A stretch of DNA of 64,000 nt, from positions 1 to 64,000 of the forward strand of contig CAIYLG010000048.1 in NCBI GenBank assembly GCA_903927025.1. Reading direction: 5' to 3'. The notes beneath the pieces are model-generated. The model saw only the letters and a list, made by a program, of their open reading frames with translations. It was not told where the DNA came from and did not search any database. Source of the DNA: an uncultured Armatimonadota bacterium (GTDB lineage Bacteria; Armatimonadota; Fimbriimonadia; Fimbriimonadales; Fimbriimonadaceae). A program made the position numbers and the translations under genes. Shown in pieces: positions 1-64,000 of the stretch; position 1 is the stretch's first letter, and every line of letters begins with the position of its first letter.

Positions 1-83
1 GACGCTATCGCGCCGCCAGCTTCGATTTCCTTCAACACCTTCAGGATCTCGTCCTCGGTGTAGCGCTTGCCAGTTTTCTTCAT
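1..83 (-). CDS. IS3-family transposase OrfA, N-terminal fragment
   Basis: The visible 27 codons start with ATG at base 83 and read MKKTGKRYTEDEILKVLKEI followed by EAGGAIAS. This is the typical N-terminus of an IS3/IS911 OrfA helix-turn-helix protein, which binds the IS ends and is usually joined to OrfB by -1 frameshifting. The rest lies outside the window. Only the first part of the HTH domain can be seen, so the subgroup is not assignable. Confidence 0.7.
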   Translation of the reverse strand, partial: MKKTGKRYTEDEILKVLKEIEAGGAIA

Positions 84-138
84 GTGATTCCAGACGGATT
101 TCACACTTCAAGTGGGTCAAACTACGGGGAACAGGTCA
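1..138 (-). mobile_element. End of an IS3-family insertion sequence (partial)
   Basis: Read on the minus strand, the element begins at base 138 with TGACCTGTTCCCC, the type of terminal sequence seen at IS3-family ends. About 55 bases later an OrfA-like reading frame starts and runs off the window. The element abuts the RHS core cassette directly: the first three bases of the IS (TGA) form the stop codon of the interrupted RHS frame. The other end and any target duplication lie outside the window. Confidence 0.72.
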
Positions 139-477
139 ATATGAGTAGGCCGTTTCCCGCGGCCAAAGTCCATCCACCGTTTGCCACCTGGTAAGTGCCT
201 GCCGCAAGTATCTTGCCCTGACATAGATGAAATTCCCAACAACGTCGGTGTAGTAGCCAATCATCCCCAAGAATGTGAATGGGGTTTGGCTTGAACCGAC
301 GTGGCTGCGGATTTCACCGTAGGGCCAGTAGCTGTAAGTATCCGTCACAACACCTGAAGAGTTAAGCAGGGCAACGGTTGAACCCATTGTGGCAGGAGCG
401 TAGAAGCTCTCAACGCCACCACGGTTCTCGTGGACGATCATCCCGTTTATCGTTGTGTAGACAACACTCATTGCCAT
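136..477 (-). pseudogene. RHS core cassette, copy 1, truncated by the IS element
   Basis: This 113-residue frame carries the RHS-associated core: a YAPDTMGS-like strand (here YAPATMGS), DTYSYWPYGE, TFLGMIGYY, then YVRARYL and the approach to the core end (AYSY). In the other copies the frame continues through a Cys and a DPSG motif into a variable tail. Here it stops exactly at base 138, where TGA is supplied by the IS end, so the cassette has lost its tail. An upstream piece of about 35 bases resembles the sequence before copy 3, including the same stop-then-ATG junction. Confidence 0.8.
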
Positions 478-512
478 TTTAGATCTCTCCCAGGTTTTCG
501 CTTCCGTCCCAA
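139..512 (-). repeat. RHS core cassette repeat unit, copy 1
   Basis: Near-identical to the units at 1582-1959, 3056-3470 and 6890-7268. Similarity to the copy-3 unit extends about 35 bases upstream of the ATGGCAATG boundary and ends near base 512. The 3' part is cut off by the IS element. Confidence 0.8.
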
Positions 513-601
513 ATAGTAGTTTGCTTTCATTAGTTTGGCGTTATGCAACTGAACCCGATCGTTCCCAGGATTTGTGCCGTCACCTAGAGACTGGTGTTTA
601 A

Positions 602-1132
602 CTAAACGCCGCCCTCGCCAGGCCTCCAAAAACCAATGTCTCTGGCATCAAACTCACATTTCTCTTTGAGGTGAACCATATAATCTGCGATGCATTGCCT
701 TTCGGCCATCGTGAGTTCGTCCCGCAGGCCGTATTTGTATTCTTCACTGTAAACAGTGGTTCTTATTGGAGACGGATATCTAAGAAATCCATCAAGGGTG
801 TCAAAGGCATTATCTGTTCTTAGATTGTAGATAAGAAATGCAGGAAGGTAATAGCAGAATGCTTGCTTCGTCAAATCGTAAATCGGCATCACAAACACTG
901 GAACCTGAACTTGCATCCATGTTTTCCCTTGAATTTCTCGGTAGATAAAATCAGTAAGATTGTATTCTTTCCAAGGCCCGACCCCGTAAGGCTCGCTTCC
1001 ATCGGGAAGTTCATCGCCAGGCAAAGGACCATCAAGGACCCGGGCCGGCAAGCTCCGCCAGGAAAAGGCAGACTCAATTCTTTCGATCAATCCATCTGGA
1101 TGAACGATTAGACCCCGCCCTGACCGAAGCAT
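602..1132 (-). CDS. Small cytoplasmic protein, candidate immunity protein (DUF6714-like pattern)
   Basis: The frame is open from 1393, but everything upstream of 1108 overlaps the RHS tip in another frame. The first sensible ATG is at 1132, giving about 176 residues and a 25-base overlap with the tip gene. TTG at 1090 (LIERIESAF) is an alternative start. The run FCYYLPAFLIYNL, an acidic spacer, then RDELTMAERQCIADYM resembles the FRYYLPA ... LTPEQ layout I associate with DUF6714 proteins. That match is from memory and was not searched. Position directly after and overlapping a tip gene fits an immunity role, but function is inferred only from this context. Confidence 0.5.
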   Translation of the reverse strand: MLRSGRGLIVHPDGLIERIESAFSWRSLPARVLDGPLPGDELPDGSEPYGVGPWKEYNLTDFIYREIQGKTWMQVQVPVFVMPIYDLTKQAFCYYLPAFLIYNLRTDNAFDTLDGFLRYPSPIRTTVYSEEYKYGLRDELTMAERQCIADYMVHLKEKCEFDARDIGFWRPGEGGV

Positions 1133-1959
1133 AGATTGAAGGCCGTTTGAACAGTCGCGCAGTTGCCAGGTAGAACCTTGGCACAACGCAATACATTGTT
1201 CATGTAATCCGTTGTCGACGAGCCATGCTGAATTCCGCCGAAGCACAAGAAATCTATTGCGATTTGACTCGCGAGACAATCTGCCCAGGCATGCAGCAAA
1301 CGGAGCGTCTCTAAGCAGTCCATACCTTGCTTGCATCCGCGCATATTGTTGGGATTGCCATTTCGTCCGCTGGCTCCGGGATTGAATGGGCAAGCCTTAT
1401 ATCTCTGTTTCCTCAATTCTGCGCAGGCGAAACCTATCGCGTTACCGATCGCGATAATAGCTAGCAACACCGCGGCGATTTCTGCGAGGGCAAGACCCGC
1501 CGCAGTAAGATCGGCGATGATTGCCTGCCAAACCGCCGGGGGTATGGCGATTGGGCGTGCAGGCAAAACAGCGGTGCTAGCCCCACTCGGATCAACTGCA
1601 CTGACTGGCCCTGCAAGACAATAGCCATACGCCTGTTCATTGGGCCACAATGGATCCACGGTCTGCCACCTCGTAAGTGCCTGCCTCAGATACCTCGCCC
1701 TGACATAGATGAAATTCGCAACAACGTCGGCGTAGTAGCCAATCATCCCCAAGAACGTAAATGGCGTCTGGCTGGAACCGACATGGCTGCGGATTTCCCC
1801 GTAGGGCCAGTAGCTGTAGGTATCCGTCACAACACCTGAAGAGTTAAGCAGGGCAACAGTCGAACCCATGGTGTCAGGAGCGTAGAAGCTCTCAACGCCG
1901 CCACGGTTCTCGTGGACGATCATCCCATTTATCGTTGTGTACACCACGCTCATTGCCAT
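1108..1959 (-). CDS. RHS core-tip orphan protein, copy 2, hydrophobic and Cys-rich tail
   Basis: 283 residues. Residues 1-126 are the RHS core cassette ending at DPSG. The remaining ~157 are unique: a long Ala/Leu/Ile-rich stretch (about 140-175) that could span a membrane, then a Cys-rich segment (FACAEL, YKACPF, CKQGMDC, CLASQ, LRCAK, GNCATV). There is no YD-repeat stem and no signal peptide. This is the shape of an orphan RHS C-terminal module, in which a short core remnant is joined to a variable tip. In RHS systems tips are often toxins. Here no enzymatic motif is recognisable, and a membrane-active tip is only a guess. Confidence 0.65.
   Translation of the reverse strand: MAMSVVYTTINGMIVHENRGGVESFYAPDTMGSTVALLNSSGVVTDTYSYWPYGEIRSHVGSSQTPFTFLGMIGYYADVVANFIYVRARYLRQALTRWQTVDPLWPNEQAYGYCLAGPVSAVDPSGASTAVLPARPIAIPPAVWQAIIADLTAAGLALAEIAAVLLAIIAIGNAIGFACAELRKQRYKACPFNPGASGRNGNPNNMRGCKQGMDCLETLRLLHAWADCLASQIAIDFLCFGGIQHGSSTTDYMNNVLRCAKVLPGNCATVQTAFNLCFGQGGV
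1582..1959 (-). repeat. RHS core cassette repeat unit, copy 2
   Basis: Repeat unit from the ATGGCAATGAGCG boundary to the DPSG codons. Upstream of base 1959 it shares nothing obvious with copies 1 and 3, so the homology boundary sits at the start codon. Confidence 0.8.
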
Positions 1960-2128
1960 GTTGAATCAATCTTTACGCTTGCTACGGAATTCTAAGATTG
2001 GCTCCGACTCATTGAACTCCTACAGGATAAGAAAGTACCGATGCAGCCATTGCTGCGCAGAATCTCCAAAATCCAAGCCTTTGTCAGACTAAAACTGGTT
2101 ATTGAGCAATACTAGCCGCGCTGGGCTA

Positions 2129-2437
2129 CTAACCCAAGTCACCGACGATGGCGGCACCAACCAGCATTAAGAACACTAGACTCAGGCTACGAAACAAGAT
2201 TGGAATCTGCCTCGGAAGTTCCGCGCCCGCAGCGGGTTTCTTGTAGTCATAGAACGCCAATACTAAACACATTAACACTAATGTAATCATCAAGACAGAA
2301 ACGATAGGCGCCTGTGTCCACTCTATTGTAAAAGTCTGCCTAATTTTTCCAGAGGCCTTACTAGTTCCGAGTAAAATTACAGACGTAACGACAGAGAGAA
2401 CAAGCATCAGTGCGAACTCAGACTTTTCGTTTTTCAT
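2129..2437 (-). CDS. Small membrane protein, three predicted TM segments
   Basis: The protein has about 102 residues from the ATG at 2437, which has GGGAAAG six bases upstream. ATG at 2452 is in frame but has no ribosome-binding site. Three hydrophobic stretches are visible: FALMLVLSVVTSVILLG, VSVLMITLVLMCLVLAF and the C-terminal LSLVFLMLVGAAIVG. A TATACT hexamer lies on this strand at 2478-2473. It lies between RHS tips 3 and 2, so a membrane-type immunity role is possible. No family was recognised. Confidence 0.5.
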   Translation of the reverse strand: MKNEKSEFALMLVLSVVTSVILLGTSKASGKIRQTFTIEWTQAPIVSVLMITLVLMCLVLAFYDYKKPAAGAELPRQIPILFRSLSLVFLMLVGAAIVGDLG

Positions 2438-2535
2438 CGTCAACTTTCCCATGGTGCAGTCGGGCGCTCAATAGTATAGTACTACGAAGGTGGACCAATT
2501 CGATCACAATTTAGTGACATCTTACCCTTCACGTT

Positions 2536-2565
2536 GGAAATGGATTTGTGGGAAATGGATTTGTG
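2536..2565. repeat. Perfect 15-bp tandem duplication
   Basis: GGAAATGGATTTGTG occurs twice back to back (2536-2550 and 2551-2565) in the spacer between the copy-3 tip remnant and the small membrane gene. Confidence 0.9.
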
Positions 2566-2617
2566 ATTGGCGAAGGCTGCAAGCAACTCGGAATTGAGGG
2601 GGTTGTGTGGCATTCTT

Positions 2618-3463
2618 TCAAACACTGCGGGCCGCAATCACTTGAAAATGACGGAGACGTGCCCAACATTTTGCCATGCACTTTTGATAACACCTCTCCG
2701 CAGGAGTGGTAGGAGGAATCGGTTTCGGCTGCCTTGGTCTTCTCGGTTTCTTGTGGCAGTCAGCTAGGGCAAACATGCAGTTCGCCTTGTTATTGTTCCA
2801 CGCAGCCCAGGCTGCCAAAAAGCAACTTAGACTAACTCCAATAAGCCCGAGGCATACGAAACAGGGAATCGCCAAAGTGCCTCCTGTTCCAATTGCACCA
2901 ACACATACGCCCATACGGGCCGCCCCCGAGGCACCTGCAACTCAGCAAAGGCCCAGCATGAACGGCGCGAATCCTCCAACCCCGTTGAGGCTACATTGAT
3001 ACTTATCGTCACAACTGCCGTTCAGAACATCGCATGTAGGCCCAAAAGTATATATTCCACTTGGATCTACATAAAGTTCAGGATTACAATGGGCACAGGA
3101 ATACGCGGGCTGCTGATACCAAAATGTATCCATGCTCTGCCATCGAGCTAGAGATTGCCTCAAATACCGCGCCCGGACGTAGATAAAGTTTCCAACGATA
3201 TCCGTGTAGTAGCCAATCATTCCCAAGAAGGTGAACGGAGTTTGGCTGGAACCGGCATGGCTTCGAATTTCCCCGTAGGGCCAATAAGGGTAGGTGTCCG
3301 TTACCACACCAGAAGAGTTGACAAGGGCAACAGTCGATCCCATGGTGTCAGGAGCGTAGAAGCTCTCAACGCCACCACGGTTCGCGTGGACGATCATGCC
3401 GTTTATCGTCGTGTAGACAACGCTCATCACCATTTTAGATCTCTCCCAGGTAATCGCTTCCAT
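2618..3463 (-). pseudogene. RHS core-tip, copy 3, with an in-frame TGA in the tail
   Basis: The core cassette (YAPDTMGS, YPYWPYGE, TFLGMIGYY, YVDPSG) leads into a short tail that stops at TGA 2944-2942 after FAPFMLGLC. The same frame stays open after that stop down to 2618. It encodes ~107 residues with a strong hydrophobic run (CFVCLGLIGVSLSCFLAAW), Cys pairs (NCMFALADC, CYQKCMAKC) and a Pro-rich linker. A single nonsense change in a longer tip explains this best. An ATG at 2914 could restart a 98-residue protein. The core continues, out of frame, the YD-repeat stem upstream. Confidence 0.6.
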
Positions 3464-3470
3464 CCCAAAT
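3056..3470 (-). repeat. RHS core cassette repeat unit, copy 3
   Basis: This is the unit that still sits next to a YD-repeat stem. It is more diverged than copies 1, 2 and 4 (for example HANRGG, DTYPYW, RQSLARWQSMD). Similarity to copy 1 runs ~35 bases past the ATG. Confidence 0.8.
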
Positions 3471-4635
3471 CATTGTGCGAACTGCCGCACCAGGCAACTG
3501 GTAGGTCCGCCGGAGGCCATCACCGCCGTAACTGAAAGTCGTCACCGCAAAGGCCGGAGACGTCATCTCTTTCATGCGATTCTCACAATCGTAGACGTAC
3601 CCGGTAACCGCGCCGCCCGCATTCTCGGCGGTGGTGTTCCCGCCTGGTCATAGGTAAAGCCGGTTGCCGCTGCCGCGAATGTCATTGTGAGCTGCTGGCT
3701 GGCGGCGTTGTAGGTCATTGTCTGAGGCGGGTTCCCCTGATGCCATTTGACGAGCGCATTGTCCAAGGCGTCGTAGGCGAAAGTGGCCACGATTCCGGAT
3801 GCATTCTGACCGAGCAGACGGTTTATCGCGTTGTTCGTATAAGTTGTAACGACTCCATTTCGTGTCGTGGAGGTCTTACGACCGCCCGGATCAAACGCAT
3901 CGATCTTGGTCGCGATCGGAGCGGACGGTCCGTTCCACTCAATCACTGCGATCGGCCGGGACAATGCATCGTAGGACCACAGGGTCTCTGCGAGATCGCT
4001 TGACGTTAAAGTCGTGACACGGTTGTCCGCGTCGTACTGCGATGTAAATACCCTCGGATTGGGGGTTGTAACCACCGCCATTCGGTTCAGCGCATCGTAC
4101 AAAGTTGTGAAGATGCCGCCATCAGGGTCCACGAGCTTGACCCTATTCGAGTTTGGATCATAGGCGTACGCCTGAACCAAATTGCCAGGATCAGTCTTAC
4201 CAGTCATACGGCTCCTGCTGTCGAACGCATAGGTCGTCGTGCCGCCTGAGTCCATCATCGTCGTCGCCCGGTTGAGCGTGTCATAGGCATAGGTGAGAAT
4301 CGTCGCATCCGCGTACAGGAGACTGGCCTTATTCGACGCCGCGTCATAGACCATCGTCTTGACCCTTGAAGTGCCGTCAATCGTCGAGACGACCCTGGAG
4401 TCCATATCATAGGCGGTCGTCGTCGAGTACCCAATCTCGTTCATGATGCCTGTCTGACAACCGGCCCGGTCGTAGGTCATCGTTATCCATCTTCCAGCCG
4501 GGTTCTGCCGACCTGTGTTCTGGCCCGCGAGGTCGTAGACCATCGTCGAGAAGGATAGGGCGTCAACCTGCTGGGTGACTTGGCCAGCACCATCAAACAC
4601 GGTCGTCGTACAGGGGTAACCACCAAATTATCCAT
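3435..4635 (-). pseudogene. RHS/YD-repeat stem, N-terminally truncated and frameshifted
   Basis: The main frame (GTG at 4600, open from 4635) encodes ~340 residues of YD repeats (YDLAGQNTG, YDRAGCQTG, YDMDSRV, YDTLNRAT, YDPNSNRV, YDALNRM, YDADNRV, YDALSRP, YDALDNAL, then FTYDQAG). Near 3637 one missing base shifts the frame. In the next frame the sequence continues as a proper RHS strand (NTTAENAGG, YVYDCENRM, YGGDGLRRTYQLPG, MIWDGSDYLGEI) and then meets TAA at 3437-3435. The core cassette starts one frame over with ATG at 3433. A full RHS protein would have a far longer stem, which is lost upstream of 4635. Confidence 0.8.
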
Positions 4636-4886
4636 TGCCGAATCGGGGGTATGCCCCTCGGTCACCCATCTCGTGTCATTGCGACGTCGTTCTAATAACT
4701 CACACCTTCTGGAGCAAACGTTGTGCGGGTAGCTTGCGCGGCTTCATGGGTTATACTCCAGTCTGTGATTGGGACTGCAAAGTAGTACGGAAAAGCTCGC
4801 AACGACGAGCAAGGGTGATTATATGCCCGCTCGGCTATTTAAAACCAATAATCCTTGACTACTAGTTTCCAATCAGGAGTTTAGGA
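4636..4886. other. Spacer between the RHS remnant and the propeller gene
   Basis: No convincing gene was found. A 76-codon plus-strand frame with a TTG start overlaps this stretch but has a composition unlike a protein. A small hairpin, GCTCG-caacga-CGAGC, lies at about 4795-4810. The spacer probably marks the breakpoint where the RHS stem was lost. Confidence 0.4.
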
Positions 4887-5855
4887 TTGCAAAACAAAGC
4901 ACCAAAGGTTCAATCACTAGTGGGCAAGTCCTCTGCTTGTCTGGTTCTTATGCCTGGGTTGATTTTCGGCCAGCTATCTTGGCAACGATATCTTAGGTTG
5001 CCAAGTAGTGGCGATACCTCACTGTCAGCTGATGCCACCGGTGTGTTCGCCGTTGTAGGTTCGGATTGCACTCACATTGACAATGCAGGCAAACTAACTT
5101 CAACGAGACTCGACCGCTCACTTAAGCTTTCAAGGCCGATCGCCCAGGACCAGTCCACATGCTGGTTTCTTGCGGCAGATGCGGTACTTGCAGTTGAACT
5201 AACAACTGGTCATATCCTTAGCCGCATCTCTAATTTCCACATGAGGGTCACACAATCTGTATGCTCACCGGGGGGTGCCCTTCTGGTTGTCGGTGACTCC
5301 AATGGCAAGTGCTACACCATACGATCTGGACATCTGCATCAAATTTCTCTAAGCAGCAAATCAGCTATCACGGCGCTGGCAATTTCAGCTGATGGAACCT
5401 CATGCTTGGTTGCTTCGCTTGACGGCATGGTTTCAGTCATAAGCTTACGCACGCTGAAAGTTATTGATCGGATTAAGGTAGATTTCCCCGCCCTTTCAGC
5501 AACATACGATGTCCACCGGAGCGTGTACTGGGTTGCAACTGGCCTTGATATTCGAACCGTACCAGCGAGCCGAAGCCGTAGGCAGGTATTCGTTGAACAC
5601 CTGGGGCAGTTCGCCTCAGGGTTGAAGTCTACTCGGAGCGGGGCATTGTTGTACGTGGTTCCAGCAACTTTGGCCGGCTCATACGGTTCAAGGCCGAATC
5701 CAACTTCGTCGCCTGCAGATATTTGGGCTTGGTCAGGTGGGAAGAAGACCCAAGTTGGCCAGACATATTGCTTTTCACTTGGAATCGAGCCCAGTGGCGG
5801 AGTGTTGTGGTACGTGGGTGTTGATAGTCTGCTACATTCATTTCGACCTACATAG
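4887..5855 (+). CDS. Beta-propeller-like protein, unknown function
   Basis: 322 residues from TTG, chosen because AGGAG lies eight bases upstream. A hydrophobic stretch near residues 15-30 (SACLVLMPGLIFG) could be a weak signal or anchor. The body is a series of short strands with WD40/YVTN-like wording: FAVVGSDC, LLVVGDSNGKC, ITALAISADGTSCLVASLDG, VSVISLRTLKVIDRI, YWVATGLDIR and SLGIEPSGGVLWYVG. That suggests a six- or seven-bladed propeller that binds rather than catalyses. It stands between the inverted halves of the RHS island. No link to RHS function can be shown. Confidence 0.6.
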   Translation: MQNKAPKVQSLVGKSSACLVLMPGLIFGQLSWQRYLRLPSSGDTSLSADATGVFAVVGSDCTHIDNAGKLTSTRLDRSLKLSRPIAQDQSTCWFLAADAVLAVELTTGHILSRISNFHMRVTQSVCSPGGALLVVGDSNGKCYTIRSGHLHQISLSSKSAITALAISADGTSCLVASLDGMVSVISLRTLKVIDRIKVDFPALSATYDVHRSVYWVATGLDIRTVPASRSRRQVFVEHLGQFASGLKSTRSGALLYVVPATLAGSYGSRPNPTSSPADIWAWSGGKKTQVGQTYCFSLGIEPSGGVLWYVGVDSLLHSFRPT

Positions 5856-5971
5856 CAATATCGCACCTGCAGAAGTAGCTGGAAACGGCTCTATTTCTAG
5901 TGAGTTTCTTGGTCGCTTAATGTATTTGGTGTTGCAACGTTCGGCTCTAGCGCTTTGGCTAAGTGTAACTT

Positions 5972-6451
5972 ATGGCAGTTTTGGCGAAATTTAGTGGCCG
6001 ATATTGTCTACTCCGGAAATTGAGCTTCTGGCTGTCAGTCTGCTTTTTTGTAGTTGGCATCGTCGGCATCATCTCAGTCATAGTGAGTACCTGTCCTCCA
6101 CAATTGATTGCCCGGGCAATTCGTTATGCAGTGAGACTGACCCAGCCCTCATGGGAGGCCATAGTGAGTTTCATCTTTTGCTTTAGGACGTTCTTGCTTG
6201 CATTTGTAGATTGGCGCATCCGCAACAAGATTCTGCGAAGGGTACATCAGGTTGTGCTTGTCCTGATGTGGATGGTGATGACGGTCATGGTGCTTCCCTT
6301 AAAGACATCCCTGCATTCGTGGATCATCGGATGGCCATTCTTCGAAGGAGGTTGGTTCGAGCGGTTCTACAACTGCTGGATCCTGGCAGTGGTAATTTCC
6401 CTGTTTGCTTGCAGGAAGTGTGGGTCGGAGGTTCATTCAGCGAAAAAATGA
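5972..6451 (+). CDS. Multi-pass membrane protein, probably frameshifted near its C-terminus
   Basis: 159 residues as it stands, with four hydrophobic segments (LSFWLSVCFFVVGIVGIISVIV; IVSFIFCFRTFLLAFV; VVLVLMWMVMTVMVLPL; FYNCWILAVVISLFAC). The frame stops right after a run of six A (6443-6448). If one A is removed, the frame continues to 6527 and adds a plausible charged cytoplasmic tail (NELEAELRRALAGDTQTPAY, then NDPVRG). The intact protein may therefore be ~185 residues, or the run may be a slippage or sequencing site. It could be a membrane immunity protein, but no family was recognised. Confidence 0.55.
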   Translation: MAVLAKFSGRYCLLRKLSFWLSVCFFVVGIVGIISVIVSTCPPQLIARAIRYAVRLTQPSWEAIVSFIFCFRTFLLAFVDWRIRNKILRRVHQVVLVLMWMVMTVMVLPLKTSLHSWIIGWPFFEGGWFERFYNCWILAVVISLFACRKCGSEVHSAKK

Positions 6452-6527
6452 GCTTGAAGCCGAATTGCGTAGGGCACTTGCTGGTGATACGCAGACTCCG
6501 GCCTATAACGATCCTGTGCGAGGTTAA

Positions 6528-6889
6528 GAACCGTTGACTTAGCGCGAAGGGCGCCAAATTGGCGCGTTCACATTTAACGCGGACAAGGTTGGCTCCGTGC
6601 TTTGCAGTCTTTTGGACCTCCAATGAGAAGGGGCGCCGATGCCGTCAGCTTTGAGGTAACCAGCAGATGTCGCGTGATCAGTCGGGAGCGGCCGGCGAGC
6701 ACCCAGACGGTGAACAGCATCGTGCAAAATATCGCAAATCCCCTCTAGCCGGTTTGCGTTGGATGGTGCAGAATGAAGGTTACGAATCCCCGTTCTTGGT
6801 ATTTCTTGCGCTTCTGTCTTATCTTGTGGTAGTTCAGTGACTCCGAGCCAATCTAAGGATTCCACAGCAGGCGGACAGGGTTATTCAAA
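6528..6889. other. Mostly non-coding stretch; one possible 57-codon frame
   Basis: A plus-strand frame at 6667-6840 (ATG to TGA) would encode a basic segment followed by a hydrophobic end (FLVFLALLSYLVV), resembling a tiny single-pass membrane protein. There is no ribosome-binding site and confidence is low. Nothing else is supported before the copy-4 cassette. Confidence 0.25.
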
Positions 6890-7268
6890 ATGGCAATGAG
6901 CGTGGGTCTACACGACGATAAATGGGATGATCGTCCACGAGAACCGTGGCGGCGTTGAAAGCTTCTACGCTCCTGACACCATGGGTTCGACTGTTGCCCT
7001 GCTTAACTCTTCAGGTGTTGTGACCGATACGTACACCTACTGGCCCTACGGGGAAATCCGCAGCCATGTCGGATCTAGTCAGACGCCGTTCACGTTCCTG
7101 GGGATGATTGGCTACTACACCGACGTCGTTGGGAATTTCATCTATGTCAGGGCGAGGTATCTGAGGCAGGCACTCACGAGATGGCAGACGGCGGATCCGC
7201 TTTGGCCACATGAACCTCCGTATGCCTACTGTTCTGACACTCCTCAGGTTAAAGTAGACCCTTCGGGC
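6890..7268 (+). repeat. RHS core cassette repeat unit, copy 4 (inverted relative to the others)
   Basis: Homology starts at ATGGCAATGAGCGT, as in copies 1 and 2, and ends at the DPSG codons. One extra base after that start (GTGGGTCTAC against GTGGTGTAC in copy 2) breaks the first frame, so the readable frame begins at the next ATG, 6927. Confidence 0.8.
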
Positions 7269-7646
7269 GAAGGAGGGCAACCACGATGTCAGGGGAATAA
7301 CCGGCATAAGCCGCCCAAGTGCCCTGCAGGTCAAACAGCAGTTTGGATCACCTGCTTTGAAGATAAAGATAACCGCAGTCGCCCTGGCAAAGGAAGTGTT
7401 TTCTGCTCAAGGAAGCAGTGTAGTGGATGCCGCAACTACACAACGCCCGTTTGCCCGATAGGCACGCAGGTTGTGGTCCCCGGATACGGTGACGTCGACA
7501 TTAATCAGTGTGGCTGTCTAGAGACTGGACGCCCTCCATCACCAGACCTAATCATCGACGTTTGGATAGACGGCTGCACAGACCTTGCTTGCTGGGTTTG
7601 CATGCACCTACCTCCAGCCTGCCACGGCGGAGGTCGGCGTGCCTGA
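6927..7646 (+). CDS. RHS core-tip orphan protein, copy 4, Cys-rich tail
   Basis: 239 residues from ATG 6927. The core cassette start at 6890 is out of frame because of one inserted G. Core motifs (YAPDTMGS, YWPYGE, TFLGMIGYY, YVRARYL) end at VDPSG around residue 113. The unique tail has about 14 Cys in pairs (PKCPAG, ITCFED, FCSRKQCSGC, PVCPIG, CGCLETG, DGCTDLACWVC). That resembles a secreted disulfide-rich or metal-binding module more than a known nuclease toxin. The 3' end overlaps the next gene. Function unknown. Confidence 0.6.
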   Translation: MIVHENRGGVESFYAPDTMGSTVALLNSSGVVTDTYTYWPYGEIRSHVGSSQTPFTFLGMIGYYTDVVGNFIYVRARYLRQALTRWQTADPLWPHEPPYAYCSDTPQVKVDPSGEGGQPRCQGNNRHKPPKCPAGQTAVWITCFEDKDNRSRPGKGSVFCSRKQCSGCRNYTTPVCPIGTQVVVPGYGDVDINQCGCLETGRPPSPDLIIDVWIDGCTDLACWVCMHLPPACHGGGRRA

Positions 7647-8199
7647 TCGCATATGGCCACTTGAACGGCGGCAGTTCCCCACAGCTAAAGGGTACTTCGA
7701 TGCCGTTGTTGTAGCGATCGGTGTTTTCGGAAATATCCATTACGGAAGCCTCAACTGCAGAATCGCCAAGCCAATCTCAGCCACCGAGATGGAGTGCGTG
7801 GACGTTGACTACGATCCTGCCTTTAAGTGGCCGGCAAAACGTCAGCGAATACGAGTGCACTGTTTTGGAGTCGAGGCGCCTAAGTCCCGCAAGGCAAATC
7901 ACGATGGGATACGGGAGGTGCAGCGAGTGGCAAAATTGGGGCGCATCGTCGTTCTCCCGCTCAGGATTACAAACAATGGGCGTGATCTCTATGGGTCCGT
8001 AAGCTATGCGCCGAATCCGGCCGATCCAGTAGGTAGGATGCGCTCCTTCGAAGACCGCCAGATCAAGAAAGGCTTTGCAACTGTAAAGGTTGACTCAGCG
8101 TTCCCTAACGCCCTTAACTGGCAGTTTATGCTTGAGGAGCAAAGCTGGGCCAAATCTCACCGGCGAGGGCTGTGGCAGGATTCTGGTGAGGGGAAGTAG
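7585..8199 (+). CDS. SNase-like (staphylococcal nuclease fold) protein with altered active site
   Basis: About 204 residues if TTG 7585 is used, overlapping the RHS tip by 62 bases; GTG 7639 is an alternative. The second half follows the SNase order: RIRVHCFGVEAPK (89-100, where SNase has a RL..GIDTPE-type strand), LGRIVVLPLR, DLYGSVSYA (134-142, where SNase has D-x-YGR), KKGFATVKV, and a C-terminal helix ending RRGLW (193-197). The second catalytic Arg (in YGR) is replaced by Ser and the Glu after Pro by Lys, so nuclease activity is doubtful. It could be an inactive homologue or the immunity partner of tip 4. Confidence 0.5.
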   Translation: MLAGFACTYLQPATAEVGVPDRIWPLERRQFPTAKGYFDAVVVAIGVFGNIHYGSLNCRIAKPISATEMECVDVDYDPAFKWPAKRQRIRVHCFGVEAPKSRKANHDGIREVQRVAKLGRIVVLPLRITNNGRDLYGSVSYAPNPADPVGRMRSFEDRQIKKGFATVKVDSAFPNALNWQFMLEEQSWAKSHRRGLWQDSGEGK

Positions 8200-8229
8200 G
8201 GCCAGGGCGTAAAGTATTCATTACTTGGA

Positions 8230-8526
8230 ATGACACTTGCGGCCGCGTTAATTTCATATTGCCGCGATCGAGCTGATCACGATTCACTGCTCTCATTCGC
8301 GCGAGAATTCGAACCAGTTTTGCGAGGCAGCCTCAGAGATGAAAATGTTGAGGTGACCGGGCAGGAGCTTAGATCCGCCCTGTTTTGGAGATTTATCCAG
8401 ACCGAACACTCTGATATTCGACTTCTCGAAGCAGAGAGTCGGATCATGGGAGCGCTGTGCGGTTGCCAAGCGGACCAGGTTCTCAAGGCTGACGCGGCGC
8501 TTGCGCAGGGCTACAATCGCAAATAG
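8230..8526 (+). CDS. Small hypothetical protein, candidate immunity gene
   Basis: 98 residues, starting ATG 30 bases after the SNase-like gene and on the same strand. Mostly helical, acidic and soluble (LLSFAREFEPVLRG, TGQELRSALFWRFIQTEHSD, IRLLEAESRIMGALCGC). No family was recognised. It is the last gene of the RHS island. The following ~250 bases up to metX hold only a short hairpin (GGACT-aagca-AGTCC). Confidence 0.45.
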   Translation: MTLAAALISYCRDRADHDSLLSFAREFEPVLRGSLRDENVEVTGQELRSALFWRFIQTEHSDIRLLEAESRIMGALCGCQADQVLKADAALAQGYNRK

Positions 8527-8777
8527 GCACACTTGGACTAAGCAAGTCCGCTTGCGTACAGGCCGTAGCTTTATGCCATCCAGTTCGAGAATTGAAGCAG
8601 GAGGATCACCCTGTATTTAGGTTCAGAAGACGAAATTCTCGGCTTGGGCTCCCTTTCCTGCCAGACCCGGCGGTGGATAGAGCGGATAGGCGTGCCCCTT
8701 GGCACTTGCTCCCTTTGGGAACTTCGAGAGGAGCCAGGGGCGCAAAGTTGCCTTGACCCGCTCAACTAGCCTGCGCT

Positions 8778-9857
8778 TTATGACAAGAAATCTTGCACCA
8801 ATCGGCCCTGATGCACCGCGTCAAGGAGGAAGGCGTCGTGGCCGTAGGGGAGATCGATGATGTGGTGCTGGCTTTGGAGGCCCGCTTCCAGCGCCATTTG
8901 GTGCATAGCTTCGCTTTGGTAGGTTGGGTAGAGCCAGTCTGACGTGAAGCTGGTGAAGAGGAATTCCGCCTGTGCGGCGGCAAGTGATGCACGCTCGTAG
9001 TAGTCGATCGCCTTCGTCACATACAGCAGGCTGTTGGCGTCGAACCGCTTGGTGAACTTGTCGCCCTGGTACCGCAGATAGCTCTCAACTTGGAACTCGG
9101 TCTCAAACCCGTAGCTGAACTGGTCCTTGCCCTGCAGTCGACGCCCAAACTTGGCGGTGAAGGCGGAGTCGCTGAGGAATGAGAGATGCCCGAGCATACG
9201 GGCGACGCTGAGGCCGCCCACCGGGCCTTGGTCCGGTTCGTAGTCGCCGCCGTGCCACCGTGGGTCCTGCATGATGGACTGGCGCGCGGTTTCGTTGAAT
9301 CCAATCTGCATCGCACTGTGGGCGGCGCAGCTCGCGGTGATGAACGCCTTCTGGATTCGGTTGGGGAAACGGCACGTCCACTCCAGCACCTGCATTCCCC
9401 CCATGCTGCCGCCGGCAGCGGCGTATAGGCGGTCGATCCCCAAGTGGTCTAACAGGCGCGCCTGAGCTTCAACCATATCGCCGATGGTGATGATGGGAAA
9501 TCGCAGGTTGTAGCGCCTACCGTCCGACGCGAGCGACGAGGGACCTGTGCTGCCCTGACAGCCGCCCAGCACGTTGACCCCGATCACAAAGAACTGATCG
9601 GTATCAATCGGCTTGCCAGGGCCAATCAGACGCTCCCACCAGCCGATTGCGTGCGCATCGCCAGTAAGGGCGTGGCAGACAAGAATGGCGTTGTCTCGGG
9701 TTGAAGAAAGCTCTCCCCAAGTTTCGTAGGCAATGTCGACCTGCTCCAAGACCGCCCCCGTCTCGCATTGGAACGGGCCCGTCGCCAAGATTTGGCGACA
9801 TTCAGCCAGCGGGGCGGTTCGCTCGTTCTCTTCAAACAGAGCTGGGTCGATCTGCAC
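8778..9857 (-). CDS. metX: Homoserine O-acyltransferase MetX
   Basis: Transfers an acyl group from acetyl- (or succinyl-) CoA to homoserine, the first committed step of methionine synthesis, in the cytoplasm. It has an alpha/beta-hydrolase fold of 359 residues, normal for the family. The nucleophile elbow AAGGSMGG puts the catalytic Ser at 151, with Asp307 (FTSDWLYP) and His340 (PYGHDAF) completing the triad. The conserved GGCQGSTGPSS loop is at 98-108. It is the last gene behind the pilT run, 23 bases after it, so it may share that transcript. No SAM riboswitch is seen. Acetyl versus succinyl preference cannot be told from motifs alone. Confidence 0.93.
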   Translation of the reverse strand: MQIDPALFEENERTAPLAECRQILATGPFQCETGAVLEQVDIAYETWGELSSTRDNAILVCHALTGDAHAIGWWERLIGPGKPIDTDQFFVIGVNVLGGCQGSTGPSSLASDGRRYNLRFPIITIGDMVEAQARLLDHLGIDRLYAAAGGSMGGMQVLEWTCRFPNRIQKAFITASCAAHSAMQIGFNETARQSIMQDPRWHGGDYEPDQGPVGGLSVARMLGHLSFLSDSAFTAKFGRRLQGKDQFSYGFETEFQVESYLRYQGDKFTKRFDANSLLYVTKAIDYYERASLAAAQAEFLFTSFTSDWLYPTYQSEAMHQMALEAGLQSQHHIIDLPYGHDAFLLDAVHQGRLVQDFLS

Positions 9858-9880
9858 GCTAAAAGGGTACCGCGCTGGGC

Positions 9881-11158
9881 CTAATCTCGTCGGAACTGCG
9901 GTCGGTTGGGCTGTCCGGGCACTCCTTTGATAGGTGGTGGCGGCGTAACCGTCTCCCCTTCTGCGGCGGCTGGCTTTGCGGCCGGCGGCGCAGTGGTGAC
10001 GGGAGGCGCCGTCGGAGCAGTGCCGCTTCCAGCGGGTCGAGCCGCAGGAGGCGGAACGGTTCCGGCTGGCTTCACGACCTGGGGCCGATGCGAAGAATCG
10101 AGGGACAGCAGGCGATCGAACTCCTGAGGGTCCTTGGCGCGATGTCGGGCATCTTCTCTGGCAACCAGGCTTCGGTCCACCAAGCTGGCAAGAGCCTGGT
10201 CCAGGGTGTTCATCTTTTGCCGCGACCCGGTTTGGATCAGCGAGCCTATCTGGTAGCTCTTGTTCTCCCGAATGAGGTTTCGGACGGCGCTGGAGGCAAC
10301 CATGACCTCATGCGCGGCCACACGGCCACGACCATCCTTTCGCTTGACCAGCGTCTGCGAGACCACTCCCACCAGGTTGACGGAGAGCTGCATTCGAATC
10401 TGCTGCTGCTGGTGGGTTGGGAAGACGTCCACCATGCGATCCACGGTCTGAATCGAGTCCACGGTGTGGAGGGTGCCAAACACGAGGTGGCCGGTTTCTG
10501 CGGCGGTGATGGCGAGGTGAATCGTGTCGAGGTCGCGCATTTCGCCGACGAGGATCACGTCCGGGTCTTGCCTGAGCACGTATTTGAGCGCGTTGGCAAA
10601 GGAAAGGGTGTCTACATCCAACTCGCGCTGGTTGATGAGGGCGTAGTGGTCCTCGTGAACAAACTCCACGGGGTCTTCCACCGTCATGATGTGCACCGGC
10701 TGAGTTCGGTTGATCTTGTCGATCATCGCGGCAAGCGTAGTGGTCTTACCTGAACCTGCCGGTCCCGTCACCAGGACGAGGCCGCGAGGACGGTTGATAA
10801 AGTCATAGCAGGCTGCGGGCAGGTGGAGATCCTCCATCGACTGGATCTCGTAAGGGATAACCCGGAAAGCCGCCTGGACATTGCCACGCTGCTGATAGAC
10901 GTTGCCTCTAAATCGCGAAAGGCCCGGAATCTCATAGGCAAAGTCCAGCTCCAGATCTCGCGTGAACTTCTCAACTTGGTGGTTGCTCAGGATTTGAAAG
11001 AGCGACTTCTTGAACTCTTCGTGAGAAAAGGGGGCCGCTTCTACCTCGTGGAGATCGCCATGAACGCGGATGTAGGCCCGACCGGTATCCGTTTTAAAAT
11101 GCACGTCCGATCCATCGATCGAGATGCATCTCTTCAGGAAGAAATCAACGGACTCCAC
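9881..11158 (-). CDS. PilT-type twitching ATPase 1, with Pro-rich C-terminal tail
   Basis: Hexameric AAA-like motor family that powers type IV pilus retraction from the inner face of the membrane. N-terminal PAS-like domain (1-125, including IDGSDVHFK), Walker A GPAGSGKT (132-139), Asp box MTVEDPVEF, Walker B VILVGEMRD (201-209) and His box ETGHLVFGTLHT (221-232). The last ~65 residues are an unusual Pro/Ala-rich tail (PPPAARPAGSG and similar) not usual for PilT. It overlaps the previous pilT by 14 bases, so translation is probably coupled. With three paralogues here, the PilT or PilU role cannot be assigned. Confidence 0.88.
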   Translation of the reverse strand: MESVDFFLKRCISIDGSDVHFKTDTGRAYIRVHGDLHEVEAAPFSHEEFKKSLFQILSNHQVEKFTRDLELDFAYEIPGLSRFRGNVYQQRGNVQAAFRVIPYEIQSMEDLHLPAACYDFINRPRGLVLVTGPAGSGKTTTLAAMIDKINRTQPVHIMTVEDPVEFVHEDHYALINQRELDVDTLSFANALKYVLRQDPDVILVGEMRDLDTIHLAITAAETGHLVFGTLHTVDSIQTVDRMVDVFPTHQQQQIRMQLSVNLVGVVSQTLVKRKDGRGRVAAHEVMVASSAVRNLIRENKSYQIGSLIQTGSRQKMNTLDQALASLVDRSLVAREDARHRAKDPQEFDRLLSLDSSHRPQVVKPAGTVPPPAARPAGSGTAPTAPPVTTAPPAAKPAAAEGETVTPPPPIKGVPGQPNRPQFRRD

Positions 11159-12242
11159 TTGGGGCTACCTCCACAATGCCTGCATTCACCGCTCTGCGAT
11201 GGAAATCCTGTGGGTTGGAACACTTAGCCAACGCATGCTCGTAGTCGATTCTTCCCTCTTTCACAAGCTTGAGCAGGCTGCCGTCCAGCGTCTGCATGCC
11301 AAGGTCTCCACCGGTTTGAATGTCGAGGTAGAGCTGGTGGGTCTTGCCGTCTCGGATCAGGGTTCGAATGGAGGGGGTGGCCACCATGACCTCAAATGCG
11401 GCGACTCGGGAGGTGCCGTCCATGGTCGGGATGAGCGTCTGAGAAACAACTGCCTGAATGGTCACGGAAAGCTGAGTACGGATCTGCGCGTGCTGCTCGG
11501 GCGAGAAAACGTCCACGATTCGGTCGATGGTCTGGGCGGCGTCCACGGTGTGGAGGGTGGAAAGAACAAGGTGTCCGGTTTCAGCCGCCGTAATCGCAAG
11601 CTGAATGGTTTCCAGGTCTCTCATTTCGCCGACGAGAATGACGTCCGGGTTCTGGCGCATGACGTGCCGCAAAGCGTCAGAAAACGAGTGGGTATCCGTT
11701 GCCAGCTCTCGCTGGTTGACGATCGCAATCTTGTCCTGGTGAACGTACTCGATCGGGTCTTCGATCGTCATCACGTGCGCCCGCTTGTTGCTGTTGATGT
11801 GGTCGATCATCGCCGCGAGGGACGTTGACTTTCCAGAGCCGGTGGGACCGGTGACGAGGATGAGACCTCGGGGCATCATCGCGATGCGCTTGCAAACAGC
11901 CGGCATCCCCAACTGCTCAATCGTCTTGATCTTGAACGGGATCACGCGGAAGACGGCGCCAACGTGGCCCCGCTGCCAAAACATGTTGACGCGGAATCGT
12001 GAAACACCGGGAAGGTTGTAGCTGAGGTCAACTTCCTTCTCTTCCATCAGCCGGGCCTTCCGCTCATCATTGAGCAGGCCCATGAGCATTTCGGTGTGTC
12101 GCTCTGGAGACAGAGCGAATTCGGGCACGCGGACGAGTTCGCCGCGCACGCGCATGATGGGCGGCTGGCCCGCTTTCAGATGAAGGTCGCTTGCGTCTTT
12201 ATCAACGAGAGCCTTCAACAGTGAATCGATCGTTATGGACAT
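11145..12242 (-). CDS. pilT: PilT-type twitching ATPase 2
   Basis: 365 residues from ATG 12242, which has CAGGAA just upstream; the TTG 15 bases earlier lacks one. The layout is canonical PilT: DASDLHLKAGQPP near 16-28, Walker A GPTGSGKS (132-139), MTIEDPIEYVH, Walker B VILVGEMRD and ETGHLVLSTLHTVDA. Of the three paralogues it is closest to textbook PilT (retraction ATPase) in motifs and length. It lies between the other two in one minus-strand run. Confidence 0.92.
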   Translation of the reverse strand: MSITIDSLLKALVDKDASDLHLKAGQPPIMRVRGELVRVPEFALSPERHTEMLMGLLNDERKARLMEEKEVDLSYNLPGVSRFRVNMFWQRGHVGAVFRVIPFKIKTIEQLGMPAVCKRIAMMPRGLILVTGPTGSGKSTSLAAMIDHINSNKRAHVMTIEDPIEYVHQDKIAIVNQRELATDTHSFSDALRHVMRQNPDVILVGEMRDLETIQLAITAAETGHLVLSTLHTVDAAQTIDRIVDVFSPEQHAQIRTQLSVTIQAVVSQTLIPTMDGTSRVAAFEVMVATPSIRTLIRDGKTHQLYLDIQTGGDLGMQTLDGSLLKLVKEGRIDYEHALAKCSNPQDFHRRAVNAGIVEVAPSGVR

Positions 12243-12334
12243 TCTAGTTCCTGGCAACGCTGACTAGGATTTCAAGCCCATGCATACGGTACACCCATTG
12301 GCACTGTTGAAACAAGATAAAAATGACCTCAGTT

Positions 12335-13414
12335 TTAGCGACGCAAAAGCTGCTTAAGCTCAGATGCGACACCAGCATTCCTCATTGCTGTATCTTCTGT
12401 GATAATTCCTGCTTTGACATATCTCACCAGCGCCTGGTTCATCGTCTGCATTCCCCAAAAACCGCCTTCATTCATCAGGTGATAGAGGTCGCTGAATTTT
12501 GAATCTTCAATCGCCTTGCTGACGGTTGGCGTACAGATCAAAATCTCGTTGGCGGCAACACGTCCAGGTCCATCATCCCGAGGAATTAGCTTTTGGGCGA
12601 CAATGGCACGCAGTGAGTTCCCCATTCGCTGAGAAATGTGACCTTTTTCGTGAGGCGGGAACATGTTGATGACACGATCCATGGTCTCGTAGGCGCTTGA
12701 GGTGTGGACGGTGGAGAAAACAAGGTGACCCGTTTCACCAGCCTGAAGGGCGATGCCCATGGTGGTGGTATCGCGCATTTCTCCGATGAGGATGACGTCC
12801 GGGGCCTGTCGCAGAGAAGCGCGAAGCGCGGGCTGGAAGTCGAGGGTGTCGATACCGACTTCACGCTGAGTGACATAGGCCTTCTTGGAAGGGTGGACAA
12901 ACTCAAGCGGGTCTTCAATCGTGATGAGGTTGCATGGACGGTTCGTGTTGATGATGTCCAGCATCGCGGCCAGAGTCGTCGTCTTACCAGAACCGGTAGG
13001 TCCGGTAACGAGGACAAGGCCCGTCTCGTGCTTGGTGAGCTCAGCCAAAACGGGAGGCAGTCCAAGTTGATCCAGAGACTTGATCTTGAGAGGAACAACA
13101 CGACAGACGCATGCCATGCCGCCTTGCTGCCAGTACACGTTGCAACGCACTCGGCAGATGCCAGGAACGGTAAAGCCAAGGTCCATTTCCAACGTTTCGT
13201 CGAAAATTCGCTTTTGGCGATCATTCATCAGGGACAGCAGCATCCTCGAAATTGTCGCCTGGTCGATCACCGGCATTCCCTCACGGAGCGGGGTCACCGT
13301 GTCGTACTTTTTCGTCATCGGAACACTGCCGACTTTGACCATCAAGTCCGAGGCGTCGATTTCGGCAGCAATCTCAATGAGGGTTTGCAGCGTCAGGGTT
13401 TCGAGCGTATACAT
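12335..13414 (-). CDS. PilT/PilU-type ATPase 3
   Basis: 359 residues. Retains DASDLMVKVG near 20-29, Walker A GPTGSGKT (138-145), ITIEDPLEFVH, VILIGEMRD and GETGHLVFSTVHTSSAYE. It differs most from the other two in the N-terminal domain and in the His-box region, as PilU does from PilT. It is encoded first of the three, 40 bases after a secreted protein gene and ~90 bases before PilT 2. A PilU-like accessory motor is the best guess. Confidence 0.88.
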   Translation of the reverse strand: MYTLETLTLQTLIEIAAEIDASDLMVKVGSVPMTKKYDTVTPLREGMPVIDQATISRMLLSLMNDRQKRIFDETLEMDLGFTVPGICRVRCNVYWQQGGMACVCRVVPLKIKSLDQLGLPPVLAELTKHETGLVLVTGPTGSGKTTTLAAMLDIINTNRPCNLITIEDPLEFVHPSKKAYVTQREVGIDTLDFQPALRASLRQAPDVILIGEMRDTTTMGIALQAGETGHLVFSTVHTSSAYETMDRVINMFPPHEKGHISQRMGNSLRAIVAQKLIPRDDGPGRVAANEILICTPTVSKAIEDSKFSDLYHLMNEGGFWGMQTMNQALVRYVKAGIITEDTAMRNAGVASELKQLLRR

Positions 13415-13453
13415 AGTTAAAAGATAGTCTCCTGAAAATTGCTGAAGCTAAGG

Positions 13454-14194
13454 CTAAAAGCGACCGCGCGGACGCCCCCTGAGCAGGAGCGAGTATACCA
13501 ACGCGCCGAATGAAAGAGCCGCAATGACAAAGACTGCAAGTGTCGTCCAGTCGACGCTGCTTTTTGGCGGTGCGGGAGCCGTGCTGGACGCCTTGTTTGC
13601 GCCAGGCTCTGGAATGTCAAATTTTGCGGGGTCCTGAGAAACAAGCTGGATGCGGTATTCGATATCTGAAAGCTTCGGATTGGATGGATTTTCATACCTT
13701 CCCTCCACCCGCACCGCTTTCCCCGGATACGATTTGAGGGTCGCAGAGGTGGGAACCTCGGACTGAAACTGAAGGTTCAGCGCATGAATCGTCCATGGCT
13801 TTGGAGCTCCGGCGAAAGCCTGCGCAAAAGGATTGAGGCGCACGGAACCTGCCTGGCGGACGATAACCCCATCCACTGCGAACTGCGCCTTGGTGAAATG
13901 GCTGTTCGGGCTGGATGGATCGAGAACGTAATCGTAGACCTGAAGTCCGCGCGGGTCGGAGTGAAGGTATTTCCCCAGCTTCTGGATTTGGGATTTGAGA
14001 AGCTCGGGCGGATACCCCGCCGGCGTCATGGTGATCTCCACCATGTCTGCTCCAAGCGGATGCTTTTTGATCGTGATCGTCGCGTCTGGAACCTGAGAAT
14101 TGAACAGACTCTGGGAATCGGTGGGATTGGGTTCGGATTGGGCCATGGCCACCCAAGAGAGTCCGAGCAGCACCAGCATCATCAAAGAGCGCAT
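13454..14194 (-). CDS. Secreted, C-terminally membrane-anchored protein, unknown function
   Basis: 246 residues. A clear signal peptide (MRSLMMLVLLGLSWVAMAQS) precedes a ~190-residue extracytoplasmic domain rich in beta-like strands. A TM helix (WTTLAVFVIAALSFGALVYS) and an Arg-rich end (RGRPRGRF) orient the C-terminus inward. It is the first gene of the pilT-metX run, which suggests an envelope role linked to pili. No family was recognised. The anchor resembles generic TM-plus-Arg tails, not an LPXTG signal. Confidence 0.6.
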   Translation of the reverse strand: MRSLMMLVLLGLSWVAMAQSEPNPTDSQSLFNSQVPDATITIKKHPLGADMVEITMTPAGYPPELLKSQIQKLGKYLHSDPRGLQVYDYVLDPSSPNSHFTKAQFAVDGVIVRQAGSVRLNPFAQAFAGAPKPWTIHALNLQFQSEVPTSATLKSYPGKAVRVEGRYENPSNPKLSDIEYRIQLVSQDPAKFDIPEPGANKASSTAPAPPKSSVDWTTLAVFVIAALSFGALVYSLLLRGRPRGRF

Positions 14195-14421
14195 CTATCA
14201 CTAATCTACACAACTAACGCCCCAGAACACCGGGCGAAACATGGACGGAAAGAAAATCTCAAAAGTTCGTCCATTACTTGACGACTTAAGGCGAACCTGT
14301 ACGCCAACAATTCGGTCGAAATCGTATCGCTGCAACCAGAAATCGCAAATGCGGCTGCTAAATAACGTTAAGTCGAACGTTTAGCACTCATCGTGCGTAG
14401 GTTGCAGGGAGAGTTTGCGGC

Positions 14422-14427
14422 TATAAT
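14422..14427 (+). promoter_or_regulatory. -10 box TATAAT of the greA promoter
   Basis: Perfect TATAAT, 35 bases before the greA start. The -35 region is weak (TTGCAG only 14 bases upstream). The preceding 14195-14420 stretch separates divergent genes and shows nothing else clear. Confidence 0.6.
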
Positions 14428-14462
14428 GCCTGCCTGACTCCCCGGAGAGAATCGAATACGCA

Positions 14463-14966
14463 ATGAACGAAGCAGAAATAATCCACGAGCCTATAGGCGG
14501 AATCCTGTTGACCCCTCGTGGGTACCAGAAACTTCAAGTAGAGCTTGAGCACCTCACGGTTGTGAAGCGACCCGAAATCGCGGACCGCATTCGCGAGAGC
14601 CAGCAGCACGGCGAGTTTAGTGAGGACAACAGCGAACTTGATGAAGTGAAATTTGAGCAGGCGATGGTTGAAAACCGAATCGCGGAACTCAAGGGAATCT
14701 TTGGAAACGCCCACGTTCTAGAGATAGAACAGATTCCGACCGAATATGTCGGTATCGGCTCTCTCGTCACGGTTGAAGATCTTCAGTTCGACGACCGATT
14801 TGAAATCCGCGTCGTCTCAAGCATCGAGGCCGACCCAACCAGCGACCTGATCAGCAACGAATCCCCGATGGGAACCGCGCTGTACGGAAAGCGAGCGGGC
14901 GATGACGTATTGTTCGAGGCTCCTGAAGGCAAGAAGCGCTACAAGGTCATCAGCATCACCCGCTGA
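14463..14966 (+). CDS. greA: Transcript cleavage factor GreA
   Basis: Rescues backtracked RNA polymerase by stimulating cleavage of the transcript 3' end. 167 residues: N-terminal coiled coil with the acidic tip HGEFSEDNSELDEVKFEQ (about 49-66) that enters the secondary channel, and a C-terminal FKBP-like domain (VGIGSLVTVEDL ... ISNESPMGTALYGKRAGDDV). The S/NESP-x-G-x-AL-x-GK-x-GD pattern is typical of GreA/GreB. It has its own TATAAT. It ends six bases before the convergent PadR gene. Confidence 0.94.
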   Translation: MNEAEIIHEPIGGILLTPRGYQKLQVELEHLTVVKRPEIADRIRESQQHGEFSEDNSELDEVKFEQAMVENRIAELKGIFGNAHVLEIEQIPTEYVGIGSLVTVEDLQFDDRFEIRVVSSIEADPTSDLISNESPMGTALYGKRAGDDVLFEAPEGKKRYKVISITR

Positions 14967-14972
14967 GAACCC

Positions 14973-15569
14973 CTACGCTTCTACCACTTCCTGCTCGGCA
15001 ACCGTCGTCGCAGCCGTCACCTGATTGGTCTGCTTGGCAACGAGCAGCAGTCTCCTCAGCCATTCATGCCTAGCCTCGGCGAGATACAAAAGATTCTCGT
15101 AGGCTAGGTTCCTCATTGGGTCTGGGGTTTTGCTTGTCTCAATGTCCCGTTCCAGTTCGGAGAGGAACTGCTTGCTTTCTTGAATCCAGGTTTTAACGAC
15201 TTTGACTCGATCTGTCGGCCTGAGACGGCCCAGAAAGTAGCTTCGGGTTCGTAGCGGATCCACAAGAAAGGCCAGCTCCCCCCTGAGAGGCGGTTGAGTC
15301 AGCCAGCTGTTTGTCAGGGCCTGACCAGCAGCAGTGAGCTCATACTCAGTCCGTTCCCGATTCGGAACCCCAACTCGGCGCGCTTCGTGGAGAAGTCCGT
15401 CACTCTCCAAACGCCTTAAAACGCGATAGACGGATCCGCTTTCGGCGCTCCACCTGCCGCCGCGCATGCGGTTCATTTCCTTACGCATCGCGTATCCGGA
15501 ATTGATCCCTTCTCCCACCATGGCGAGGATGAGATACTCGAGTTCGCTGTATAGACCTTCGTGATTCAT
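14973..15569 (-). CDS. PadR-family transcriptional regulator
   Basis: 198 residues from ATG 15569; a TTG 12 bases upstream is also possible. N-terminal winged helix with the family sequence SELEYLILAMVGEG, GYAMRKEM, GSVYRVLRRLESDGLL and RTEYELTAAGQ, followed by a helical dimerisation region (100-180). PadR proteins usually repress nearby transport or stress genes in response to small ligands. Here the neighbours are greA (convergent) and secE (divergent), so the target is not evident. Confidence 0.88.
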   Translation of the reverse strand: MNHEGLYSELEYLILAMVGEGINSGYAMRKEMNRMRGGRWSAESGSVYRVLRRLESDGLLHEARRVGVPNRERTEYELTAAGQALTNSWLTQPPLRGELAFLVDPLRTRSYFLGRLRPTDRVKVVKTWIQESKQFLSELERDIETSKTPDPMRNLAYENLLYLAEARHEWLRRLLLVAKQTNQVTAATTVAEQEVVEA

Positions 15570-15799
15570 TTTTTTGGGCAATCTCAGGAAGACAACTCGC
15601 CCAAGTCGGCAAGTTAGTCGCTGATACTGTAACCGTTATTCGCAAGTTCCGCAATCGTTTGTAAAGAATTCAAACGCGAGAGACCCGAATATCTCCCCGG
15701 TCCTACAGAAAAGCGAATCCCCTGCCGCGTCAGCGCGGTATGATTATGCATTCCCCTGCAAGTTGCGCACGGGTAGCTACGTCAATGGCAGTAACGTCG

Positions 15800-16054
15800 A
15801 TGTCGAATACAAATCAAAGCGAGCCGAGTAAAGGTCGCGGCTCCGTCCCTGTCCCGAAGTCAAAGCGGGGCGTTAAGGGCTTCTTCAACGAAGTCAACCG
15901 CGAAATGAAAAAGGTGAGTTGGCCCACTCGTATTGAGACCAACCGTCTGACTGCAGTCGTTCTCACCGTTTGTGCAGGTCTTGTCGTACTCTTCACCGCA
16001 CTCAGCTATGTGTTCGACACCGTTGTAACCATTCTAACGAAGGGAACTCACTGA
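15800..16054 (+). CDS. secE: Preprotein translocase subunit SecE
   Basis: Essential clamp around SecY in the inner membrane. Single-TM bacterial form with the conserved amphipathic helix GFFNEVNREMKKVSWPTR, then the TM TAVVLTVCAGLVVLFTALSY. Start ATG 15800 gives 84 residues; in-frame ATGs at 15785, 15746 and 15740 exist, but none has a clear ribosome-binding site. A TATGAT at 15737-15742 could be the -10, which would exclude the earliest starts. It is followed by nusG after two bases, the usual pair. No tRNA-Trp or rpmG precedes it. Confidence 0.93.
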   Translation: MSNTNQSEPSKGRGSVPVPKSKRGVKGFFNEVNREMKKVSWPTRIETNRLTAVVLTVCAGLVVLFTALSYVFDTVVTILTKGTH

Positions 16055-16055
16055 G

Positions 16056-16583
16056 ATGCCAAAAGCCTGGTACGCGGTCCACACAATCGCTGGACACGAG
16101 AACAAAGTCAAGGACGTTTTAACACGTCGAGCTATCGTTGAAAACGTTTGGGATTATGATATTTTTCAGATCCTAATTCCCACCGAACAGGAGCTGCAAA
16201 CCCGAAACGGTAAGCGCTATCTGCGCGATAAGAAGGTTTTCCCCGGATATATTCTCATTCAAATGTCGTTGACAGACGAGACCTACAAGCTGGTCAAATC
16301 CACAAGCGGCGTCACTGGATTCGTCCAGAGCGGCAACAAGCCGGTTCCTCTTGAGGAATACGAAGTTCGCCGCATCATGACCAACCTGGAAGCCAGCAAA
16401 GAGGCTCCAAAAGTCTCCTGGACCAAGGGAGATGCCATTCGGGTGGTCGAAGGTCCCTTCAGCGACTTTAGCGGCAAGATCGAAGAGGTCAGCCCAGAAA
16501 AGGAGAAGCTCAAGGTTCTTATCAACATCTTCGGGCGAGACACGCCGGTCGAGTTGGATTTCAGCCAGGTCGAGAAGCTCTAA
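16056..16583 (+). CDS. nusG: Transcription elongation/antitermination factor NusG
   Basis: 175 residues with an N-terminal NGN domain (WYAVHTIAGHENKVKDVL, FPGYILIQM, VRSTxGVTGFV-like KSTSGVTGFVQ) and a C-terminal KOW domain (GDAIRVVEGPFSDFSGKIEEV, IFGRDTPVELDFSQVEKL). It binds the RNA polymerase clamp and couples to NusE or Rho. It is co-transcribed with secE. Unusually, it is followed by a strong hairpin and recJ rather than rplK. Confidence 0.96.
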   Translation: MPKAWYAVHTIAGHENKVKDVLTRRAIVENVWDYDIFQILIPTEQELQTRNGKRYLRDKKVFPGYILIQMSLTDETYKLVKSTSGVTGFVQSGNKPVPLEEYEVRRIMTNLEASKEAPKVSWTKGDAIRVVEGPFSDFSGKIEEVSPEKEKLKVLINIFGRDTPVELDFSQVEKL

Positions 16584-16607
16584 ACCTTCTCAATCGATCA
16601 ACAATTT

Positions 16608-16636
16608 CGGGCTGGGAGGCAGTACCTCCCGGCCCG
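16608..16636 (+). terminator. 12-bp hairpin after nusG, no U-tract
   Basis: A perfect 12-pair stem (one G-T pair) with loop CAGTA lies 25 bases after the nusG stop. The following bases (AACTCCTTAATG) are not T-rich, so it may act as an attenuator or RNA stabiliser rather than a classical terminator. Confidence 0.6.
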
Positions 16637-16673
16637 AACTCCTTAATGTCCTCCGCCTCCGTCCTTACCAACA

Positions 16674-18395
16674 ATGAATTCCGCAGCCGCTCGATGGAAC
16701 ATCTCCACTCGGGACCGTGCCGCCGAGGAGCGACTGCAGCGCGAACTGGGTATCCCTTCCCTGCTTGCGGCACTGCTTGCCCAGCGGGGATATACCGAAC
16801 CCAGCGCGGCCGATCAGTTCCTGAACCCCTCCCTCGACCAGCTCCACTCTCCAAAGCTTCTGCCTGACTACATTGCTGCCCGCGACGCGATCTTGGGCGC
16901 GAGAGAGCGAAAGGATTTGATCTACATCCACGGCGACTACGACGTGGACGGAGTCACGAGCGCCGCCCTCTTCAATCGCTTCCTCGAGGGGATCAAGTGT
17001 GAGGTCAAAACGCACGTTCCCCACCGGATGAAGGAAGGGTACGGCATTCATAAGTCTGCCGTTCAGGCAGCCGCCGCCGCTGGAGCGAAGCTTTTTGTCA
17101 CGTGCGACTGCGGCGTTTCCGCCCACGAGCAGGTTGAACTCGCCAAAGAGGCTGGGATGCAGGTGGTGATTACCGACCATCACTCCATCGGCACTACCCT
17201 GCCCGAGGCATGCGCCGTGGTCAATCCTCATCGAGAAGACTCCGATTATCCGTTTGACGAACTGAGCGGTGCCGGAGTGGTCTTCAAGCTGTGCCAGGGC
17301 CTTTCTGATGAACTCGACATCAAGACGTCGCAGTACCACCGAGCTTTTCTGGACCTAGCCGCTTTGGGCACGATTGCCGACGTGATGCCTTTGATCGGCG
17401 AAAATCGCATCATCGCAAAGTTTGGCCTTCAGTGCCTCGCAGATACGCGCAAACCCGGGCTTAGGGCACTGCTGGAGGCGGCGAACATCTCCGTCGACCC
17501 AGGCAAACCCGTTCGAGCGTCTCAAGTAGGATTCCAGCTTGGGCCGCGCCTCAACGCTGCCGGGCGCATCGATGATGCCGCGATGGCACTCAATCTGCTA
17601 CTGGAAAAGGATCCAGACGCGGCAGGGCTGCTGGCTCGTAAAATCGAAGAAGTCAACTCCAAGCGTCGCGAGGAGCAGCTGCGGGTCATGGAAGAGGCCG
17701 TCTCGCTGGTTTTTGCCCAGGGGCTGGATAAGCGCAACTTGATCATGGTTGCCCACGAAGGGTGGCACGCCGGCATCGTCGGAATCGTCGCTGGACGCCT
17801 CGTTGAGCAGTTCTGCCGACCAACATTCGTTCTCACCGTAGACGCCGCCACAGGGACCGCCAAGGGCTCCGCAAGAACCATTCCAGGATTCAACCTGGCC
17901 GATGCCATACGGGCTTTCCCGGACTTAATGAGCGGCGGAGGGCATGCAATGGCGGCAGGGTGCTCGATGCCTGCAGAAAACGTTCCTTTGGCGCTGGATG
18001 CTTTGGATGCCTACGCAGGGGAGCGCCTCAAGCCAGAAGACTTCGTGCCGTCGATACGCGTGGACATGGAAGTGGATGCCGCTGAAGTGAACATGTCCGC
18101 TGCGGAGTCACTTTCCAAGCTCGAACCATTCGGCTTTGGGAATCCCGAACCAGTCTTCCTCGCTCGGCACATTGGGGTTGCGCAAATCCTGCCGACAAAA
18201 AGCCCCCAGCACGTGCGGTTGACGCTACAGTCTCAGACGGGGTCAACGATGAACGGCATCGCGTTTGGCATCGGCGAGCGGTTCACTCAAGCTGGCTCAG
18301 GGATCCACGCCGATTTGCTTTTCCAGGCCAACGTGGATGAGTGGAAGGGTTCCCGCAACCTCAAGTGGCAGGTTAAGGATTTCCAGCCAAACTAG
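16674..18395 (+). CDS. recJ: Single-stranded-DNA-specific exonuclease RecJ
   Basis: 5'-3' ssDNA exonuclease of the DHH family acting in RecFOR repair, mismatch repair and base-excision repair. 573 residues. Motif I GDYDVDG (87-93), motif II VTCDCG, motif III DHH (168-170), the DHHA1 part with GPRLNAAGR and GSARTIPGFNL, the GGGHAMAAG motif, and a C-terminal OB-like domain (LEPFGFGNPEPVF). All catalytic residues look intact. It overlaps the convergent PDZ gene by four bases. Confidence 0.95.
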   Translation: MNSAAARWNISTRDRAAEERLQRELGIPSLLAALLAQRGYTEPSAADQFLNPSLDQLHSPKLLPDYIAARDAILGARERKDLIYIHGDYDVDGVTSAALFNRFLEGIKCEVKTHVPHRMKEGYGIHKSAVQAAAAAGAKLFVTCDCGVSAHEQVELAKEAGMQVVITDHHSIGTTLPEACAVVNPHREDSDYPFDELSGAGVVFKLCQGLSDELDIKTSQYHRAFLDLAALGTIADVMPLIGENRIIAKFGLQCLADTRKPGLRALLEAANISVDPGKPVRASQVGFQLGPRLNAAGRIDDAAMALNLLLEKDPDAAGLLARKIEEVNSKRREEQLRVMEEAVSLVFAQGLDKRNLIMVAHEGWHAGIVGIVAGRLVEQFCRPTFVLTVDAATGTAKGSARTIPGFNLADAIRAFPDLMSGGGHAMAAGCSMPAENVPLALDALDAYAGERLKPEDFVPSIRVDMEVDAAEVNMSAAESLSKLEPFGFGNPEPVFLARHIGVAQILPTKSPQHVRLTLQSQTGSTMNGIAFGIGERFTQAGSGIHADLLFQANVDEWKGSRNLKWQVKDFQPN

Positions 18396-19546
18396 TCCGA
18401 GCCGCGGCCTGGTGTGATGTCCACGAGAAGGCGTCGCCCGCCATGCTGGACCATCATCGGAATCGACTTCCCTATTTTCTGCTGAAGCATCACCGTCGCG
18501 AACGCCATCTGGTCGGCAATCGTATTGGACGCGACGTTCAGAATCACGTCTCCTGCCCGGAGACCGGAGTGGTCGGCTGGAGATCCTGGAGTGACCTGCT
18601 GAATAAGCGCCCCTCCACCCACTGCGTCCACGCAAAAGACTCCCAGCACCGCAAATTCCGGTCGATGCCCTGGGCTCAAAAATCCGTCCAGCACATGCCT
18701 GACGAAATCCGGGCTCACCGTGTACGCCACGGTCATCTGAAACGGGCCCGCGTTGGAGTACTGCCGGTTTAGACTGTCGAATGACGAACCAAACTTTTGA
18801 TTCGAAGACTGGTTTGAGTTATTGGACTGTGGTGCCTGATTCCCCTGGTAGCCGCCCTGATTGCCACCTTGATAGCCGCCTTGGTTGTTCGCGAATCCTG
18901 CCTGACCCACATTCTGTGTCTGACTCGGTCCGCCCTGTCCCAACGTCGCATTGAGCGAACCGATCAGTTCACCGGACTCTGAGAAGATAAGCGCGCCACC
19001 CACCCATTGTGGGGCAGCCTCAAACCTCATCTCAGTGAGCGGCACAATTCGTCTCGACGGATTCAGAACTCCCAAACGGTGTCTGGAGCCAAAGCTCATC
19101 CGAATCGGCCCGGTAGGCAGAGCCGCGATTAGCTGACCGGCGATCTCCTCACCAGCAACCGGGGCATGAAACGGGTGTACGCTTCCCGCAAGCCAATCAT
19201 TAGTCTTGAGGAGCACCAGCATCGTCGCACGATCCTGGCTGACCAAGCTGAATGAAATCGTCTTGCCCGAGGCGGTGGTTCCAGAGATAGGACCTGTCGT
19301 GAGGCTTGAGGAGTGGGCGACGAAGTAGCCCGAGTCATCAATGAGGGCTGCCACACCGGTCTGGCGTCCAGCCGACTCAAGCGTGACGATTCCCGGCCGA
19401 ATAGAATTCCAAACCGCCATTTCGCGGGTCGGCATTCTTGCCGCCTGAAAGTCCTCACGAACCGAGGCGAGGGTTAAGCTAGCCGCCAACCAATACATTG
19501 CTGGAGCTGCCAACCTCCGTGGCTCGACAGGCTCCCGTCTGATCAT
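18392..19546 (-). CDS. HtrA-like protein with degenerate protease domain and PDZ domain
   Basis: 384 residues from ATG 19546, which has AGGATAAGG upstream. An N-terminal hydrophobic segment (18-30) suggests export. Residues 45-200 follow the trypsin-like S1C outline (VWNSIRPGIVTLE, GVAALIDDSGYFVAHSS, WVGGALIFSESGELIGSLN). Where the catalytic GNSGGP should be, the protein has WVGGAL, so the nucleophilic Ser is missing. A Gly/Asn/Gln-rich linker (203-250) precedes a PDZ domain (about 300-380, with SPADHSGLRAGDVILNV). Third gene of the ECF sigma operon. It is likely an envelope-stress sensor or adaptor rather than a protease. Confidence 0.72.
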   Translation of the reverse strand: MIRREPVEPRRLAAPAMYWLAASLTLASVREDFQAARMPTREMAVWNSIRPGIVTLESAGRQTGVAALIDDSGYFVAHSSSLTTGPISGTTASGKTISFSLVSQDRATMLVLLKTNDWLAGSVHPFHAPVAGEEIAGQLIAALPTGPIRMSFGSRHRLGVLNPSRRIVPLTEMRFEAAPQWVGGALIFSESGELIGSLNATLGQGGPSQTQNVGQAGFANNQGGYQGGNQGGYQGNQAPQSNNSNQSSNQKFGSSFDSLNRQYSNAGPFQMTVAYTVSPDFVRHVLDGFLSPGHRPEFAVLGVFCVDAVGGGALIQQVTPGSPADHSGLRAGDVILNVASNTIADQMAFATVMLQQKIGKSIPMMVQHGGRRLLVDITPGRGSD

Positions 19547-20258
19547 CCTTATCCTGGTCGATCAAGATGATCGGCTCAGCGGATGCAGGCTTGGGAGAGT
19601 TGTTGGATGCGGTCAAAGTTGCGAGATTGCCATCGGTTACCGGCAGCGCAGCGAGATTCGGCCCAGTAGGACGTGAACCCAGATCGGGATCGACAGCGGC
19701 ATCATCCTCGCCAGAAACGAGGTTGCTGGCCGAAATTCGGGGATCGACCTCATCCGGATCAACGCTCGTCGAGCTCTCTACGGCAGAATGGCCGTGGCCA
19801 AGGTTGCTTGCAGTTAGCCCTGCAGATTTGGCGGAGACACCAGATGCCGAGGAATTTGGCGGCAGAATCGAGCTGCCAAGCGAATAGCCTTTGGGTGCGT
19901 TGACAACAATATTTGTCGGCCCAGATCGCCGGTGAAGCATCTGCACTGAGAACATCAGGACAAAACCCATTGCGGAAGCCGTTGCCGGCATCCAAAGCCA
20001 GTTTCGGTTGTTTCGAACGCGAGTTGGGACCGGCTTGAGACCCTGCGTTAATATGGCGTCTCTGAGCCTATCCTTGGAAAATTGGTCTTCAGGAATCTCG
20101 GCAAGGCTCTTGAGGCCGTCTCGCATATCAGCGTAGGCCTGCACAACCGCTTCTGCCTTTCGATCTCCTGCGACCTTTTGTCGCAGCTTCTCTGCCTCTT
20201 GAGGATTCATATCCCCAAAAGCTAGGCGTGCCGCTTCGTCTTCTAATTTCCGTCTCAT
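19479..20258 (-). CDS. Anti-sigma-factor-like membrane protein
   Basis: 259 residues from ATG 20258, which overlaps the sigma-gene stop as ATGA. A cytoplasmic N-terminal helical part (RRKLEDEAARLAFGDMNPQE ...) is followed by one TM (WMPATASAMGFVLMFSVQML) and a long, low-complexity Ser/Asp-rich periplasmic tail. There is no zinc-binding HxxxCxxC, so it is not a classical ZAS protein. Its place between an ECF sigma gene and a PDZ gene makes a sigma-inhibiting role likely. The 3' end overlaps the PDZ gene by 68 bases. Confidence 0.65.
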   Translation of the reverse strand: MRRKLEDEAARLAFGDMNPQEAEKLRQKVAGDRKAEAVVQAYADMRDGLKSLAEIPEDQFSKDRLRDAILTQGLKPVPTRVRNNRNWLWMPATASAMGFVLMFSVQMLHRRSGPTNIVVNAPKGYSLGSSILPPNSSASGVSAKSAGLTASNLGHGHSAVESSTSVDPDEVDPRISASNLVSGEDDAAVDPDLGSRPTGPNLAALPVTDGNLATLTASNNSPKPASAEPIILIDQDKDDQTGACRATEVGSSSNVLVGG

Positions 20259-20860
20259 GATCTGTCCTCCCCAAGAAATGGGGAAATTCGGTCTCTCAGA
20301 GCCCTTCTTGCCCGCAGGACTCGAAGTTTGGCTCCTCCGACTGTGCATCCCAGGATGGATGCGATTTCTGGATACTCTCTCTCTTCAATATCTCTCAGTA
20401 CGATCACCGAACGATGGTGGATCGGCAGAGCGTTGAGCGCCTTTCGCAGCACGATCTTTCGGCGATCTGCCTCAAGATTATGCACGGGGTCCTCAATATC
20501 TCCCGATGTCATCCAATCCAGGGCTCCCGCCGCTTCCTGCTGCTCTAGAGCCGTCCTTCTCTGGGACATTCTTGCCTGGTCGGTGCACAGGTTAGTCACA
20601 ATTCGAAGGAGCCATGTCGTGAACTTTGCCTCATCGCGGTAGCGATGTAGGTTTTGATACGCTCGAACGAACGCCTCCTGCACCACATCTTCGGCATCAT
20701 CTCGCCGCGATGTCATTTGATAGGCAAAACGATACACGAGGGTCCTATGCCGATCGAACAGTTGCTCGAAGGCATGGAAGTCTCCATCGCGGGCTTTCTT
20801 GACCAGCGCAACGTCTGTATCCATCTCTACGCGTCCGCTTAAGGACGCATCGTAACCCAT
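20255..20860 (-). CDS. ECF-type RNA polymerase sigma factor (RpoE/SigW-like)
   Basis: About 201 residues from ATG 20860; GTG 20878 and ATG 20824 are alternatives. Region 2 has FEQLFDRHRTLVYRFAYQMT, DAEDVVQEAFVRAYQNLHRY and FTTWLLRIVTNLCTDQ. Region 4 has ALPIHHRSVIVLRDIEEREY, EIASILGC and GGAKLRVLRARRALRD. These are textbook ECF sequences for -10 and -35 recognition. It heads the sigma / anti-sigma / PDZ operon, which suggests autoregulation by an envelope signal, though no matching promoter was identified. Confidence 0.93.
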   Translation of the reverse strand: MGYDASLSGRVEMDTDVALVKKARDGDFHAFEQLFDRHRTLVYRFAYQMTSRRDDAEDVVQEAFVRAYQNLHRYRDEAKFTTWLLRIVTNLCTDQARMSQRRTALEQQEAAGALDWMTSGDIEDPVHNLEADRRKIVLRKALNALPIHHRSVIVLRDIEEREYPEIASILGCTVGGAKLRVLRARRALRDRISPFLGEDRS

Positions 20861-20999
20861 GTATGTGCTTTCTACCACGAGAGTTGACCTTTGATTGCGT
20901 ACACTCTCAATATCCGACGCGTATCTTGCGTTGCCGTTACTTCAGAATTAACGAGCCCGAAGCTTTTTCCCATTTTTCAGACTCCGGTGCTTTTGCCGT

Positions 21000-22073
21000 A
21001 TGCCACTGATTGATCCCTTCAATAGGAATATCGACTATCTGAGAATCTCGGTCACTGACCGATGCAATTTCAGATGCGTCTATTGCATGCCGCAAGAGGG
21101 TTTCCCCGTTGCGGAAAAGTCTGAACTCTTGACTGCGGATGAATTCATCCGGCTGGCCACGATAGCTGTCGACCTCGGGATCACCAAGATTCGCCTCACT
21201 GGCGGAGAACCGTTGGTCAGAAAGGACTTGGAAGTCATTGTCGGCGCGATTGCCAAGCTGCCGGGCCTAACCGATCTCAGCCTCACTACCAACGGCTATA
21301 TCCTCGACGAGAAGGCTGAGGGACTGGCAAGGGCAGGGTTGACACGGATCAATATCAGCCTGGACACGCTTCGCCCGGACAAATTCAAGGAGATCGCGCG
21401 TGGGGGAGATCTCCCTAGAGTCCTCGCCGGGATTCGGGCAGCATCTGACCACGGAATTGGCCCGATCAAGATTAACTGCGTCGCGATGAAGGGTCTCAAC
21501 GATGACGAGGCAGCGGATTTTGCCGCCTGGACCAAAGACGAGGATATCCATTTTCGCTTCATCGAGCTCATGCCGATTCGATGGAATCTCGACGAGACGT
21601 CCGGCTTCGATTCCCTATCGGCTCACGGCGGCAACGGCCTCATCCAGCTCCGCCAGACCCAGGGCAGCATGCTCAGCGATGCTCAGATGCGTCGAATGTA
21701 TATTTCAGCTGAAGAGCTTAGAAACCGCATTGAATCCGTACACGGCCCGATGGAACCTGCGATGGTGAAGACCAATGGTCCTGCGCGGACGTTCCGGATC
21801 CCGGGTGCAAAGGGCACCGTGGGCTTCATCAGTCAGATTTCCAGTGACCTGTGCGCTCAGTGCAATCGTATTCGACTGACTTCAGATGGCTTCTTGAGGC
21901 CGTGCCTTATGTCAGACGGTGAGCTTGACCTAAAGTCGGTCATGCGCGGCGGAGCATCCGACGAAGAGCTGGCCGCGCTGATCCGCCACGTGGTCGATCA
22001 CAAGCCGGAACGTCACTATCTGGCCCAAGGACAAAAGGTTACCGGTCGCGGCATGAGCCAGATTGGCGGCTAA
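21000..22073 (+). CDS. moaA: GTP 3',8-cyclase MoaA
   Basis: Radical-SAM enzyme that turns GTP into 3',8-cyclo-GTP, the first step of molybdenum cofactor synthesis. 357 residues. N-terminal 4Fe-4S motif CNFRCVYC (22-29), RLTGGEPLVR, LTTNGYIL, and the C-terminal second cluster (CAQCNRIRLTSDG with a Cys after LRP). It ends in GG, which is needed for MoaA activity. A ~30-residue insert (about 195-230, Gly/Gln/Ser-rich) sits after the FIELMPI strand and is not usual. Overlaps the convergent HD-GYP gene by four bases. No other moa gene is in the window. Confidence 0.93.
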   Translation: MPLIDPFNRNIDYLRISVTDRCNFRCVYCMPQEGFPVAEKSELLTADEFIRLATIAVDLGITKIRLTGGEPLVRKDLEVIVGAIAKLPGLTDLSLTTNGYILDEKAEGLARAGLTRINISLDTLRPDKFKEIARGGDLPRVLAGIRAASDHGIGPIKINCVAMKGLNDDEAADFAAWTKDEDIHFRFIELMPIRWNLDETSGFDSLSAHGGNGLIQLRQTQGSMLSDAQMRRMYISAEELRNRIESVHGPMEPAMVKTNGPARTFRIPGAKGTVGFISQISSDLCAQCNRIRLTSDGFLRPCLMSDGELDLKSVMRGGASDEELAALIRHVVDHKPERHYLAQGQKVTGRGMSQIGG

Positions 22074-23434
22074 GCGACGAAAAAGACCTTTGAGCTCGCA
22101 ACTCGTTTGAGGGCGCGAACGCATTCCGGATCAATCGCACCGTTCGCCTCCTCTTCCATGATCGAATAGACCCGATCAAGAGGCATTGCGGAGCGGTAGG
22201 GTCGTTCTGCAGAGAGGGCGTCAAATATATCCGCGACAGCAAGGATCCTCATGTCGAGGTCGATGTCAGCGGCACTCAAGCCGCGCCAATACCCACAGCC
22301 ATTCAGCTTTTCGTGATGGGCGCTGGCAATCTCGGCAATACGCTCAAAACCGCGAATCCTGCCCAAAATTTCGTAGCTGAAGCGTGGGTGTTGCCGGACT
22401 GCATCGAACTCCTCTGCGGTGAGACGCCCGGGCTTGTCCAGGATCGCGTTGGAGATGCCCAACTTTCCGATATCGTGGAGGAGCGAGGCTCTACGGAGCG
22501 TATTCAGCCTCTCAGAATCAAAACCAAAGTCTTGGGCAATCTGCACGGCGTACTCCGTCACTCTTGAGGAGTGGCTGCCCGTGAAGTCCGACTTCGCGTC
22601 GATAATCTCCGAAAACGCCACACAGATCGCATCGATGTCAGCCGGGGCTGCCACGTCAAGCGCCTCGTCATCCCAAAGATGGATTTCGTTTCCGTCCAAG
22701 TGGCTGGAATGCATGGACCACAGGTCATGATCGCGCTCCATGGTGGCCATCACCTTGACCAATTCAGGTTCAAACCATTTGCCAGATCGAAGCCGAATCA
22801 TGCTGAAGGCCGCCTCTGGCGAAAAGGTGCTGGCAAACACCTCCATCGTCTGACAAACGTTGATAATGCGGGCGTAGCGGCTGATCTGCTCACCTTTCAG
22901 GTGATCTGCCGCCCCCTTGCCATCCCAATGCTCGTCGACCTGACGGACCGCCTCCGAAACAGCATTCCCGAGGCCAAGCATCGTGGCAATTTGAGCACCG
23001 CGTGAGCACCGGGCTCGAGTCAGATCGTTCATCGTGGCTTCGGGTGTCCCTATAGCGGCCGCCATGCGGCGGAGCTTCCCTACCACCGAGCCACCCGGTT
23101 CCATATTCACATAGGCAAACTTGACGGATTCCAGGGTGTTGGACCAGTCAATCAACTTGACGCGATGTTTGGTGATGAGGTCATCTCCCCCGAACATCTG
23201 ATGAATCCGCGCAGAGTTGTCGCTGCATCCGGAGTCCTTGAGGAGGCAGGCGTAAAGCAGATCCTTCTTCTCATCATCGCTAAAGCCAAGAACTGTGGCG
23301 AGGCGCATGGCGAGAAACGCGGTTCGCGTGGCATGTCCGCGGGGCTGCCCCTCAACCATGTCCAGGGCATGGCTCAACGAGGACAGGATGTGTGCCATCG
23401 TCGGCATTTGCAGGACGGCTGAACTCTCTTCCAT
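22070..23434 (-). CDS. Tandem HD / HD-GYP domain protein, likely c-di-GMP related
   Basis: 454 residues. The N-terminal half is a degenerate HD-GYP domain: the HD pair is replaced (LLKDSG, 65-69) but EHWDGKG (168-174) remains. The C-terminal half (270-454) keeps HDIGK (320-324), HHEKLNGCGYW (373-383) and VADIFDALSAERPYR. The name-giving GYP is GYW here. HD-GYP proteins hydrolyse c-di-GMP using a bi- or trinuclear metal site whose ligands seem present. No TM segment. AGGGG lies six bases before the ATG. Confidence 0.85.
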   Translation of the reverse strand: MEESSAVLQMPTMAHILSSLSHALDMVEGQPRGHATRTAFLAMRLATVLGFSDDEKKDLLYACLLKDSGCSDNSARIHQMFGGDDLITKHRVKLIDWSNTLESVKFAYVNMEPGGSVVGKLRRMAAAIGTPEATMNDLTRARCSRGAQIATMLGLGNAVSEAVRQVDEHWDGKGAADHLKGEQISRYARIINVCQTMEVFASTFSPEAAFSMIRLRSGKWFEPELVKVMATMERDHDLWSMHSSHLDGNEIHLWDDEALDVAAPADIDAICVAFSEIIDAKSDFTGSHSSRVTEYAVQIAQDFGFDSERLNTLRRASLLHDIGKLGISNAILDKPGRLTAEEFDAVRQHPRFSYEILGRIRGFERIAEIASAHHEKLNGCGYWRGLSAADIDLDMRILAVADIFDALSAERPYRSAMPLDRVYSIMEEEANGAIDPECVRALKRVASSKVFFVA

Positions 23435-23556
23435 GGGTACCCCTCTATTGTCGGCTCAACCTGTTAAATTCGTCAGTGCCATTTTCGGGTGACACAAGAA
23501 TTCCCGAAGACCACCAAGGCGTTGGTTGGAAGCGACGCATTGGGGCCAGGACAGTT

Positions 23557-24012
23557 CTAAACCGGTGCGTCAACGTCGACAATCACGGTGACCGGCCCGT
23601 CGTTTTCAATCGTCACGAGCATATCGGCGCCAAACACCCCGGTAGGGACTTTGAATCCCTGCGCCCGGAGGTGAATCACGAAACGATCAAACATCAGGGA
23701 TCCGTGAACAAACGACGCGCTCTCGACAAAGCTCGGACGGCGACTCTTCTTGGTCTCGCCATACACGGTGAAATTGGAGACAGCCAAGGCGTCTGTCCCG
23801 GGCACATCCAGCATGGACAGGTTCATCTTTCCATCGCTGTCATTGAAAATCCGCAGGTTGGCGAGCTTCTGAGCGAGTTTCAGTGCCTCGGCCTCGGTAT
23901 CGTTTTTGTGAATTCCCACCAGAAGCGCCAGCCCTGGCCCGATCTTTCCAACGTGATCGGAATCACGATCCACAACAGTGGCGCTCAGAACCCTTTGAAC
24001 AATTGCCCGCAT
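23557..24012 (-). CDS. dtd: D-aminoacyl-tRNA deacylase Dtd
   Basis: Removes D-amino acids mischarged onto tRNA. 151 residues, normal length. MRAIVQRVLSATV opens the fold, GKIGPGLALLVGI and ALAVSNFTVYG follow, and the cross-subunit GPVT motif (about 138-141) is present. The usual SQFTLYG motif reads SNFTVYG. It starts four bases after ftsA, so it is probably the last gene of the dcw transcript. A weak hairpin (23511-23529) lies downstream. Confidence 0.93.
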   Translation of the reverse strand: MRAIVQRVLSATVVDRDSDHVGKIGPGLALLVGIHKNDTEAEALKLAQKLANLRIFNDSDGKMNLSMLDVPGTDALAVSNFTVYGETKKSRRPSFVESASFVHGSLMFDRFVIHLRAQGFKVPTGVFGADMLVTIENDGPVTVIVDVDAPV

Positions 24013-24016
24013 CCGG

Positions 24017-25228
24017 CTACCGACTCAGCATCGAGAAAAGCGTTTTGACGCGATCTCGCCACGGGACGATTCCGTCTGCCGGTGAAAACTCATCAAAGCA
24101 TTGCAGTGCGAAGCTGGCGAGGCCAACCGAAGTGGCCATTCCCACTGGATGTCCAAGCTTTGTGCCGAGAGTCGGCTCCCCGACCCGCACGCGGTATCTC
24201 GGAAGGGTTGCTTCAAAAATCTGACCGGCAAACTTTATGGCACTACCGCCGCCAGTCAGCACAATGCCACCTGGGAGAACGGTGCCTAGGGTGCTGTCCT
24301 CAAGCTTTTTGCCGACAAGTGACGCGATTTCGCGCATCCGGCTTTCGATAATCTCACAGAGGACTCGACGCTGCATCGGCCTTGCCACTGGCTGGCCAAG
24401 CTGGATAACTTCGACGCTTTCCTTTTCGTCAATTCGCTCTGCCAAGGCGGCACCCGATGCCAGTTTGAGACGCTCCGCCTCTTCAGGGGACGTTTTCAGC
24501 AACTGACTGAGATCGCTCGTCACATTACTTCCTCCCACTGGAATGCAGGCGCTGAAAGCGATGGAGCCGTTTACGAAGATAGCGATGTCGGTGGTGCTGC
24601 CGCCAATATCCACCACGGCTGTGCCAAGCTGCATTTCTTCGGGAGTCAGCACGCCAATACCGGAGGCCAGCGATTGGATGACCATCTGCTCCACCTTCCA
24701 TCCCGCTTCGTTCACGGCTTCCTCAACGTTCTGGAGGGACGTAATCGCTCCGGTGGCGATGTAGCTGAGAACCTCGAGTTTGGTGCCGCTCATCCCGACT
24801 GGCTGCCGGATATTGCGCTGGCCATCCACGCGAAACTCGCGGGGGAGGCACTGGATTTGCTCGCGATCCTGATCGATCATCACGGATCGGCTGTGGTTAA
24901 TCACCTCAAGCACATCCTGGTGGGTCAGCTTTCGGCCAGCAGGAATAATCGGCCGCAGACCTTGGGAGTTGATTCCCTCGATGTGGGCTCCGGTGATACC
25001 GATTACGAGAGACTCAATATCCTCTTCGAGGTCTTGCTGTACCTTTTGAACGGCTTCTCGGATAGCTCGAGAGACTTCGGGCATGTCCGCCACCTGACCT
25101 CGCCTCATTCCGCGACACGGAACCGAAGCAAAGCCATCAATGGCCATTCCCTCACCATCTGAGGAGGCTACAAGACAGGTGACCTTGGTTGAACCGAGGT
25201 CTAAAACTGCAATGGATTCGTTATTCAT
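24017..25228 (-). CDS. ftsA: Cell division protein FtsA
   Basis: Actin-like protein that tethers FtsZ filaments to the membrane and signals to FtsW/FtsI. 403 residues: phosphate-1 LDLGSTKVTCLV, 1C domain (VIGITGAHIEGINSQG), phosphate-2 AVVDIGGSTTDIAIF, adenosine loop IVLTGGGSAI, and a C-terminal amphipathic helix (WRDRVKTLFSMLSR) for membrane targeting. It overlaps sbp (ATGA). The next gene is dtd rather than ftsZ, an unusual end for a dcw operon. Confidence 0.95.
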   Translation of the reverse strand: MNNESIAVLDLGSTKVTCLVASSDGEGMAIDGFASVPCRGMRRGQVADMPEVSRAIREAVQKVQQDLEEDIESLVIGITGAHIEGINSQGLRPIIPAGRKLTHQDVLEVINHSRSVMIDQDREQIQCLPREFRVDGQRNIRQPVGMSGTKLEVLSYIATGAITSLQNVEEAVNEAGWKVEQMVIQSLASGIGVLTPEEMQLGTAVVDIGGSTTDIAIFVNGSIAFSACIPVGGSNVTSDLSQLLKTSPEEAERLKLASGAALAERIDEKESVEVIQLGQPVARPMQRRVLCEIIESRMREIASLVGKKLEDSTLGTVLPGGIVLTGGGSAIKFAGQIFEATLPRYRVRVGEPTLGTKLGHPVGMATSVGLASFALQCFDEFSPADGIVPWRDRVKTLFSMLSR

Positions 25229-25644
25229 GGATTAGGCTCAGGTTGTGCTGACGCGACCGCCTGAGTCTGAGCCTGCACTTGTAGCCGCCGTCTATCGCGA
25301 GCGTCCTGGAATTTTGTAAGACCATACCGCCGAATGAGGCTCAAGTTAGTAAATATTCTTGCGCCAAGTACCAGCGCGACGGCGAGAAAGAGGTTGATGT
25401 AGATCTGTTCGCCGAACCAAGCGATGAACGAGGCGATCACTACATTGGAGACGAAGCCGGTGATGAACACCTCTCTCCGGAACTTGTCCTCAAGTCCGGC
25501 CCGGATTCCTCCACAAACGGTATCAAACCCCGCAAGACACGCAACTGCCAAGTACTGCCCATAAACGCCTGGAACGGCAGGCAGGTGGATCGCCAACGCA
25601 ATAAAGGCTCCCAGCAACAGTGCTACGAATGGGATCAGGATCAC
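25225..25644 (-). CDS. sbp: Small basic membrane protein Sbp (DUF1290)
   Basis: 139 residues with three hydrophobic segments (ILIPFVALLLGAFIALAIHL; the GQYLAVACLAGFDTVCGGIR region; VVIASFIAWFGEQIYINLFLAVALVLGARIF). The pattern YLAVACLAGFDTVCGGIRA is typical of DUF1290. Its partner DUF881 gene lies immediately upstream, as in Bacillus. Role in division unclear. The tail is Gln/Ala-rich and cytoplasmic. Confidence 0.88.
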   Translation of the reverse strand: MILIPFVALLLGAFIALAIHLPAVPGVYGQYLAVACLAGFDTVCGGIRAGLEDKFRREVFITGFVSNVVIASFIAWFGEQIYINLFLAVALVLGARIFTNLSLIRRYGLTKFQDARDRRRLQVQAQTQAVASAQPEPNP

Positions 25645-26417
25645 TTGGCGTCCTTTGGCGGCCGTGCAAACTTGTGAGAGGTATTCCCCACAAATTCAGG
25701 CAGCTCCTGCGTTTTCAATGCTTCAATCTGGACCATGCTCTGGTCGGTCTGGCGAATATCTGCCAAGACTCCTCCCGGCATGTTCATCGCCCCAAGCAAT
25801 GTGTTGGGATCACCGATTGCCCGGATGAGGATTGGCGACGCAATCTTAACATCATTGACCAAAATTGTGGTGCCTACGCACCGAAAGCTTGTGTTGCCGG
25901 CGACTCGATGATTGTTGACGGCAACGGCTTCCGCACCCGATGCGATCAGTTCGTTGACCACCTTGAGCACATCGACGTCATGAATAATGGCGTCAGATGG
26001 AATGCCGATGGTTCCACCCATCCCAGATCCACCTTTTTGGCTGTCTCGAAGCGTGATCACAACTCCGGGCCCTGTCACCGGGGTCAACCCGGCAAAAACC
26101 TTCATCTCCTGAAGGCTTTCGTTCAAAACCTTACTTTGACCACCTTGGCTGGCCAGAGCATTCTCCATGCGGGTTTTGTCGCCCTGAAGCTTTTGGACTT
26201 CGCCAGACAGCCGCTGGAATGCGTCGATGTCCACGCTGGCTTCATTCACTCGAATCTGTTGGTCCGGCGAAAGGAAATGCTGGCGACTTGTGCGCGTTCT
26301 CTGAGTGACCCACGCAAGAGAGATCATAAATCCGAGGACCAGGCACATCGCAGACACGGGCATAACCCACGACTGCCGATTGAACTGGGATACAAACGGG
26401 TTTACGGTTCCTTTCAT
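25641..26417 (-). CDS. DUF881 membrane-anchored division-cluster protein
   Basis: 258 residues: short N-terminal cytoplasmic part, one TM (VMPVSAMCLVLGFMISLAWV), a coiled coil (70-105), then the DUF881 core (TGPGVVITLRDS, HDVDVLKVVNELIASGAEAVAVNNHRV, GNPN-like GDPNTL, GGVLADIR). In Gram-positives and other phyla this family sits between ftsQ and sbp. It overlaps both neighbours by four bases. Function not established. Confidence 0.88.
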   Translation of the reverse strand: MKGTVNPFVSQFNRQSWVMPVSAMCLVLGFMISLAWVTQRTRTSRQHFLSPDQQIRVNEASVDIDAFQRLSGEVQKLQGDKTRMENALASQGGQSKVLNESLQEMKVFAGLTPVTGPGVVITLRDSQKGGSGMGGTIGIPSDAIIHDVDVLKVVNELIASGAEAVAVNNHRVAGNTSFRCVGTTILVNDVKIASPILIRAIGDPNTLLGAMNMPGGVLADIRQTDQSMVQIEALKTQELPEFVGNTSHKFARPPKDAK

Positions 26418-27133
26418 GGCTTCTTTGGCACAATCGCTGGCGAGGTCGGAGATGTCAGATTCAGCTCCCGGATCTGTTCCAGTTCTTGCGGGTTTCGCTG
26501 GAGCCGTTGTTCCAGAGTTTTAAGCTTGAGCTGAAGGTCATCGCAGGAACCGAGAACGACTCGTCCTGAACCTATATTTAAGCACACCGTGCCCGCGTCA
26601 TCGACGGAGATTTTTGAAAGCGCTCCTGGGTAGTGCTGATGGGCGTAAACAGCAAGCTCCGCAAGCCCGACCCCGGGGAAATTGCCCATAAGGCTGAAAT
26701 AGGCGGGCACTCCCTTGGATGGCACTTTGATGCTTGGAATTTCCTCGGAATAGCCCGTTGCGACGTAGGTGATCCCATCTGTAGAAAGGACAAGATTGTT
26801 GGTTCCATCAATCTTCGCGGCTGGAGTGCGATACACCACCGTGAGGAGGGCGTCTCCGAAAGGATTGCGCGAGAATTCTGCCTTTTCGACGTCTGGAGCC
26901 TGCATCACCTGAGTCTCGATTTCGCGACCATTGATCTTGTAGCAGGGGATGTCCTGAATACTGCCAAGGATTCCCTCGATCCTCGCCTTGTCATGTGCCC
27001 TCACCCCTTCCGTCCGAACACGAACGATACTAGTCAAACGGCTGCTCGTCATGCCGATCGCCAGATTCCCGAGAAACAGAATCCAGAGGATGGGCGCGGG
27101 CTTAAAGGAGAGTCTCTTACGCTTGCGTCGCAT
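26414..27133 (-). CDS. ftsQ: FtsQ/DivIB-type cell division protein
   Basis: About 239 residues from ATG 27133, which has AGGAGG 12 bases upstream and overlaps the ddl 3' end by 17 bases. A basic N-terminus (RRKRKRLSFK) is followed by one TM (PAPILWILFLGNLAIGM), a POTRA-like domain (VRVRTEGVRAHDKARIEGIL ... VEKAEFSRNPFGDALLTVVYR) and a beta domain. It is expected to link FtsL with the FtsW-FtsI synthase. Sequence similarity in this family is weak, but position and architecture fit. Confidence 0.85.
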   Translation of the reverse strand: MRRKRKRLSFKPAPILWILFLGNLAIGMTSSRLTSIVRVRTEGVRAHDKARIEGILGSIQDIPCYKINGREIETQVMQAPDVEKAEFSRNPFGDALLTVVYRTPAAKIDGTNNLVLSTDGITYVATGYSEEIPSIKVPSKGVPAYFSLMGNFPGVGLAELAVYAHQHYPGALSKISVDDAGTVCLNIGSGRVVLGSCDDLQLKLKTLEQRLQRNPQELEQIRELNLTSPTSPAIVPKKP

Positions 27134-29468
27134 GGCGTGCCAAGACCTCCTCGACAAGAGTTTCGCAGAGCTGGTCGAACGAGATGCCCATCCCTGCCGC
27201 GCTGTTTGGCAAAAGTGAAGTTCCCGTCATTCCAGGAAGGGTGTTCACTTCAAGAACGAACAGATCCTCCCCTCGAACGATCATGTCGGTTCGGGTTGCT
27301 CCTCGGCAGCCAAGCACCGTATGCGCCTTGAGCGCGATTTCCTGTGCCTTGCGGATAAGGTGCTCGGGCAGTCTGGCAGGAACAATCTCCACCGTTGCCC
27401 CTGGCGTGTACTTGCTCTCAAAGTCGTACCGCCCGGTATTCGGCGCAATTTCTACAGGGAGCAGGGGGCGGTCAATGAGGACAGGGGTCGAAATCTCCAT
27501 GCCCTTGATCCACTCCTCGACGAGCACCTGGTCATCGTACTGAAATGCGTTTATGAGGGCGGGGCAAATCTCTCCTCTGTGCTCAACGAAGCTCAAACCC
27601 ACGGTTGAGCCCTGCGCATTTGGCTTCACAATCAGTGGCGGCTCAATATCGAACGGCATTTCAGGCTCAGAGAGAAGCCTGCCCTTGGGAACCAAGATTC
27701 CATGCTGCTGCAGGACCTGCTTGGTCATCGCCTTATCCATCGCAATGGCACTTGCCTGGATGCCCGATCCGGTGTACGGGATATGAAGCAGCTCGAGCAG
27801 CCCCTGCAGGGCGCCATCCTCCGCCCGAGTTCCATGAACGGCCAGAAATACCAAGTCAGGCCGATTCGGACCGACAAACTGGCTTAGGTTTCCGCCGGAC
27901 AGCAAGAGCTCGGTCATATCCAGCAATCGGCTTACGTAGCCCAGCCGAGTCAGGGCACCATGAATGGCCCGTCCAGAGTGAAGACTGACTTCCCTTTCCG
28001 CACTCTCACCGCCGTACAGAACCACGATGTTCTTTTGGCGACTGTTTGCTGCGAGGTGGTGAGAAGTCGATGTAGCGGACAAGTCATATCGCCGATTCAG
28101 CTCAGCTACAACAGCAGGGGCGAACTCTGAGATGTTGCCTGCGCCCATTCCCACAATCACATCTCCCGGTCTCGCAATTCGAGCGACTTCCATCGGCAAA
28201 AGCTGGCGAGCTGGGATGTAGTGGACCGGCTTGCTGATGAGTTCAGCGATTCGGGACGAGCTGATTCCAGGCATCGGATCTTCCCGAGCCCGGTAGATGT
28301 CAGTAATCACGATCTCGTCGGCAACGCTCAGAGCCTCGGCAAACTCCGGTATCAGCGACGCTGTTCGACTGTACAAGTGAGGCTGGAAAACGACCACCAG
28401 TCGCCCCCCAAGCTTCTGTCGCCGCTCTTCCAGAAAACCAGATCGAATCGCCAGAAGGCTTTCTCGAACTTCGGTGGGATGATGCGCGTAGTCATCAATC
28501 ACGATGAACGGAGAATCGGCAGTGCCCAGCCAGACCTGTTGCCTGCGTTCAGCCCCACCAAAGTGGGCAATGCCGCTTAAGGCTGCACCCGGCTCTGCTC
28601 CTGCGAGTTCGCTAGCTTTCAGAGCTCCAGCGGCGTTCATCTGGTTGTGTCTTCCCTTCTGGGCGATATATAAGGCGGAGCCCACCGTTTGGTCGAGTTG
28701 AAGTCCTTCGACCCCGTAGGCAACAGATCGGCGGGTTGAAAGTTCGGCAATCTCAGCCGCCCCTTTGTCATCCCCGCAATAAACCAGGCATCCACCTTCT
28801 GGAACCTTCTCCACGAATCGCAGGACACTTCCGCGCAGGTTTTCGTAGTTGCCGTGAAAGTCGATGTGGTCCAGTTCAAGGTTGGTGAGCACCACCATGA
28901 ACGGGTCCAGGTCATGAAAGCTGTCATACGCTTCGCATGCCTCGACGACGGCGAACGGTCCGTCCCCTTCTCTGACCGGGCCGCTAAATTGAGATATGTT
29001 CGCCCCGACGACTACTAACGGGTCCAAGCCAGCGGCAGCCAAGCCACAGCCCAGCATCCCGGTCGTGGTCGTCTTTCCATGGGTTCCGGTGACGGCAATC
29101 ACTTTTTTGCCCTTTAAGAGCCAGCCCAAAGCCTGAGACCTTCGCACGATTGGGATCCCAAGCACACGAGCGCGATCAAATTCAGGAGAGTTTTGGAGGT
29201 CGATGGCATCGGTGAGAATGAGGGCATCTCCAGACTCGATCGAGTCTCCAGAATGCCCCAGATAGACTTCAAAGCCTTCGGCAATTAGGCGATCCGTCTC
29301 TACCGACGCGGTGGAGTCCGTACCTCGCACTCGATACCCCCGGTGCATCAGCATCCGAGCAAGAGCGCTCATTCCGGCACCGCCAATTCCTACTAAGAAA
29401 AACGACTGCTTGCCATCCAGTTCATCTCGATGCGAGAATTGCGCGCCAATCTCCTCTCTCTTTCTCAC
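27117..29468 (-). CDS. murC: Fused MurC (UDP-MurNAc-L-Ala ligase) and Ddl (D-Ala-D-Ala ligase)
   Basis: 783 residues from GTG 29468 (GTGA overlap with murG; GGAGG upstream). MurC half, about 1-470: VGIGGAGMSALA, ATP loop GTHGKTTT (128-135), EACEAYDSF, DDYAHHPTEV and ITDIYRAREDP. Ddl half, about 480-783: VVLYGGESAEREVSL, PYTGSGIQASAIAMDK, KPNAQGSTVGL, LEVNTLPGMTGTSLLP. Both active sites look complete, so one chain adds L-Ala to UDP-MurNAc and also makes D-Ala-D-Ala. A MurC-Ddl fusion is known from chlamydiae. No murB lies next to it. Confidence 0.95.
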   Translation of the reverse strand: MRKREEIGAQFSHRDELDGKQSFFLVGIGGAGMSALARMLMHRGYRVRGTDSTASVETDRLIAEGFEVYLGHSGDSIESGDALILTDAIDLQNSPEFDRARVLGIPIVRRSQALGWLLKGKKVIAVTGTHGKTTTTGMLGCGLAAAGLDPLVVVGANISQFSGPVREGDGPFAVVEACEAYDSFHDLDPFMVVLTNLELDHIDFHGNYENLRGSVLRFVEKVPEGGCLVYCGDDKGAAEIAELSTRRSVAYGVEGLQLDQTVGSALYIAQKGRHNQMNAAGALKASELAGAEPGAALSGIAHFGGAERRQQVWLGTADSPFIVIDDYAHHPTEVRESLLAIRSGFLEERRQKLGGRLVVVFQPHLYSRTASLIPEFAEALSVADEIVITDIYRAREDPMPGISSSRIAELISKPVHYIPARQLLPMEVARIARPGDVIVGMGAGNISEFAPAVVAELNRRYDLSATSTSHHLAANSRQKNIVVLYGGESAEREVSLHSGRAIHGALTRLGYVSRLLDMTELLLSGGNLSQFVGPNRPDLVFLAVHGTRAEDGALQGLLELLHIPYTGSGIQASAIAMDKAMTKQVLQQHGILVPKGRLLSEPEMPFDIEPPLIVKPNAQGSTVGLSFVEHRGEICPALINAFQYDDQVLVEEWIKGMEISTPVLIDRPLLPVEIAPNTGRYDFESKYTPGATVEIVPARLPEHLIRKAQEIALKAHTVLGCRGATRTDMIVRGEDLFVLEVNTLPGMTGTSLLPNSAAGMGISFDQLCETLVEEVLARHATQA

Positions 29469-30529
29469 CGAGAGGCCTCCAGGATATGCGAGTAGATTCG
29501 GTTCGCGGCGTCTGGCACATCCCAGTCCAGAAGAGCTGCCTTCGCGGCATCTCTTCTGGTTCCATCGGAGAGCCATGCGGTCATTTCTGAGCTAAACCGG
29601 TCTGGAGTTGCCTCCGATTGAATCAAGAGCGAAGCGGCATTCATGTCAACAAACTCTTCTGCATTATGAAGCTGATGATCGTTAGCAGAGTTGGGCAGCG
29701 GCACTAGGATTGAAGGAAGTCCAAACAGGGCAAGTTCCGCCACCGTCCCGCCGCTGCGGGCAATCACCAACCCAGCGGATTTGAACGCCTCAACCATTCC
29801 TTCGGTATCCAGGTAGGGCACAACCGTGTACCGATCGCTAAGCCCCAGTTCTTCGACGCGGGCCATGGTGGATTCAAAATTTTTGGGACCTGAGGCATGC
29901 ATGAATCTCTGAGTTCTCGACGTTTGAACGGCAGCAAGCGGCACGGTTTGATTGAGAAACTCGGATCCCTGCGATCCCCCAACCACAAACACTTGGTTGC
30001 CACTCCCTTGAAGTCCCTTTGCTGCAGTTCGCAGTTCCTTGCGAATCGGCTGACCCGTTCGAATGGGCTTCAAAGCCGGGCATTTGGCGACCGTGCTGCG
30101 AAATGTGCAGGTGAAAGCCGCTGCTTCCTTCGCGAACATCGAGGACGAACGGGCGGGAACACTGTCCGCGGTGTGGATCGTGTAAGGAATGCGCAAATCA
30201 CGGGCAGCCGCCACCACGGAGCCTGCGCTATATCCCCCTGTCGAAAAGACGACGTCCGGTGAAACATCCCTTAGCGCCTTTCTCGCCTGAATGCGGGCCT
30301 GCTGAAGTTTGACGAGCGCTTTCAGTCCACGGAGAGTTCGAACACTGTAGAGAGGCTCCGAAGGGAAACCTCGAAACGGAATCGAGCGATCCTGACAGAG
30401 TTTCGACTCTTGGCCACGAAGCGAGCCGAAGTAGAGGATCTCATCTCCCACCGCAGCGGCGACATCGCCAACCACCAGGGCAGGATAAATGTGTCCCCCA
30501 GTCCCTCCGCCAGTCAGAATGAGGCGCAT
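29465..30529 (-). CDS. murG: MurG, lipid I GlcNAc transferase
   Basis: Adds GlcNAc to lipid I to form lipid II at the cytoplasmic face. 354 residues from ATG 30529 (GGAGG eight bases upstream). GT-B fold with LTGGGTGGHIYPAL at the N-terminus, STGGYSAGSVVAAA, VVGGSQGSEFLNQ and the acceptor/donor loop ARSGGTVAELALFGLPSILVP. The Asn-Glu-rich PNSANDHQLHNAE matches the family (usually xxxAxDHQxxNA). Overlaps murC by four bases. Confidence 0.95.
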   Translation of the reverse strand: MRLILTGGGTGGHIYPALVVGDVAAAVGDEILYFGSLRGQESKLCQDRSIPFRGFPSEPLYSVRTLRGLKALVKLQQARIQARKALRDVSPDVVFSTGGYSAGSVVAAARDLRIPYTIHTADSVPARSSSMFAKEAAAFTCTFRSTVAKCPALKPIRTGQPIRKELRTAAKGLQGSGNQVFVVGGSQGSEFLNQTVPLAAVQTSRTQRFMHASGPKNFESTMARVEELGLSDRYTVVPYLDTEGMVEAFKSAGLVIARSGGTVAELALFGLPSILVPLPNSANDHQLHNAEEFVDMNAASLLIQSEATPDRFSSEMTAWLSDGTRRDAAKAALLDWDVPDAANRIYSHILEASR

Positions 30530-30592
30530 TGACTGCACCTCCGCGAGGAGAGCTGAGCTTTTGATTGAGTCAGTCGATTCATCGGCGAGAGG

Positions 30593-31876
30593 TCACCGAG
30601 TCTGACTGGGCACTCTTACCGCGGTTACCTTCCGCGATCTTAAACCAGATTGGGTCGCGACTCGACGTTTCGGAGTCGGCGGGGTCGGATTGGAACCGCC
30701 ATCATCATCTGGCCGATCCGGCTTGGACCGGGCGGGAGCCAATGCCGATTGGCATACTCCCACCGCGATCCAAAGCGCGATGAGGCTGGAACCTCCCGAG
30801 CTGATAAACGGAAGCGGAATTCCAATTGCTGGCAACATTGCGTTTGCCATCATGACGTTGACGCAGGTTTGGATGCCAATCCAAAATGCGACGCCATAGA
30901 ATAAGAGCATGCTGAAGCGAGACGTCGCTCGCTTAGCCAGCTGCATGAGGCGAAACACCATGCCACCAAGGACCGCAAGAAAAATTAACGATCCAACCAA
31001 CCCAAACTCTTCCGAGACCGTTGCCCAGATAAAGTCTGTGGTTGTGGTAGTTACGGGAAGCACCTGCTTAGCCCGCCCGGCACCCGGGCCGACTCCGATG
31101 ATTCCGCCCTCCGCGATCGCCAGCTCCGATTGAACAGTTTGATACTCCAGGTCATCTACGTTCTCGCTGGACCACCGCTGCGTGTGGTGCATCATTCGAG
31201 CCATGCGATAGGGCTCCTTAATGACTGCGACTCCAGCGCCCAAACAGGCCAGAACAAGCGCGGCAATGATCGACTTCTTTGTGACTCCCGCAGGAAGAAA
31301 CATGAAAAAGGCAGTTGCCGCAACTACGGCACCTGTTCCAAGGTCTGGCTCCAAGATGATTAGGAAGGCCGCCCCAAACACCCAAACCGCCGGCAGACAG
31401 CGCTTGACTTTGGGAACCCAGACGTTGTCCACCTGAAGCATCCAGTTTGCACACGGCTTGATCCGCTTGGGCCATGCCTTTCGCTCTGCAAAGTAGCCAG
31501 CCAGGTACAGGACCGCCGCCAGTTTGGCAAATTCAGCAGGCTGGATTCCAAGAGGGCTATGTCCCAGCCATCTCTTAGCGCCGTTCACTCTCTGACCGAC
31601 CAAAGCGACTGCAATCAGCAACGCTATGTTCACGAGCCAAATGAGCTTTGAACCCTTTTTCCAGAAGTCAATTGAGATTCGGGAGCAGACCCAAGCTACA
31701 CCACAGCCTATCCCTGCGAACAGAATTTGGTGGAAAAACTCATCCGGCATTCCGCCCTTGTCTTTTTGCAGCGTCGTCGCGTAGCCAGCATCAAAAATGA
31801 ACAGAAACCCTATGCATGTTGCCGCTACGGCAAATGCAAAGAGCCACGGATCATAGATCCTGAGCTTTTTGATCAT
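30593..31876 (-). CDS. ftsW: SEDS peptidoglycan glycosyltransferase FtsW
   Basis: Polytopic membrane enzyme that polymerises lipid II at the septum with FtsI. About 427 residues from ATG 31876 (ATGA overlap with murD; AAGGAG upstream). Ten or so TM segments. SEDS signatures: GAKRWLGHSPLGIQPAEFAKLA, LEPDLGTGAV, YQTVQSELAIAEGGIIGVGPGAG, FIWATVSEEFGLVG and LPFISSGGSSL. A basic, Pro-rich cytoplasmic tail follows. Its place in the dcw operon favours FtsW over RodA or SpoVE. Confidence 0.94.
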   Translation of the reverse strand: MIKKLRIYDPWLFAFAVAATCIGFLFIFDAGYATTLQKDKGGMPDEFFHQILFAGIGCGVAWVCSRISIDFWKKGSKLIWLVNIALLIAVALVGQRVNGAKRWLGHSPLGIQPAEFAKLAAVLYLAGYFAERKAWPKRIKPCANWMLQVDNVWVPKVKRCLPAVWVFGAAFLIILEPDLGTGAVVAATAFFMFLPAGVTKKSIIAALVLACLGAGVAVIKEPYRMARMMHHTQRWSSENVDDLEYQTVQSELAIAEGGIIGVGPGAGRAKQVLPVTTTTTDFIWATVSEEFGLVGSLIFLAVLGGMVFRLMQLAKRATSRFSMLLFYGVAFWIGIQTCVNVMMANAMLPAIGIPLPFISSGGSSLIALWIAVGVCQSALAPARSKPDRPDDDGGSNPTPPTPKRRVATQSGLRSRKVTAVRVPSQTR

Positions 31877-33405
31877 AAGTTCAGCCACTCCTTGGCCATT
31901 GCTTTGAAGACGTTTCCTCTATCCCGGAAGTCTCGGAACTGATCCGTGCTTGCACATCCTGGTGCCAGCATGATGACTTCACCGCTTTTGGCGGCTAGGG
32001 TGGCGGCTTCAAAGGCCTCTTGCATTGTAACAAAGATTTGCCATCCGCCCCCAAGCATTTCGTTGAGTTCAGCGGCATTGGAACCAAAAAGATAGGCACA
32101 ATGCCGATGATTGGCCAGGTAGTGGCGCAACGGACCAAAGTCGAGTCCCTTGTTCACACCGCCAATCAGCAGGTGCACTGGGTCTCTTGCGCTCTGCGCA
32201 GACTTAATCACTGCATCCGGGTTGGTGCACATCGAGTTATTGATCACTCGGACGCCATCCTTCTCCCCCAGGCGCTCCATCCGGTGAGCAAGGCCGCCAA
32301 ACCGCAAGAGTCCGTCGACCACCGCCCTAGGCAAAGCAAGGGGCGTTCCATCCGGAATCTTGGCATCGTAGACGGTTCGCCCAGACTTCAGGCGAGCCAG
32401 TTCGGCATCTGTCGCATCGTGCATGAGGATCGCGGCGGACGACGCGGGGTCATGGGCCGCCCTCCACCGAAGCAGTCCGAAGGTGAGCAGCGCCGCCATG
32501 CTCGCGTTTAAGTAGTTGTGCGGCTCGTCAAACGGCAAGTCTCTTAATTTGACTCGCTGATTGAGAATGGACATTTCCATTTCCTCGACTCGAGAGTGCT
32601 CGCCAGTGGCTCCGAAGGTGAGCACAAGCGGGAATGTTTTCCCCTGCCCGGCTGCCGCCAAGGTTCTTGTCCGGCGAGGTCGATAGGCCAGCCCCTTGCC
32701 TCCTGGAGGGATAACGACGGGATCGTTGGCCTTGACCACTGCCGTATCCTCGTCATCCATCTGGGCAAATAGTCGCTGCTTGGTGGCAGCGTATTCATCG
32801 AACCCCGTGTACCGGTCGAGATGGTCGGGCCATATGTTCGTGATTCCTGCAGATACAGGCTTAAATTTGGAGACCCACTCCAGCTGAAAAGAACTTATCT
32901 CCGCCACGAGAGTTTGGTCCGGCGAGGCGTTGAGAGCGGCTTCGGTGAGTGGAACCTCGGGATAACCCGAACCAAAAATGTTGCCACAGAGCACCGGCTT
33001 CTCACCGCAAGCTTCTAGGCATAGATAGGTCATCACTGTCGTCGTGCTCTTGCCATTTGTTCCCGTGATCGCCACGATGGGAGCCTTACTGATCCGGAAG
33101 GCAAACTCAACTTCGCTGATCACTTCAAGTCCGTTGCCCACGGCGTCAAGAAGAGCCGGGTGGCGACGACTCACTGCAGGGTTCGAGACAACGAGGTCAA
33201 CTTCCTGGGGGTCAAACATCCCGTCCCAACCAAGAATAACCGTGGCGCCAGAAGCAATGGCATCATCGTACGCATCTCGCTTTGGCAGGTCATCTAGCTG
33301 TTTCTGGTCATATACAACCGGGAAGGCACCAAGCTTCAGACAAGCCTTGGCAATCGCAAGGCCAGAGCGACCAAGCCCAAATATGGCAATCCGCTTTCCC
33401 TTCAC
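31873..33405 (-). CDS. murD: MurD, UDP-MurNAc-L-Ala--D-Glu ligase
   Basis: 510 residues from GTG 33405 (GTGA overlap with mraY), longer than the usual ~450. ATP loop TGTNGKSTT (114-122), VAEISSFQLEW, NIWPDHLDRY, and the C-terminal domain with NNSMCTNPDA and IGGVNKGLDF. Most of the extra length lies in the central domain (around 240-300 and 325-365). Adds D-Glu to UDP-MurNAc-L-Ala in the cytoplasm. Confidence 0.94.
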   Translation of the reverse strand: MKGKRIAIFGLGRSGLAIAKACLKLGAFPVVYDQKQLDDLPKRDAYDDAIASGATVILGWDGMFDPQEVDLVVSNPAVSRRHPALLDAVGNGLEVISEVEFAFRISKAPIVAITGTNGKSTTTVMTYLCLEACGEKPVLCGNIFGSGYPEVPLTEAALNASPDQTLVAEISSFQLEWVSKFKPVSAGITNIWPDHLDRYTGFDEYAATKQRLFAQMDDEDTAVVKANDPVVIPPGGKGLAYRPRRTRTLAAAGQGKTFPLVLTFGATGEHSRVEEMEMSILNQRVKLRDLPFDEPHNYLNASMAALLTFGLLRWRAAHDPASSAAILMHDATDAELARLKSGRTVYDAKIPDGTPLALPRAVVDGLLRFGGLAHRMERLGEKDGVRVINNSMCTNPDAVIKSAQSARDPVHLLIGGVNKGLDFGPLRHYLANHRHCAYLFGSNAAELNEMLGGGWQIFVTMQEAFEAATLAAKSGEVIMLAPGCASTDQFRDFRDRGNVFKAMAKEWLNL

Positions 33406-34607
33406 GATTGGGATGATGCCGTCACCTTAACGGCGTGGCTGAGTCGTGGAAAGGATGGTGAGCTGCCAGCGGTTTCTTGCTTCAAGCTTTGAAAACGTAT
33501 CGTTGAGCTCGTTGGGACTGGAGCTTCGTGGAGGCCGCTGGAATCAAACCCTGCCGCTATCGAACATGCGAGGACGCTGAGCACCAACTGGCAAACAGCA
33601 AAGACGAGTACCACCTTGACCTCCGGCCAGCCCTTTCTCTCAAACGCATGGTGGATTGGGGTGAAGCTGAACAGCTTCTTTTTGCGGAGCTTCACAGACA
33701 GAATCTGAAGCGGAACCGGGACCAGTTCTACGATCATCATGCCGCTGGCCAGCAACAAGCACACCAATCGCACCAGCCAAAGGTTGGGACCCACAAATTC
33801 GTTGTGGTGGTGTAAGGGAGGGGAGGTGAAATTCATCCCTGGTCCGCTTCGGGGGTAGATAAGGACAGCAACAACCATCCCTAAAACCGCACCAATGGGA
33901 AGGGATCCCACGTCGCCCATAAAAACTTTGGCTTTTGGCTTGTTCAAATAGAGGAACGGCAAGATCGCCCCAACCAAAGCCATGAGGTAGAAGCACAGTC
34001 CGGATTGGCCGAGCAGCTTGGCAAGGAAGAAGAGTCCTCCCGCAAAACCTAGGAGCAGGAGTGCGGCCAACGAATCAAGTCCGTCTGAAAAGTTGTAGGC
34101 GTTCGAGAAAAAGAGGATAAAGAACACCATTCCAAACGCTTCGATGGAGGCATCGCCATACATTGAAAACGCGGTGAAGCCTGCTACAAAGAGCTGCATC
34201 AGGATTTTTTGCTTCCATCCAAGCCCGCGCTTCCCAACGAAGACCCTCGGCACAACGAAGTCGTCGACAAATCCGATCACGGCGAATCCTAGGAACAGAA
34301 AGAAGATGCTGAGATCCGTTCGGAACAAGACGGACGGCTGAAGCCTTAGCTGGGTCAACAATTGCAGACCGGGCACCAGGAGAAACCCGACCAGCACGAT
34401 CAGTCCCCCCATCGTGGGCGTTCCCTGCTTCTTTTGATGTCCTTCTGGGGCAAATTGACTGACCGTCTGCCGCGACTTCATCGCCAGCAACAGTCGATAG
34501 ATCGGGTACGCGGCGACTGCTGCGCCGATAAAGGAGGTCAGAAAGGCTTCGGTGACACGAGACATCATGGGTGCTTTGTTAGGCGAAGACGGCAGAGCCG
34601 CGCTCAT
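33402..34607 (-). CDS. mraY: MraY, phospho-MurNAc-pentapeptide translocase
   Basis: 401 residues, about ten TM segments. Transfers phospho-MurNAc-pentapeptide to undecaprenyl phosphate (lipid I). HQKKQGTPTMGG, FVDDF, the active-site SNAYNFSDGLDSLA, KPKAKVFMGDVGSLPIG and FTPIHHAFERKGWPE are all present. Start ATG 34607 lies nine bases after murF; ATG 34565 or 34568 would give a more usual N-terminus. After the last TM there is a ~50-residue polar tail rich in Ser that is not typical of MraY. Confidence 0.94.
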   Translation of the reverse strand: MSAALPSSPNKAPMMSRVTEAFLTSFIGAAVAAYPIYRLLLAMKSRQTVSQFAPEGHQKKQGTPTMGGLIVLVGFLLVPGLQLLTQLRLQPSVLFRTDLSIFFLFLGFAVIGFVDDFVVPRVFVGKRGLGWKQKILMQLFVAGFTAFSMYGDASIEAFGMVFFILFFSNAYNFSDGLDSLAALLLLGFAGGLFFLAKLLGQSGLCFYLMALVGAILPFLYLNKPKAKVFMGDVGSLPIGAVLGMVVAVLIYPRSGPGMNFTSPPLHHHNEFVGPNLWLVRLVCLLLASGMMIVELVPVPLQILSVKLRKKKLFSFTPIHHAFERKGWPEVKVVLVFAVCQLVLSVLACSIAAGFDSSGLHEAPVPTSSTIRFQSLKQETAGSSPSFPRLSHAVKVTASSQS

Positions 34608-34616
34608 TGAAGATTT

Positions 34617-35969
34617 CTATGGCTTTGGCAGCCCCCGCTCAAGCTCCAAGGCGCGACTGCCCTTGATCATCCCTGCATCGCCGGGCCGCATCTCCCCAAG
34701 GAACTGCTGAACATCCTCGATGCAGGTGGCGATGGCGACTGCATCTGGGCGCAGTCCGCTCTCAATCGCGGCGTCAATAGATGCTTCCGTGGCTGGTCCG
34801 TAGAAGAGCACATGGTCGAGCTTGGAAGATCCAATCTTGGCTCCCACGGAGCGGTGAGCAGCTTCGCTGTACTCGCCCAACTCCCTCATTTCACCAATCA
34901 CTGCAAAGCGTCTGCCCTCGACGTGAAGGTCGGCGAGAGTCTCAATCGCTGCGATCATGCTTGGTGGGCTCGCATTGTAGGTGTCCAGCAGAATCGTGGC
35001 CCCGTTCCATTCCACCACCTCCATTCGCATCGGAGGAAGCTTAACGGACTGAATCTCAGCGGCAGCAAGTCGAGGGTCGAGCCCTAGCACCGCCGCCGTA
35101 AGAACGGCCGCGGCGGCATTCAGGGCGATATGCCGTCCGGCAGCCGGCACAATCGCTTCCCACTGTTTTGCATCGCACATCCCGGAGACTCGGGCGGAGT
35201 TCCAGCTCAGCACTTCGTAGTCCGTGATCTGGCAATCCGCACTGGGTTCAACGCCAAAAGTCCAAACCTGGGCATTGCTGAGCGGAGTCAGCCAGGCAAG
35301 CAGCTCGTCCTCGTTCCAAAGAATCGCCGCCCCTTCGTTCGGTAGAGCTTCCAACAGCTCGCCCTTAGCCTGTGCAATTCCGTGACGAGAACCCACCATT
35401 TCCATGTGGGCAAAGCCGATGTTGGTAATGACGCCGACCTGGGGTCGTGAGAACGAAGCGAGGTGGGCGATCTGATCAAATCCACGCATCGCCATCTCAA
35501 TAACCACCGCTTTGTGCTCCTGCTGAAGCTCGGCCCACACCAAGGGTGCGGTGAATTCAGAGTTGCGGTTACCCGGAGTCTTCAGCACCTGTCCAAGCGG
35601 CGATAGGCTGGCGGCAACAAACTCCTTAGTCGTGGTTTTGCCCGCACTGCCCGTGATGCCGACTACAGGCCCTGCGAAGGAGTCCCGAAAGTGAGATCCG
35701 AGCTTGGCAAGTGCCTCCACAAGATTCGGAACAAGAATATGTGGGCCATCAACTGGACGTTCCACCAGTGATCCTATTGCGCCGGAAGCCATCGCCGCGG
35801 ACACAAAATCGTGCCCGTCAACTCGCGCACCTTTTATCGCCAGAAACAGATCGCCGGCATGAACCTGACTGCTGTCCAGCGAGAACGAGGTGACGAATGC
35901 ACTTTCGGAGAACCCAGTTGGAGTGCCACCCACCCATTGGGCAAACTCTGCCACAGAAGTAGGCGTCAA
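34617..35969 (-). CDS. murF: MurF, UDP-MurNAc-tripeptide--D-Ala-D-Ala ligase
   Basis: 450 residues from TTG 35969 (TTGA overlap with murE; GGGAGG upstream). ATP loop GITGSAGKTTTKE (104-116), KTPGNRNSEFTAPL, VIEMAMRGFDQIAHL, NIGFAHMEMVGS, LLDTYNASPPSM and IGEMRELGEYS. Adds the D-Ala-D-Ala made by the Ddl half of MurC-Ddl. Confidence 0.95.
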   Translation of the reverse strand: MTPTSVAEFAQWVGGTPTGFSESAFVTSFSLDSSQVHAGDLFLAIKGARVDGHDFVSAAMASGAIGSLVERPVDGPHILVPNLVEALAKLGSHFRDSFAGPVVGITGSAGKTTTKEFVAASLSPLGQVLKTPGNRNSEFTAPLVWAELQQEHKAVVIEMAMRGFDQIAHLASFSRPQVGVITNIGFAHMEMVGSRHGIAQAKGELLEALPNEGAAILWNEDELLAWLTPLSNAQVWTFGVEPSADCQITDYEVLSWNSARVSGMCDAKQWEAIVPAAGRHIALNAAAAVLTAAVLGLDPRLAAAEIQSVKLPPMRMEVVEWNGATILLDTYNASPPSMIAAIETLADLHVEGRRFAVIGEMRELGEYSEAAHRSVGAKIGSSKLDHVLFYGPATEASIDAAIESGLRPDAVAIATCIEDVQQFLGEMRPGDAGMIKGSRALELERGLPKP

Positions 35970-37444
35970 TTCAGAGCCTCCCGCGCCAGTTCTCGATCGT
36001 CCATCGAGAGTTTGGTCCGTCCGACGATCTGATAGTTCTCGTGCCCCTTTCCGGCGATCACGACGACGTCGCCAGGATTTGCCATCTTTACGGCCTGGGC
36101 AATTGCTTCCCTTCGGTCAACGATTGAGAGAGAATTTGAACCTGCCTGTATGCCCGACTGGATCTCGTTCATGATTTCGATTGGGTCTTCGGTTCGAGGA
36201 TTGTCACTAGTCACAATAGTGATATCGGAGAGTTGACTCGCAGTCTTTCCCATTACCGGTCGCTTTGTTGAATCTCGATCGCCGCCGCAGCCAAATACGG
36301 TGATGATTCTCTTGGGATCGAGTTCGCGTACGGATTCCAGCAGCTTCTCCAACGCATCGGGGGTGTGCGCATAGTCCACCAAAACTCCAATGCCCTTTGA
36401 ATTCCGCACGGCCTCAAATCGGCCTGGAACCGGTCTCACACTCGCGATTGCAGCTGTAACCTGTTCGAGTGAGTAGCCAAGCGCGAGCATTCCAGCCACG
36501 GCACTGAGGCAATTGAATAGGTTGAAATGGCCGCCAACATGGACGTCAACAGCAACGGTCCTTCCGTAGTCCAGCTCCATACGAATATGGTCAACTTCAA
36601 TCGCTATGGCTCGACCAACCAAGTCTGCCTTTTCGTCGAAGCCGTACGTCAGACTTGGCCCATTCTGCTCCACCGCCCACCGCCTTCCGATGGGGTCATC
36701 TACATTAAAGACTCCAACGAATCGCTTGTCAGACTGGAGTGGCAGATCCGTAAAGAGCCGGTGCTTTACTGCTGCGTAGCTCTGCATCGACTGATGAAAG
36801 TCCAGGTGATCCTGCGTCAGATTGGTGAAGATGCCTGCGTCAAACTCAATTCCATCAGCACGTCTTTCGGCTAGCGCGTGGCTGCTCACTTCCATAGCCA
36901 GTGCTTCCGTTTTTTGACTCCGAGCCTGGTCCAGGAGGTTGTACAGCTCGACGGCGAATGGGGTCGTATTCGCAAGCTCTCGATTCGTTTCCGGAAGCTG
37001 GACTCCCAGTGTTCCAATGTATCCCGTCCTAACACCAAGCGCAGCCATCATGTCTCTCAACATCCAGGCGGTGGTGCTCTTGCCGTTTGTGCCGGTCACC
37101 CCAATCACCTTCATGTTGTGGGTTGGGCGGTCAAAGAACGTGTTGCAGAGTCGCCAAATCGCTTCGTTATAGCCGATTCGGTCAGAAGCGAACCTCACGT
37201 AAGGAATCTGCGCATCGACTGCAGATTCGATTCCTCCTGAGTCGATTACGATTGCGGCGACCGCTCCCTTTTCCGATGCTGCACCAATAAAGGACTGGCT
37301 GTCGAAGCTGCCGCCGGGCATGCATACAAACAGGGACCCTGGCTTCGCCTCCCGGGAATCCATGACCAGTGAAGTCACTTCCGCGTCTCCCGCGCTTTCC
37401 AGCGGATTCAAATTAGACTTAAGCAGAAGGGTCGAGAGCCTCAA
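35966..37444 (-). CDS. murE: MurE, UDP-MurNAc-L-Ala-D-Glu--meso-DAP ligase
   Basis: 492 residues from TTG 37444 (overlaps the ftsI stop as TTGA; GAGG upstream). ATP loop GTNGKSTT (118-125), MEVSSHALAERR, NLTQDHLDFH, the lysine in AAVKHRLF, and the C-terminal domain GCGGDRDSTKRP. The motif DNPR (414-417, followed by TEDP) is the known marker for meso-diaminopimelate, so the peptidoglycan should be of the DAP type, as in diderms. Confidence 0.95.
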   Translation of the reverse strand: MRLSTLLLKSNLNPLESAGDAEVTSLVMDSREAKPGSLFVCMPGGSFDSQSFIGAASEKGAVAAIVIDSGGIESAVDAQIPYVRFASDRIGYNEAIWRLCNTFFDRPTHNMKVIGVTGTNGKSTTAWMLRDMMAALGVRTGYIGTLGVQLPETNRELANTTPFAVELYNLLDQARSQKTEALAMEVSSHALAERRADGIEFDAGIFTNLTQDHLDFHQSMQSYAAVKHRLFTDLPLQSDKRFVGVFNVDDPIGRRWAVEQNGPSLTYGFDEKADLVGRAIAIEVDHIRMELDYGRTVAVDVHVGGHFNLFNCLSAVAGMLALGYSLEQVTAAIASVRPVPGRFEAVRNSKGIGVLVDYAHTPDALEKLLESVRELDPKRIITVFGCGGDRDSTKRPVMGKTASQLSDITIVTSDNPRTEDPIEIMNEIQSGIQAGSNSLSIVDRREAIAQAVKMANPGDVVVIAGKGHENYQIVGRTKLSMDDRELAREALN

Positions 37445-39276
37445 AGAGCCTCGACATCCTTCTTCTCAGTCGGTTCAGTCTTCTTTTTCAGCGAAATGTG
37501 CTTGAGAGCATCGCTTGTAATCGGCTCTGTTGGCGGAATGTTGTAGTGTCGAATGACGGACCGAGCCAACTGGTGGAATACCGGCCCAGCCACGTCTGCA
37601 CCGTAATACCCGCCCAATTTGGGATTATTGACCATCACCAGGATCACAGCTTTCGGATCCTGTGCCGGCACAAACCCGACAAAATTAGAAACGTATCCGT
37701 GCTGTCCCTTTCCAACCTTTTGCGCTGTTCCCGTCTTGCCCGCCATACGATAGCCAGGGATACTGAGCTTCTTGCCGGTGCCCTCATCCGATTGGATGAC
37801 CATTTCCATGCACTTGAGAACGGCATCTGCTGTTTCAGGCTGAACGATCTGGCTCGGCTTTGGCAAGACGACCGGACTGCCGCCAATTTTCGCAATAAGG
37901 TGCGGCTGTGCGCGGAAGCCATTATTGCCAATCATTCCAAATGCACCCAGCAGGTCTGTCGGCGTGCAGGTGATCGACTGACCGAATCCAATGGTCGCAA
38001 GCTGAAGGCGCTCCGCATATTCATTTCTGCGCAGCAGACCATGGAGCTCTCCTGGAAGATCCAAAGTGCTTAGGTAAAGATCCTTCCTTGCCTTACTGAG
38101 AGCAACCAGGTGGAGCTTGTCGATGAAGTCAAACATCGGCTGTCTTCCGATCCGACACGCCCAAATTGCAGCCGACACGTTGCAGCTTCTCGCAATGGCG
38201 TCAATGGTTGTGATCGTTCCGTGGGCTCGGTTGCCATGGTGGCTATCGCAGTGAATGGGCTTGGAAGTTTCGGTCGGATGCCACTCTCCTGCGCAGTTGA
38301 TGGAGTCAGTGAGCTTGATCTTTCCATCGTCAATGCCCTTGGCAAGGGTTAGAACCTTGAACATCGACCCTGGCTCAAGCTGAGCCATGTAAGCCGGATT
38401 GAAACCAAAGTTGCCTTGACTGGCAGTTGGGTCGTTCGGCTCAAACGATGGCCAGTTTGCCATCGCAAGAATTTCTCCGGTCTTTGGATTCATGACCATT
38501 GCCACGCCGTAATCGGCGTGGTGAGACTCCACAGCAAGCTTGAGTGAGTCAGACGCCACAGTCTGAACGTCCCGATCGATGGTCAATTCGACATCTTTAC
38601 CGTCTCTCCGCTCGATGTTCCCTTTGCCCAAGCGCATCGGAAGGAAGTCTCCATTGCGATCGGTTAGGCCGACCTTGTGCCCATTAACCCCAGACAGCTC
38701 AGCGTTGAGGCTCTTCTCTAGGCCAGTTCTTACAACCTTGACTTCGCCCTTTTTGGCCCCAGCATATTCCCGGATCACGCCAACAAATCCTGCGGCGCCA
38801 GAACCAAGCGGATAGGTGCGCCGTCCCGCCGGGGTGAGGGCGATGCCGTTGGCTCGCCACTTCTTCTTTATTGCTTCAACTGCGGCGTGTCGGTCTCCAC
38901 TGATCGGGTCCAGCCATGACTGCTTCTTAACACCTGAATCAGCTAGGGATTCAAATTCGCCAGCAGGAATTCCGGTTGCTTCCGCCAGTTCCAGGTAGAA
39001 GGCGTCGCAATGGGGAACGGCTTTGAACACCACAGTAAGCCCGTACGACTCTTCGTCCTCGGCAAGCGGCTTTGCGTCTGCTGCGAGAATGGCTCCTCGA
39101 CGCGCTGGCTCCGGCTCGTTGAAAACGAGCTTATGAGAATCTTTCGCAAGTTTGAACGTGCCCGGGCGCTCCCAGGTCTGGAGTTTGACTTGGCTATAAA
39201 CTGCCCCTACAAACAGGCCGCCTAAGCAGAAGGCGGCCAGTTTGAAGGACTTGGTGTCATCGGTTAGTTGCGACAA
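37441..39276 (-). CDS. ftsI: FtsI/PBP3-type septal transpeptidase
   Basis: 611 residues from TTG 39276 (AAGGT upstream), overlapping ftsL by 20 bases. One N-terminal TM (FKLAAFCLGGLFVGAVY), a pedestal domain with RRGAILAADAKPLAE, and the transpeptidase: SxxK at Ser304 (EPGSMFK), SxN as SCN (364-366) and KTGT (514-517). A Lys/Glu-rich C-terminal tail follows. Crosslinks septal peptidoglycan with FtsW. All catalytic motifs are intact. Confidence 0.95.
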   Translation of the reverse strand: MSQLTDDTKSFKLAAFCLGGLFVGAVYSQVKLQTWERPGTFKLAKDSHKLVFNEPEPARRGAILAADAKPLAEDEESYGLTVVFKAVPHCDAFYLELAEATGIPAGEFESLADSGVKKQSWLDPISGDRHAAVEAIKKKWRANGIALTPAGRRTYPLGSGAAGFVGVIREYAGAKKGEVKVVRTGLEKSLNAELSGVNGHKVGLTDRNGDFLPMRLGKGNIERRDGKDVELTIDRDVQTVASDSLKLAVESHHADYGVAMVMNPKTGEILAMANWPSFEPNDPTASQGNFGFNPAYMAQLEPGSMFKVLTLAKGIDDGKIKLTDSINCAGEWHPTETSKPIHCDSHHGNRAHGTITTIDAIARSCNVSAAIWACRIGRQPMFDFIDKLHLVALSKARKDLYLSTLDLPGELHGLLRRNEYAERLQLATIGFGQSITCTPTDLLGAFGMIGNNGFRAQPHLIAKIGGSPVVLPKPSQIVQPETADAVLKCMEMVIQSDEGTGKKLSIPGYRMAGKTGTAQKVGKGQHGYVSNFVGFVPAQDPKAVILVMVNNPKLGGYYGADVAGPVFHQLARSVIRHYNIPPTEPITSDALKHISLKKKTEPTEKKDVEAL

Positions 39277-39715
39277 GGTTATCTACCTTAGACGTCTGAC
39301 CCAGCCCATCTGGACTGTGAAAACCGTGGGAGAGCGCCCATTGCTCCAAAGACGCGGATGTCGACATGTAGTCGATGCGATGCTGCGCTTCACGGACCAG
39401 CTTGTTTGCCGCCCCTGCTCTGAGTTCAGAATCCCTACTTACAGCGTGAGCCTTATCTGCCATAAATTGCCCGCTGACGCCCGAGATAACGTAAGTCGCA
39501 ACAAACACGCCGCCGAACATGGCAACCTTGCAGGCAATGACTCCCGCAACGGTGAGACTAGCCTTTCTCTGAACCGTGACGGTCTGTGTTGCCACCGTCG
39601 CGTCTCTGTACGGACGCAGTTCTGGCTCGACTCTGCCGCGAGATCGAAGTCGTGACGATGAAGAACCTGGGCGAACCCGAGTTCGAAGCTGTGGCCTTTC
39701 AATTACAACGCTCAT
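39257..39715 (-). CDS. ftsL: FtsL-like bitopic division protein
   Basis: 152 residues: a basic N-terminal tail (~55 residues, Arg/Ser-rich), one TM (VAGVIACKVAMFGGVFVATYVI), then a short periplasmic helix with heptad character (ELRAGAANKLVREAQHRIDYM). Sequence is not conserved in FtsL; the call rests on size, topology and its place between rsmH and ftsI. Confidence 0.75.
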   Translation of the reverse strand: MSVVIERPQLRTRVRPGSSSSRLRSRGRVEPELRPYRDATVATQTVTVQRKASLTVAGVIACKVAMFGGVFVATYVISGVSGQFMADKAHAVSRDSELRAGAANKLVREAQHRIDYMSTSASLEQWALSHGFHSPDGLGQTSKVDNLVATNR

Positions 39716-39770
39716 CCCTAATTACCCTTGCCTTCTCCTGCCTCCAATGCAGAAGCGTGTATCTTTCTAA

Positions 39771-40688
39771 CTAATTTAGAATCCTCCGAATAGCCCGCAT
39801 CTTGGCGCTGCGGCTCCGTGGATTTCTCGCAATTTCATCTGAAGCCGGCTGTCGCGGCTTCTTGTAAAGCTCTTCAAATTCCCCTGTGGCGGAGAGTTCG
39901 CGAAACGCCTGTTTCGCCTGGCGGTCTTCACCGCTGTGGTAAGCGATCGAAATTAATGTCCCACCTGCAACCAGGCAGTTTGCCGCGTCAACTAGCGTCT
40001 CATCGATTCCTTCCAACTCCGCATTGACGGCAATTCGAATCGCCTGAAATGTCCGGGTAGCAGGGTGGATCCTCTTATCTCGCGCTCCAGGCGGGATTGC
40101 TGCCAGCACCGCGTCGACTAAGTCCCCGGTCGTTTTGAGGGGAGTTGTTTTGCGCCGCTCCACAATCTTTCGAGCGATGGCTCGTGCCCAGCGTTCGTCA
40201 GCGTTGTCGTGAAGAATCTGCTCGATTTCGTTTGTGCTGAGGCGATTGAGGAGCGCTCCGGCAGGTTCGCCTCGGCTTCTATCCATCCTCATATCAAGCG
40301 GACCATCCTTTGAGAAGGCAATGCCTCGATTGGGGTCTTCGATCTGCCCGCTGTTCAGGCCAAGGTCCAAAAGAATCGCATTGGGGAGGAGGCCCAGCCC
40401 GCGAACGCAGCGAGCAAGCTGCCTATAATCGCTATGAACGAAGTGCTTGGTAATGGAATCAAAAGGCTCCAGCCTCAGCCGCGCCTTTTCGAGATAGTCC
40501 GCGTCCCAATCGATGCCCAGCAGAGTTCCACCAGGGCGAATCGCCTCCGCAAAGAGCTTGGAGTGACCCGCCAAACCGAGGGTGCCGTCCACCACTGTGT
40601 CGCCAGGCTTTAGTTGGAACGCCTCCAATACCTCGCGCACCATGACAGGCTCGTGGTGTGGTGTTGCGGCCTCTCTTTCCTGCGTCAT
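39771..40688 (-). CDS. rsmH: 16S rRNA m4C1402 methyltransferase RsmH (MraW)
   Basis: 305 residues from ATG 40688, chosen for AAGGAAGGA upstream and the family start HHEPVMVREVLEAF. SAM-binding DGTLGLAGHSKLF, LGIDWDAD, ILLDLGLNSGQIEDPNRGIAF, GTLISIAYHSGEDRQAKQAFREL and KPRQPASDEIARNPRSRSAKMRA are all typical. It methylates the N4 of C1402 in 16S rRNA. Second gene of the dcw operon, 71 bases after mraZ. Confidence 0.95.
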   Translation of the reverse strand: MTQEREAATPHHEPVMVREVLEAFQLKPGDTVVDGTLGLAGHSKLFAEAIRPGGTLLGIDWDADYLEKARLRLEPFDSITKHFVHSDYRQLARCVRGLGLLPNAILLDLGLNSGQIEDPNRGIAFSKDGPLDMRMDRSRGEPAGALLNRLSTNEIEQILHDNADERWARAIARKIVERRKTTPLKTTGDLVDAVLAAIPPGARDKRIHPATRTFQAIRIAVNAELEGIDETLVDAANCLVAGGTLISIAYHSGEDRQAKQAFRELSATGEFEELYKKPRQPASDEIARNPRSRSAKMRAIRRILN

Positions 40689-40759
40689 GGCGTCCTTCCT
40701 TAAACCTTCAAACTTGAAGGAGGCTCGATCTGCCGACCTGGCCCGTAAGACGCTCTGCC

Positions 40760-41263
40760 TCATGAGCTTGCCGGAGTTGTCAGCCCCTTCATCTTGCTGT
40801 ATGCCTGGTTCAGCGGAACTCTCCGCTCCTTTGCATACACTTCCTGATACTTCCAGTACTCCTGGTACTCCTGCGGATCCCACACCTCAATGTGGTCAAA
40901 GCAGCCAACCAGCAATACCTTCTCTTTAAGGTGAGCCTTCTTCCGAATGTGCTCCGGAATGACCACCCTTCCCTGTGTATCGCAGCTCAGATCGTCGTCT
41001 GCCATCGCGAAAAACAACCGAGCGTAATCCTGTCGTCCAGGATTCATTGGGTCCGTGTTGTTGATTTCGATCAGGCGCTCCTGCCATCTATCCTCTGGGT
41101 AGATGCAGATGCACCCAAGTTCGCCAATAGCCATCGCGAACGAGTCGCCAAGACGGTCCCGCTTCTTCTTGCCTAAAAGAATCCGCCCCTTGCTATCAAG
41201 GGTGGCCTCGTCGGTTCCAAGAAGCGGTTTGAGATCAATCCTTGTATCTCCGACCGCCGACAT
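40760..41263 (-). CDS. mraZ: Transcriptional regulator MraZ
   Basis: 167 residues with two AbrB-like repeats: ATLDSKGRILLGKKKRDRLG (about 20-39) and CDTQGRVVIPEHIRKKAHL (about 94-112). MraZ binds repeats upstream of the dcw operon and represses it. It is the first gene of this operon. Clear TGGG-type operator repeats were not found upstream; only TGGATGTGGGG (minus strand, near 41364) is suggestive. Confidence 0.95.
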   Translation of the reverse strand: MSAVGDTRIDLKPLLGTDEATLDSKGRILLGKKKRDRLGDSFAMAIGELGCICIYPEDRWQERLIEINNTDPMNPGRQDYARLFFAMADDDLSCDTQGRVVIPEHIRKKAHLKEKVLLVGCFDHIEVWDPQEYQEYWKYQEVYAKERRVPLNQAYSKMKGLTTPASS

Positions 41264-41302
41264 ATTCGAAAATTCCTTTTTTCGTTGCTGGGGGAATTTG
41301 AA

Positions 41303-41333
41303 GGGCGGGTTAGCATCCGTGCTTCCCCCGCCC
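41303..41333 (-). promoter_or_regulatory. GC-rich hairpin in the mraZ leader region
   Basis: A 7-bp stem GGGCGGG/CCCGCCC encloses a second small stem (AGCA-tccg-TGCT), 40-70 bases before the mraZ start. It is not followed by a T-run in the mraZ direction. It could affect translation or transcription of the dcw leader. Confidence 0.5.
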
Positions 41334-41427
41334 TCAGGAACTTTTTAGTGTTCCGCCCCACATCCACTCTGCCTAGCGACCATCCTTTGCCCCGACAGCG
41401 TTACGGAGATGAGTATATGGGAATAGA

Positions 41428-41453
41428 TGCCATTTTTATAGTTTGAAATGGCA
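41428..41453. promoter_or_regulatory. 8-bp inverted repeat upstream of mraZ
   Basis: TGCCATTT - 10 bases - AAATGGCA in an AT-rich stretch that probably holds the dcw promoter (TATACT on the minus strand nearby). It is a candidate operator; the binding protein is unknown. Confidence 0.4.
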
Positions 41454-41584
41454 TTGATCACCACAAAACCTCCACTATTTTCCAAGTTCACACCAACCGT
41501 CTATCTGAATAGATACATCTGTCTACATATATTCAAGTTGCAGTAGTAGGTGCCTACCCCCGATAACCCTTCAGAGCAATTCAC

Positions 41585-41895
41585 CAGGAGAGGCTAGGAG
41601 TCCAAGTCGGGCTAGACCGAGTGCAGATGCACCGTCAGGTCGCCCCGCAACGGCGAGCGCCTGGGGGTGAGGCAGGATTGATGGACCCAGGCGGTCACGG
41701 GCAAGCTAATTCCGAGTTGTTCTGAAAATTGGCAAACGCCACGAACCGGCTCCCTTCAACTCTTGGGAGGTTTCAACGAGTCGACCGCCGCACACTGCTC
41801 GGCAGGCGGCGACTCAACTTCTCAAAGTAGCCGTCACGCGGCTAGCTGACCGAAAGCGCCATGGTGCCGAAACCGAAATCAAGACGAGTTCCGAC
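41585..41895. ncRNA. Unidentified structured intergenic element, candidate RNA
   Basis: No protein frame fits this GC-rich stretch between the GH76-like gene and mraZ. It holds at least seven stems: TCGG/CCGA (41607-41620), GTGC-agat-GCAC (41621-41632), CGCCTGGG/CCCAGGCG (41658-41693), GGC-aaac-GCC (41731-41740), CTCCC/GGGAG (about 41750-41769), an 11-bp stem with one bulged A (41778-41815) and TAGCCG-tcacg-CGGCTA (41827-41843). Size and density fit a ~300-nt non-coding RNA. The conserved RNase P (GAGGAAAGTCC), tmRNA and common riboswitch signatures were looked for and not found. Strand unknown. Confidence 0.4.
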
Positions 41896-41905
41896 CCGTT
41901 ACTCT

Positions 41906-43003
41906 CTACTTCTGGGACGGCTTCTGGTCCGCATTGGCAACTGTGAAGAACGCCCGGATGGCTGAAGCCTGATCAATGAGGGCGTATGGGGTGTAGGGCT
42001 TTGTTGCCTTCATGTCCCAACGATTTCCGTAGTGCCCCAGACTGTCACGCTGCAGACCATGCACGAATTTCAGCCCTGACTCAATTGCTGGCCACGGGTT
42101 GGTCGTCTTTGGCACCTCGGAATAGGCTCGAATCCAATTCTCTAGGAGAAGATGGATGAACTTGCCGTCGTCTTTGAGTCTGCCATCGGAAGTCACCCAC
42201 CGACGCAGGCTGGCATCCTGCATCTCAATCGCATCCGCAGCGTAGTTTGGCTTTTGAGTGATGCGATAGAGGTCCGCCGCTGACCGCAACATCAGGCCCG
42301 TGTTGTACGACCACTTCGATTTTTGAACCTTCCCGCTGAGTGAGATGTTGTCCCAGTAAAGTCCATCTTCCGGATCCCGTAGGTGCGACCTCGTCCAGGC
42401 ATAGATATCTTCTGCAATTTGTAGGTACCTGGGATTCTGGTCGACGTCGTATAGGGCCAGCGCACATGCCGCGGCAGGTCCGTTGGAACAGGTGTTCTTT
42501 GAAGTCTTCTCCTTCTCTCTCCAGTAGATCCCGTCCCCTAAAACCGAATCACGTCCGCTCAGTACGTAGTCAAACGCCTTGCGGGCCCGGTCTAAGACCT
42601 TATCTGAATGGAGGATTTTGCTCGCCTCAATAAGGCCTAGAACCATCCATTCGTTGTCGTCATAGTAGCGATCCATCGGTTTTGGGACTGGCCGAACATC
42701 AAATCCCGCAACGGGTCCCGTTTTGTTCCAGTAGCGATCCGAGCCCTCGACAATTGATTGAAGTTCCTCAACGTTGCGCTTGTCGGCCACCGAGGCGGCA
42801 TTGGCCGCCTGAATGAGCACCCCCAGCCCCCAATTGAACACAGGGTCCTTGGCAGTCTTTCCCAGTGTTCGCTCTTCGACGAACAGCCCCGATGAGGGCG
42901 TCATCATTTCAGCTTGAATTCGGTCAAAGGCCTCTTGCCCGTAGGCTTTGAAGTGCTCTTTTTGCAACAGTGACCAAAACGCGATAATCCCGGAAGCAAT
43001 CAA
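41906..43003 (-). CDS. Glycoside hydrolase family 76-like protein (alpha-1,6-mannanase type)
   Basis: 365 residues from TTG 43003 (AAGGTGA seven bases upstream). An (alpha/alpha)6-barrel pattern with the GH76 hallmark Asp pair in YYDDNEWMVLGLIEA (D115, D116), then NTCSNGPAAACAL and WSYNTGLMLRSAADLY. GH76 enzymes cut alpha-1,6-mannan backbones. The N-terminus (IASGIIAFWSLL) is a short, weak export signal, so cell location is uncertain. It is monocistronic, with the structured element downstream. Confidence 0.8.
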   Translation of the reverse strand: MIASGIIAFWSLLQKEHFKAYGQEAFDRIQAEMMTPSSGLFVEERTLGKTAKDPVFNWGLGVLIQAANAASVADKRNVEELQSIVEGSDRYWNKTGPVAGFDVRPVPKPMDRYYDDNEWMVLGLIEASKILHSDKVLDRARKAFDYVLSGRDSVLGDGIYWREKEKTSKNTCSNGPAAACALALYDVDQNPRYLQIAEDIYAWTRSHLRDPEDGLYWDNISLSGKVQKSKWSYNTGLMLRSAADLYRITQKPNYAADAIEMQDASLRRWVTSDGRLKDDGKFIHLLLENWIRAYSEVPKTTNPWPAIESGLKFVHGLQRDSLGHYGNRWDMKATKPYTPYALIDQASAIRAFFTVANADQKPSQK

Positions 43004-43246
43004 GATCGTTTCACCTTAGGCCCGATTGGCAATTTTAAGATATTTAGACACAAATGAACTTGGAAACATGACAAATGTTTCATAGATAAAACAGCCTCGC
43101 AAAGATATCGTGATCGCCCTGCTTCGGTGGTGTTTCTCAAATTACCAGCTATCAAAATCTAACAAATTAGGACCGGTGGTGTTGAGGCCGCTCAAACGTA
43201 TGCCTACAATATCAGTGTTCGGCATCCCGCTCGAACTACCTCCTCA

Positions 43247-46200
43247 ATGAAGAGCCGCTCAAATGCTTCCGATTTGAATCTGATCTGCCGACTGTCCACT
43301 GAACTGTTCGGTGTCAGCGCTGTGGAGGATGTAGCAAGACGCTCCTGGGAGATACTCACCGAGGAAGCGATGGGAGTTCGTGTCGTCAGCCTGGCAACTT
43401 TCGAAGGAGACGATCAGACTCTCACTTGGACGTTTCAAGCACCTGATGCCCAAGCCAGATTGGATGGGACAATTCTCCAAAGTCTGATCCAGAAGATTGA
43501 GGCTGCTCCAAACCAAGTTCACAAGCTGCAGATTGCGGATCCCATATCGGCTCAAATCGCTGGAATTCCCCTTTCGTTAGGCGAAACCTCTCTTGGAGTC
43601 CTGATCTTAGAGATGGAAGTTGGAACTATAGAACCCACCGGTGAGGAGTGGGTGGTTGCGCTCACATCGACAAATTTGATCTCTCTGGCAATTGATCGAT
43701 GTCGCCTGGAGGATAGGAAAAGACGAGAGGCCGACCGACAAGCGAGTTCCATGGAGCTCACCAAGGCGATCAATGAGAACGCAAATCTCGAAAAGATGCT
43801 CTGCATCATTCGAGACACGGTGATCGATAAATGCGGTTTTGACAGGGCTGCGGTATTTCTCTATGAGCGGGAGTCGGGAACTGTCATGTCCACTTGGGGC
43901 ACCGACCGGGAAGGAAATAGAGTCCACTATCCCAACAGAAAGTTTTCGCCCGGCCCCCACAGCCCCATCACTTGGATTCTCCAGACTGCAGACGAACCCG
44001 GTTTCGTACTAACCAAGAATTACTCGGAACGATTTGCCATCGACAAGAACCTTGAAATGAGAGGGGTGACCCATCACGGAATTATCAAGCTCAGGGCTCG
44101 AGGCGAAACCCTAGGGTTTATCGCCGTTGACAACCTGCTGACCGGGCGGCCGATCACCGAGCAAGATCTCAGGGACCTTCTGCCTTACGCAGCGCAGGCA
44201 GCAGGCGCGATCCTCAAGTCTCAGGTTCATGAAGAGAACCAGAGAGTATTGCTTCAGCAGAAGCGGCTCATGCAGATGGCGAGCATGCTGAACAGTAACC
44301 TGGACCTTCGGCAAATATTGCGGCAAGTTCGAGATGCGGCGGTAGAAATAGGTGACTTTGAGCGAGCTGGAGTTCACCTTTATGATCCTAAAACCATGGT
44401 GATGCGCGGCACCTGGGGAACGGATCGAACTGGAGACTCAGTCGACATTCACGACGAAGTCCATGTGCTCACTCATGCTGAAGCAATCCGAATAGGGCTT
44501 GAAACGCCGACAGGACTGCCCAAACAGGATTACTTGATCGTTCACAACTACTCAGAATCCAGAAACCTGCCAACCGCCGACAAAATGGCTGGCGTACCGC
44601 AACTTGCACGAGTATTCATGAGAGTCGGCGATGAAACCGTCGGCTACATCAGCGTCGATAACTTGCTGACGGGAAGGAATTTCACGGAAGAGGAAGTGCG
44701 CCACCTCCTCCCCTTTGCCCAACAGGCAGCTGCCGCCATTTACAATGCCAGGCTTCTTGAAGAGCGAGAAGTGATCGTCAGTCGTCAGAAGATGCTTCTT
44801 GAGCTTATTGCGACGATCAACTCTACATTTGACCTTAGCCAGGTGCTTCGGCTCGTACGAGATGCAGTGGTAGAAATTGGCGGTTTCGACAGAGCCGGAG
44901 TTTTCCTCTACAACGAAGAAAACAAAACCATGGTCGGCTCCTGGGGAACTGACCGGCACGGGGATGCCGAGAGCATTTCGCACGAATGGTTTGATGTAGA
45001 CCCGATCCAAATTGACCCCCCAGAAGGCAACGAACCAGGATATATAAGAAGTTACGAGCTCTCCGGAGATGCCGGAAGTGAAGGAATGTTTGACCCAACC
45101 AGCTCCATGTGGGGAGTCAAGGCACACGCGATGCTGTACCTGCGTGCCAACCGCCGCCTGGTAGGCGCGATAAGCGTCGACAATCTGCTCTCTGATAAGC
45201 CCATTACGCAAGAGGAAGTTATCGCTCTCCTCCCATTCGCCCACCAGGCTGCAGCAGCGATTCAAAAGGCCGCCCTTTTGCGAGTGCGTGAAGAAGAGGT
45301 TGCGAGAAGAAAAGGAGCTGAGGACGAGCTACGAATTCAAACTCGCGAACTTATCATCGCGCGCGATGCTGCGGTGGCTGCTACACAGGTCAAGAGTGAG
45401 TTCTTGGCGAATATGAGCCACGAAATCCGAACTCCGATGAACGGAGTCATCGGGATGACTTCTCTGTTGCTGGAAACAGACCTTTCTGTTCAGCAACGCG
45501 AGTTCGCAATCATTATTCAGAACAGTGCGGAAGCCCTTCTCTCCGTAATCAACGACGTTCTCGACTTTTCAAAGATCGAAGCGAACAAGATGCTGATCGA
45601 GCAGGAGGATTTTGATCTCCGCGACTGCATTGAGGAAGTTTGCGAGCTGATGGCTACGCGCATCGAGAGCAAGCCCGTGGAGTTGAACTGCTCCATCGAT
45701 CCAGATTTCCCACCGACAGTTGTCGGCGATCCAACTAGGATCAGGCAGATCGTAACGAACCTTTGCGCCAATGCGGTCAAGTTCACGGAACGAGGCGAGA
45801 TCGAAGTTTCGCTTCACACAGTTGAGAGAGTCCAAGCCAGTCTTACTGCCAGAATTTCCGTTCGAGACACCGGAATTGGGATTGCGACAGACCGGCAAGA
45901 ACGCATATTCGAAAGTTTCACTCAAGCCGACGGAAGCATGACGCGGAAGTATGGCGGCACAGGTCTGGGCCTAACGTTGACTCGACAACTGTCTGAGCTT
46001 ATGGGAGGACAGATTGGAATGACGAGCAGCCAGGGAGAAGGAAGCGAGTTTTGGGTCGAGATTCCCCTTGGACGTTCAGAGTCCACAATTGACACGGTAT
46101 CGCTCTATGAGCCGCAGAAACCTCTGCGCATCCTCGTTGTGGATGACAATCCGACGGTTCGGACATCTCTTGCGCAGCATTTTCGCCATTGGCACTGCAT

Positions 46201-46966
46201 CGTTTCCGAAGCGGACTCTGCCGACTCGGGATGGCAGCGGCTGATTGACACATCCCCAGCATCCAGATTTGACCTGGTGATCGTCGACAATCAGTTGGCT
46301 GGAATCTACGAGGATAGAGTGTGCAATGCGATCAGGCGGGCACCAGGGTACGAGCACGTTCCTGTAATTCGTTTGACTCCTTCCTGGTCAAAGGCGATCC
46401 TTCCCGCGTTCTCAATCGCGGCGCCAACCATAACCATCGGGAAGCCTATTCGCCGAACTCGCCTTGCATCAGCAGTCACTGCCATGCTGAAACTTCCTGC
46501 CGCTCAGCCCGCTTCAGAGATCACCTCTGATATGGACGAACATGGAACCGAGCTCATGAAGGGCCTAAGGATTCTCATCGCTGAGGACAATGCGGTCAAT
46601 GTCCTGATCTTGGAGAAGACCTTAGAGGAATATGGGTGTGAGTTCGTTTCGACCGGAAATGGAATCGAGGCTCTTCAAACCTACCGGTCGGAGAGATTCG
46701 ACTTGATCCTAATGGATGTGCAAATGCCTGAGATGGATGGAATCGCCGCAACTCAACGGATTCGCTACGAGGAAATCAACACGGGACGTCACATTCCCAT
46801 CATTGCCCTTACCGCTCATGCTCAACAAGGAGACCGGGAAAGATGCCTTGCGGCCGGGATGGACGACTACCTTCCCAAACCTGTGCGGCGTGCAGAAATG
46901 GATGTAAAGCTGCGGACCTGGGCCAAGAAGATAAGAGAGCCTGAAGGTGCCCACCATCCGACTTGA
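43247..46966 (+). CDS. Soluble hybrid sensor histidine kinase, four GAF and two receiver domains
   Basis: 1239 residues, no TM segment. A first, diverged GAF (about 8-165) is followed by three tandem GAFs (~175-residue period, each with a G/C-F-D/E-RA-V-LY ... TWGTDR-G block near 195, 370 and 546), a coiled linker, and a HisKA domain with [15 protein letters not shown] (phosphoacceptor His725). The HATPase ([29 protein letters not shown]) is followed by REC1 (VVDDNPTVR, Asp1014 in IVDNQL) and REC2 (AEDNAVN, Asp1157 in [11 protein letters not shown]). REC1 is less conserved. It has no dedicated regulator gene nearby. The ligands sensed are unknown. Confidence 0.93.
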
Positions 46967-46982
46967 TCAGGGACGGGCACCT
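46945..46982. terminator. Hairpin between convergent genes
   Basis: AGGTGCCC and GGGCACCT form an 8-bp stem with a long loop, spanning the kinase stop codon. No T-run follows. It could serve as a bidirectional terminator for the kinase and the propeller gene. Confidence 0.45.
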
Positions 46983-46991
46983 CGGACTGTT

Positions 46992-47936
46992 CTACTTGTT
47001 GGCAGAGAATTTCATCGCGAAGCTATTGGTTGCATCTGCATAGACAACCCAAACACTATGTGTCTTTGGGTCCACGGTAATGCTGTGGCAAGATGAAGGA
47101 ACCGGCACCGTTCCTATCACGGTCGCAGTCGCACCCTTCACCTGGAGCACCTGAAGGGTCCCGCTTCCAGGAATGTACAGCCTCTTCAATCCAGCATCGT
47201 AAGCGATCTGATCGCTGCCCTTGACGACGTCTACCGTTGTCAGCAGCTTCCCTGAATCCGCACTTACAATGGCAAGTTTGCCATTCTTGCCAACCGAGAA
47301 CAGCTCACCAAGCTTAGTATCTTCCGCAAGGCCATGAGGACTGGTCAGGGAGCCGAGCGTGAACTCTGACACGACCTTCAGGGTCGAAGTGCTGATGACC
47401 TGAATGGTGTTGGACGTCTTGATGTTCTGGAATATCTTTCCGCGGCCACTGTCGAACACCATCACTTCAGGCGCTTCTTTAATCGTCACGGTGGATTCCA
47501 GTTTGAGACCCTTCGGGTTCACTACCCAGAGGCTTGTGCCGTCATCGTTATCGACGTAGACGACCCCGCGCCTTGGGTCAGCAATGACGGAGTCTCCTGG
47601 GCCAGTAAGCGACAGGGTCGCAGTCTGTTTCCAAGTCTTCATGCTGAACTCAACCAGCTTGTTGCCAGGTCCAGCCGCATAAACCATATGCGTCAGAGGG
47701 TTTGCATCGATCCCGTTAAACTCGACTCCCGCATCCACGCTCCTGACTTTGTCAGTCCTCAAATCGATCACCGCGAAGGATGACTTGCCCGGATGACAGG
47801 CAAATGCCAATCGGTCGACCGCATCGATGTTCATGAAGTCAAACTTGCCGGGACCTCCGGGCACCACGATCGGCGAATGCGCCGTCAAAGGCGCCGAAGC
47901 AAGCACCGCACTCAAAGCAATCAGGGCGTTTAGCAT
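46992..47936 (-). CDS. Secreted YncE-like beta-propeller protein
   Basis: 314 residues with a signal peptide (MLNALIALSAVLASAPLTAHS). The rest is a run of YVTN-type blades: FAVIDLRTDKVRSVD, GIDANPLTHMVYAAG, DPRRGVVYVDNDD, IQVISTSTLKVVSEF, SPHGLAEDTKLGELFSVGKN, RLYIPGSGTLQVLQV and SITVDPKTHSVWVVYAD. Such seven-bladed propellers act in binding in the periplasm or outside. TATACT lies 10 bases before the ATG, so the leader is almost absent. Confidence 0.8.
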   Translation of the reverse strand: MLNALIALSAVLASAPLTAHSPIVVPGGPGKFDFMNIDAVDRLAFACHPGKSSFAVIDLRTDKVRSVDAGVEFNGIDANPLTHMVYAAGPGNKLVEFSMKTWKQTATLSLTGPGDSVIADPRRGVVYVDNDDGTSLWVVNPKGLKLESTVTIKEAPEVMVFDSGRGKIFQNIKTSNTIQVISTSTLKVVSEFTLGSLTSPHGLAEDTKLGELFSVGKNGKLAIVSADSGKLLTTVDVVKGSDQIAYDAGLKRLYIPGSGTLQVLQVKGATATVIGTVPVPSSCHSITVDPKTHSVWVVYADATNSFAMKFSANK

Positions 47937-47975
47937 ACGGACCAGAAGTATATCGGTCTGTCTAGATTGGCTTCC

Positions 47976-48002
47976 CCTGTCTTAACTGTGAGTTAGCACA
48001 GG
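47976..48002. promoter_or_regulatory. Imperfect 12-bp inverted repeat between divergent genes
   Basis: CCTGT-c-TTAACT-gtg-AGTTA-g-c-ACAGG: eleven pairs plus one mismatch around a 3-base loop, in the spacer between the divergently transcribed YncE-like gene and the oxidase gene. It is a candidate operator or RNA hairpin. Confidence 0.35.
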
Positions 48003-48080
48003 TCAAAGTCTTAACGGTTTCACCTGCTGGTCACTCATGGATCAGATCGATCGCTCTGGTATTCGGCAATACTCAGTCTT

Positions 48081-49328
48081 ATGAGCGAGCCGCTTCTGAA
48101 CTGGGCAGGAAATCTGCGCTACTCCGCAGACAAGGTCTACCAACCTACAGAGCTGTCTCAAGTTCAGGAGATCGTGCGGGATTCCCGAAAAGTCAGACCG
48201 CTGGGCACGAGGCACTGCTTCAACACAATCGCAGACAGCACCAACAGCCTTGTCTCAATGGAGGGCCTCAATCGAGTGATTAGCCTCGATGAAGAAAGTA
48301 GAACGGTCAAGGTTGAAAGCGGTATCCGATACGGAGACCTGGAGAAGTGGCTCTATCCCCACGGCTTCACGCTAAAAAATTTGGCTTCTCTTCCCCACAT
48401 CTCCGTGGCAGGAGCTTGTGCTACTGCCACCCACGGATCCGGGGTGAGAAATGGGAATCTGGCGACTCACGTTAGTGCCATTCAGTACGTTCTGCCAAAT
48501 GGAGAATTAAGGGAGTTCACACGAGAAGCCGGTGGAGACTTTGACGGCGCCATTGTCGCGCTTGGGGCGCTCGGCCCGGCGGCAACGGTGACTTTGGACG
48601 TCGTCCCAACCTTCGCCGTTGCTCAATCGGTTTACGAAGACCTACCATTCGATGCTCTAAAGGACGGATTCTTCGAGATCATGTCCTGCGCGTACAGTGT
48701 GAGCCTATTCACATCGTGGAACTCTGAAGTCATCAACCAAATCTGGGTCAAGTCAACGTCTTCTGATTCTGCAAAGCTTGAACGTTTCGGTGCGCGCGCC
48801 GCGAACCGAAAGCGCTCTCCGATTCCAGATGGAGATCCGGAACACTGCACGGAGCAGCTAGGGCAGCCTGGCCCCTCATACGACCGTTTGCCACACTTCA
48901 GACTAGGATTCACCCCCAGCAGCGGGGCTGAACTCCAGACAGAGTATTTCGTCCCAATCGAGTTCGCGTGGGCGGCACTTTCTGAAATCCATGCGATGCA
49001 AGACAAAATTGCCCCCCTCTTGTTCACGACCGAAGTCCGAACCATCGACTCCGATCAATTGTGGATGAGCCCAAATTTCAAGCGCAAATCTGTCGCGATT
49101 CACTTCACCTGGAAGCAGGACTGGGAAAAAGTAAGTGCAATTCTTCCCGAGATTGAAGCCCGCCTCAGCGCATTTGGAGCAAGACCTCATTGGGGCAAGC
49201 TCTTTAGGATGTCGGGCGAAACCGTGAAGAGCCTCTATTCGGAAAGGGACCGCTTCTGCGATCTTGTGAATCAAGTCGATCCTGGTGGCAAGTTCCGAAA
49301 TGAGTTTGTGGATCAGTATCTGCTCTAG
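48081..49328 (+). CDS. FAD-dependent alditol oxidase-like enzyme
   Basis: 415 residues of the VAO/PCMH flavoprotein family. LGTRHCFNTIADS contains the His (H45) that in alditol oxidase carries the covalent FAD. SLPHISVAGACATATHGSG, LGALGPAATVTLDV and a C-terminal GKLFRMS ... FRNEFVDQYLL also match AldO/xylitol oxidase and L-gulonolactone oxidase relatives. It would oxidise polyols to aldoses with O2. Cytoplasmic, no signal. It overlaps the next convergent gene by four bases. Confidence 0.85.
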   Translation: MSEPLLNWAGNLRYSADKVYQPTELSQVQEIVRDSRKVRPLGTRHCFNTIADSTNSLVSMEGLNRVISLDEESRTVKVESGIRYGDLEKWLYPHGFTLKNLASLPHISVAGACATATHGSGVRNGNLATHVSAIQYVLPNGELREFTREAGGDFDGAIVALGALGPAATVTLDVVPTFAVAQSVYEDLPFDALKDGFFEIMSCAYSVSLFTSWNSEVINQIWVKSTSSDSAKLERFGARAANRKRSPIPDGDPEHCTEQLGQPGPSYDRLPHFRLGFTPSSGAELQTEYFVPIEFAWAALSEIHAMQDKIAPLLFTTEVRTIDSDQLWMSPNFKRKSVAIHFTWKQDWEKVSAILPEIEARLSAFGARPHWGKLFRMSGETVKSLYSERDRFCDLVNQVDPGGKFRNEFVDQYLL

Positions 49329-49957
49329 GTGCCACTTCCGACTTTTTTGAACTCAAACTTAGCACCCTGCATCTCCTTGAATTTTGCTTTCTGATCGTCG
49401 GTAAGCAATTTTTCAAGGTTTGATTTCAGCTCAGTTTGGAGTTTCTCCAGGTCTTTCCGGTTGTCCTGAGGCCCGCCGCCACTCTGGAACAGCTCCATCA
49501 CCTGCTTCTGGTTCTCTTCCTGTGTCTTCTTTATCTTTGCCTTCTGCTCGTCGGTGATCACGAGTGCCTTGGCGACGAGCGGATATGCAAGAGCATTGCC
49601 ACCATTAAACTGAACATAAAGTTGCTTAAGCCGCTTCACCTGATCTGCACTGAGCAGCTTAACAAACTCATCATCATAGTTGACGTTAATCTTCTCGATC
49701 GTCGCCCTCATCCCTGCGAAGTCGGAGCCTGCGCCTTGAAGCGCCTCTTGTAGCTCCCGTTGGATCTTGGACAGTAGACCGTCTTCCTGCGAGTGAATCT
49801 CGGGAGTCGTCTTTAGTTCCGCCCTCACCTCTTCAAACAGGGAGAGGGTCAGCAGGGTTTTTCCCGCAAAAGGGCTCGGACGGTGAAAGAAATCCTGCTG
49901 AGCGGCTGCCAGGCAGACCGAGGACAGCATCGTCAAAATGAATAAGGCTCGCTTCAT
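49325..49957 (-). CDS. Secreted helical protein, Spy/LTXXQ-like in style
   Basis: 210 residues from ATG 49957 (in-frame ATG 49984 gives an odd extension). Signal peptide MKRALFILTMLSSVCLAAAQ, then a fully helical, Lys/Gln/Glu-rich body with LSADQVKRLKQLYVQ, ITDEQKAKIKKTQEENQ and LLTDDQKAKFKEMQG. These L-T/S-x-x-Q repeats resemble periplasmic Spy/CpxP-type chaperones and are common in planctomycete and armatimonad secreted proteins. Role not established. Confidence 0.6.
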   Translation of the reverse strand: MKRALFILTMLSSVCLAAAQQDFFHRPSPFAGKTLLTLSLFEEVRAELKTTPEIHSQEDGLLSKIQRELQEALQGAGSDFAGMRATIEKINVNYDDEFVKLLSADQVKRLKQLYVQFNGGNALAYPLVAKALVITDEQKAKIKKTQEENQKQVMELFQSGGGPQDNRKDLEKLQTELKSNLEKLLTDDQKAKFKEMQGAKFEFKKVGSGT

Positions 49958-50080
49958 CGTTAAGCTCACTGGGTTCAACGGCATTGTAACCGACTAGTGC
50001 TCACGCAAAGATAAGCAAGCACTTACCGGTGCGCCGCCAGGGACGACTATCCAAGATCCGTGTAAGAACTCGACGACCCC

Positions 50081-50113
50081 AAGGAAGGACCGGGTTCGTC
50101 CCGGTCCTTCCTT
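50081..50113 (-). terminator. Strong hairpin directly after guaB
   Basis: A perfect 14-bp stem AAGGAAGGACCGGG / CCCGGTCCTTCCTT with a 5-base loop starts one base after the guaB stop codon. There is no T-run downstream, but the stem and position make a terminator likely. It can also form on the plus strand. Confidence 0.75.
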
Positions 50114-50114
50114 G

Positions 50115-51593
50115 CTACTCTCCTTCGCTGCTGCCCCAAGGGGATGAGTAGTTGGGTGGCTCCTTGGTGATCTGAACGTCGTGCGGATGGCTTTCACGAA
50201 GCGCTGCATTCGTGATCTTCAGGAATTCTGCCGAATCTCGAAGCACGCCCAAATCTGGTGCGCCCACGTATCCCATCCCGGAACGAAGACCGCCAATGAG
50301 CTGGTTCATCGTGTCCACCAAAGCTCCCTTAAATGGAACTCGACCCTCTACGCCTTCTGGGACGATGACTCCGCCGGCTTCCTTGACCTGCATATATCGG
50401 TCGGATGAGCCCTGCTTCATGGCGCTGACGCTACCCATGCCTCGATAGACCTTATAGGCTCGATTTCGGTAGATCTCGATTTCACCTGGGCTCTCTTCAC
50501 ATCCGGCGAACATGTTGCCCATCATCACAGTGCTGGCACCAGCGGCAAGACACTTAACGATGTCTCCCGAGCTGCGAATGCCGCCGTCGGCGATGGTCGG
50601 AATGCCTAACTTATTGGCTTCCTCACAGCAGTCCATGACAGCCGTGAACTGAGGAACACCGACACCTGCCACGACGCGTGTCGTGCAGATGGAACCGGCT
50701 CCAATGCCGAGCCGGAGTCCGTCGGCACCGAGGGCGGCAAGATCCTTGACGCCCTGCTTGGTTGCGACGTTTCCAGCGATGACCTTAAGATCCGGGAGCT
50801 TCTCCTTGATCATCTTAAGGCAGTTCATTACACCAGCGGAATGGCCATGCGCTGCATCAATGACGATGAAGTCGACTCCGGCATCCTGGAGGGCTTTGGC
50901 CCTTTCGTAAGGCTGCCTTAGGGCACCGATGGCGGCCCCAACAATGAGGCGCCCTTTTCGGTCCTTAGTGGCCAGCGGGTGCTGCTTGACTTTAAGGATG
51001 TCTTTGATCGTGATGAGGCCCATCAGATGGCCGGTCTCGTCAACGATCGGGAGCTTTTCAATTCGGTGCTGGGCCAGCATTTCCTGCGCTTGCTCAAGCG
51101 TTGTTCCGACTGCTCCCGTGATCAGATGCTCGGTCGTCATCCGCTCAGAGATCTTCTTGGTGAAGTCGGTCTCAAATCGGATATCTCGATTCGTCAGGAT
51201 TCCAACGAGCTTCCCTTCGGTGTTGACGATGGGAACACCGGAGATGTGAAAGCGCTCCATCAAGTTGAGCGCATCTTTAAGAGTTTTGTCAGCTTCAAGC
51301 TTGAATGGCTTGGTGATAACGCCACTCTCAGAACGCTTGACGCGATCGACGGCTTCCGCCTGGAGCTCGATCGACATATTTCGATGGAGAACACCGACGC
51401 CGCCTTCTCGAGCAATGGCTATGGCAAGTCTGGCATCGGTGACGGTGTCCATTGGAGCGGACACGATTGGGACGCGCAGGGTGACCCCTGGAAGAATTTG
51501 GGTCGAAAGATCGACCTCACTAGGCAGTACGGCAGTTTGTTTTGGAATTAACAGAACGTCGTCGAAGCTGAGACCTTCGCGAAAAGCGGGCAT
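50115..51593 (-). CDS. guaB: Inosine-5'-monophosphate dehydrogenase GuaB
   Basis: NAD-dependent oxidation of IMP to XMP, the committed step of GMP synthesis. 492 residues from ATG 51593 (AAGGAG five bases upstream; ATG 51614 is an unlikely extension). TIM barrel with [10 protein letters not shown], two CBS domains (about 93-205, with HISGVPIVN and [10 protein letters not shown]), VIDAAHGHS, catalytic Cys303 in [22 protein letters not shown] and the flap [16 protein letters not shown] at 51624-51619 (minus) may be its -10. Confidence 0.96.
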
Positions 51594-51673
51594 TGGGGCT
51601 CCTTGGCTTTTCATTAGATTATGGCTCGGCGGCGAGCCCTCTCGCTAGGCAATGTCGGGGTAAACCCACAGGA

Positions 51674-52678
51674 ATGATCTATCGTCAGCTCGGCCGCACT
51701 GGCCTTCAGGTTTCGTCGGCTTGTTTTGGCACCATGACTTTCGGGTGGGAACCCGCAGATTGGGGATCCCACGAGGAAACGTCAATTCAGCTGGCAGACA
51801 TCGCGATCGACCTCGGAATCAACTTCTTTGACACGGCGGACGTGTACGCTCGGGGCACCAGCGAGAAGATATTGGGCAAAGCCCTCAAGGGAGGAAAGCG
51901 AGAGAAGATTGTTTTGGCGACCAAGTGCCACGGAAAAATGGACGATCACGATCCGAATGCCTGGGGCAACAGTGCTCGGCACATCATTGAGGCCTGCGAT
52001 GCCTCGCTTAAGCGCCTCAAGACGGACTGGATCGACCTCTATCAGATTCACCGTCCACAGCCAACTGTTCCGATCGACGAAACCATTCGTGCCCTGGATG
52101 ATCTTCGCCGTGCCGGCAAAATTCGCTACGCAGGCTGCTCAACGTTTGCCGCTTGGCAAGTCTGTGAGGCGCACTACATTGCAAAGCAACTGGGAACTTC
52201 CGGCTTCGTTACGGAGCAGCCGCCATATAACCTGCTGGATCGGCGCATCGAGCGAGAGTTGCTTCCATTCTGCCGAACATACGAATACGGCGTCATTCCC
52301 TGGTCGCCGCTCGCGGGCGGAATGCTCAGCGGGAAGTACATGGACGGCAGCTCGGCAGGCGCTCGCTACTCGGCAAGCGATCCATCCGGTCGGTTGAAGC
52401 AAGTTCCACAGCAAAAACTGGTGAAGCTCAAAAAGCTCGCAGAAAAGTTGGAGATCTCGATGACGAGCCTTAGCCTTGCATGGGTCGCGAACCAGCCCGG
52501 CATCACGTGCCCGATCATTGGAGCTCGATCTGAGATCCAATTGCGCGAGTCGATCGAGGCTTGTGAACTCACGCTTTCGGAAAAGACGCTCAAGCAGATT
52601 GATGAGATCTTTGAGCCGGGCAGCCACAGCGTAAACTACTACTCAGCGAATTTTGGTCCAAACGCCCGGCCGCTCTAG
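51674..52678 (+). CDS. Aldo/keto reductase (YajO/Kv-beta-like)
   Basis: 334 residues from ATG 51674 (CAGGA just upstream). NADPH-dependent reductase with a TIM barrel. The catalytic tetrad is visible: Asp53 and Tyr58 (FFDTADVYARG), Lys84 (LATKC) and His126 (YQIHRP). Cofactor-loop motifs IPWSPLAGGMLSGKY and CPIIGARSEIQLRESIEA. It belongs to the subgroup of general aldehyde/ketone reductases; substrate not predictable. Divergent from guaB and convergent with the response regulator (4-base overlap). Confidence 0.92.
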   Translation: MIYRQLGRTGLQVSSACFGTMTFGWEPADWGSHEETSIQLADIAIDLGINFFDTADVYARGTSEKILGKALKGGKREKIVLATKCHGKMDDHDPNAWGNSARHIIEACDASLKRLKTDWIDLYQIHRPQPTVPIDETIRALDDLRRAGKIRYAGCSTFAAWQVCEAHYIAKQLGTSGFVTEQPPYNLLDRRIERELLPFCRTYEYGVIPWSPLAGGMLSGKYMDGSSAGARYSASDPSGRLKQVPQQKLVKLKKLAEKLEISMTSLSLAWVANQPGITCPIIGARSEIQLRESIEACELTLSEKTLKQIDEIFEPGSHSVNYYSANFGPNARPL

Positions 52679-53331
52679 GCGAGGCCGTTTTGTTGGGCAA
52701 GAAGAGTCGCTTCGGCGCGGTCATTCACCTGCAGCTTCTTGAAGATGCTGCCGATGTGACTCTTCACCGTCTTTTCGCTGAGGAACAGCTTATCGGCAAT
52801 CGCCGCGTTCTTCATCCCAGCGGCGATGCACTCCAGTACCTCCACTTCCCGCCGGCTGAGCTCGGCAAATATTTGTCGGTTGTGGAGCGCAGATTTGGAG
52901 AGCCGGGTGAATTCCGCCATGACACGCGCAACAAGTGCAGGGCTTAACGCTCCTTCTCCGCTGTGGGCGGCTCGGATCACGCGAGCGATTTCGTCCAATC
53001 CAGAATCTTTGAGCAGATAGCCCACCGCTCCGGACTTGATCGCCGAGAAGACGTTTTCGTCATCTCCGAACTTGGTGAGCATCACAACGTGAGCGGTCGG
53101 GAGCTTCTCGTGCAAAACCTTGAGTGCCTCGATGCCGGACATGCGCGGCATTTGGATGTCCATGAGGATCACGTCTGGATGAAGGACCATGGCTTCCGCT
53201 ACCGCTTGCTCACCGTTCGACGCCTCCGAGATCACAAGGATGTCACTCTCAAGTTGAATGAGTTCGATAAGGGTTCGACGGAGGACGCTGTCATCCTCGA
53301 CGATTTGAATACGAATGCGAGATTCAGACAT
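52675..53331 (-). CDS. NarL/LuxR-type response regulator
   Basis: 218 residues. Receiver domain with acidic pocket VEDD (11-14), phospho-Asp58 (ILMDIQMPRMSG), LTKFG and K107 (YLLKDSG). The C-terminal GerE/LuxR HTH is LSRREVEVLECIAAGMKNAAIADKLFLSEKTVKSHIGSIFKKL. It overlaps the upstream histidine kinase by eight bases and forms a pair with it. Output: DNA binding on phosphorylation; targets unknown. Confidence 0.95.
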   Translation of the reverse strand: MSESRIRIQIVEDDSVLRRTLIELIQLESDILVISEASNGEQAVAEAMVLHPDVILMDIQMPRMSGIEALKVLHEKLPTAHVVMLTKFGDDENVFSAIKSGAVGYLLKDSGLDEIARVIRAAHSGEGALSPALVARVMAEFTRLSKSALHNRQIFAELSRREVEVLECIAAGMKNAAIADKLFLSEKTVKSHIGSIFKKLQVNDRAEATLLAQQNGLA

Positions 53332-54526
53332 TGAAGATTCCTATTGTAAACGTCGCCGTCACGGTAGTTCCCTGTTGAGGCTTACTAGAAACGAATACGC
53401 TTCCGCCTCCTTCCTTCGCCCTCATCTGCATCCCCTCTAGCCCAACACCGTGGATCGCAGATTCAGGTTCAAATCCATTTCCATTATCTGAGAGAACGAG
53501 CTGAATCTTGGTCGGCTCAAAATCCACCTTTACTGCGACAGCACTGGCCCTTGAATGCTTGACGACATTGGCAAGGGATTCCTGGGCGATTCGAAAGAGG
53601 GCGTTTTCCGTCTCGGGCGGCATCAGCCGCTCATCGCCTTCCACCGAGAACTCTAGCTGGATTTGGTGCCGGTCACAGATGTTGTGGGCGTACTGTCGCA
53701 ATGCGGGCACGAAACCTTCTGCGAGTGCCGGAGCTCTTAGCCGCTGGACGAGGAACCTTAGTTCATCCGCCGCCTGCCTCGCTCCTTCCCTGCCTTCTTC
53801 GGCCAGTTGAGCGGCGCGGTTGCCATCCAACTTTGCAATTCGAGTGATGAGCTCGAGTTGGGAAGCGATGGAGATGAGATGCCCCTGTACACCGTCGTGC
53901 ATCTCCATCGCAATCCGATTTCGGTCCGCCGCTATCCCCAGACGCTCCCTAAGCCCAGCAGCAATGAGGGCCTGGTATGCCATCAGGCTGGAGATGATTA
54001 AAAGGAAGTAGACGCGGAAAACGACGTTGAGCGGATCCTCAAAGAGGAGACCCCGGATGCTCGTTGGAGCAATGACGATCGGAGCTGCATCCGCGGTGAG
54101 AGTCGCGATGGTGGTTCCTACGACAACAAGAAGCCCTATGGTAAACGACCAGCGGACGTTTAGTGCTCCGGATGCCTGAACCATCGGTAAGAAGAAGAGC
54201 AGCGTGATGTTGCTCATCGGTCCACGATGGGTTGTGCAAAGGATCAGGGTGATCCATGCAACATCAATCGGGGGAAAGACCAGCCACCACTTCAGCCGAT
54301 CCGGATCTCGGTAGGCGATCACCGTGCGGCCAACCATGTACAACAGCATCCCTACGATCAGGAGCCGGAGGTTGGCAATTGCGGTATCACCAAAGAGGCT
54401 CTTCGTATGCGGATCCAATACCCAGACAAACAGAAAGGGAACGCACAGCCAAACGTGGAGCACATAGACAAGATGCTGGGCACGCCGAGAGGACAGGTCG
54501 CGGGTGAACCTCTCGATCAACTTCAT
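53324..54526 (-). CDS. NarX/DesK-type membrane sensor histidine kinase
   Basis: About 400 residues from ATG 54526. Five or six TM segments in the first 190 residues (no large periplasmic domain), then HisKA_3 with RIAMEMHDGVQGHLIS (His210) and an HATPase with ALFRIAQESLANVVKHS, LSDNGNGF and GVGLEGMQMRAKEGGG. DesK-like kinases of this shape sense events in the membrane itself. Cognate regulator directly downstream; a small gene lies upstream. Confidence 0.93.
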   Translation of the reverse strand: MKLIERFTRDLSSRRAQHLVYVLHVWLCVPFLFVWVLDPHTKSLFGDTAIANLRLLIVGMLLYMVGRTVIAYRDPDRLKWWLVFPPIDVAWITLILCTTHRGPMSNITLLFFLPMVQASGALNVRWSFTIGLLVVVGTTIATLTADAAPIVIAPTSIRGLLFEDPLNVVFRVYFLLIISSLMAYQALIAAGLRERLGIAADRNRIAMEMHDGVQGHLISIASQLELITRIAKLDGNRAAQLAEEGREGARQAADELRFLVQRLRAPALAEGFVPALRQYAHNICDRHQIQLEFSVEGDERLMPPETENALFRIAQESLANVVKHSRASAVAVKVDFEPTKIQLVLSDNGNGFEPESAIHGVGLEGMQMRAKEGGGSVFVSSKPQQGTTVTATFTIGIFNV

Positions 54527-54537
54527 CAATCGCTAGC

Positions 54538-54774
54538 TTAGCGCACAGAACGAAGCGCCTCGCATGCATCGATCACCCGATCTTTCATCGCCAACGTCGG
54601 ATGGGCGGCACTGAACCGTCGGCGGCACCGCTCAAACATCACGATCTTTTGATCCTGAGCCAAATCGTCCCAGCGATTGGCAGTCTTGGCGATCTCCTCA
54701 TAAATCAGCGGTCGATTCCTCGTGTGGTCGGCAAAGAACCTCAAAACATCCTTGATCTGCTCGTCGGTTGACAT
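54538..54774 (-). CDS. Small acidic/basic helical protein heading the two-component operon
   Basis: 78 residues (MSTDEQIKDVLRFFADHTRN ... IYEEIAKTANRWDDLAQDQK ... ALRSVR), all helical with no known domain recognised. It begins with ATG exactly six bases after a TATAAT, so the message is probably leaderless. It ends eleven bases before the kinase gene. Its promoter lies inside an inverted repeat, so it may be a regulator of its own operon. Confidence 0.55.
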   Translation of the reverse strand: MSTDEQIKDVLRFFADHTRNRPLIYEEIAKTANRWDDLAQDQKIVMFERCRRRFSAAHPTLAMKDRVIDACEALRSVR

Positions 54775-54780
54775 GCCGTC

Positions 54781-54809
54781 ATTATAGTATATCTTTGTCT
54801 ACTATACAA
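54781..54809 (-). promoter_or_regulatory. Promoter of the two-component operon with embedded inverted repeat
   Basis: On the minus strand TTGTAT (54809-54804), a 17-base spacer and TATAAT (54786-54781) precede the ATG by six bases. TATAGTA (54783-54789) and TACTATA (54800-54806) form a perfect inverted repeat with a 10-base gap across spacer and both boxes, as expected for a repressor operator. Confidence 0.7.
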
Positions 54810-54823
54810 GGAGGATTTCCACA

Positions 54824-54919
54824 ATGGAGCGTCCGGATCGATCGGGACAGACATGCGAGGTGGGCTTCAACCCAGGATCAGAATGTTGGAATTTTGGAAG
54901 TACCTTGGACGTGCGCTGA
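54824..54919 (+). CDS. Possible 31-residue small protein
   Basis: ATG 54824 is preceded by AAGGAGG ten bases upstream, the best Shine-Dalgarno in this region. The frame gives MERPDRSGQTCEVG then FNPGSECWNFGSTLDVR and stops at TGA. It lies just beyond the inverted-repeat promoter, divergent from the two-component operon, and a terminator follows at 55019. It could be a small protein, a leader peptide or the remnant of a lost gene. Confidence 0.3.
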   Translation: MERPDRSGQTCEVGFNPGSECWNFGSTLDVR

Positions 54920-54989
54920 GTTACTAACCACCAACGCTTTTGGGTTTACCACTCAATTATTTCGAGCTAATGCATCGCTCGGGAGACCG

Positions 54990-55019
54990 GTCCCGATCGA
55001 TCGGGACGCTGTATTTTTT
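54990..55019 (+). terminator. Rho-independent terminator on the plus strand
   Basis: The 18-base palindrome GTCCCGATCGATCGGGAC (54990-55007) is followed six bases later by TTTTTT (55014-55019). It would end a ~200-nt plus-strand transcript from the 54.8-kb promoter region. It also overlaps the stop codon of the ABC gene on the other strand. Confidence 0.6.
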
Positions 55020-56859
55020 AGTTGGCGGCAGGCTGGAGTGCGCTGCGGAACTGTTCTTCGTAGAGGTCCTTGTAGATGCCGGGCCGGTTGCTCAGTTCTT
55101 CGTGGGTGCCAATCGCTTCGATCACTCCGCTCTCCATGACCACGATGCGGTCGGCGTGGACTACGGATGAGAGTCGGTGGGCGATGATGAAGGTGGTTCT
55201 TCCCTTCATCACTTCATCCAAGGCGTCTTGAACGCGAGCTTCGGTTTCACCGTCGAGTGCGCTGGTGACGTCATCGAGGATGAGAATTCGAGGATCTGTT
55301 ACGAGAGCTCTCGCAAGCGCCAGGCGCTGCTTTTGGCCACCGCTCAGCTTGATGCCATCTTCCCCGATCATGGTTTGGTAGCCATCGGGCAAGCCCATGA
55401 CAAATTCGTGAAGGTCGGCGGCTTTGGAAGACGCAATCGCCTGTTCATCTGTCGCGTCCCGATTTCCGTATTTGATGTTCTCAAGCAGCGTCACGCTGAA
55501 GAGAACATTCTCCTGAGCGACCATGCTGACCTGGCGGCGAAGGGTTTCCAAGCGCACATCTTCTAGGTCGAATCCATCCACTTTGACGTGCCCCGAAGTG
55601 GGATCATAGAACCGCATGAGTAGGTTCATAAGTGTGCTTTTACCCGCGCCGCTGTGACCCACTAGGGCGATGATCTCACCCGCTCGCACATCCAAGTTGA
55701 GGCTCTTGATGATCGGCTGGCCATCCATGTAGCCGAACGTCACGTTGTCAAACACGACACGGCCCGCAACTTCAGGCAGAGCGAGCGCATTTGGCTTGTC
55801 CTCGATGTCAGGCCGGGTATCGAGTGTCTCGAAGACTCGATCCATGGCCGAAACGGCCCACTGCATGGCCGTGTTGAAGTCCGCCACGCGAACGGCTGGG
55901 TTGAACACAAAACCGATATAGAACGTCATGGCGACGAGCTTGCCAGTTGTCATGTCTCCGTGCTCGACCAGATAGCCGCCATACGAGTAAACGGCTCCGG
56001 TACCTAGGGCACTCACTACCGCTGAAACAAGGCCAAGGCGACGATTCAGGTGCACCTGGAGCATGTCCACCGCGAATTTGTCGCGAACTTTGCCCATGAA
56101 CACTTTTCGCTCGTGGCTTTCCCTGACGAACGCCTTTACGACCGCAATGCCGGATATTTTCTCGGCAAGGGTGCCGAGCATTTCATCGTAGAGGCGGCGC
56201 TGCTCGTTGCTGGTCTCCCTAATCTTCTTAAGAAAGAACAGGTAGCTGAGAACGTAGAATGGCACCAGAACGAGGATGATGGTGGCGAGACGCCATTCTA
56301 GGAAGAACAGCATCGCCAGAACAGTGATCAAGGTGACCACGTCGCTGATGAACGTTACAAGCTGCCCTTGGATAAGGCCCTGAATCAACTCAATGTCCGC
56401 CGTTACCCGGGCCATGATCTTGCCGGTTTGAGTTTGATTGTGGAACGCGAGACTCAGCCGCTGGAGGTGCCGCCAGGTTGCAAAGCGCAGATCAAAAACA
56501 AATCGGTGGCCAATCCAGGTGACGATATAAGAGTTGGCGTAGCTGAACAGGTTTCTAAAACCGACGACGAGGACCAGTGCCACAGCCGTAATCAGCAGAA
56601 CTCGCGGCGCATTCTCATCAACCTCCTGCTTCAGCGCCTTCGCTTTAACCTCAACCTGAGGGCTTGGCTTTTCCGTGGCCAACTTCTTGAGATCTGCCTG
56701 GGCAGCTAGAGAAGGGCGAATGCTGTTGTCGATGGCAACCTGGTAGAGGCGAGGAGGCACGATCTGGAGCAGCGTGACGAACAGAGTCATGATCACGGCC
56801 AGAAAAACGCGCCCTTGGTAGGGCCGCAAAAAACCTAGGGTGCGGCGAAAGGAACGCAC
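55018..56859 (-). CDS. MsbA/LmrA-like ABC half-transporter (exporter)
   Basis: 613 residues from GTG 56859. Six-TM domain in the first ~330 residues with a charged Lys/Ala-rich loop (48-85) between TM1 and TM2. The nucleotide-binding domain has Walker A GHSGAGKST (401-409), Q-loop MVAQENVLF, signature LSGGQKQRLALARA (505-518), Walker B LILDD and the H-loop IIAHRLS. The residue after Walker B is Asp530 where Glu is usual, as in degenerate ABC sites, so hydrolysis may be slow unless the Asp substitutes. Works as a homodimer; substrate (lipid or drug) unknown. Confidence 0.9.
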   Translation of the reverse strand: MRSFRRTLGFLRPYQGRVFLAVIMTLFVTLLQIVPPRLYQVAIDNSIRPSLAAQADLKKLATEKPSPQVEVKAKALKQEVDENAPRVLLITAVALVLVVGFRNLFSYANSYIVTWIGHRFVFDLRFATWRHLQRLSLAFHNQTQTGKIMARVTADIELIQGLIQGQLVTFISDVVTLITVLAMLFFLEWRLATIILVLVPFYVLSYLFFLKKIRETSNEQRRLYDEMLGTLAEKISGIAVVKAFVRESHERKVFMGKVRDKFAVDMLQVHLNRRLGLVSAVVSALGTGAVYSYGGYLVEHGDMTTGKLVAMTFYIGFVFNPAVRVADFNTAMQWAVSAMDRVFETLDTRPDIEDKPNALALPEVAGRVVFDNVTFGYMDGQPIIKSLNLDVRAGEIIALVGHSGAGKSTLMNLLMRFYDPTSGHVKVDGFDLEDVRLETLRRQVSMVAQENVLFSVTLLENIKYGNRDATDEQAIASSKAADLHEFVMGLPDGYQTMIGEDGIKLSGGQKQRLALARALVTDPRILILDDVTSALDGETEARVQDALDEVMKGRTTFIIAHRLSSVVHADRIVVMESGVIEAIGTHEELSNRPGIYKDLYEEQFRSALQPAAN

Positions 56860-57063
56860 GCCTTACGATACCCCCGGGGTGCCGTTTTGGTCGGGCCAAA
56901 CGGGTGCAGATTGAGGAAGCCTCACAAGCTTGAGTTAGAAATCCCAAACTTGCCTCAACGGGCGACAGACTTCGGCTGCGCAACCGAACTTTGAGAGCCA
57001 GCAAACGTATAATTCCTGCAGAACCAATTGGCACGCCGTCAGCGCGTGACTCTACAAACCGAT

Positions 57064-57429
57064 ATGACCCAGTTTATTGAAGAAAAGTCTCGCATCATGA
57101 GCCTGGCGGCGCCTAACTCTGCGGCGAACCTTTTGGCGATGAAGAACTCGATTGAGCGCCATCTCGTGAGCGGCCAAATCGTTGACTTTTGTGACGTTGA
57201 AGCAACCGGCAATCAAAGTTGCATGCTGTATGCCACCGGCGTAAGCCGTCTGACTCTGGATACGGTTGCCGCGCAACTGGACTACGTTTTCAATGAGAAC
57301 CTCCGCTATGGCGGGGACACCACCTATCAAATTGAGTGCAGCGAGGATACAGTGGTGCTCGACTTCGCAACCTGCGGAAGCGCAAACCTCCTTGTAACTG
57401 GCTGCATCGCCATCACCTGTTCCGCCTGA
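57064..57429 (+). CDS. Hypothetical protein
   Basis: 121 residues from ATG 57064; TTG 57028 would add 12. TATAAT at 57008-57013 is a likely -10. The sequence mixes a helical start (MTQFIEEKSRIMSLAAPN ... LLAMKNSIERHLVSG) with beta-like strands and four Cys in the C-terminal half (IECSEDTVVLDFATCGSA, TGCIAITCSA). No family was recognised. It lies 29 bases before metH on the same strand, but metH has its own -10. Confidence 0.55.
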   Translation: MTQFIEEKSRIMSLAAPNSAANLLAMKNSIERHLVSGQIVDFCDVEATGNQSCMLYATGVSRLTLDTVAAQLDYVFNENLRYGGDTTYQIECSEDTVVLDFATCGSANLLVTGCIAITCSA

Positions 57430-57446
57430 TTCCGTAGCACCCCAGT

Positions 57447-57452
57447 TATAAT
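57447..57452 (+). promoter_or_regulatory. -10 box of a leaderless metH promoter
   Basis: TATAAT followed by six bases and then the metH ATG, the same spacing as at 54.78 kb. With transcription starting about seven bases after the -10, the message would begin at the start codon. The -35 is weak. Confidence 0.55.
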
Positions 57453-57458
57453 CTAGGG

Positions 57459-59402
57459 ATGGATTCCCACCTCCTTCACGCCCTTGCCGAACGCGTCCTC
57501 GTGTGGGACGGGGCCATGGGGACCCAAATCCAGGCAGCAAATCTCAGCCAGGATGACTTCATTCTTCGTGCGCAGCCACACCAGAGCGAAGCTGTAAATG
57601 CCGCTGCACAGCGCATGGAAGGCAAAATCCTGGACGGCTGTAACGAGGCTCTCGTTTTCACTCGCCCCGAAACCATCGAAGCAATCCACGGCGCATACTT
57701 CGCGGCTGGGTCAGATATGGTGGAGACGAACACGTTTGGATCCACGAGCATTGTTCTCGCGGAGTACGAGATTCCGGAACTGGTATACGACGTCTCGCTA
57801 CAAGCCGCCAAGATCGCGCGACGCGCGGCTGACAAGTTCAGCACTCTGGCTAAGCCAAGATTTGTAATCGGAGCCCTAGGACCAGGCACTAAGCTGGTGT
57901 CGCTGAGCCAAACGACTTGGGAAGAACTGGAATCCACCTACTGCCAAAGTTTCATCGGCCTGCTTGAAGGCGGGTCGGACGGTCTTCTCTTGGAAACACT
58001 CCAGGACCTTCTGATGGTTAAGGCCGGCGTAGTTGCCGCAGAGCGCGCGATGGCTGAAACGGGACGCCAGGTTCCCCTTTTCGTGCAGGTCACGATGGAA
58101 CAAACAGGCACGATGCTGCTCGGCTCCGAAATGGGCGCCGCACTCAATATGCTGGAATCCTTTGCCAGCGTCAAGGCGATTGGGCTTAACTGCGCTACCG
58201 GGCCGGTAGAGATGACGCCGCATATCCGATTCCTGGGTCAAAATTCCACACGTCCGTTGAGCGTTCAGCCGAACGCGGGACTGCCTGTGATGGAAGGCGG
58301 AAAGGCAGTCTACAAGCTGACGCCAGACGAGTTGGCCGCCCATCATGTTCGCTTTGCGGAGGAGCATGGGGTTGCAATGGCAGGCGGTTGCTGTGGAACA
58401 ACCCCCGCTCACCTCAAAGCCGTAGCTGAAGCAGTTGGAGGACGTCCCCACAGTGGAAATGCCCACTGGCAAAAAGTTAGGCACCTCTTCCCTGGGTTCG
58501 ACTTCGAATTGAGAACGGATGAGCAGGCGGCGGCCCTCAACCTGGTCGGATGCAGCAGCCTGTATCAATTCCAACCTTATCAGCAGGACAACTCCTTCCT
58601 GATCGTCGGCGAGAAGACAAACGCGAACGGCTCAAAAGCTTTCCGAGAGATGCTCGCCGCTGAAAACTGGGAAGGGCTGACCGAGCTTGCCCGAGAACTG
58701 GAAGGAGAAGGTTCTCACGTCCTAGACGTCTGCGCTGCCTACGTCGGACGAAACGAGGCCAGAGACATGAAGATTCTTCTCGGCTACTATAACCGCCATA
58801 TCACGGTGCCCCTGATGGTGGACTCCACCGAGTGGCCCGTCGTCGAAGTGGCGCTGCAGACAGTTGCCGGCAAGCCGATCGTCAACAGCATCAACTTTGA
58901 GGATGGCGAGGCGCGCACGGAGCGCATTCTTGGCCTGTGTCGCAAATACGGCGCGGCAGTTGTGGCGCTGACCATCGACGAACTCGGCATGGCCAAGACG
59001 GTTGAAAAGAAAGTGGAAATCGCAGATCGACTCCTTGCGAAAACGAGGGAGTTCGGGCTGGCCGATCATGATGTGTTCATCGACTGCCTCACGTTCACCC
59101 TAGGATCTGGCGATGAAGAATTCCGAGCCTCCGGCGAAGCAACGATTGAGGCGATCAAGGAAATTCGACGACTCCATCCGCGGGTGAACACCATTCTAGG
59201 TGTCTCCAATATCAGCTTCGGGCTCAAGCCCGCCGCGCGGCAGATCCTCAACAGTGCTTTCCTACACTTCGCGCAAGAGGCAGGTCTTACCAGCGCGATC
59301 GTGCACTTCAGCAAGATCAAGCCACAAAGTCAAATTGCCCCTGAAGTATGGGAAATCGCTTCGGACCTGGTTTACGACCGCCGCAAATTTGCGGTTGCCT
59401 AG
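57459..59402 (+). CDS. metH: Methionine synthase MetH, N-terminal half only (Hcy and folate domains)
   Basis: 647 residues. Homocysteine-binding domain 1-330 with DGAMGTQIQ, ETNTFGS and the zinc ligands Cys245 (GLNCATGP) and Cys311/Cys312 (GGCCGTTP). Pterin-binding domain 385-640 with IVGEKTNANGSKAFREML, LDVCAAYVGRNEARDM, PLMVDSTEW, NSINFEDG and NTILGVSNISFGL. It stops at DRRKFAVA, before the cobalamin-binding and reactivation domains of the ~1200-residue enzyme. A strong terminator follows, so it is not a frameshift artefact here. The B12 domain must be encoded elsewhere or replaced. Confidence 0.9.
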   Translation: MDSHLLHALAERVLVWDGAMGTQIQAANLSQDDFILRAQPHQSEAVNAAAQRMEGKILDGCNEALVFTRPETIEAIHGAYFAAGSDMVETNTFGSTSIVLAEYEIPELVYDVSLQAAKIARRAADKFSTLAKPRFVIGALGPGTKLVSLSQTTWEELESTYCQSFIGLLEGGSDGLLLETLQDLLMVKAGVVAAERAMAETGRQVPLFVQVTMEQTGTMLLGSEMGAALNMLESFASVKAIGLNCATGPVEMTPHIRFLGQNSTRPLSVQPNAGLPVMEGGKAVYKLTPDELAAHHVRFAEEHGVAMAGGCCGTTPAHLKAVAEAVGGRPHSGNAHWQKVRHLFPGFDFELRTDEQAAALNLVGCSSLYQFQPYQQDNSFLIVGEKTNANGSKAFREMLAAENWEGLTELARELEGEGSHVLDVCAAYVGRNEARDMKILLGYYNRHITVPLMVDSTEWPVVEVALQTVAGKPIVNSINFEDGEARTERILGLCRKYGAAVVALTIDELGMAKTVEKKVEIADRLLAKTREFGLADHDVFIDCLTFTLGSGDEEFRASGEATIEAIKEIRRLHPRVNTILGVSNISFGLKPAARQILNSAFLHFAQEAGLTSAIVHFSKIKPQSQIAPEVWEIASDLVYDRRKFAVA

Positions 59403-59430
59403 GGCTACCCCCTTGTCGGGGTACCCTTTT
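59402..59430 (+). terminator. Rho-independent terminator after metH
   Basis: GGG-c-TACCCC / GGGGTA-CCC stem (nine pairs, one bulged C), loop CTTGTC type, followed by TTTT. It begins at the metH stop codon and ends three bases before the next ATG. Confidence 0.85.
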
Positions 59431-59433
59431 CAG

Positions 59434-60123
59434 ATGCAATTAGCGAGTCTCGTTCTGCCGATGCTGCTGCTCCAAGGCGGCAAACTCGAAATAACGGATG
59501 TGAAGAAGGGCACGGGGCCCGCTGCACAGCCAGGCGATTTCCTCACGATGGACTACACCGGCACCTTGACCAACGGCAAGGTATTCGACACATCCAAGAA
59601 GCCAGGAAGAGCACCATTCAAGTTCATGATCGGTTCGGGTCAGGTGATCAAAGGTTGGGACGAGGGCATTCTCGGCATGAAGGTTGGCGGTAAGCGCACC
59701 CTATCCATTCCTCCCGCTCTCGGCTACGGTGATCGAGCCATGGGGGACGCCATCCCAGCGAACTCCAAACTCCTCTTCACCGTTGAGCTCAAGAGCATTG
59801 AGCGAGTCAACTATGTAACCACGAAGCCTGGCAAAGGGCCTGCCGTAAAATTTGGAGACTCCATCTCAGTTCACTATTTGGGCAAGCTGAAGGACGGCAA
59901 AAAGTTCGACAGCAGCTACGATCGAAATCAGCCGTTTGACGTTCAGGTGGGCCGCACGGGACTCATTCCTGGATTCACACAGGCCCTGATCGGCATGAAG
60001 GTTGGCGAGAAGCGAACCGTTACGATTCCTCCCACCCTCGGGTACGGCGAACGCGGAGCTGGAGCAGCAATCCCACCGAACGCGACCATCGTGTTTGATC
60101 TCGAACTGGTGAAGATCAACTAA
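59434..60123 (+). CDS. Double-domain FKBP-type peptidyl-prolyl isomerase, probably exported
   Basis: 229 residues from ATG 59434; a longer frame upstream overlaps metH and is not real. A short hydrophobic start (MQLASLVLPMLLLQGG) may be an export signal. Two FKBP domains: 18-122 (GDFLTMDYTGTLTNGKVFD, GSGQVIKGWDEGILGMKVGGK, PALGYGDRAMG) and 125-229 (GDSISVHYLGKLKDGKKFDSS, GFTQALIGMKVGEK, PTLGYGERGAG). Likely a periplasmic folding catalyst. Shares its last A with the next start (TAATG). Confidence 0.88.
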   Translation: MQLASLVLPMLLLQGGKLEITDVKKGTGPAAQPGDFLTMDYTGTLTNGKVFDTSKKPGRAPFKFMIGSGQVIKGWDEGILGMKVGGKRTLSIPPALGYGDRAMGDAIPANSKLLFTVELKSIERVNYVTTKPGKGPAVKFGDSISVHYLGKLKDGKKFDSSYDRNQPFDVQVGRTGLIPGFTQALIGMKVGEKRTVTIPPTLGYGERGAGAAIPPNATIVFDLELVKIN

Positions 60124-60428
60124 TGATTAAGATCGAAGAGATCGCCGAAGGAAAGGGCGACACGACCGCTATGTCTGGACACACGGTTTCCTTGAACTAC
60201 AAGGGAACCTTCACGGATGGCAGAGAGTTCGACAGCGGGAAGTTCTCCTTCACCGTTGGCTCCGGTCAGGTGATTCAGGGGTTTGATATGGGTGTGACCG
60301 GCATGAAAGTTGGCGGCAAGCGCAAGATCACCGTTCCACCTGAACTCGGTTATGGTGCCAGAGGCGCTGGACCTATTCCAGGCAACACCACGCTGGTGTT
60401 TGAACTCGAGATTCTCTCGATCAAGTAG
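60123..60428 (+). CDS. Single-domain FKBP-type peptidyl-prolyl isomerase
   Basis: 101 residues, no signal, so cytoplasmic. SGHTVSLNYKGTFTDGREFDSG, TVGSGQVIQGFDMGVTGMKVGGKRK and PPELGYGARGAGPIPGNTTLVFELEIL cover the FKBP fold and active-site aromatics. TAATG overlap with the two-domain FKBP implies translational coupling. It ends before a long bidirectional hairpin. Confidence 0.93.
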   Translation: MIKIEEIAEGKGDTTAMSGHTVSLNYKGTFTDGREFDSGKFSFTVGSGQVIQGFDMGVTGMKVGGKRKITVPPELGYGARGAGPIPGNTTLVFELEILSIK

Positions 60429-60452
60429 AGCTACGAGGAACAAGCTCCCAAT

Positions 60453-60500
60453 AAATAAAACGAGTCCGCTTGGAGTAATCCAAGCGGACTCGTTTTATTT
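60453..60500. terminator. Bidirectional terminator, perfect 22-bp stem
   Basis: A 22-bp inverted repeat (60453-60474 and 60479-60500) with loop GTAA. The outer part is AAATAAAA/TTTTATTT, so a U-rich tail forms on both strands. It ends the FKBP transcript (plus) and the rpsT transcript (minus). Confidence 0.95.
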
Positions 60501-60512
60501 GTGAGTAGGAAC

Positions 60513-60788
60513 TTAGGCGGCGGCTTTGGCGGCCTTGTTGGCAGCCTTAGCAATTCGCGACTTTCGTCGAGCAGCCTGGTTCTTGTGGATGATGCCGCGC
60601 TGAGCAGCTTTGTCCAGGGCGCTGACTGCTGCTACCAGAGCAGATTTCACTGCCGTTGGATCGCCTGCAGCCGAGGTCGTTCTGACCTTCTTGACGTAGG
60701 TCTTGAGCGCACTTCGCGTGCTCAGATTGGATGCGCGCTTCTTTGCTGTTCTGCGCAGATCCTTTTTGCTAGATTTCGTGTTTGCCAT
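60513..60788 (-). CDS. rpsT: 30S ribosomal protein S20
   Basis: 91 residues, basic, three-helix protein that binds 16S rRNA early in 30S assembly. MANTKSSKKDLRRTAKKRASN, then RSALKTYVKKVR, DKAAQRGIIHKNQAARRKSRIAKA. A TATAAT (60812-60807 on the minus strand) lies 18 bases upstream. Monocistronic. Confidence 0.96.
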   Translation of the reverse strand: MANTKSSKKDLRRTAKKRASNLSTRSALKTYVKKVRTTSAAGDPTAVKSALVAAVSALDKAAQRGIIHKNQAARRKSRIAKAANKAAKAAA

Positions 60789-60806
60789 GATTTCTTAGAG
60801 AAAGCT

Positions 60807-60812
60807 ATTATA
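60807..60812 (-). promoter_or_regulatory. -10 box TATAAT of rpsT
   Basis: TATAAT on the minus strand, 18 bases before the rpsT ATG, preceded by GGG. The -35 is not clear. Confidence 0.55.
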
Positions 60813-60824
60813 CCCTGGTTGCGG

Positions 60825-62642
60825 TTACTTCTTGATGAACTTGCGCTTGGTCTTGTCGAAGCCGAGCTCAACCTTCTTGGCATCAAAGTGCCAAACCGGT
60901 GAACCGGATCGCTGATAGAAGCATTGGTAGCTGGAAAGCAGCGAGGCGATCAGCCTTCTGCTGGAGCGGCGAACAACATTCACCTCAGCGAGAAGCGTCA
61001 GGTAGTCCGCACCCTTTGGCCAGTGGGCCATCACATCGATAAGCAGATCAAGCGTGCTTCGACCCTCACCCTGAATGCCGAGCAGTCGAAGCTCTTCCAT
61101 TCTCTGGGCGGAGATGAACACAACAGGATCTGGCTGATCGAGCCAGGCGAATTCTAGGACGTTGGGCTTGTTGGTCTTCATTAGAGTGAAGACTGCGCCG
61201 CTCTCAACCGGCTGCTCATACCACCAGTCTACGAAACCATAAAGCAGTCGAACGCCGTGATTGACCCAAATCTGAGCCTCACGACCCGCCGGGTCGATAA
61301 TGATCAGTTCCTGAATCTTTGGTGAAGCGTCCAGCCAATCGGTTGGCAGCTGACACATTGGGAACGTACCGAGTTCTCGGTGAATCGACTTGAGAACAAG
61401 TCGCACGCCTTCTGGCATCGTCTTGGGCGCCGGCTGAATGTCCTCGTCGAGAACGTCCGTGGCCAACGGGTGGCCGAGGAGCTTTCGAAGCGAAGAACTC
61501 AGACCATCGTCCGTGAGTTCCACGTCAATCAGTTCGCCATCTTCGTCCGTATTCTCCGTCTTCACGAAGTAGAAAGGCTCAGGAACTTCGTTGACGTAGT
61601 CAGGAAAATCGTTGACCTTACGGAATCGATCTCCACCAACCCACTGAATAGCTGGGCTGGACTTGAGAGCAACCATGATGTTGTCCAGGTCATCTGGGAA
61701 CGTCTTGTTGCTGAGAGTGATTTCGTAGTTCTCTTCGAGAAGCTTAATCGCGGTAGTCGAAGCCTCGCTTCCAAGGATCTTGGCAACGAGTTTGTCAACG
61801 TCTTCGGGCTTGATCTCGATTGGAGCAGCATCGTCCATCTCGACGCTTGGCGCCAGTTTGTCAGCCAGCTTCACAGCGGCAGAGATCCACTTCTTAGTAT
61901 CTGCCTCTGGGTAGAGAACGCCATCTGCAGCGTAAACGAATCCTGGGACGGAAAGTGCTGTTGCGAAGAACGCTCGATTGTCAAAAATCAAAACCGTCTT
62001 CGGGTCGGCCGAGTTCACAGCGGTATAGGCGACGGCACCCAGGACCTTCATCCGAATCGGAGCAGCCTGCTTAATTGCTTTCTCGATTCCAAGATCGGAT
62101 CTCCAGTCGATTCCCTCAAGCGCTACTCGAGCAGCTTCGAGATCTTCAACTGAAACCTGGTTCAAAGCGAGCGCACGGGCGTGCACTTCATCGGTTGCTT
62201 CAAATCCCCATGCCATGAGGGCGGCTTCATCGTTGGCGGTGAGAACGAAGCGAGGGTCAGTCTTGGCGATTCTGCGAATCACCTCTTCAACCTTCTCTTC
62301 CTCCTCGTGCCGAATGCGGGCAATCTCGGTTACCAGCATGGATACCGACATCGGCGCACCGTAGCGGTAGAGAACGATCGCCATAACTTCGGCGAACGGA
62401 CGTCCCTGCCCCTGCAGTCGAGATGCGGGAATCCACTTTCTCTCGTGGTAGGCGAACCGCTCCGGATTGGAGGCGAGCAGCGAGCGTACGGTCGAGAGTC
62501 CGATTCCCTCAGGGGAGAGCATGTCTGCCAGCTCACCGAGCTTGACGGCAGACTCCATCTCGCTCAACTTCCCCAGGATGAGGCGATCGACATAGGATCT
62601 TGCGAATTCTTCTTCAGGCTTAATTGCGATAGGTTTGGCCAA
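60825..62642 (-). CDS. Large hypothetical protein with winged-helix-like N-terminus
   Basis: 605 residues from TTG 62642 (GAGGA six bases upstream). The N-terminal ~150 residues hold two winged-helix-like stretches (VKLGELADMLSPEGIGLSTV; FAEVMAIVLYRYGAPMSVSM and LVTEIARIRHEEEEKVEEVI), similar in style to HARE-HTH domains. The rest is an acidic, soluble alpha/beta region without recognised motifs, ending in a basic tail (DKTKRKFIKK). No TM. It sits between rpsT and the prepilin gene. It may be lineage-specific and related to transcription or chromosome biology. Confidence 0.55.
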   Translation of the reverse strand: MAKPIAIKPEEEFARSYVDRLILGKLSEMESAVKLGELADMLSPEGIGLSTVRSLLASNPERFAYHERKWIPASRLQGQGRPFAEVMAIVLYRYGAPMSVSMLVTEIARIRHEEEEKVEEVIRRIAKTDPRFVLTANDEAALMAWGFEATDEVHARALALNQVSVEDLEAARVALEGIDWRSDLGIEKAIKQAAPIRMKVLGAVAYTAVNSADPKTVLIFDNRAFFATALSVPGFVYAADGVLYPEADTKKWISAAVKLADKLAPSVEMDDAAPIEIKPEDVDKLVAKILGSEASTTAIKLLEENYEITLSNKTFPDDLDNIMVALKSSPAIQWVGGDRFRKVNDFPDYVNEVPEPFYFVKTENTDEDGELIDVELTDDGLSSSLRKLLGHPLATDVLDEDIQPAPKTMPEGVRLVLKSIHRELGTFPMCQLPTDWLDASPKIQELIIIDPAGREAQIWVNHGVRLLYGFVDWWYEQPVESGAVFTLMKTNKPNVLEFAWLDQPDPVVFISAQRMEELRLLGIQGEGRSTLDLLIDVMAHWPKGADYLTLLAEVNVVRRSSRRLIASLLSSYQCFYQRSGSPVWHFDAKKVELGFDKTKRKFIKK

Positions 62643-62769
62643 CGGGATTCCTCGTCAGTCCCTGGCGGGACGCAACCACCTATTATGGCAGGGTAGATGC
62701 CATCTTTTCCACAAAAAGTAGACCTACAAACTGTCTTAGGTTGTCGTACCATAATGAAATCTCGTTCTC

Positions 62770-63468
62770 ATGAAGGTTTCTGCCGTGCCATTTGACTCTA
62801 GGAAGACCGGTTTCACGCTTGTGGAGCTGCTGACAGTTATTGCGATTTTGGCAATATTGGCCGCGCTGCTCTTTCCAGTATTCGCGAAAGCGAAGTCTGC
62901 GGCAAAGAAAACACAGTGCATCAGCAACCTCCGTCAAATCGGAAACGCGATCGTTCTGTATATGAACGATTCAGACGGCATCTTCCCCCACGCACTCGAT
63001 GCGTCAGATAAGTACGACCCTCAGATCTGGGCGCAATTTCCCGACTATGCCGCACAGATCCCGAATATGCCTTTTCTCAAGGACGTCCTCCAGCCGTATC
63101 TAAAGGCTAAGGATGTCTTCCGATGCCCCTCCGATTCAGGAACCACGATTCTGGACAGTCACTTCCCTGATTCGTTCGTTTCTGCGCCGAGCATGTATCT
63201 GACTTACGGTTCAAGCTACTTCTTCAGAACCGAAATTGCGTTTCGCTCTTTTGGCGACGCTTCCTTCCAGCTGCCTACGGAGACGAACGTGATGTTTGAT
63301 GGAGCTGGCCACTGGCACGGAGATGGCCCACCACTGACCATCAACGATGATCCGCAGACGGTTTTTGAACTCCTGCATGGATACCGGTACAACTGTCTCT
63401 TTGGAGACATGCACGTAAAGTCACTGACCTACGACCAGCTTCAGACTGCGTGGGCAACCAAGCTTTAG
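62770..63468 (+). CDS. Prepilin-like protein with DUF1559-style C-terminal domain
   Basis: 232 residues. The cleavage motif GFTLVELL (G at residue 14, E at +5) opens a 25-residue hydrophobic helix (VIAILAILAALLFPVFAKAK), then KTQCISNLRQIGNAIVLYMNDSDG and a C-terminal FGDMHVKSL. This pattern is characteristic of the many pseudopilins of Armatimonadota and Planctomycetota. It would be cleaved by a prepilin peptidase and used in a pilus or type II-like secretion system, perhaps with the PilT motors in this window. Confidence 0.85.
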   Translation: MKVSAVPFDSRKTGFTLVELLTVIAILAILAALLFPVFAKAKSAAKKTQCISNLRQIGNAIVLYMNDSDGIFPHALDASDKYDPQIWAQFPDYAAQIPNMPFLKDVLQPYLKAKDVFRCPSDSGTTILDSHFPDSFVSAPSMYLTYGSSYFFRTEIAFRSFGDASFQLPTETNVMFDGAGHWHGDGPPLTINDDPQTVFELLHGYRYNCLFGDMHVKSLTYDQLQTAWATKL

Positions 63469-64000
63469 TAGATCAGATCAAATTCTTCAGCCTGCTGAGG
63501 AATAACTGTGCTCCAGCCCAACTCTTTTTCGATCTTCGCCTGCAATGCCGCCTGGGCATCGGGCTCACCGTGGACGATGAAGGTTCGTTTCGGCGGAGTC
63601 TTGAAGTAGCTCAGCCATCGCATCATCTCGCTCTGGTCAGCATGGGCAGATAGTGCGTTCACTCTTTCAATCTTCGCTCTCACGTCGACTTCTTGGCCAT
63701 GGATTCTTACAACCGGCGCGCCATCGAGGAGTCGACGCCCAAGCGTTCCTTCAGCCTGGTAACCCGTGAAGAGAACGATTGTGGATGGGTCAGGCATCCG
63801 ATGCATCAAGTGGTGGGTGACCCTTCCACCGTTTGCCATGCCGCTGCCGCTGATGATCACCATGGGCCCCTTACGGGAATTGAGTGCCTTGGAGGTTTCG
63901 CGATCTCGAACAAAATTGATGCCAGCCGGCTCTAGCTCACTCCTGCCGTCCTGGACCGATTCCCGCATTTCATCGTCAATGTCTTCAGGCGAATCGGCAT
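63465..64000 (-). CDS. Beta-CASP metallo-beta-lactamase (RNA-processing exonuclease family), C-terminal part
   Basis: 178 codons visible; the gene runs off the right edge. GPMVIISGSGMANGGRVTHHL, TGYQAEGTLGRRLL, VNALSAHADQSEMM and FIVHGEPDAQAAL correspond to the B-C motifs and last metal ligands of the COG1236/CPSF-73-like family. It probably cuts RNA. Overlaps the convergent prepilin gene by four bases. Confidence 0.88.
   Translation of the reverse strand, partial: ADSPEDIDDEMRESVQDGRSELEPAGINFVRDRETSKALNSRKGPMVIISGSGMANGGRVTHHLMHRMPDPSTIVLFTGYQAEGTLGRRLLDGAPVVRIHGQEVDVRAKIERVNALSAHADQSEMMRWLSYFKTPPKRTFIVHGEPDAQAALQAKIEKELGWSTVIPQQAEEFDLIY

Follow-up and report, generated by a model that had tools for sequence, protein, structure and literature searches.

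A conserved RNA leader lies directly before mraZ, the first gene of the dcw operon, in the 64,000-nucleotide stretch of DNA analysed here (the window; uncultured Armatimonadota bacterium, Fimbriimonadaceae, assembly GCA_903927025.1, contig CAIYLG010000048.1, positions 1-64,000 of the forward strand), and we consider it probable that this leader is a CsrA target and that the adjoining interval 41540-41905 is an ordinary lineage-specific spacer with one unusual hairpin. The leader came to light in an alignment of the sequences upstream of mraZ in the genus. It is predicted to be ~142 nt long (41264..41405, minus strand, with a start at ~41405 placed from a -10 box), is conserved in the order, and would form the start of the dcw message ~140 bases beyond the interval, which a preliminary description had singled out as a possible new structured RNA upstream of the dcw operon. 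That proposal was correct as to kind, in that an RNA absent from Rfam does exist here, but mistaken as to place. No Rfam match was obtained for the leader in the window, at gathering or permissive thresholds, or in the loci of seven relatives, and on balance we favor the view that it represents an RNA family that spans the lineage, is missing from Rfam and links cell division to a global post-transcriptional regulator.

The leader is followed by mraZ (40760..41263, minus strand; PF02381, E 7.3e-25) and by the next dcw gene, rsmH (mraW), the true start of which probably lies inside the open frame 39771..40883 (minus strand; PF01795, E 9.6e-82). Upstream, a 642-bp gap containing 41540-41905 separates mraZ from a GH76-like gene, likewise on the minus strand (41906..43003; PF03663, E 4.5e-32). 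A contig scan with an MraZ alignment yielded seven loci, and the relatives retrieved via MraZ bear the names Fimbriimonas, Fimbriimonadaceae, Armatimonadetes or Chthonomonas. In the relatives mraZ is preceded by other genes, so that both the GH76-like neighbor and the spacer seem to be confined to this lineage; the closest MraZ among the sampled genomes is only 69% identical, and a very young RNA in the interval would therefore be missed. The genome also carries a second MraZ-like gene (G000:C2:198377-198703; L052), with 37% identity along part of the length, at which the leader motif was not noted. Given that the interval lies on the same strand as the GH76-like gene and directly 3′ of its stop codon at 41906, with a terminator-like site at 41899-41884 (minus strand), its hairpins could represent the 3′ UTR and transcription end of that gene, possibly including an 11-bp hairpin at 41778-41815. 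We regard this reading as conceivable but somewhat doubtful, as the number of terminator-like sites is at chance level (1 vs. 0.8) and, on the minus strand, no T run follows the 11-bp stem.

The leader itself contains a series of hairpins, all on the minus strand. Ahead of it is a predicted -10 box of the mraZ promoter, TATACT (41412..41417), 97 nt before the loop of the main hairpin, P2. H0, a short hairpin GGC-AAAGGAUG-GUC (41378..41391), presents ANGGA in its loop (at 41387) and has counterparts in relatives, while the P1 stem GGAAC/GUUCC (41337..41354), situated between H0 and P2, is seen in the fold and has counterparts in G004, G019, and G012. P2 (41301..41335), with a 9-bp outer and a 3-bp inner stem, is supported by both folding and covariation. 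Its hexaloop ACGGAU, closed by a C-G pair, is of the ANGGAN type bound by CsrA/RsmE and lies 57 nt before the mraZ start codon; at -21.9 kcal/mol the hairpin is the strongest of the 539 ANGGA sites in the 64-kb window, and P2 is a candidate high-affinity CsrA site. Both the minimum free energy (MFE) and the centroid fold include a possible closing helix, UGGGG (41360-41356)/CCCCA (41293-41289), spanning 41289..41360, that may form a three-way junction with P1 and P2, and counterparts of the UUGGG/CCCAA type can be read by eye in the same three relatives (G004, G019, and G012). Closer to the gene, a weak hairpin CGAAAA-AAGGAA-UUUUCG (41267..41284; -5.2 kcal/mol) places ANGGA in a loop on the Shine-Dalgarno sequence, and AUACAAGGAUUG at mraZ codon 8 (41236..41247), in a hairpin of -15.0 kcal/mol, is near the CsrA SELEX consensus RUACARGGAUGU (PMC7652899). 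Relative to the mraZ start, ANGGA stands at -124, -57, -15, and +20. The leader as a whole is not above shuffles in stability (z -0.93), and it contains no terminator-like site, the sole one in 41200-42000 being that at 41899-41884.

Conservation of P2 was assessed in 54 mraZ loci from this order of the Armatimonadota. There were 31 ANGGA hairpins before mraZ, whereas 200 dinucleotide shuffles gave 7.2 (maximum 16); of 30 permutations of the motif, ANGGA itself ranked first. Hairpins with ANGGA at -18 kcal/mol or below were present in 32 of the 54 genomes, as opposed to 1.3 (maximum 4, 60 trials) after each 5′ flank had been paired with a 3′ flank taken from a different genome; the corresponding figures were 30/46 vs. 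1.5 (maximum 7, 300 trials) without the near-duplicates identified by a k-mer filter, and 8/13 vs. 0.3 (maximum 2) for the 13 leaders of a stricter redundancy filter. Control loops without overlap to the AGGA/GGAA core gave 0-3. Full-leader alignments in MAFFT misplaced P2 in the closest genomes, and we therefore used loop-anchored alignments and flank swaps. In the loop-anchored alignment of 24 sequences, 10 of the 11 P2 stem pairs change on both sides while the loop is kept, with a covariation score of 0.469 vs. 0.203 in shuffled and at most 0.276 in slid alignments, and none of 500 shuffles reached the observed value. A model-aligned set of 39 matches, in which the alignment leans towards the structure, scored 0.580 vs. 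0.211. The flank swap should be taken as the fairer test, because the covariation alignments took the best hairpins whereas the swap selects alike on both sides.

Searches with a model of the hairpin agree with these counts. In the whole genome, model R1 ranks P2 first at 30 bits, with the next place at 20.7; each of the four lower-ranking places overlaps a long open frame. When 113 genomes of the order were searched with the model, 24 places reached E ≤0.02, and 19 of these are located before mraZ/rsmH. Several of the 19 were assigned on the strength of an rsmH-like match in the locus and not of MraZ itself. Just 23 of the 113 genomes reach E 0.02, owing to variation in the stems and the use of stricter filters. 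Matches to the leader model were also obtained in two relatives, immediately ahead of a pseudopilin-like gene (MKRTAFTLIELLVVIAIIAIL...) and ahead of a gene for a secreted protein (L148 1501-1542; L156 1501-1542); these might be further CsrA targets or chance matches.

Other features of the leader recur in relatives at varying strength. A match of at least 5/6 to TATAAT is found in 17 of 30 leaders (shuffled mean 7.6, maximum 13), and in 16 of these 17 the distance between the -10-like box and the P2 loop is 83-100 nt. Near the promoter site of relatives TCCCA-type repeats, which resemble MraZ boxes, are strongly enriched, with 32 boxes vs. 1.6 in shuffles. H0 loops with ANGGA occur near the predicted 5′ end, with closing stems that vary by species (e.g., GCCAAGGAUUGGC, GCCACGGACGGC), and ANGGA is present 40-105 nt before P2 in 24 of 31 leaders (shuffled mean 10.8, maximum 21). 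Pairing of H0 at -3 kcal/mol was seen in 19 cases vs. 9.4 with swapped flanks (maximum 16), roughly two to one, and the H0 signal is weaker than that of P2. Among the leaders tabulated, P2 is mostly found 40-60 nt before the start codon, and a C-G-closed ANGGAN sits at its tip in 24 of 30. The first two ANGGA sites are mostly common to the relatives, several of which also have one at +20 to +24 or at the start codon; ANGGA at the Shine-Dalgarno sequence or start codon, as seen in the window and several relatives, should be interpreted with caution, given that Shine-Dalgarno sequences themselves favor AGGA.

A CsrA protein is encoded in the genome (PF02599, E 9.6e-26) and is present in 60 of the 61 genomes tested. 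Read from its sequence, it carries L4 and R44, the RNA-binding residues named for CsrA (PMC7652899). The csrA gene (L073 1474-1656; G000:C58) is flanked by a small membrane-protein-like ORF and a ribF-like gene and has no flagellar genes next to it. The antagonist FliW was not found in this genome, so that CsrA would have to be controlled in another way. In genus g23 of family f2, most genomes have CsrA without an ANGGA hairpin before mraZ, so that these genomes either lost the arrangement or never acquired it. Nine genomes of this family (G041, G043, G045, and G055-G060) show almost no ANGGA before mraZ and CsrA in all, and form a natural contrast group.

We suggest the following scenario for CsrA-type control of the dcw operon, with putative transcription and binding read from sequence features. 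The dcw transcript would start near 41405, the H0 ANGGA hairpin folding near its 5′ end and the stronger P2 ANGGAN hairpin closer to the start codon. A CsrA dimer would dock on P2 and bridge from there to H0 or to the weaker sites at the Shine-Dalgarno sequence and early codons, and the translation or stability of mraZ, and of the division and cell-wall genes behind it, would change in consequence. Repression of mraZ seems the likelier effect, because sites sit at the Shine-Dalgarno sequence and start codon, with stabilization or activation also possible. The proposed mode of action, which is the one with the best support, is drawn by analogy from E. coli glgC, where a CsrA dimer docks on one hairpin and bridges to a second site (PMC7652899). 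The element recognized by CsrA, RsmA, and RsmE is an ANGGAN hexaloop, C-G closed, on a hairpin (PMC7652899), and the mraZ leader shares it with glgC and with hcnA, the latter a target of RsmE; as in those leaders, there are at least two candidate sites, with a possible further one at the Shine-Dalgarno sequence or start codon. It differs from them in that the gene is mraZ heading the dcw operon, the host belongs to the Armatimonadota, the sites are candidates by sequence, and the P2 stem is long and may be part of a junction. The outer stems of P2 exceed the norm for SELEX ligands (≤4 contiguous pairs; PMC7652899), though they are usually interrupted near the loop.

Titles and opening abstract lines of the papers listed for CsrA with mraZ or dcw contain no report of CsrA acting on mraZ. 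CsrA is best studied in the Gammaproteobacteria. If the leader binds CsrA, the division and cell-wall operon of a poorly studied phylum would be under a global post-transcriptional regulator, acting through loops that are kept while the stems are rewritten; the leader offers a CsrA target that lies outside the model lineages and can be tested directly, as well as a covariance model for finding more.

It is also imaginable, although we judge it unlikely, that what binds the conserved leader is not CsrA but a small molecule, a different protein or a partner sRNA. P1 and a GGGGCGG stretch are conserved in the leaders and are unneeded by CsrA sites, and UpsM of the Rhodobacteraceae shows that control of dcw leaders by sRNA and RNase E is possible (PMC5089854, PMC8307010). 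However, an ANGGA loop with a C-G closing pair, kept across families while the stems are rewritten, is the signature of CsrA/RsmE (PMC7652899), and CsrA is near-universal in the order. UpsM, a 206-nt RNA with an intrinsic terminator that acts with Hfq, RNase E, and StsR (PMC5089854, PMC8307010), is the closest known example of a dcw leader under RNA control. In both cases a structured RNA occupies the mraZ 5′ leader, with possible post-transcriptional control of the dcw genes, but the leader described here has no terminator-like site and a predicted length of ~142 nt. The mraW RNA motif of Actinobacteria, which is in Rfam, is likewise a structured RNA before mraZ/mraW genes, and it is set apart from our CsrA-type leader by the absence of an Rfam match in the window leader and in the loci of the seven relatives.

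The flagged interval (41540..41905, no strand) calls for no special explanation and is most likely a lineage-specific spacer behind the GH76-like gene. It has no family match in Rfam 15 at gathering or permissive thresholds, and no homologue among 60 relatives. It is present in single copy, and its whole-interval MFE is no better than that of shuffles (z -0.89 on the plus strand, -0.47 on the minus strand), so that a structured RNA placed here fails on conservation, copy number, and whole-interval folding. The statement that no gene fits was borne out, as none of the five stop-to-stop frames tested gave a Pfam match; a hidden or decayed gene was rejected on this ground, and a genomic repeat on that of the single copy. 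CsrB/RsmZ sponge RNAs have many hairpins with GGA in their loops. A sponge of this kind was rejected for 41540-41905, where each strand has a single ANGGA (-7.1 and 0.0 kcal/mol) and neither of the two lies in a stable hairpin.

The preliminary description had called the interval hairpin-rich. Both stems that it named do exist, but the stem counts of the interval and its overall fold are at chance level: there are 3 stems of at least 6 bp, where 1.8 would be expected and 121 of 500 shuffles attain this count, and 6 stems of at least 5 bp, where 6.8 would be expected. The first is a perfect 8-bp stem, CGCCTGGG (41658-41665) with CCCAGGCG (41686-41693), enclosing a 20-nt loop (41658..41693, no strand); a perfect stem of at least 8 bp was reached in 55 of 500 shuffles. 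The second (41778..41815, no strand), in which GAGTCG-A-CCGCC (41778-41789) pairs with GGCGGCGACTC (41805-41815) over 11 bp, with one bulged A at 41784 and a 15-nt loop, is the sole locally unusual hairpin of the interval, reached in 4 of 500 shuffles and in 1 of 54 other window stretches. In 100-nt windows of the plus strand around it (41739-41863) z is -4.0 and -3.1, and the value of -4.0 counts against the spacer reading. Very improbable, finally, is a new structured ncRNA of this species or its closest kin transcribed from the plus strand of 41540-41905, for which these local z values, the rarity of the bulged stem in shuffles, and a positive plus-strand AT skew over 41550-41900, unlike the flanking genes, can be cited, but against which stand the chance-level MFE of the whole interval, the lack of homologues and Rfam matches, and a search of 41200-42000 in which no sigma-70-like promoter was found.

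Among known RNAs, no tRNA or tmRNA was detected within the 64-kb window, and the Rfam 6S RNA model had no match in the whole genome (G000), even at E 10. A parallel had also been drawn with bacteria in which rnpB lies beside mraZ; it is excluded here, as RNase P RNA (RF00010) has no match in the window and its gene lies elsewhere in the genome (G000:C56:9796-10114, 256 bits).
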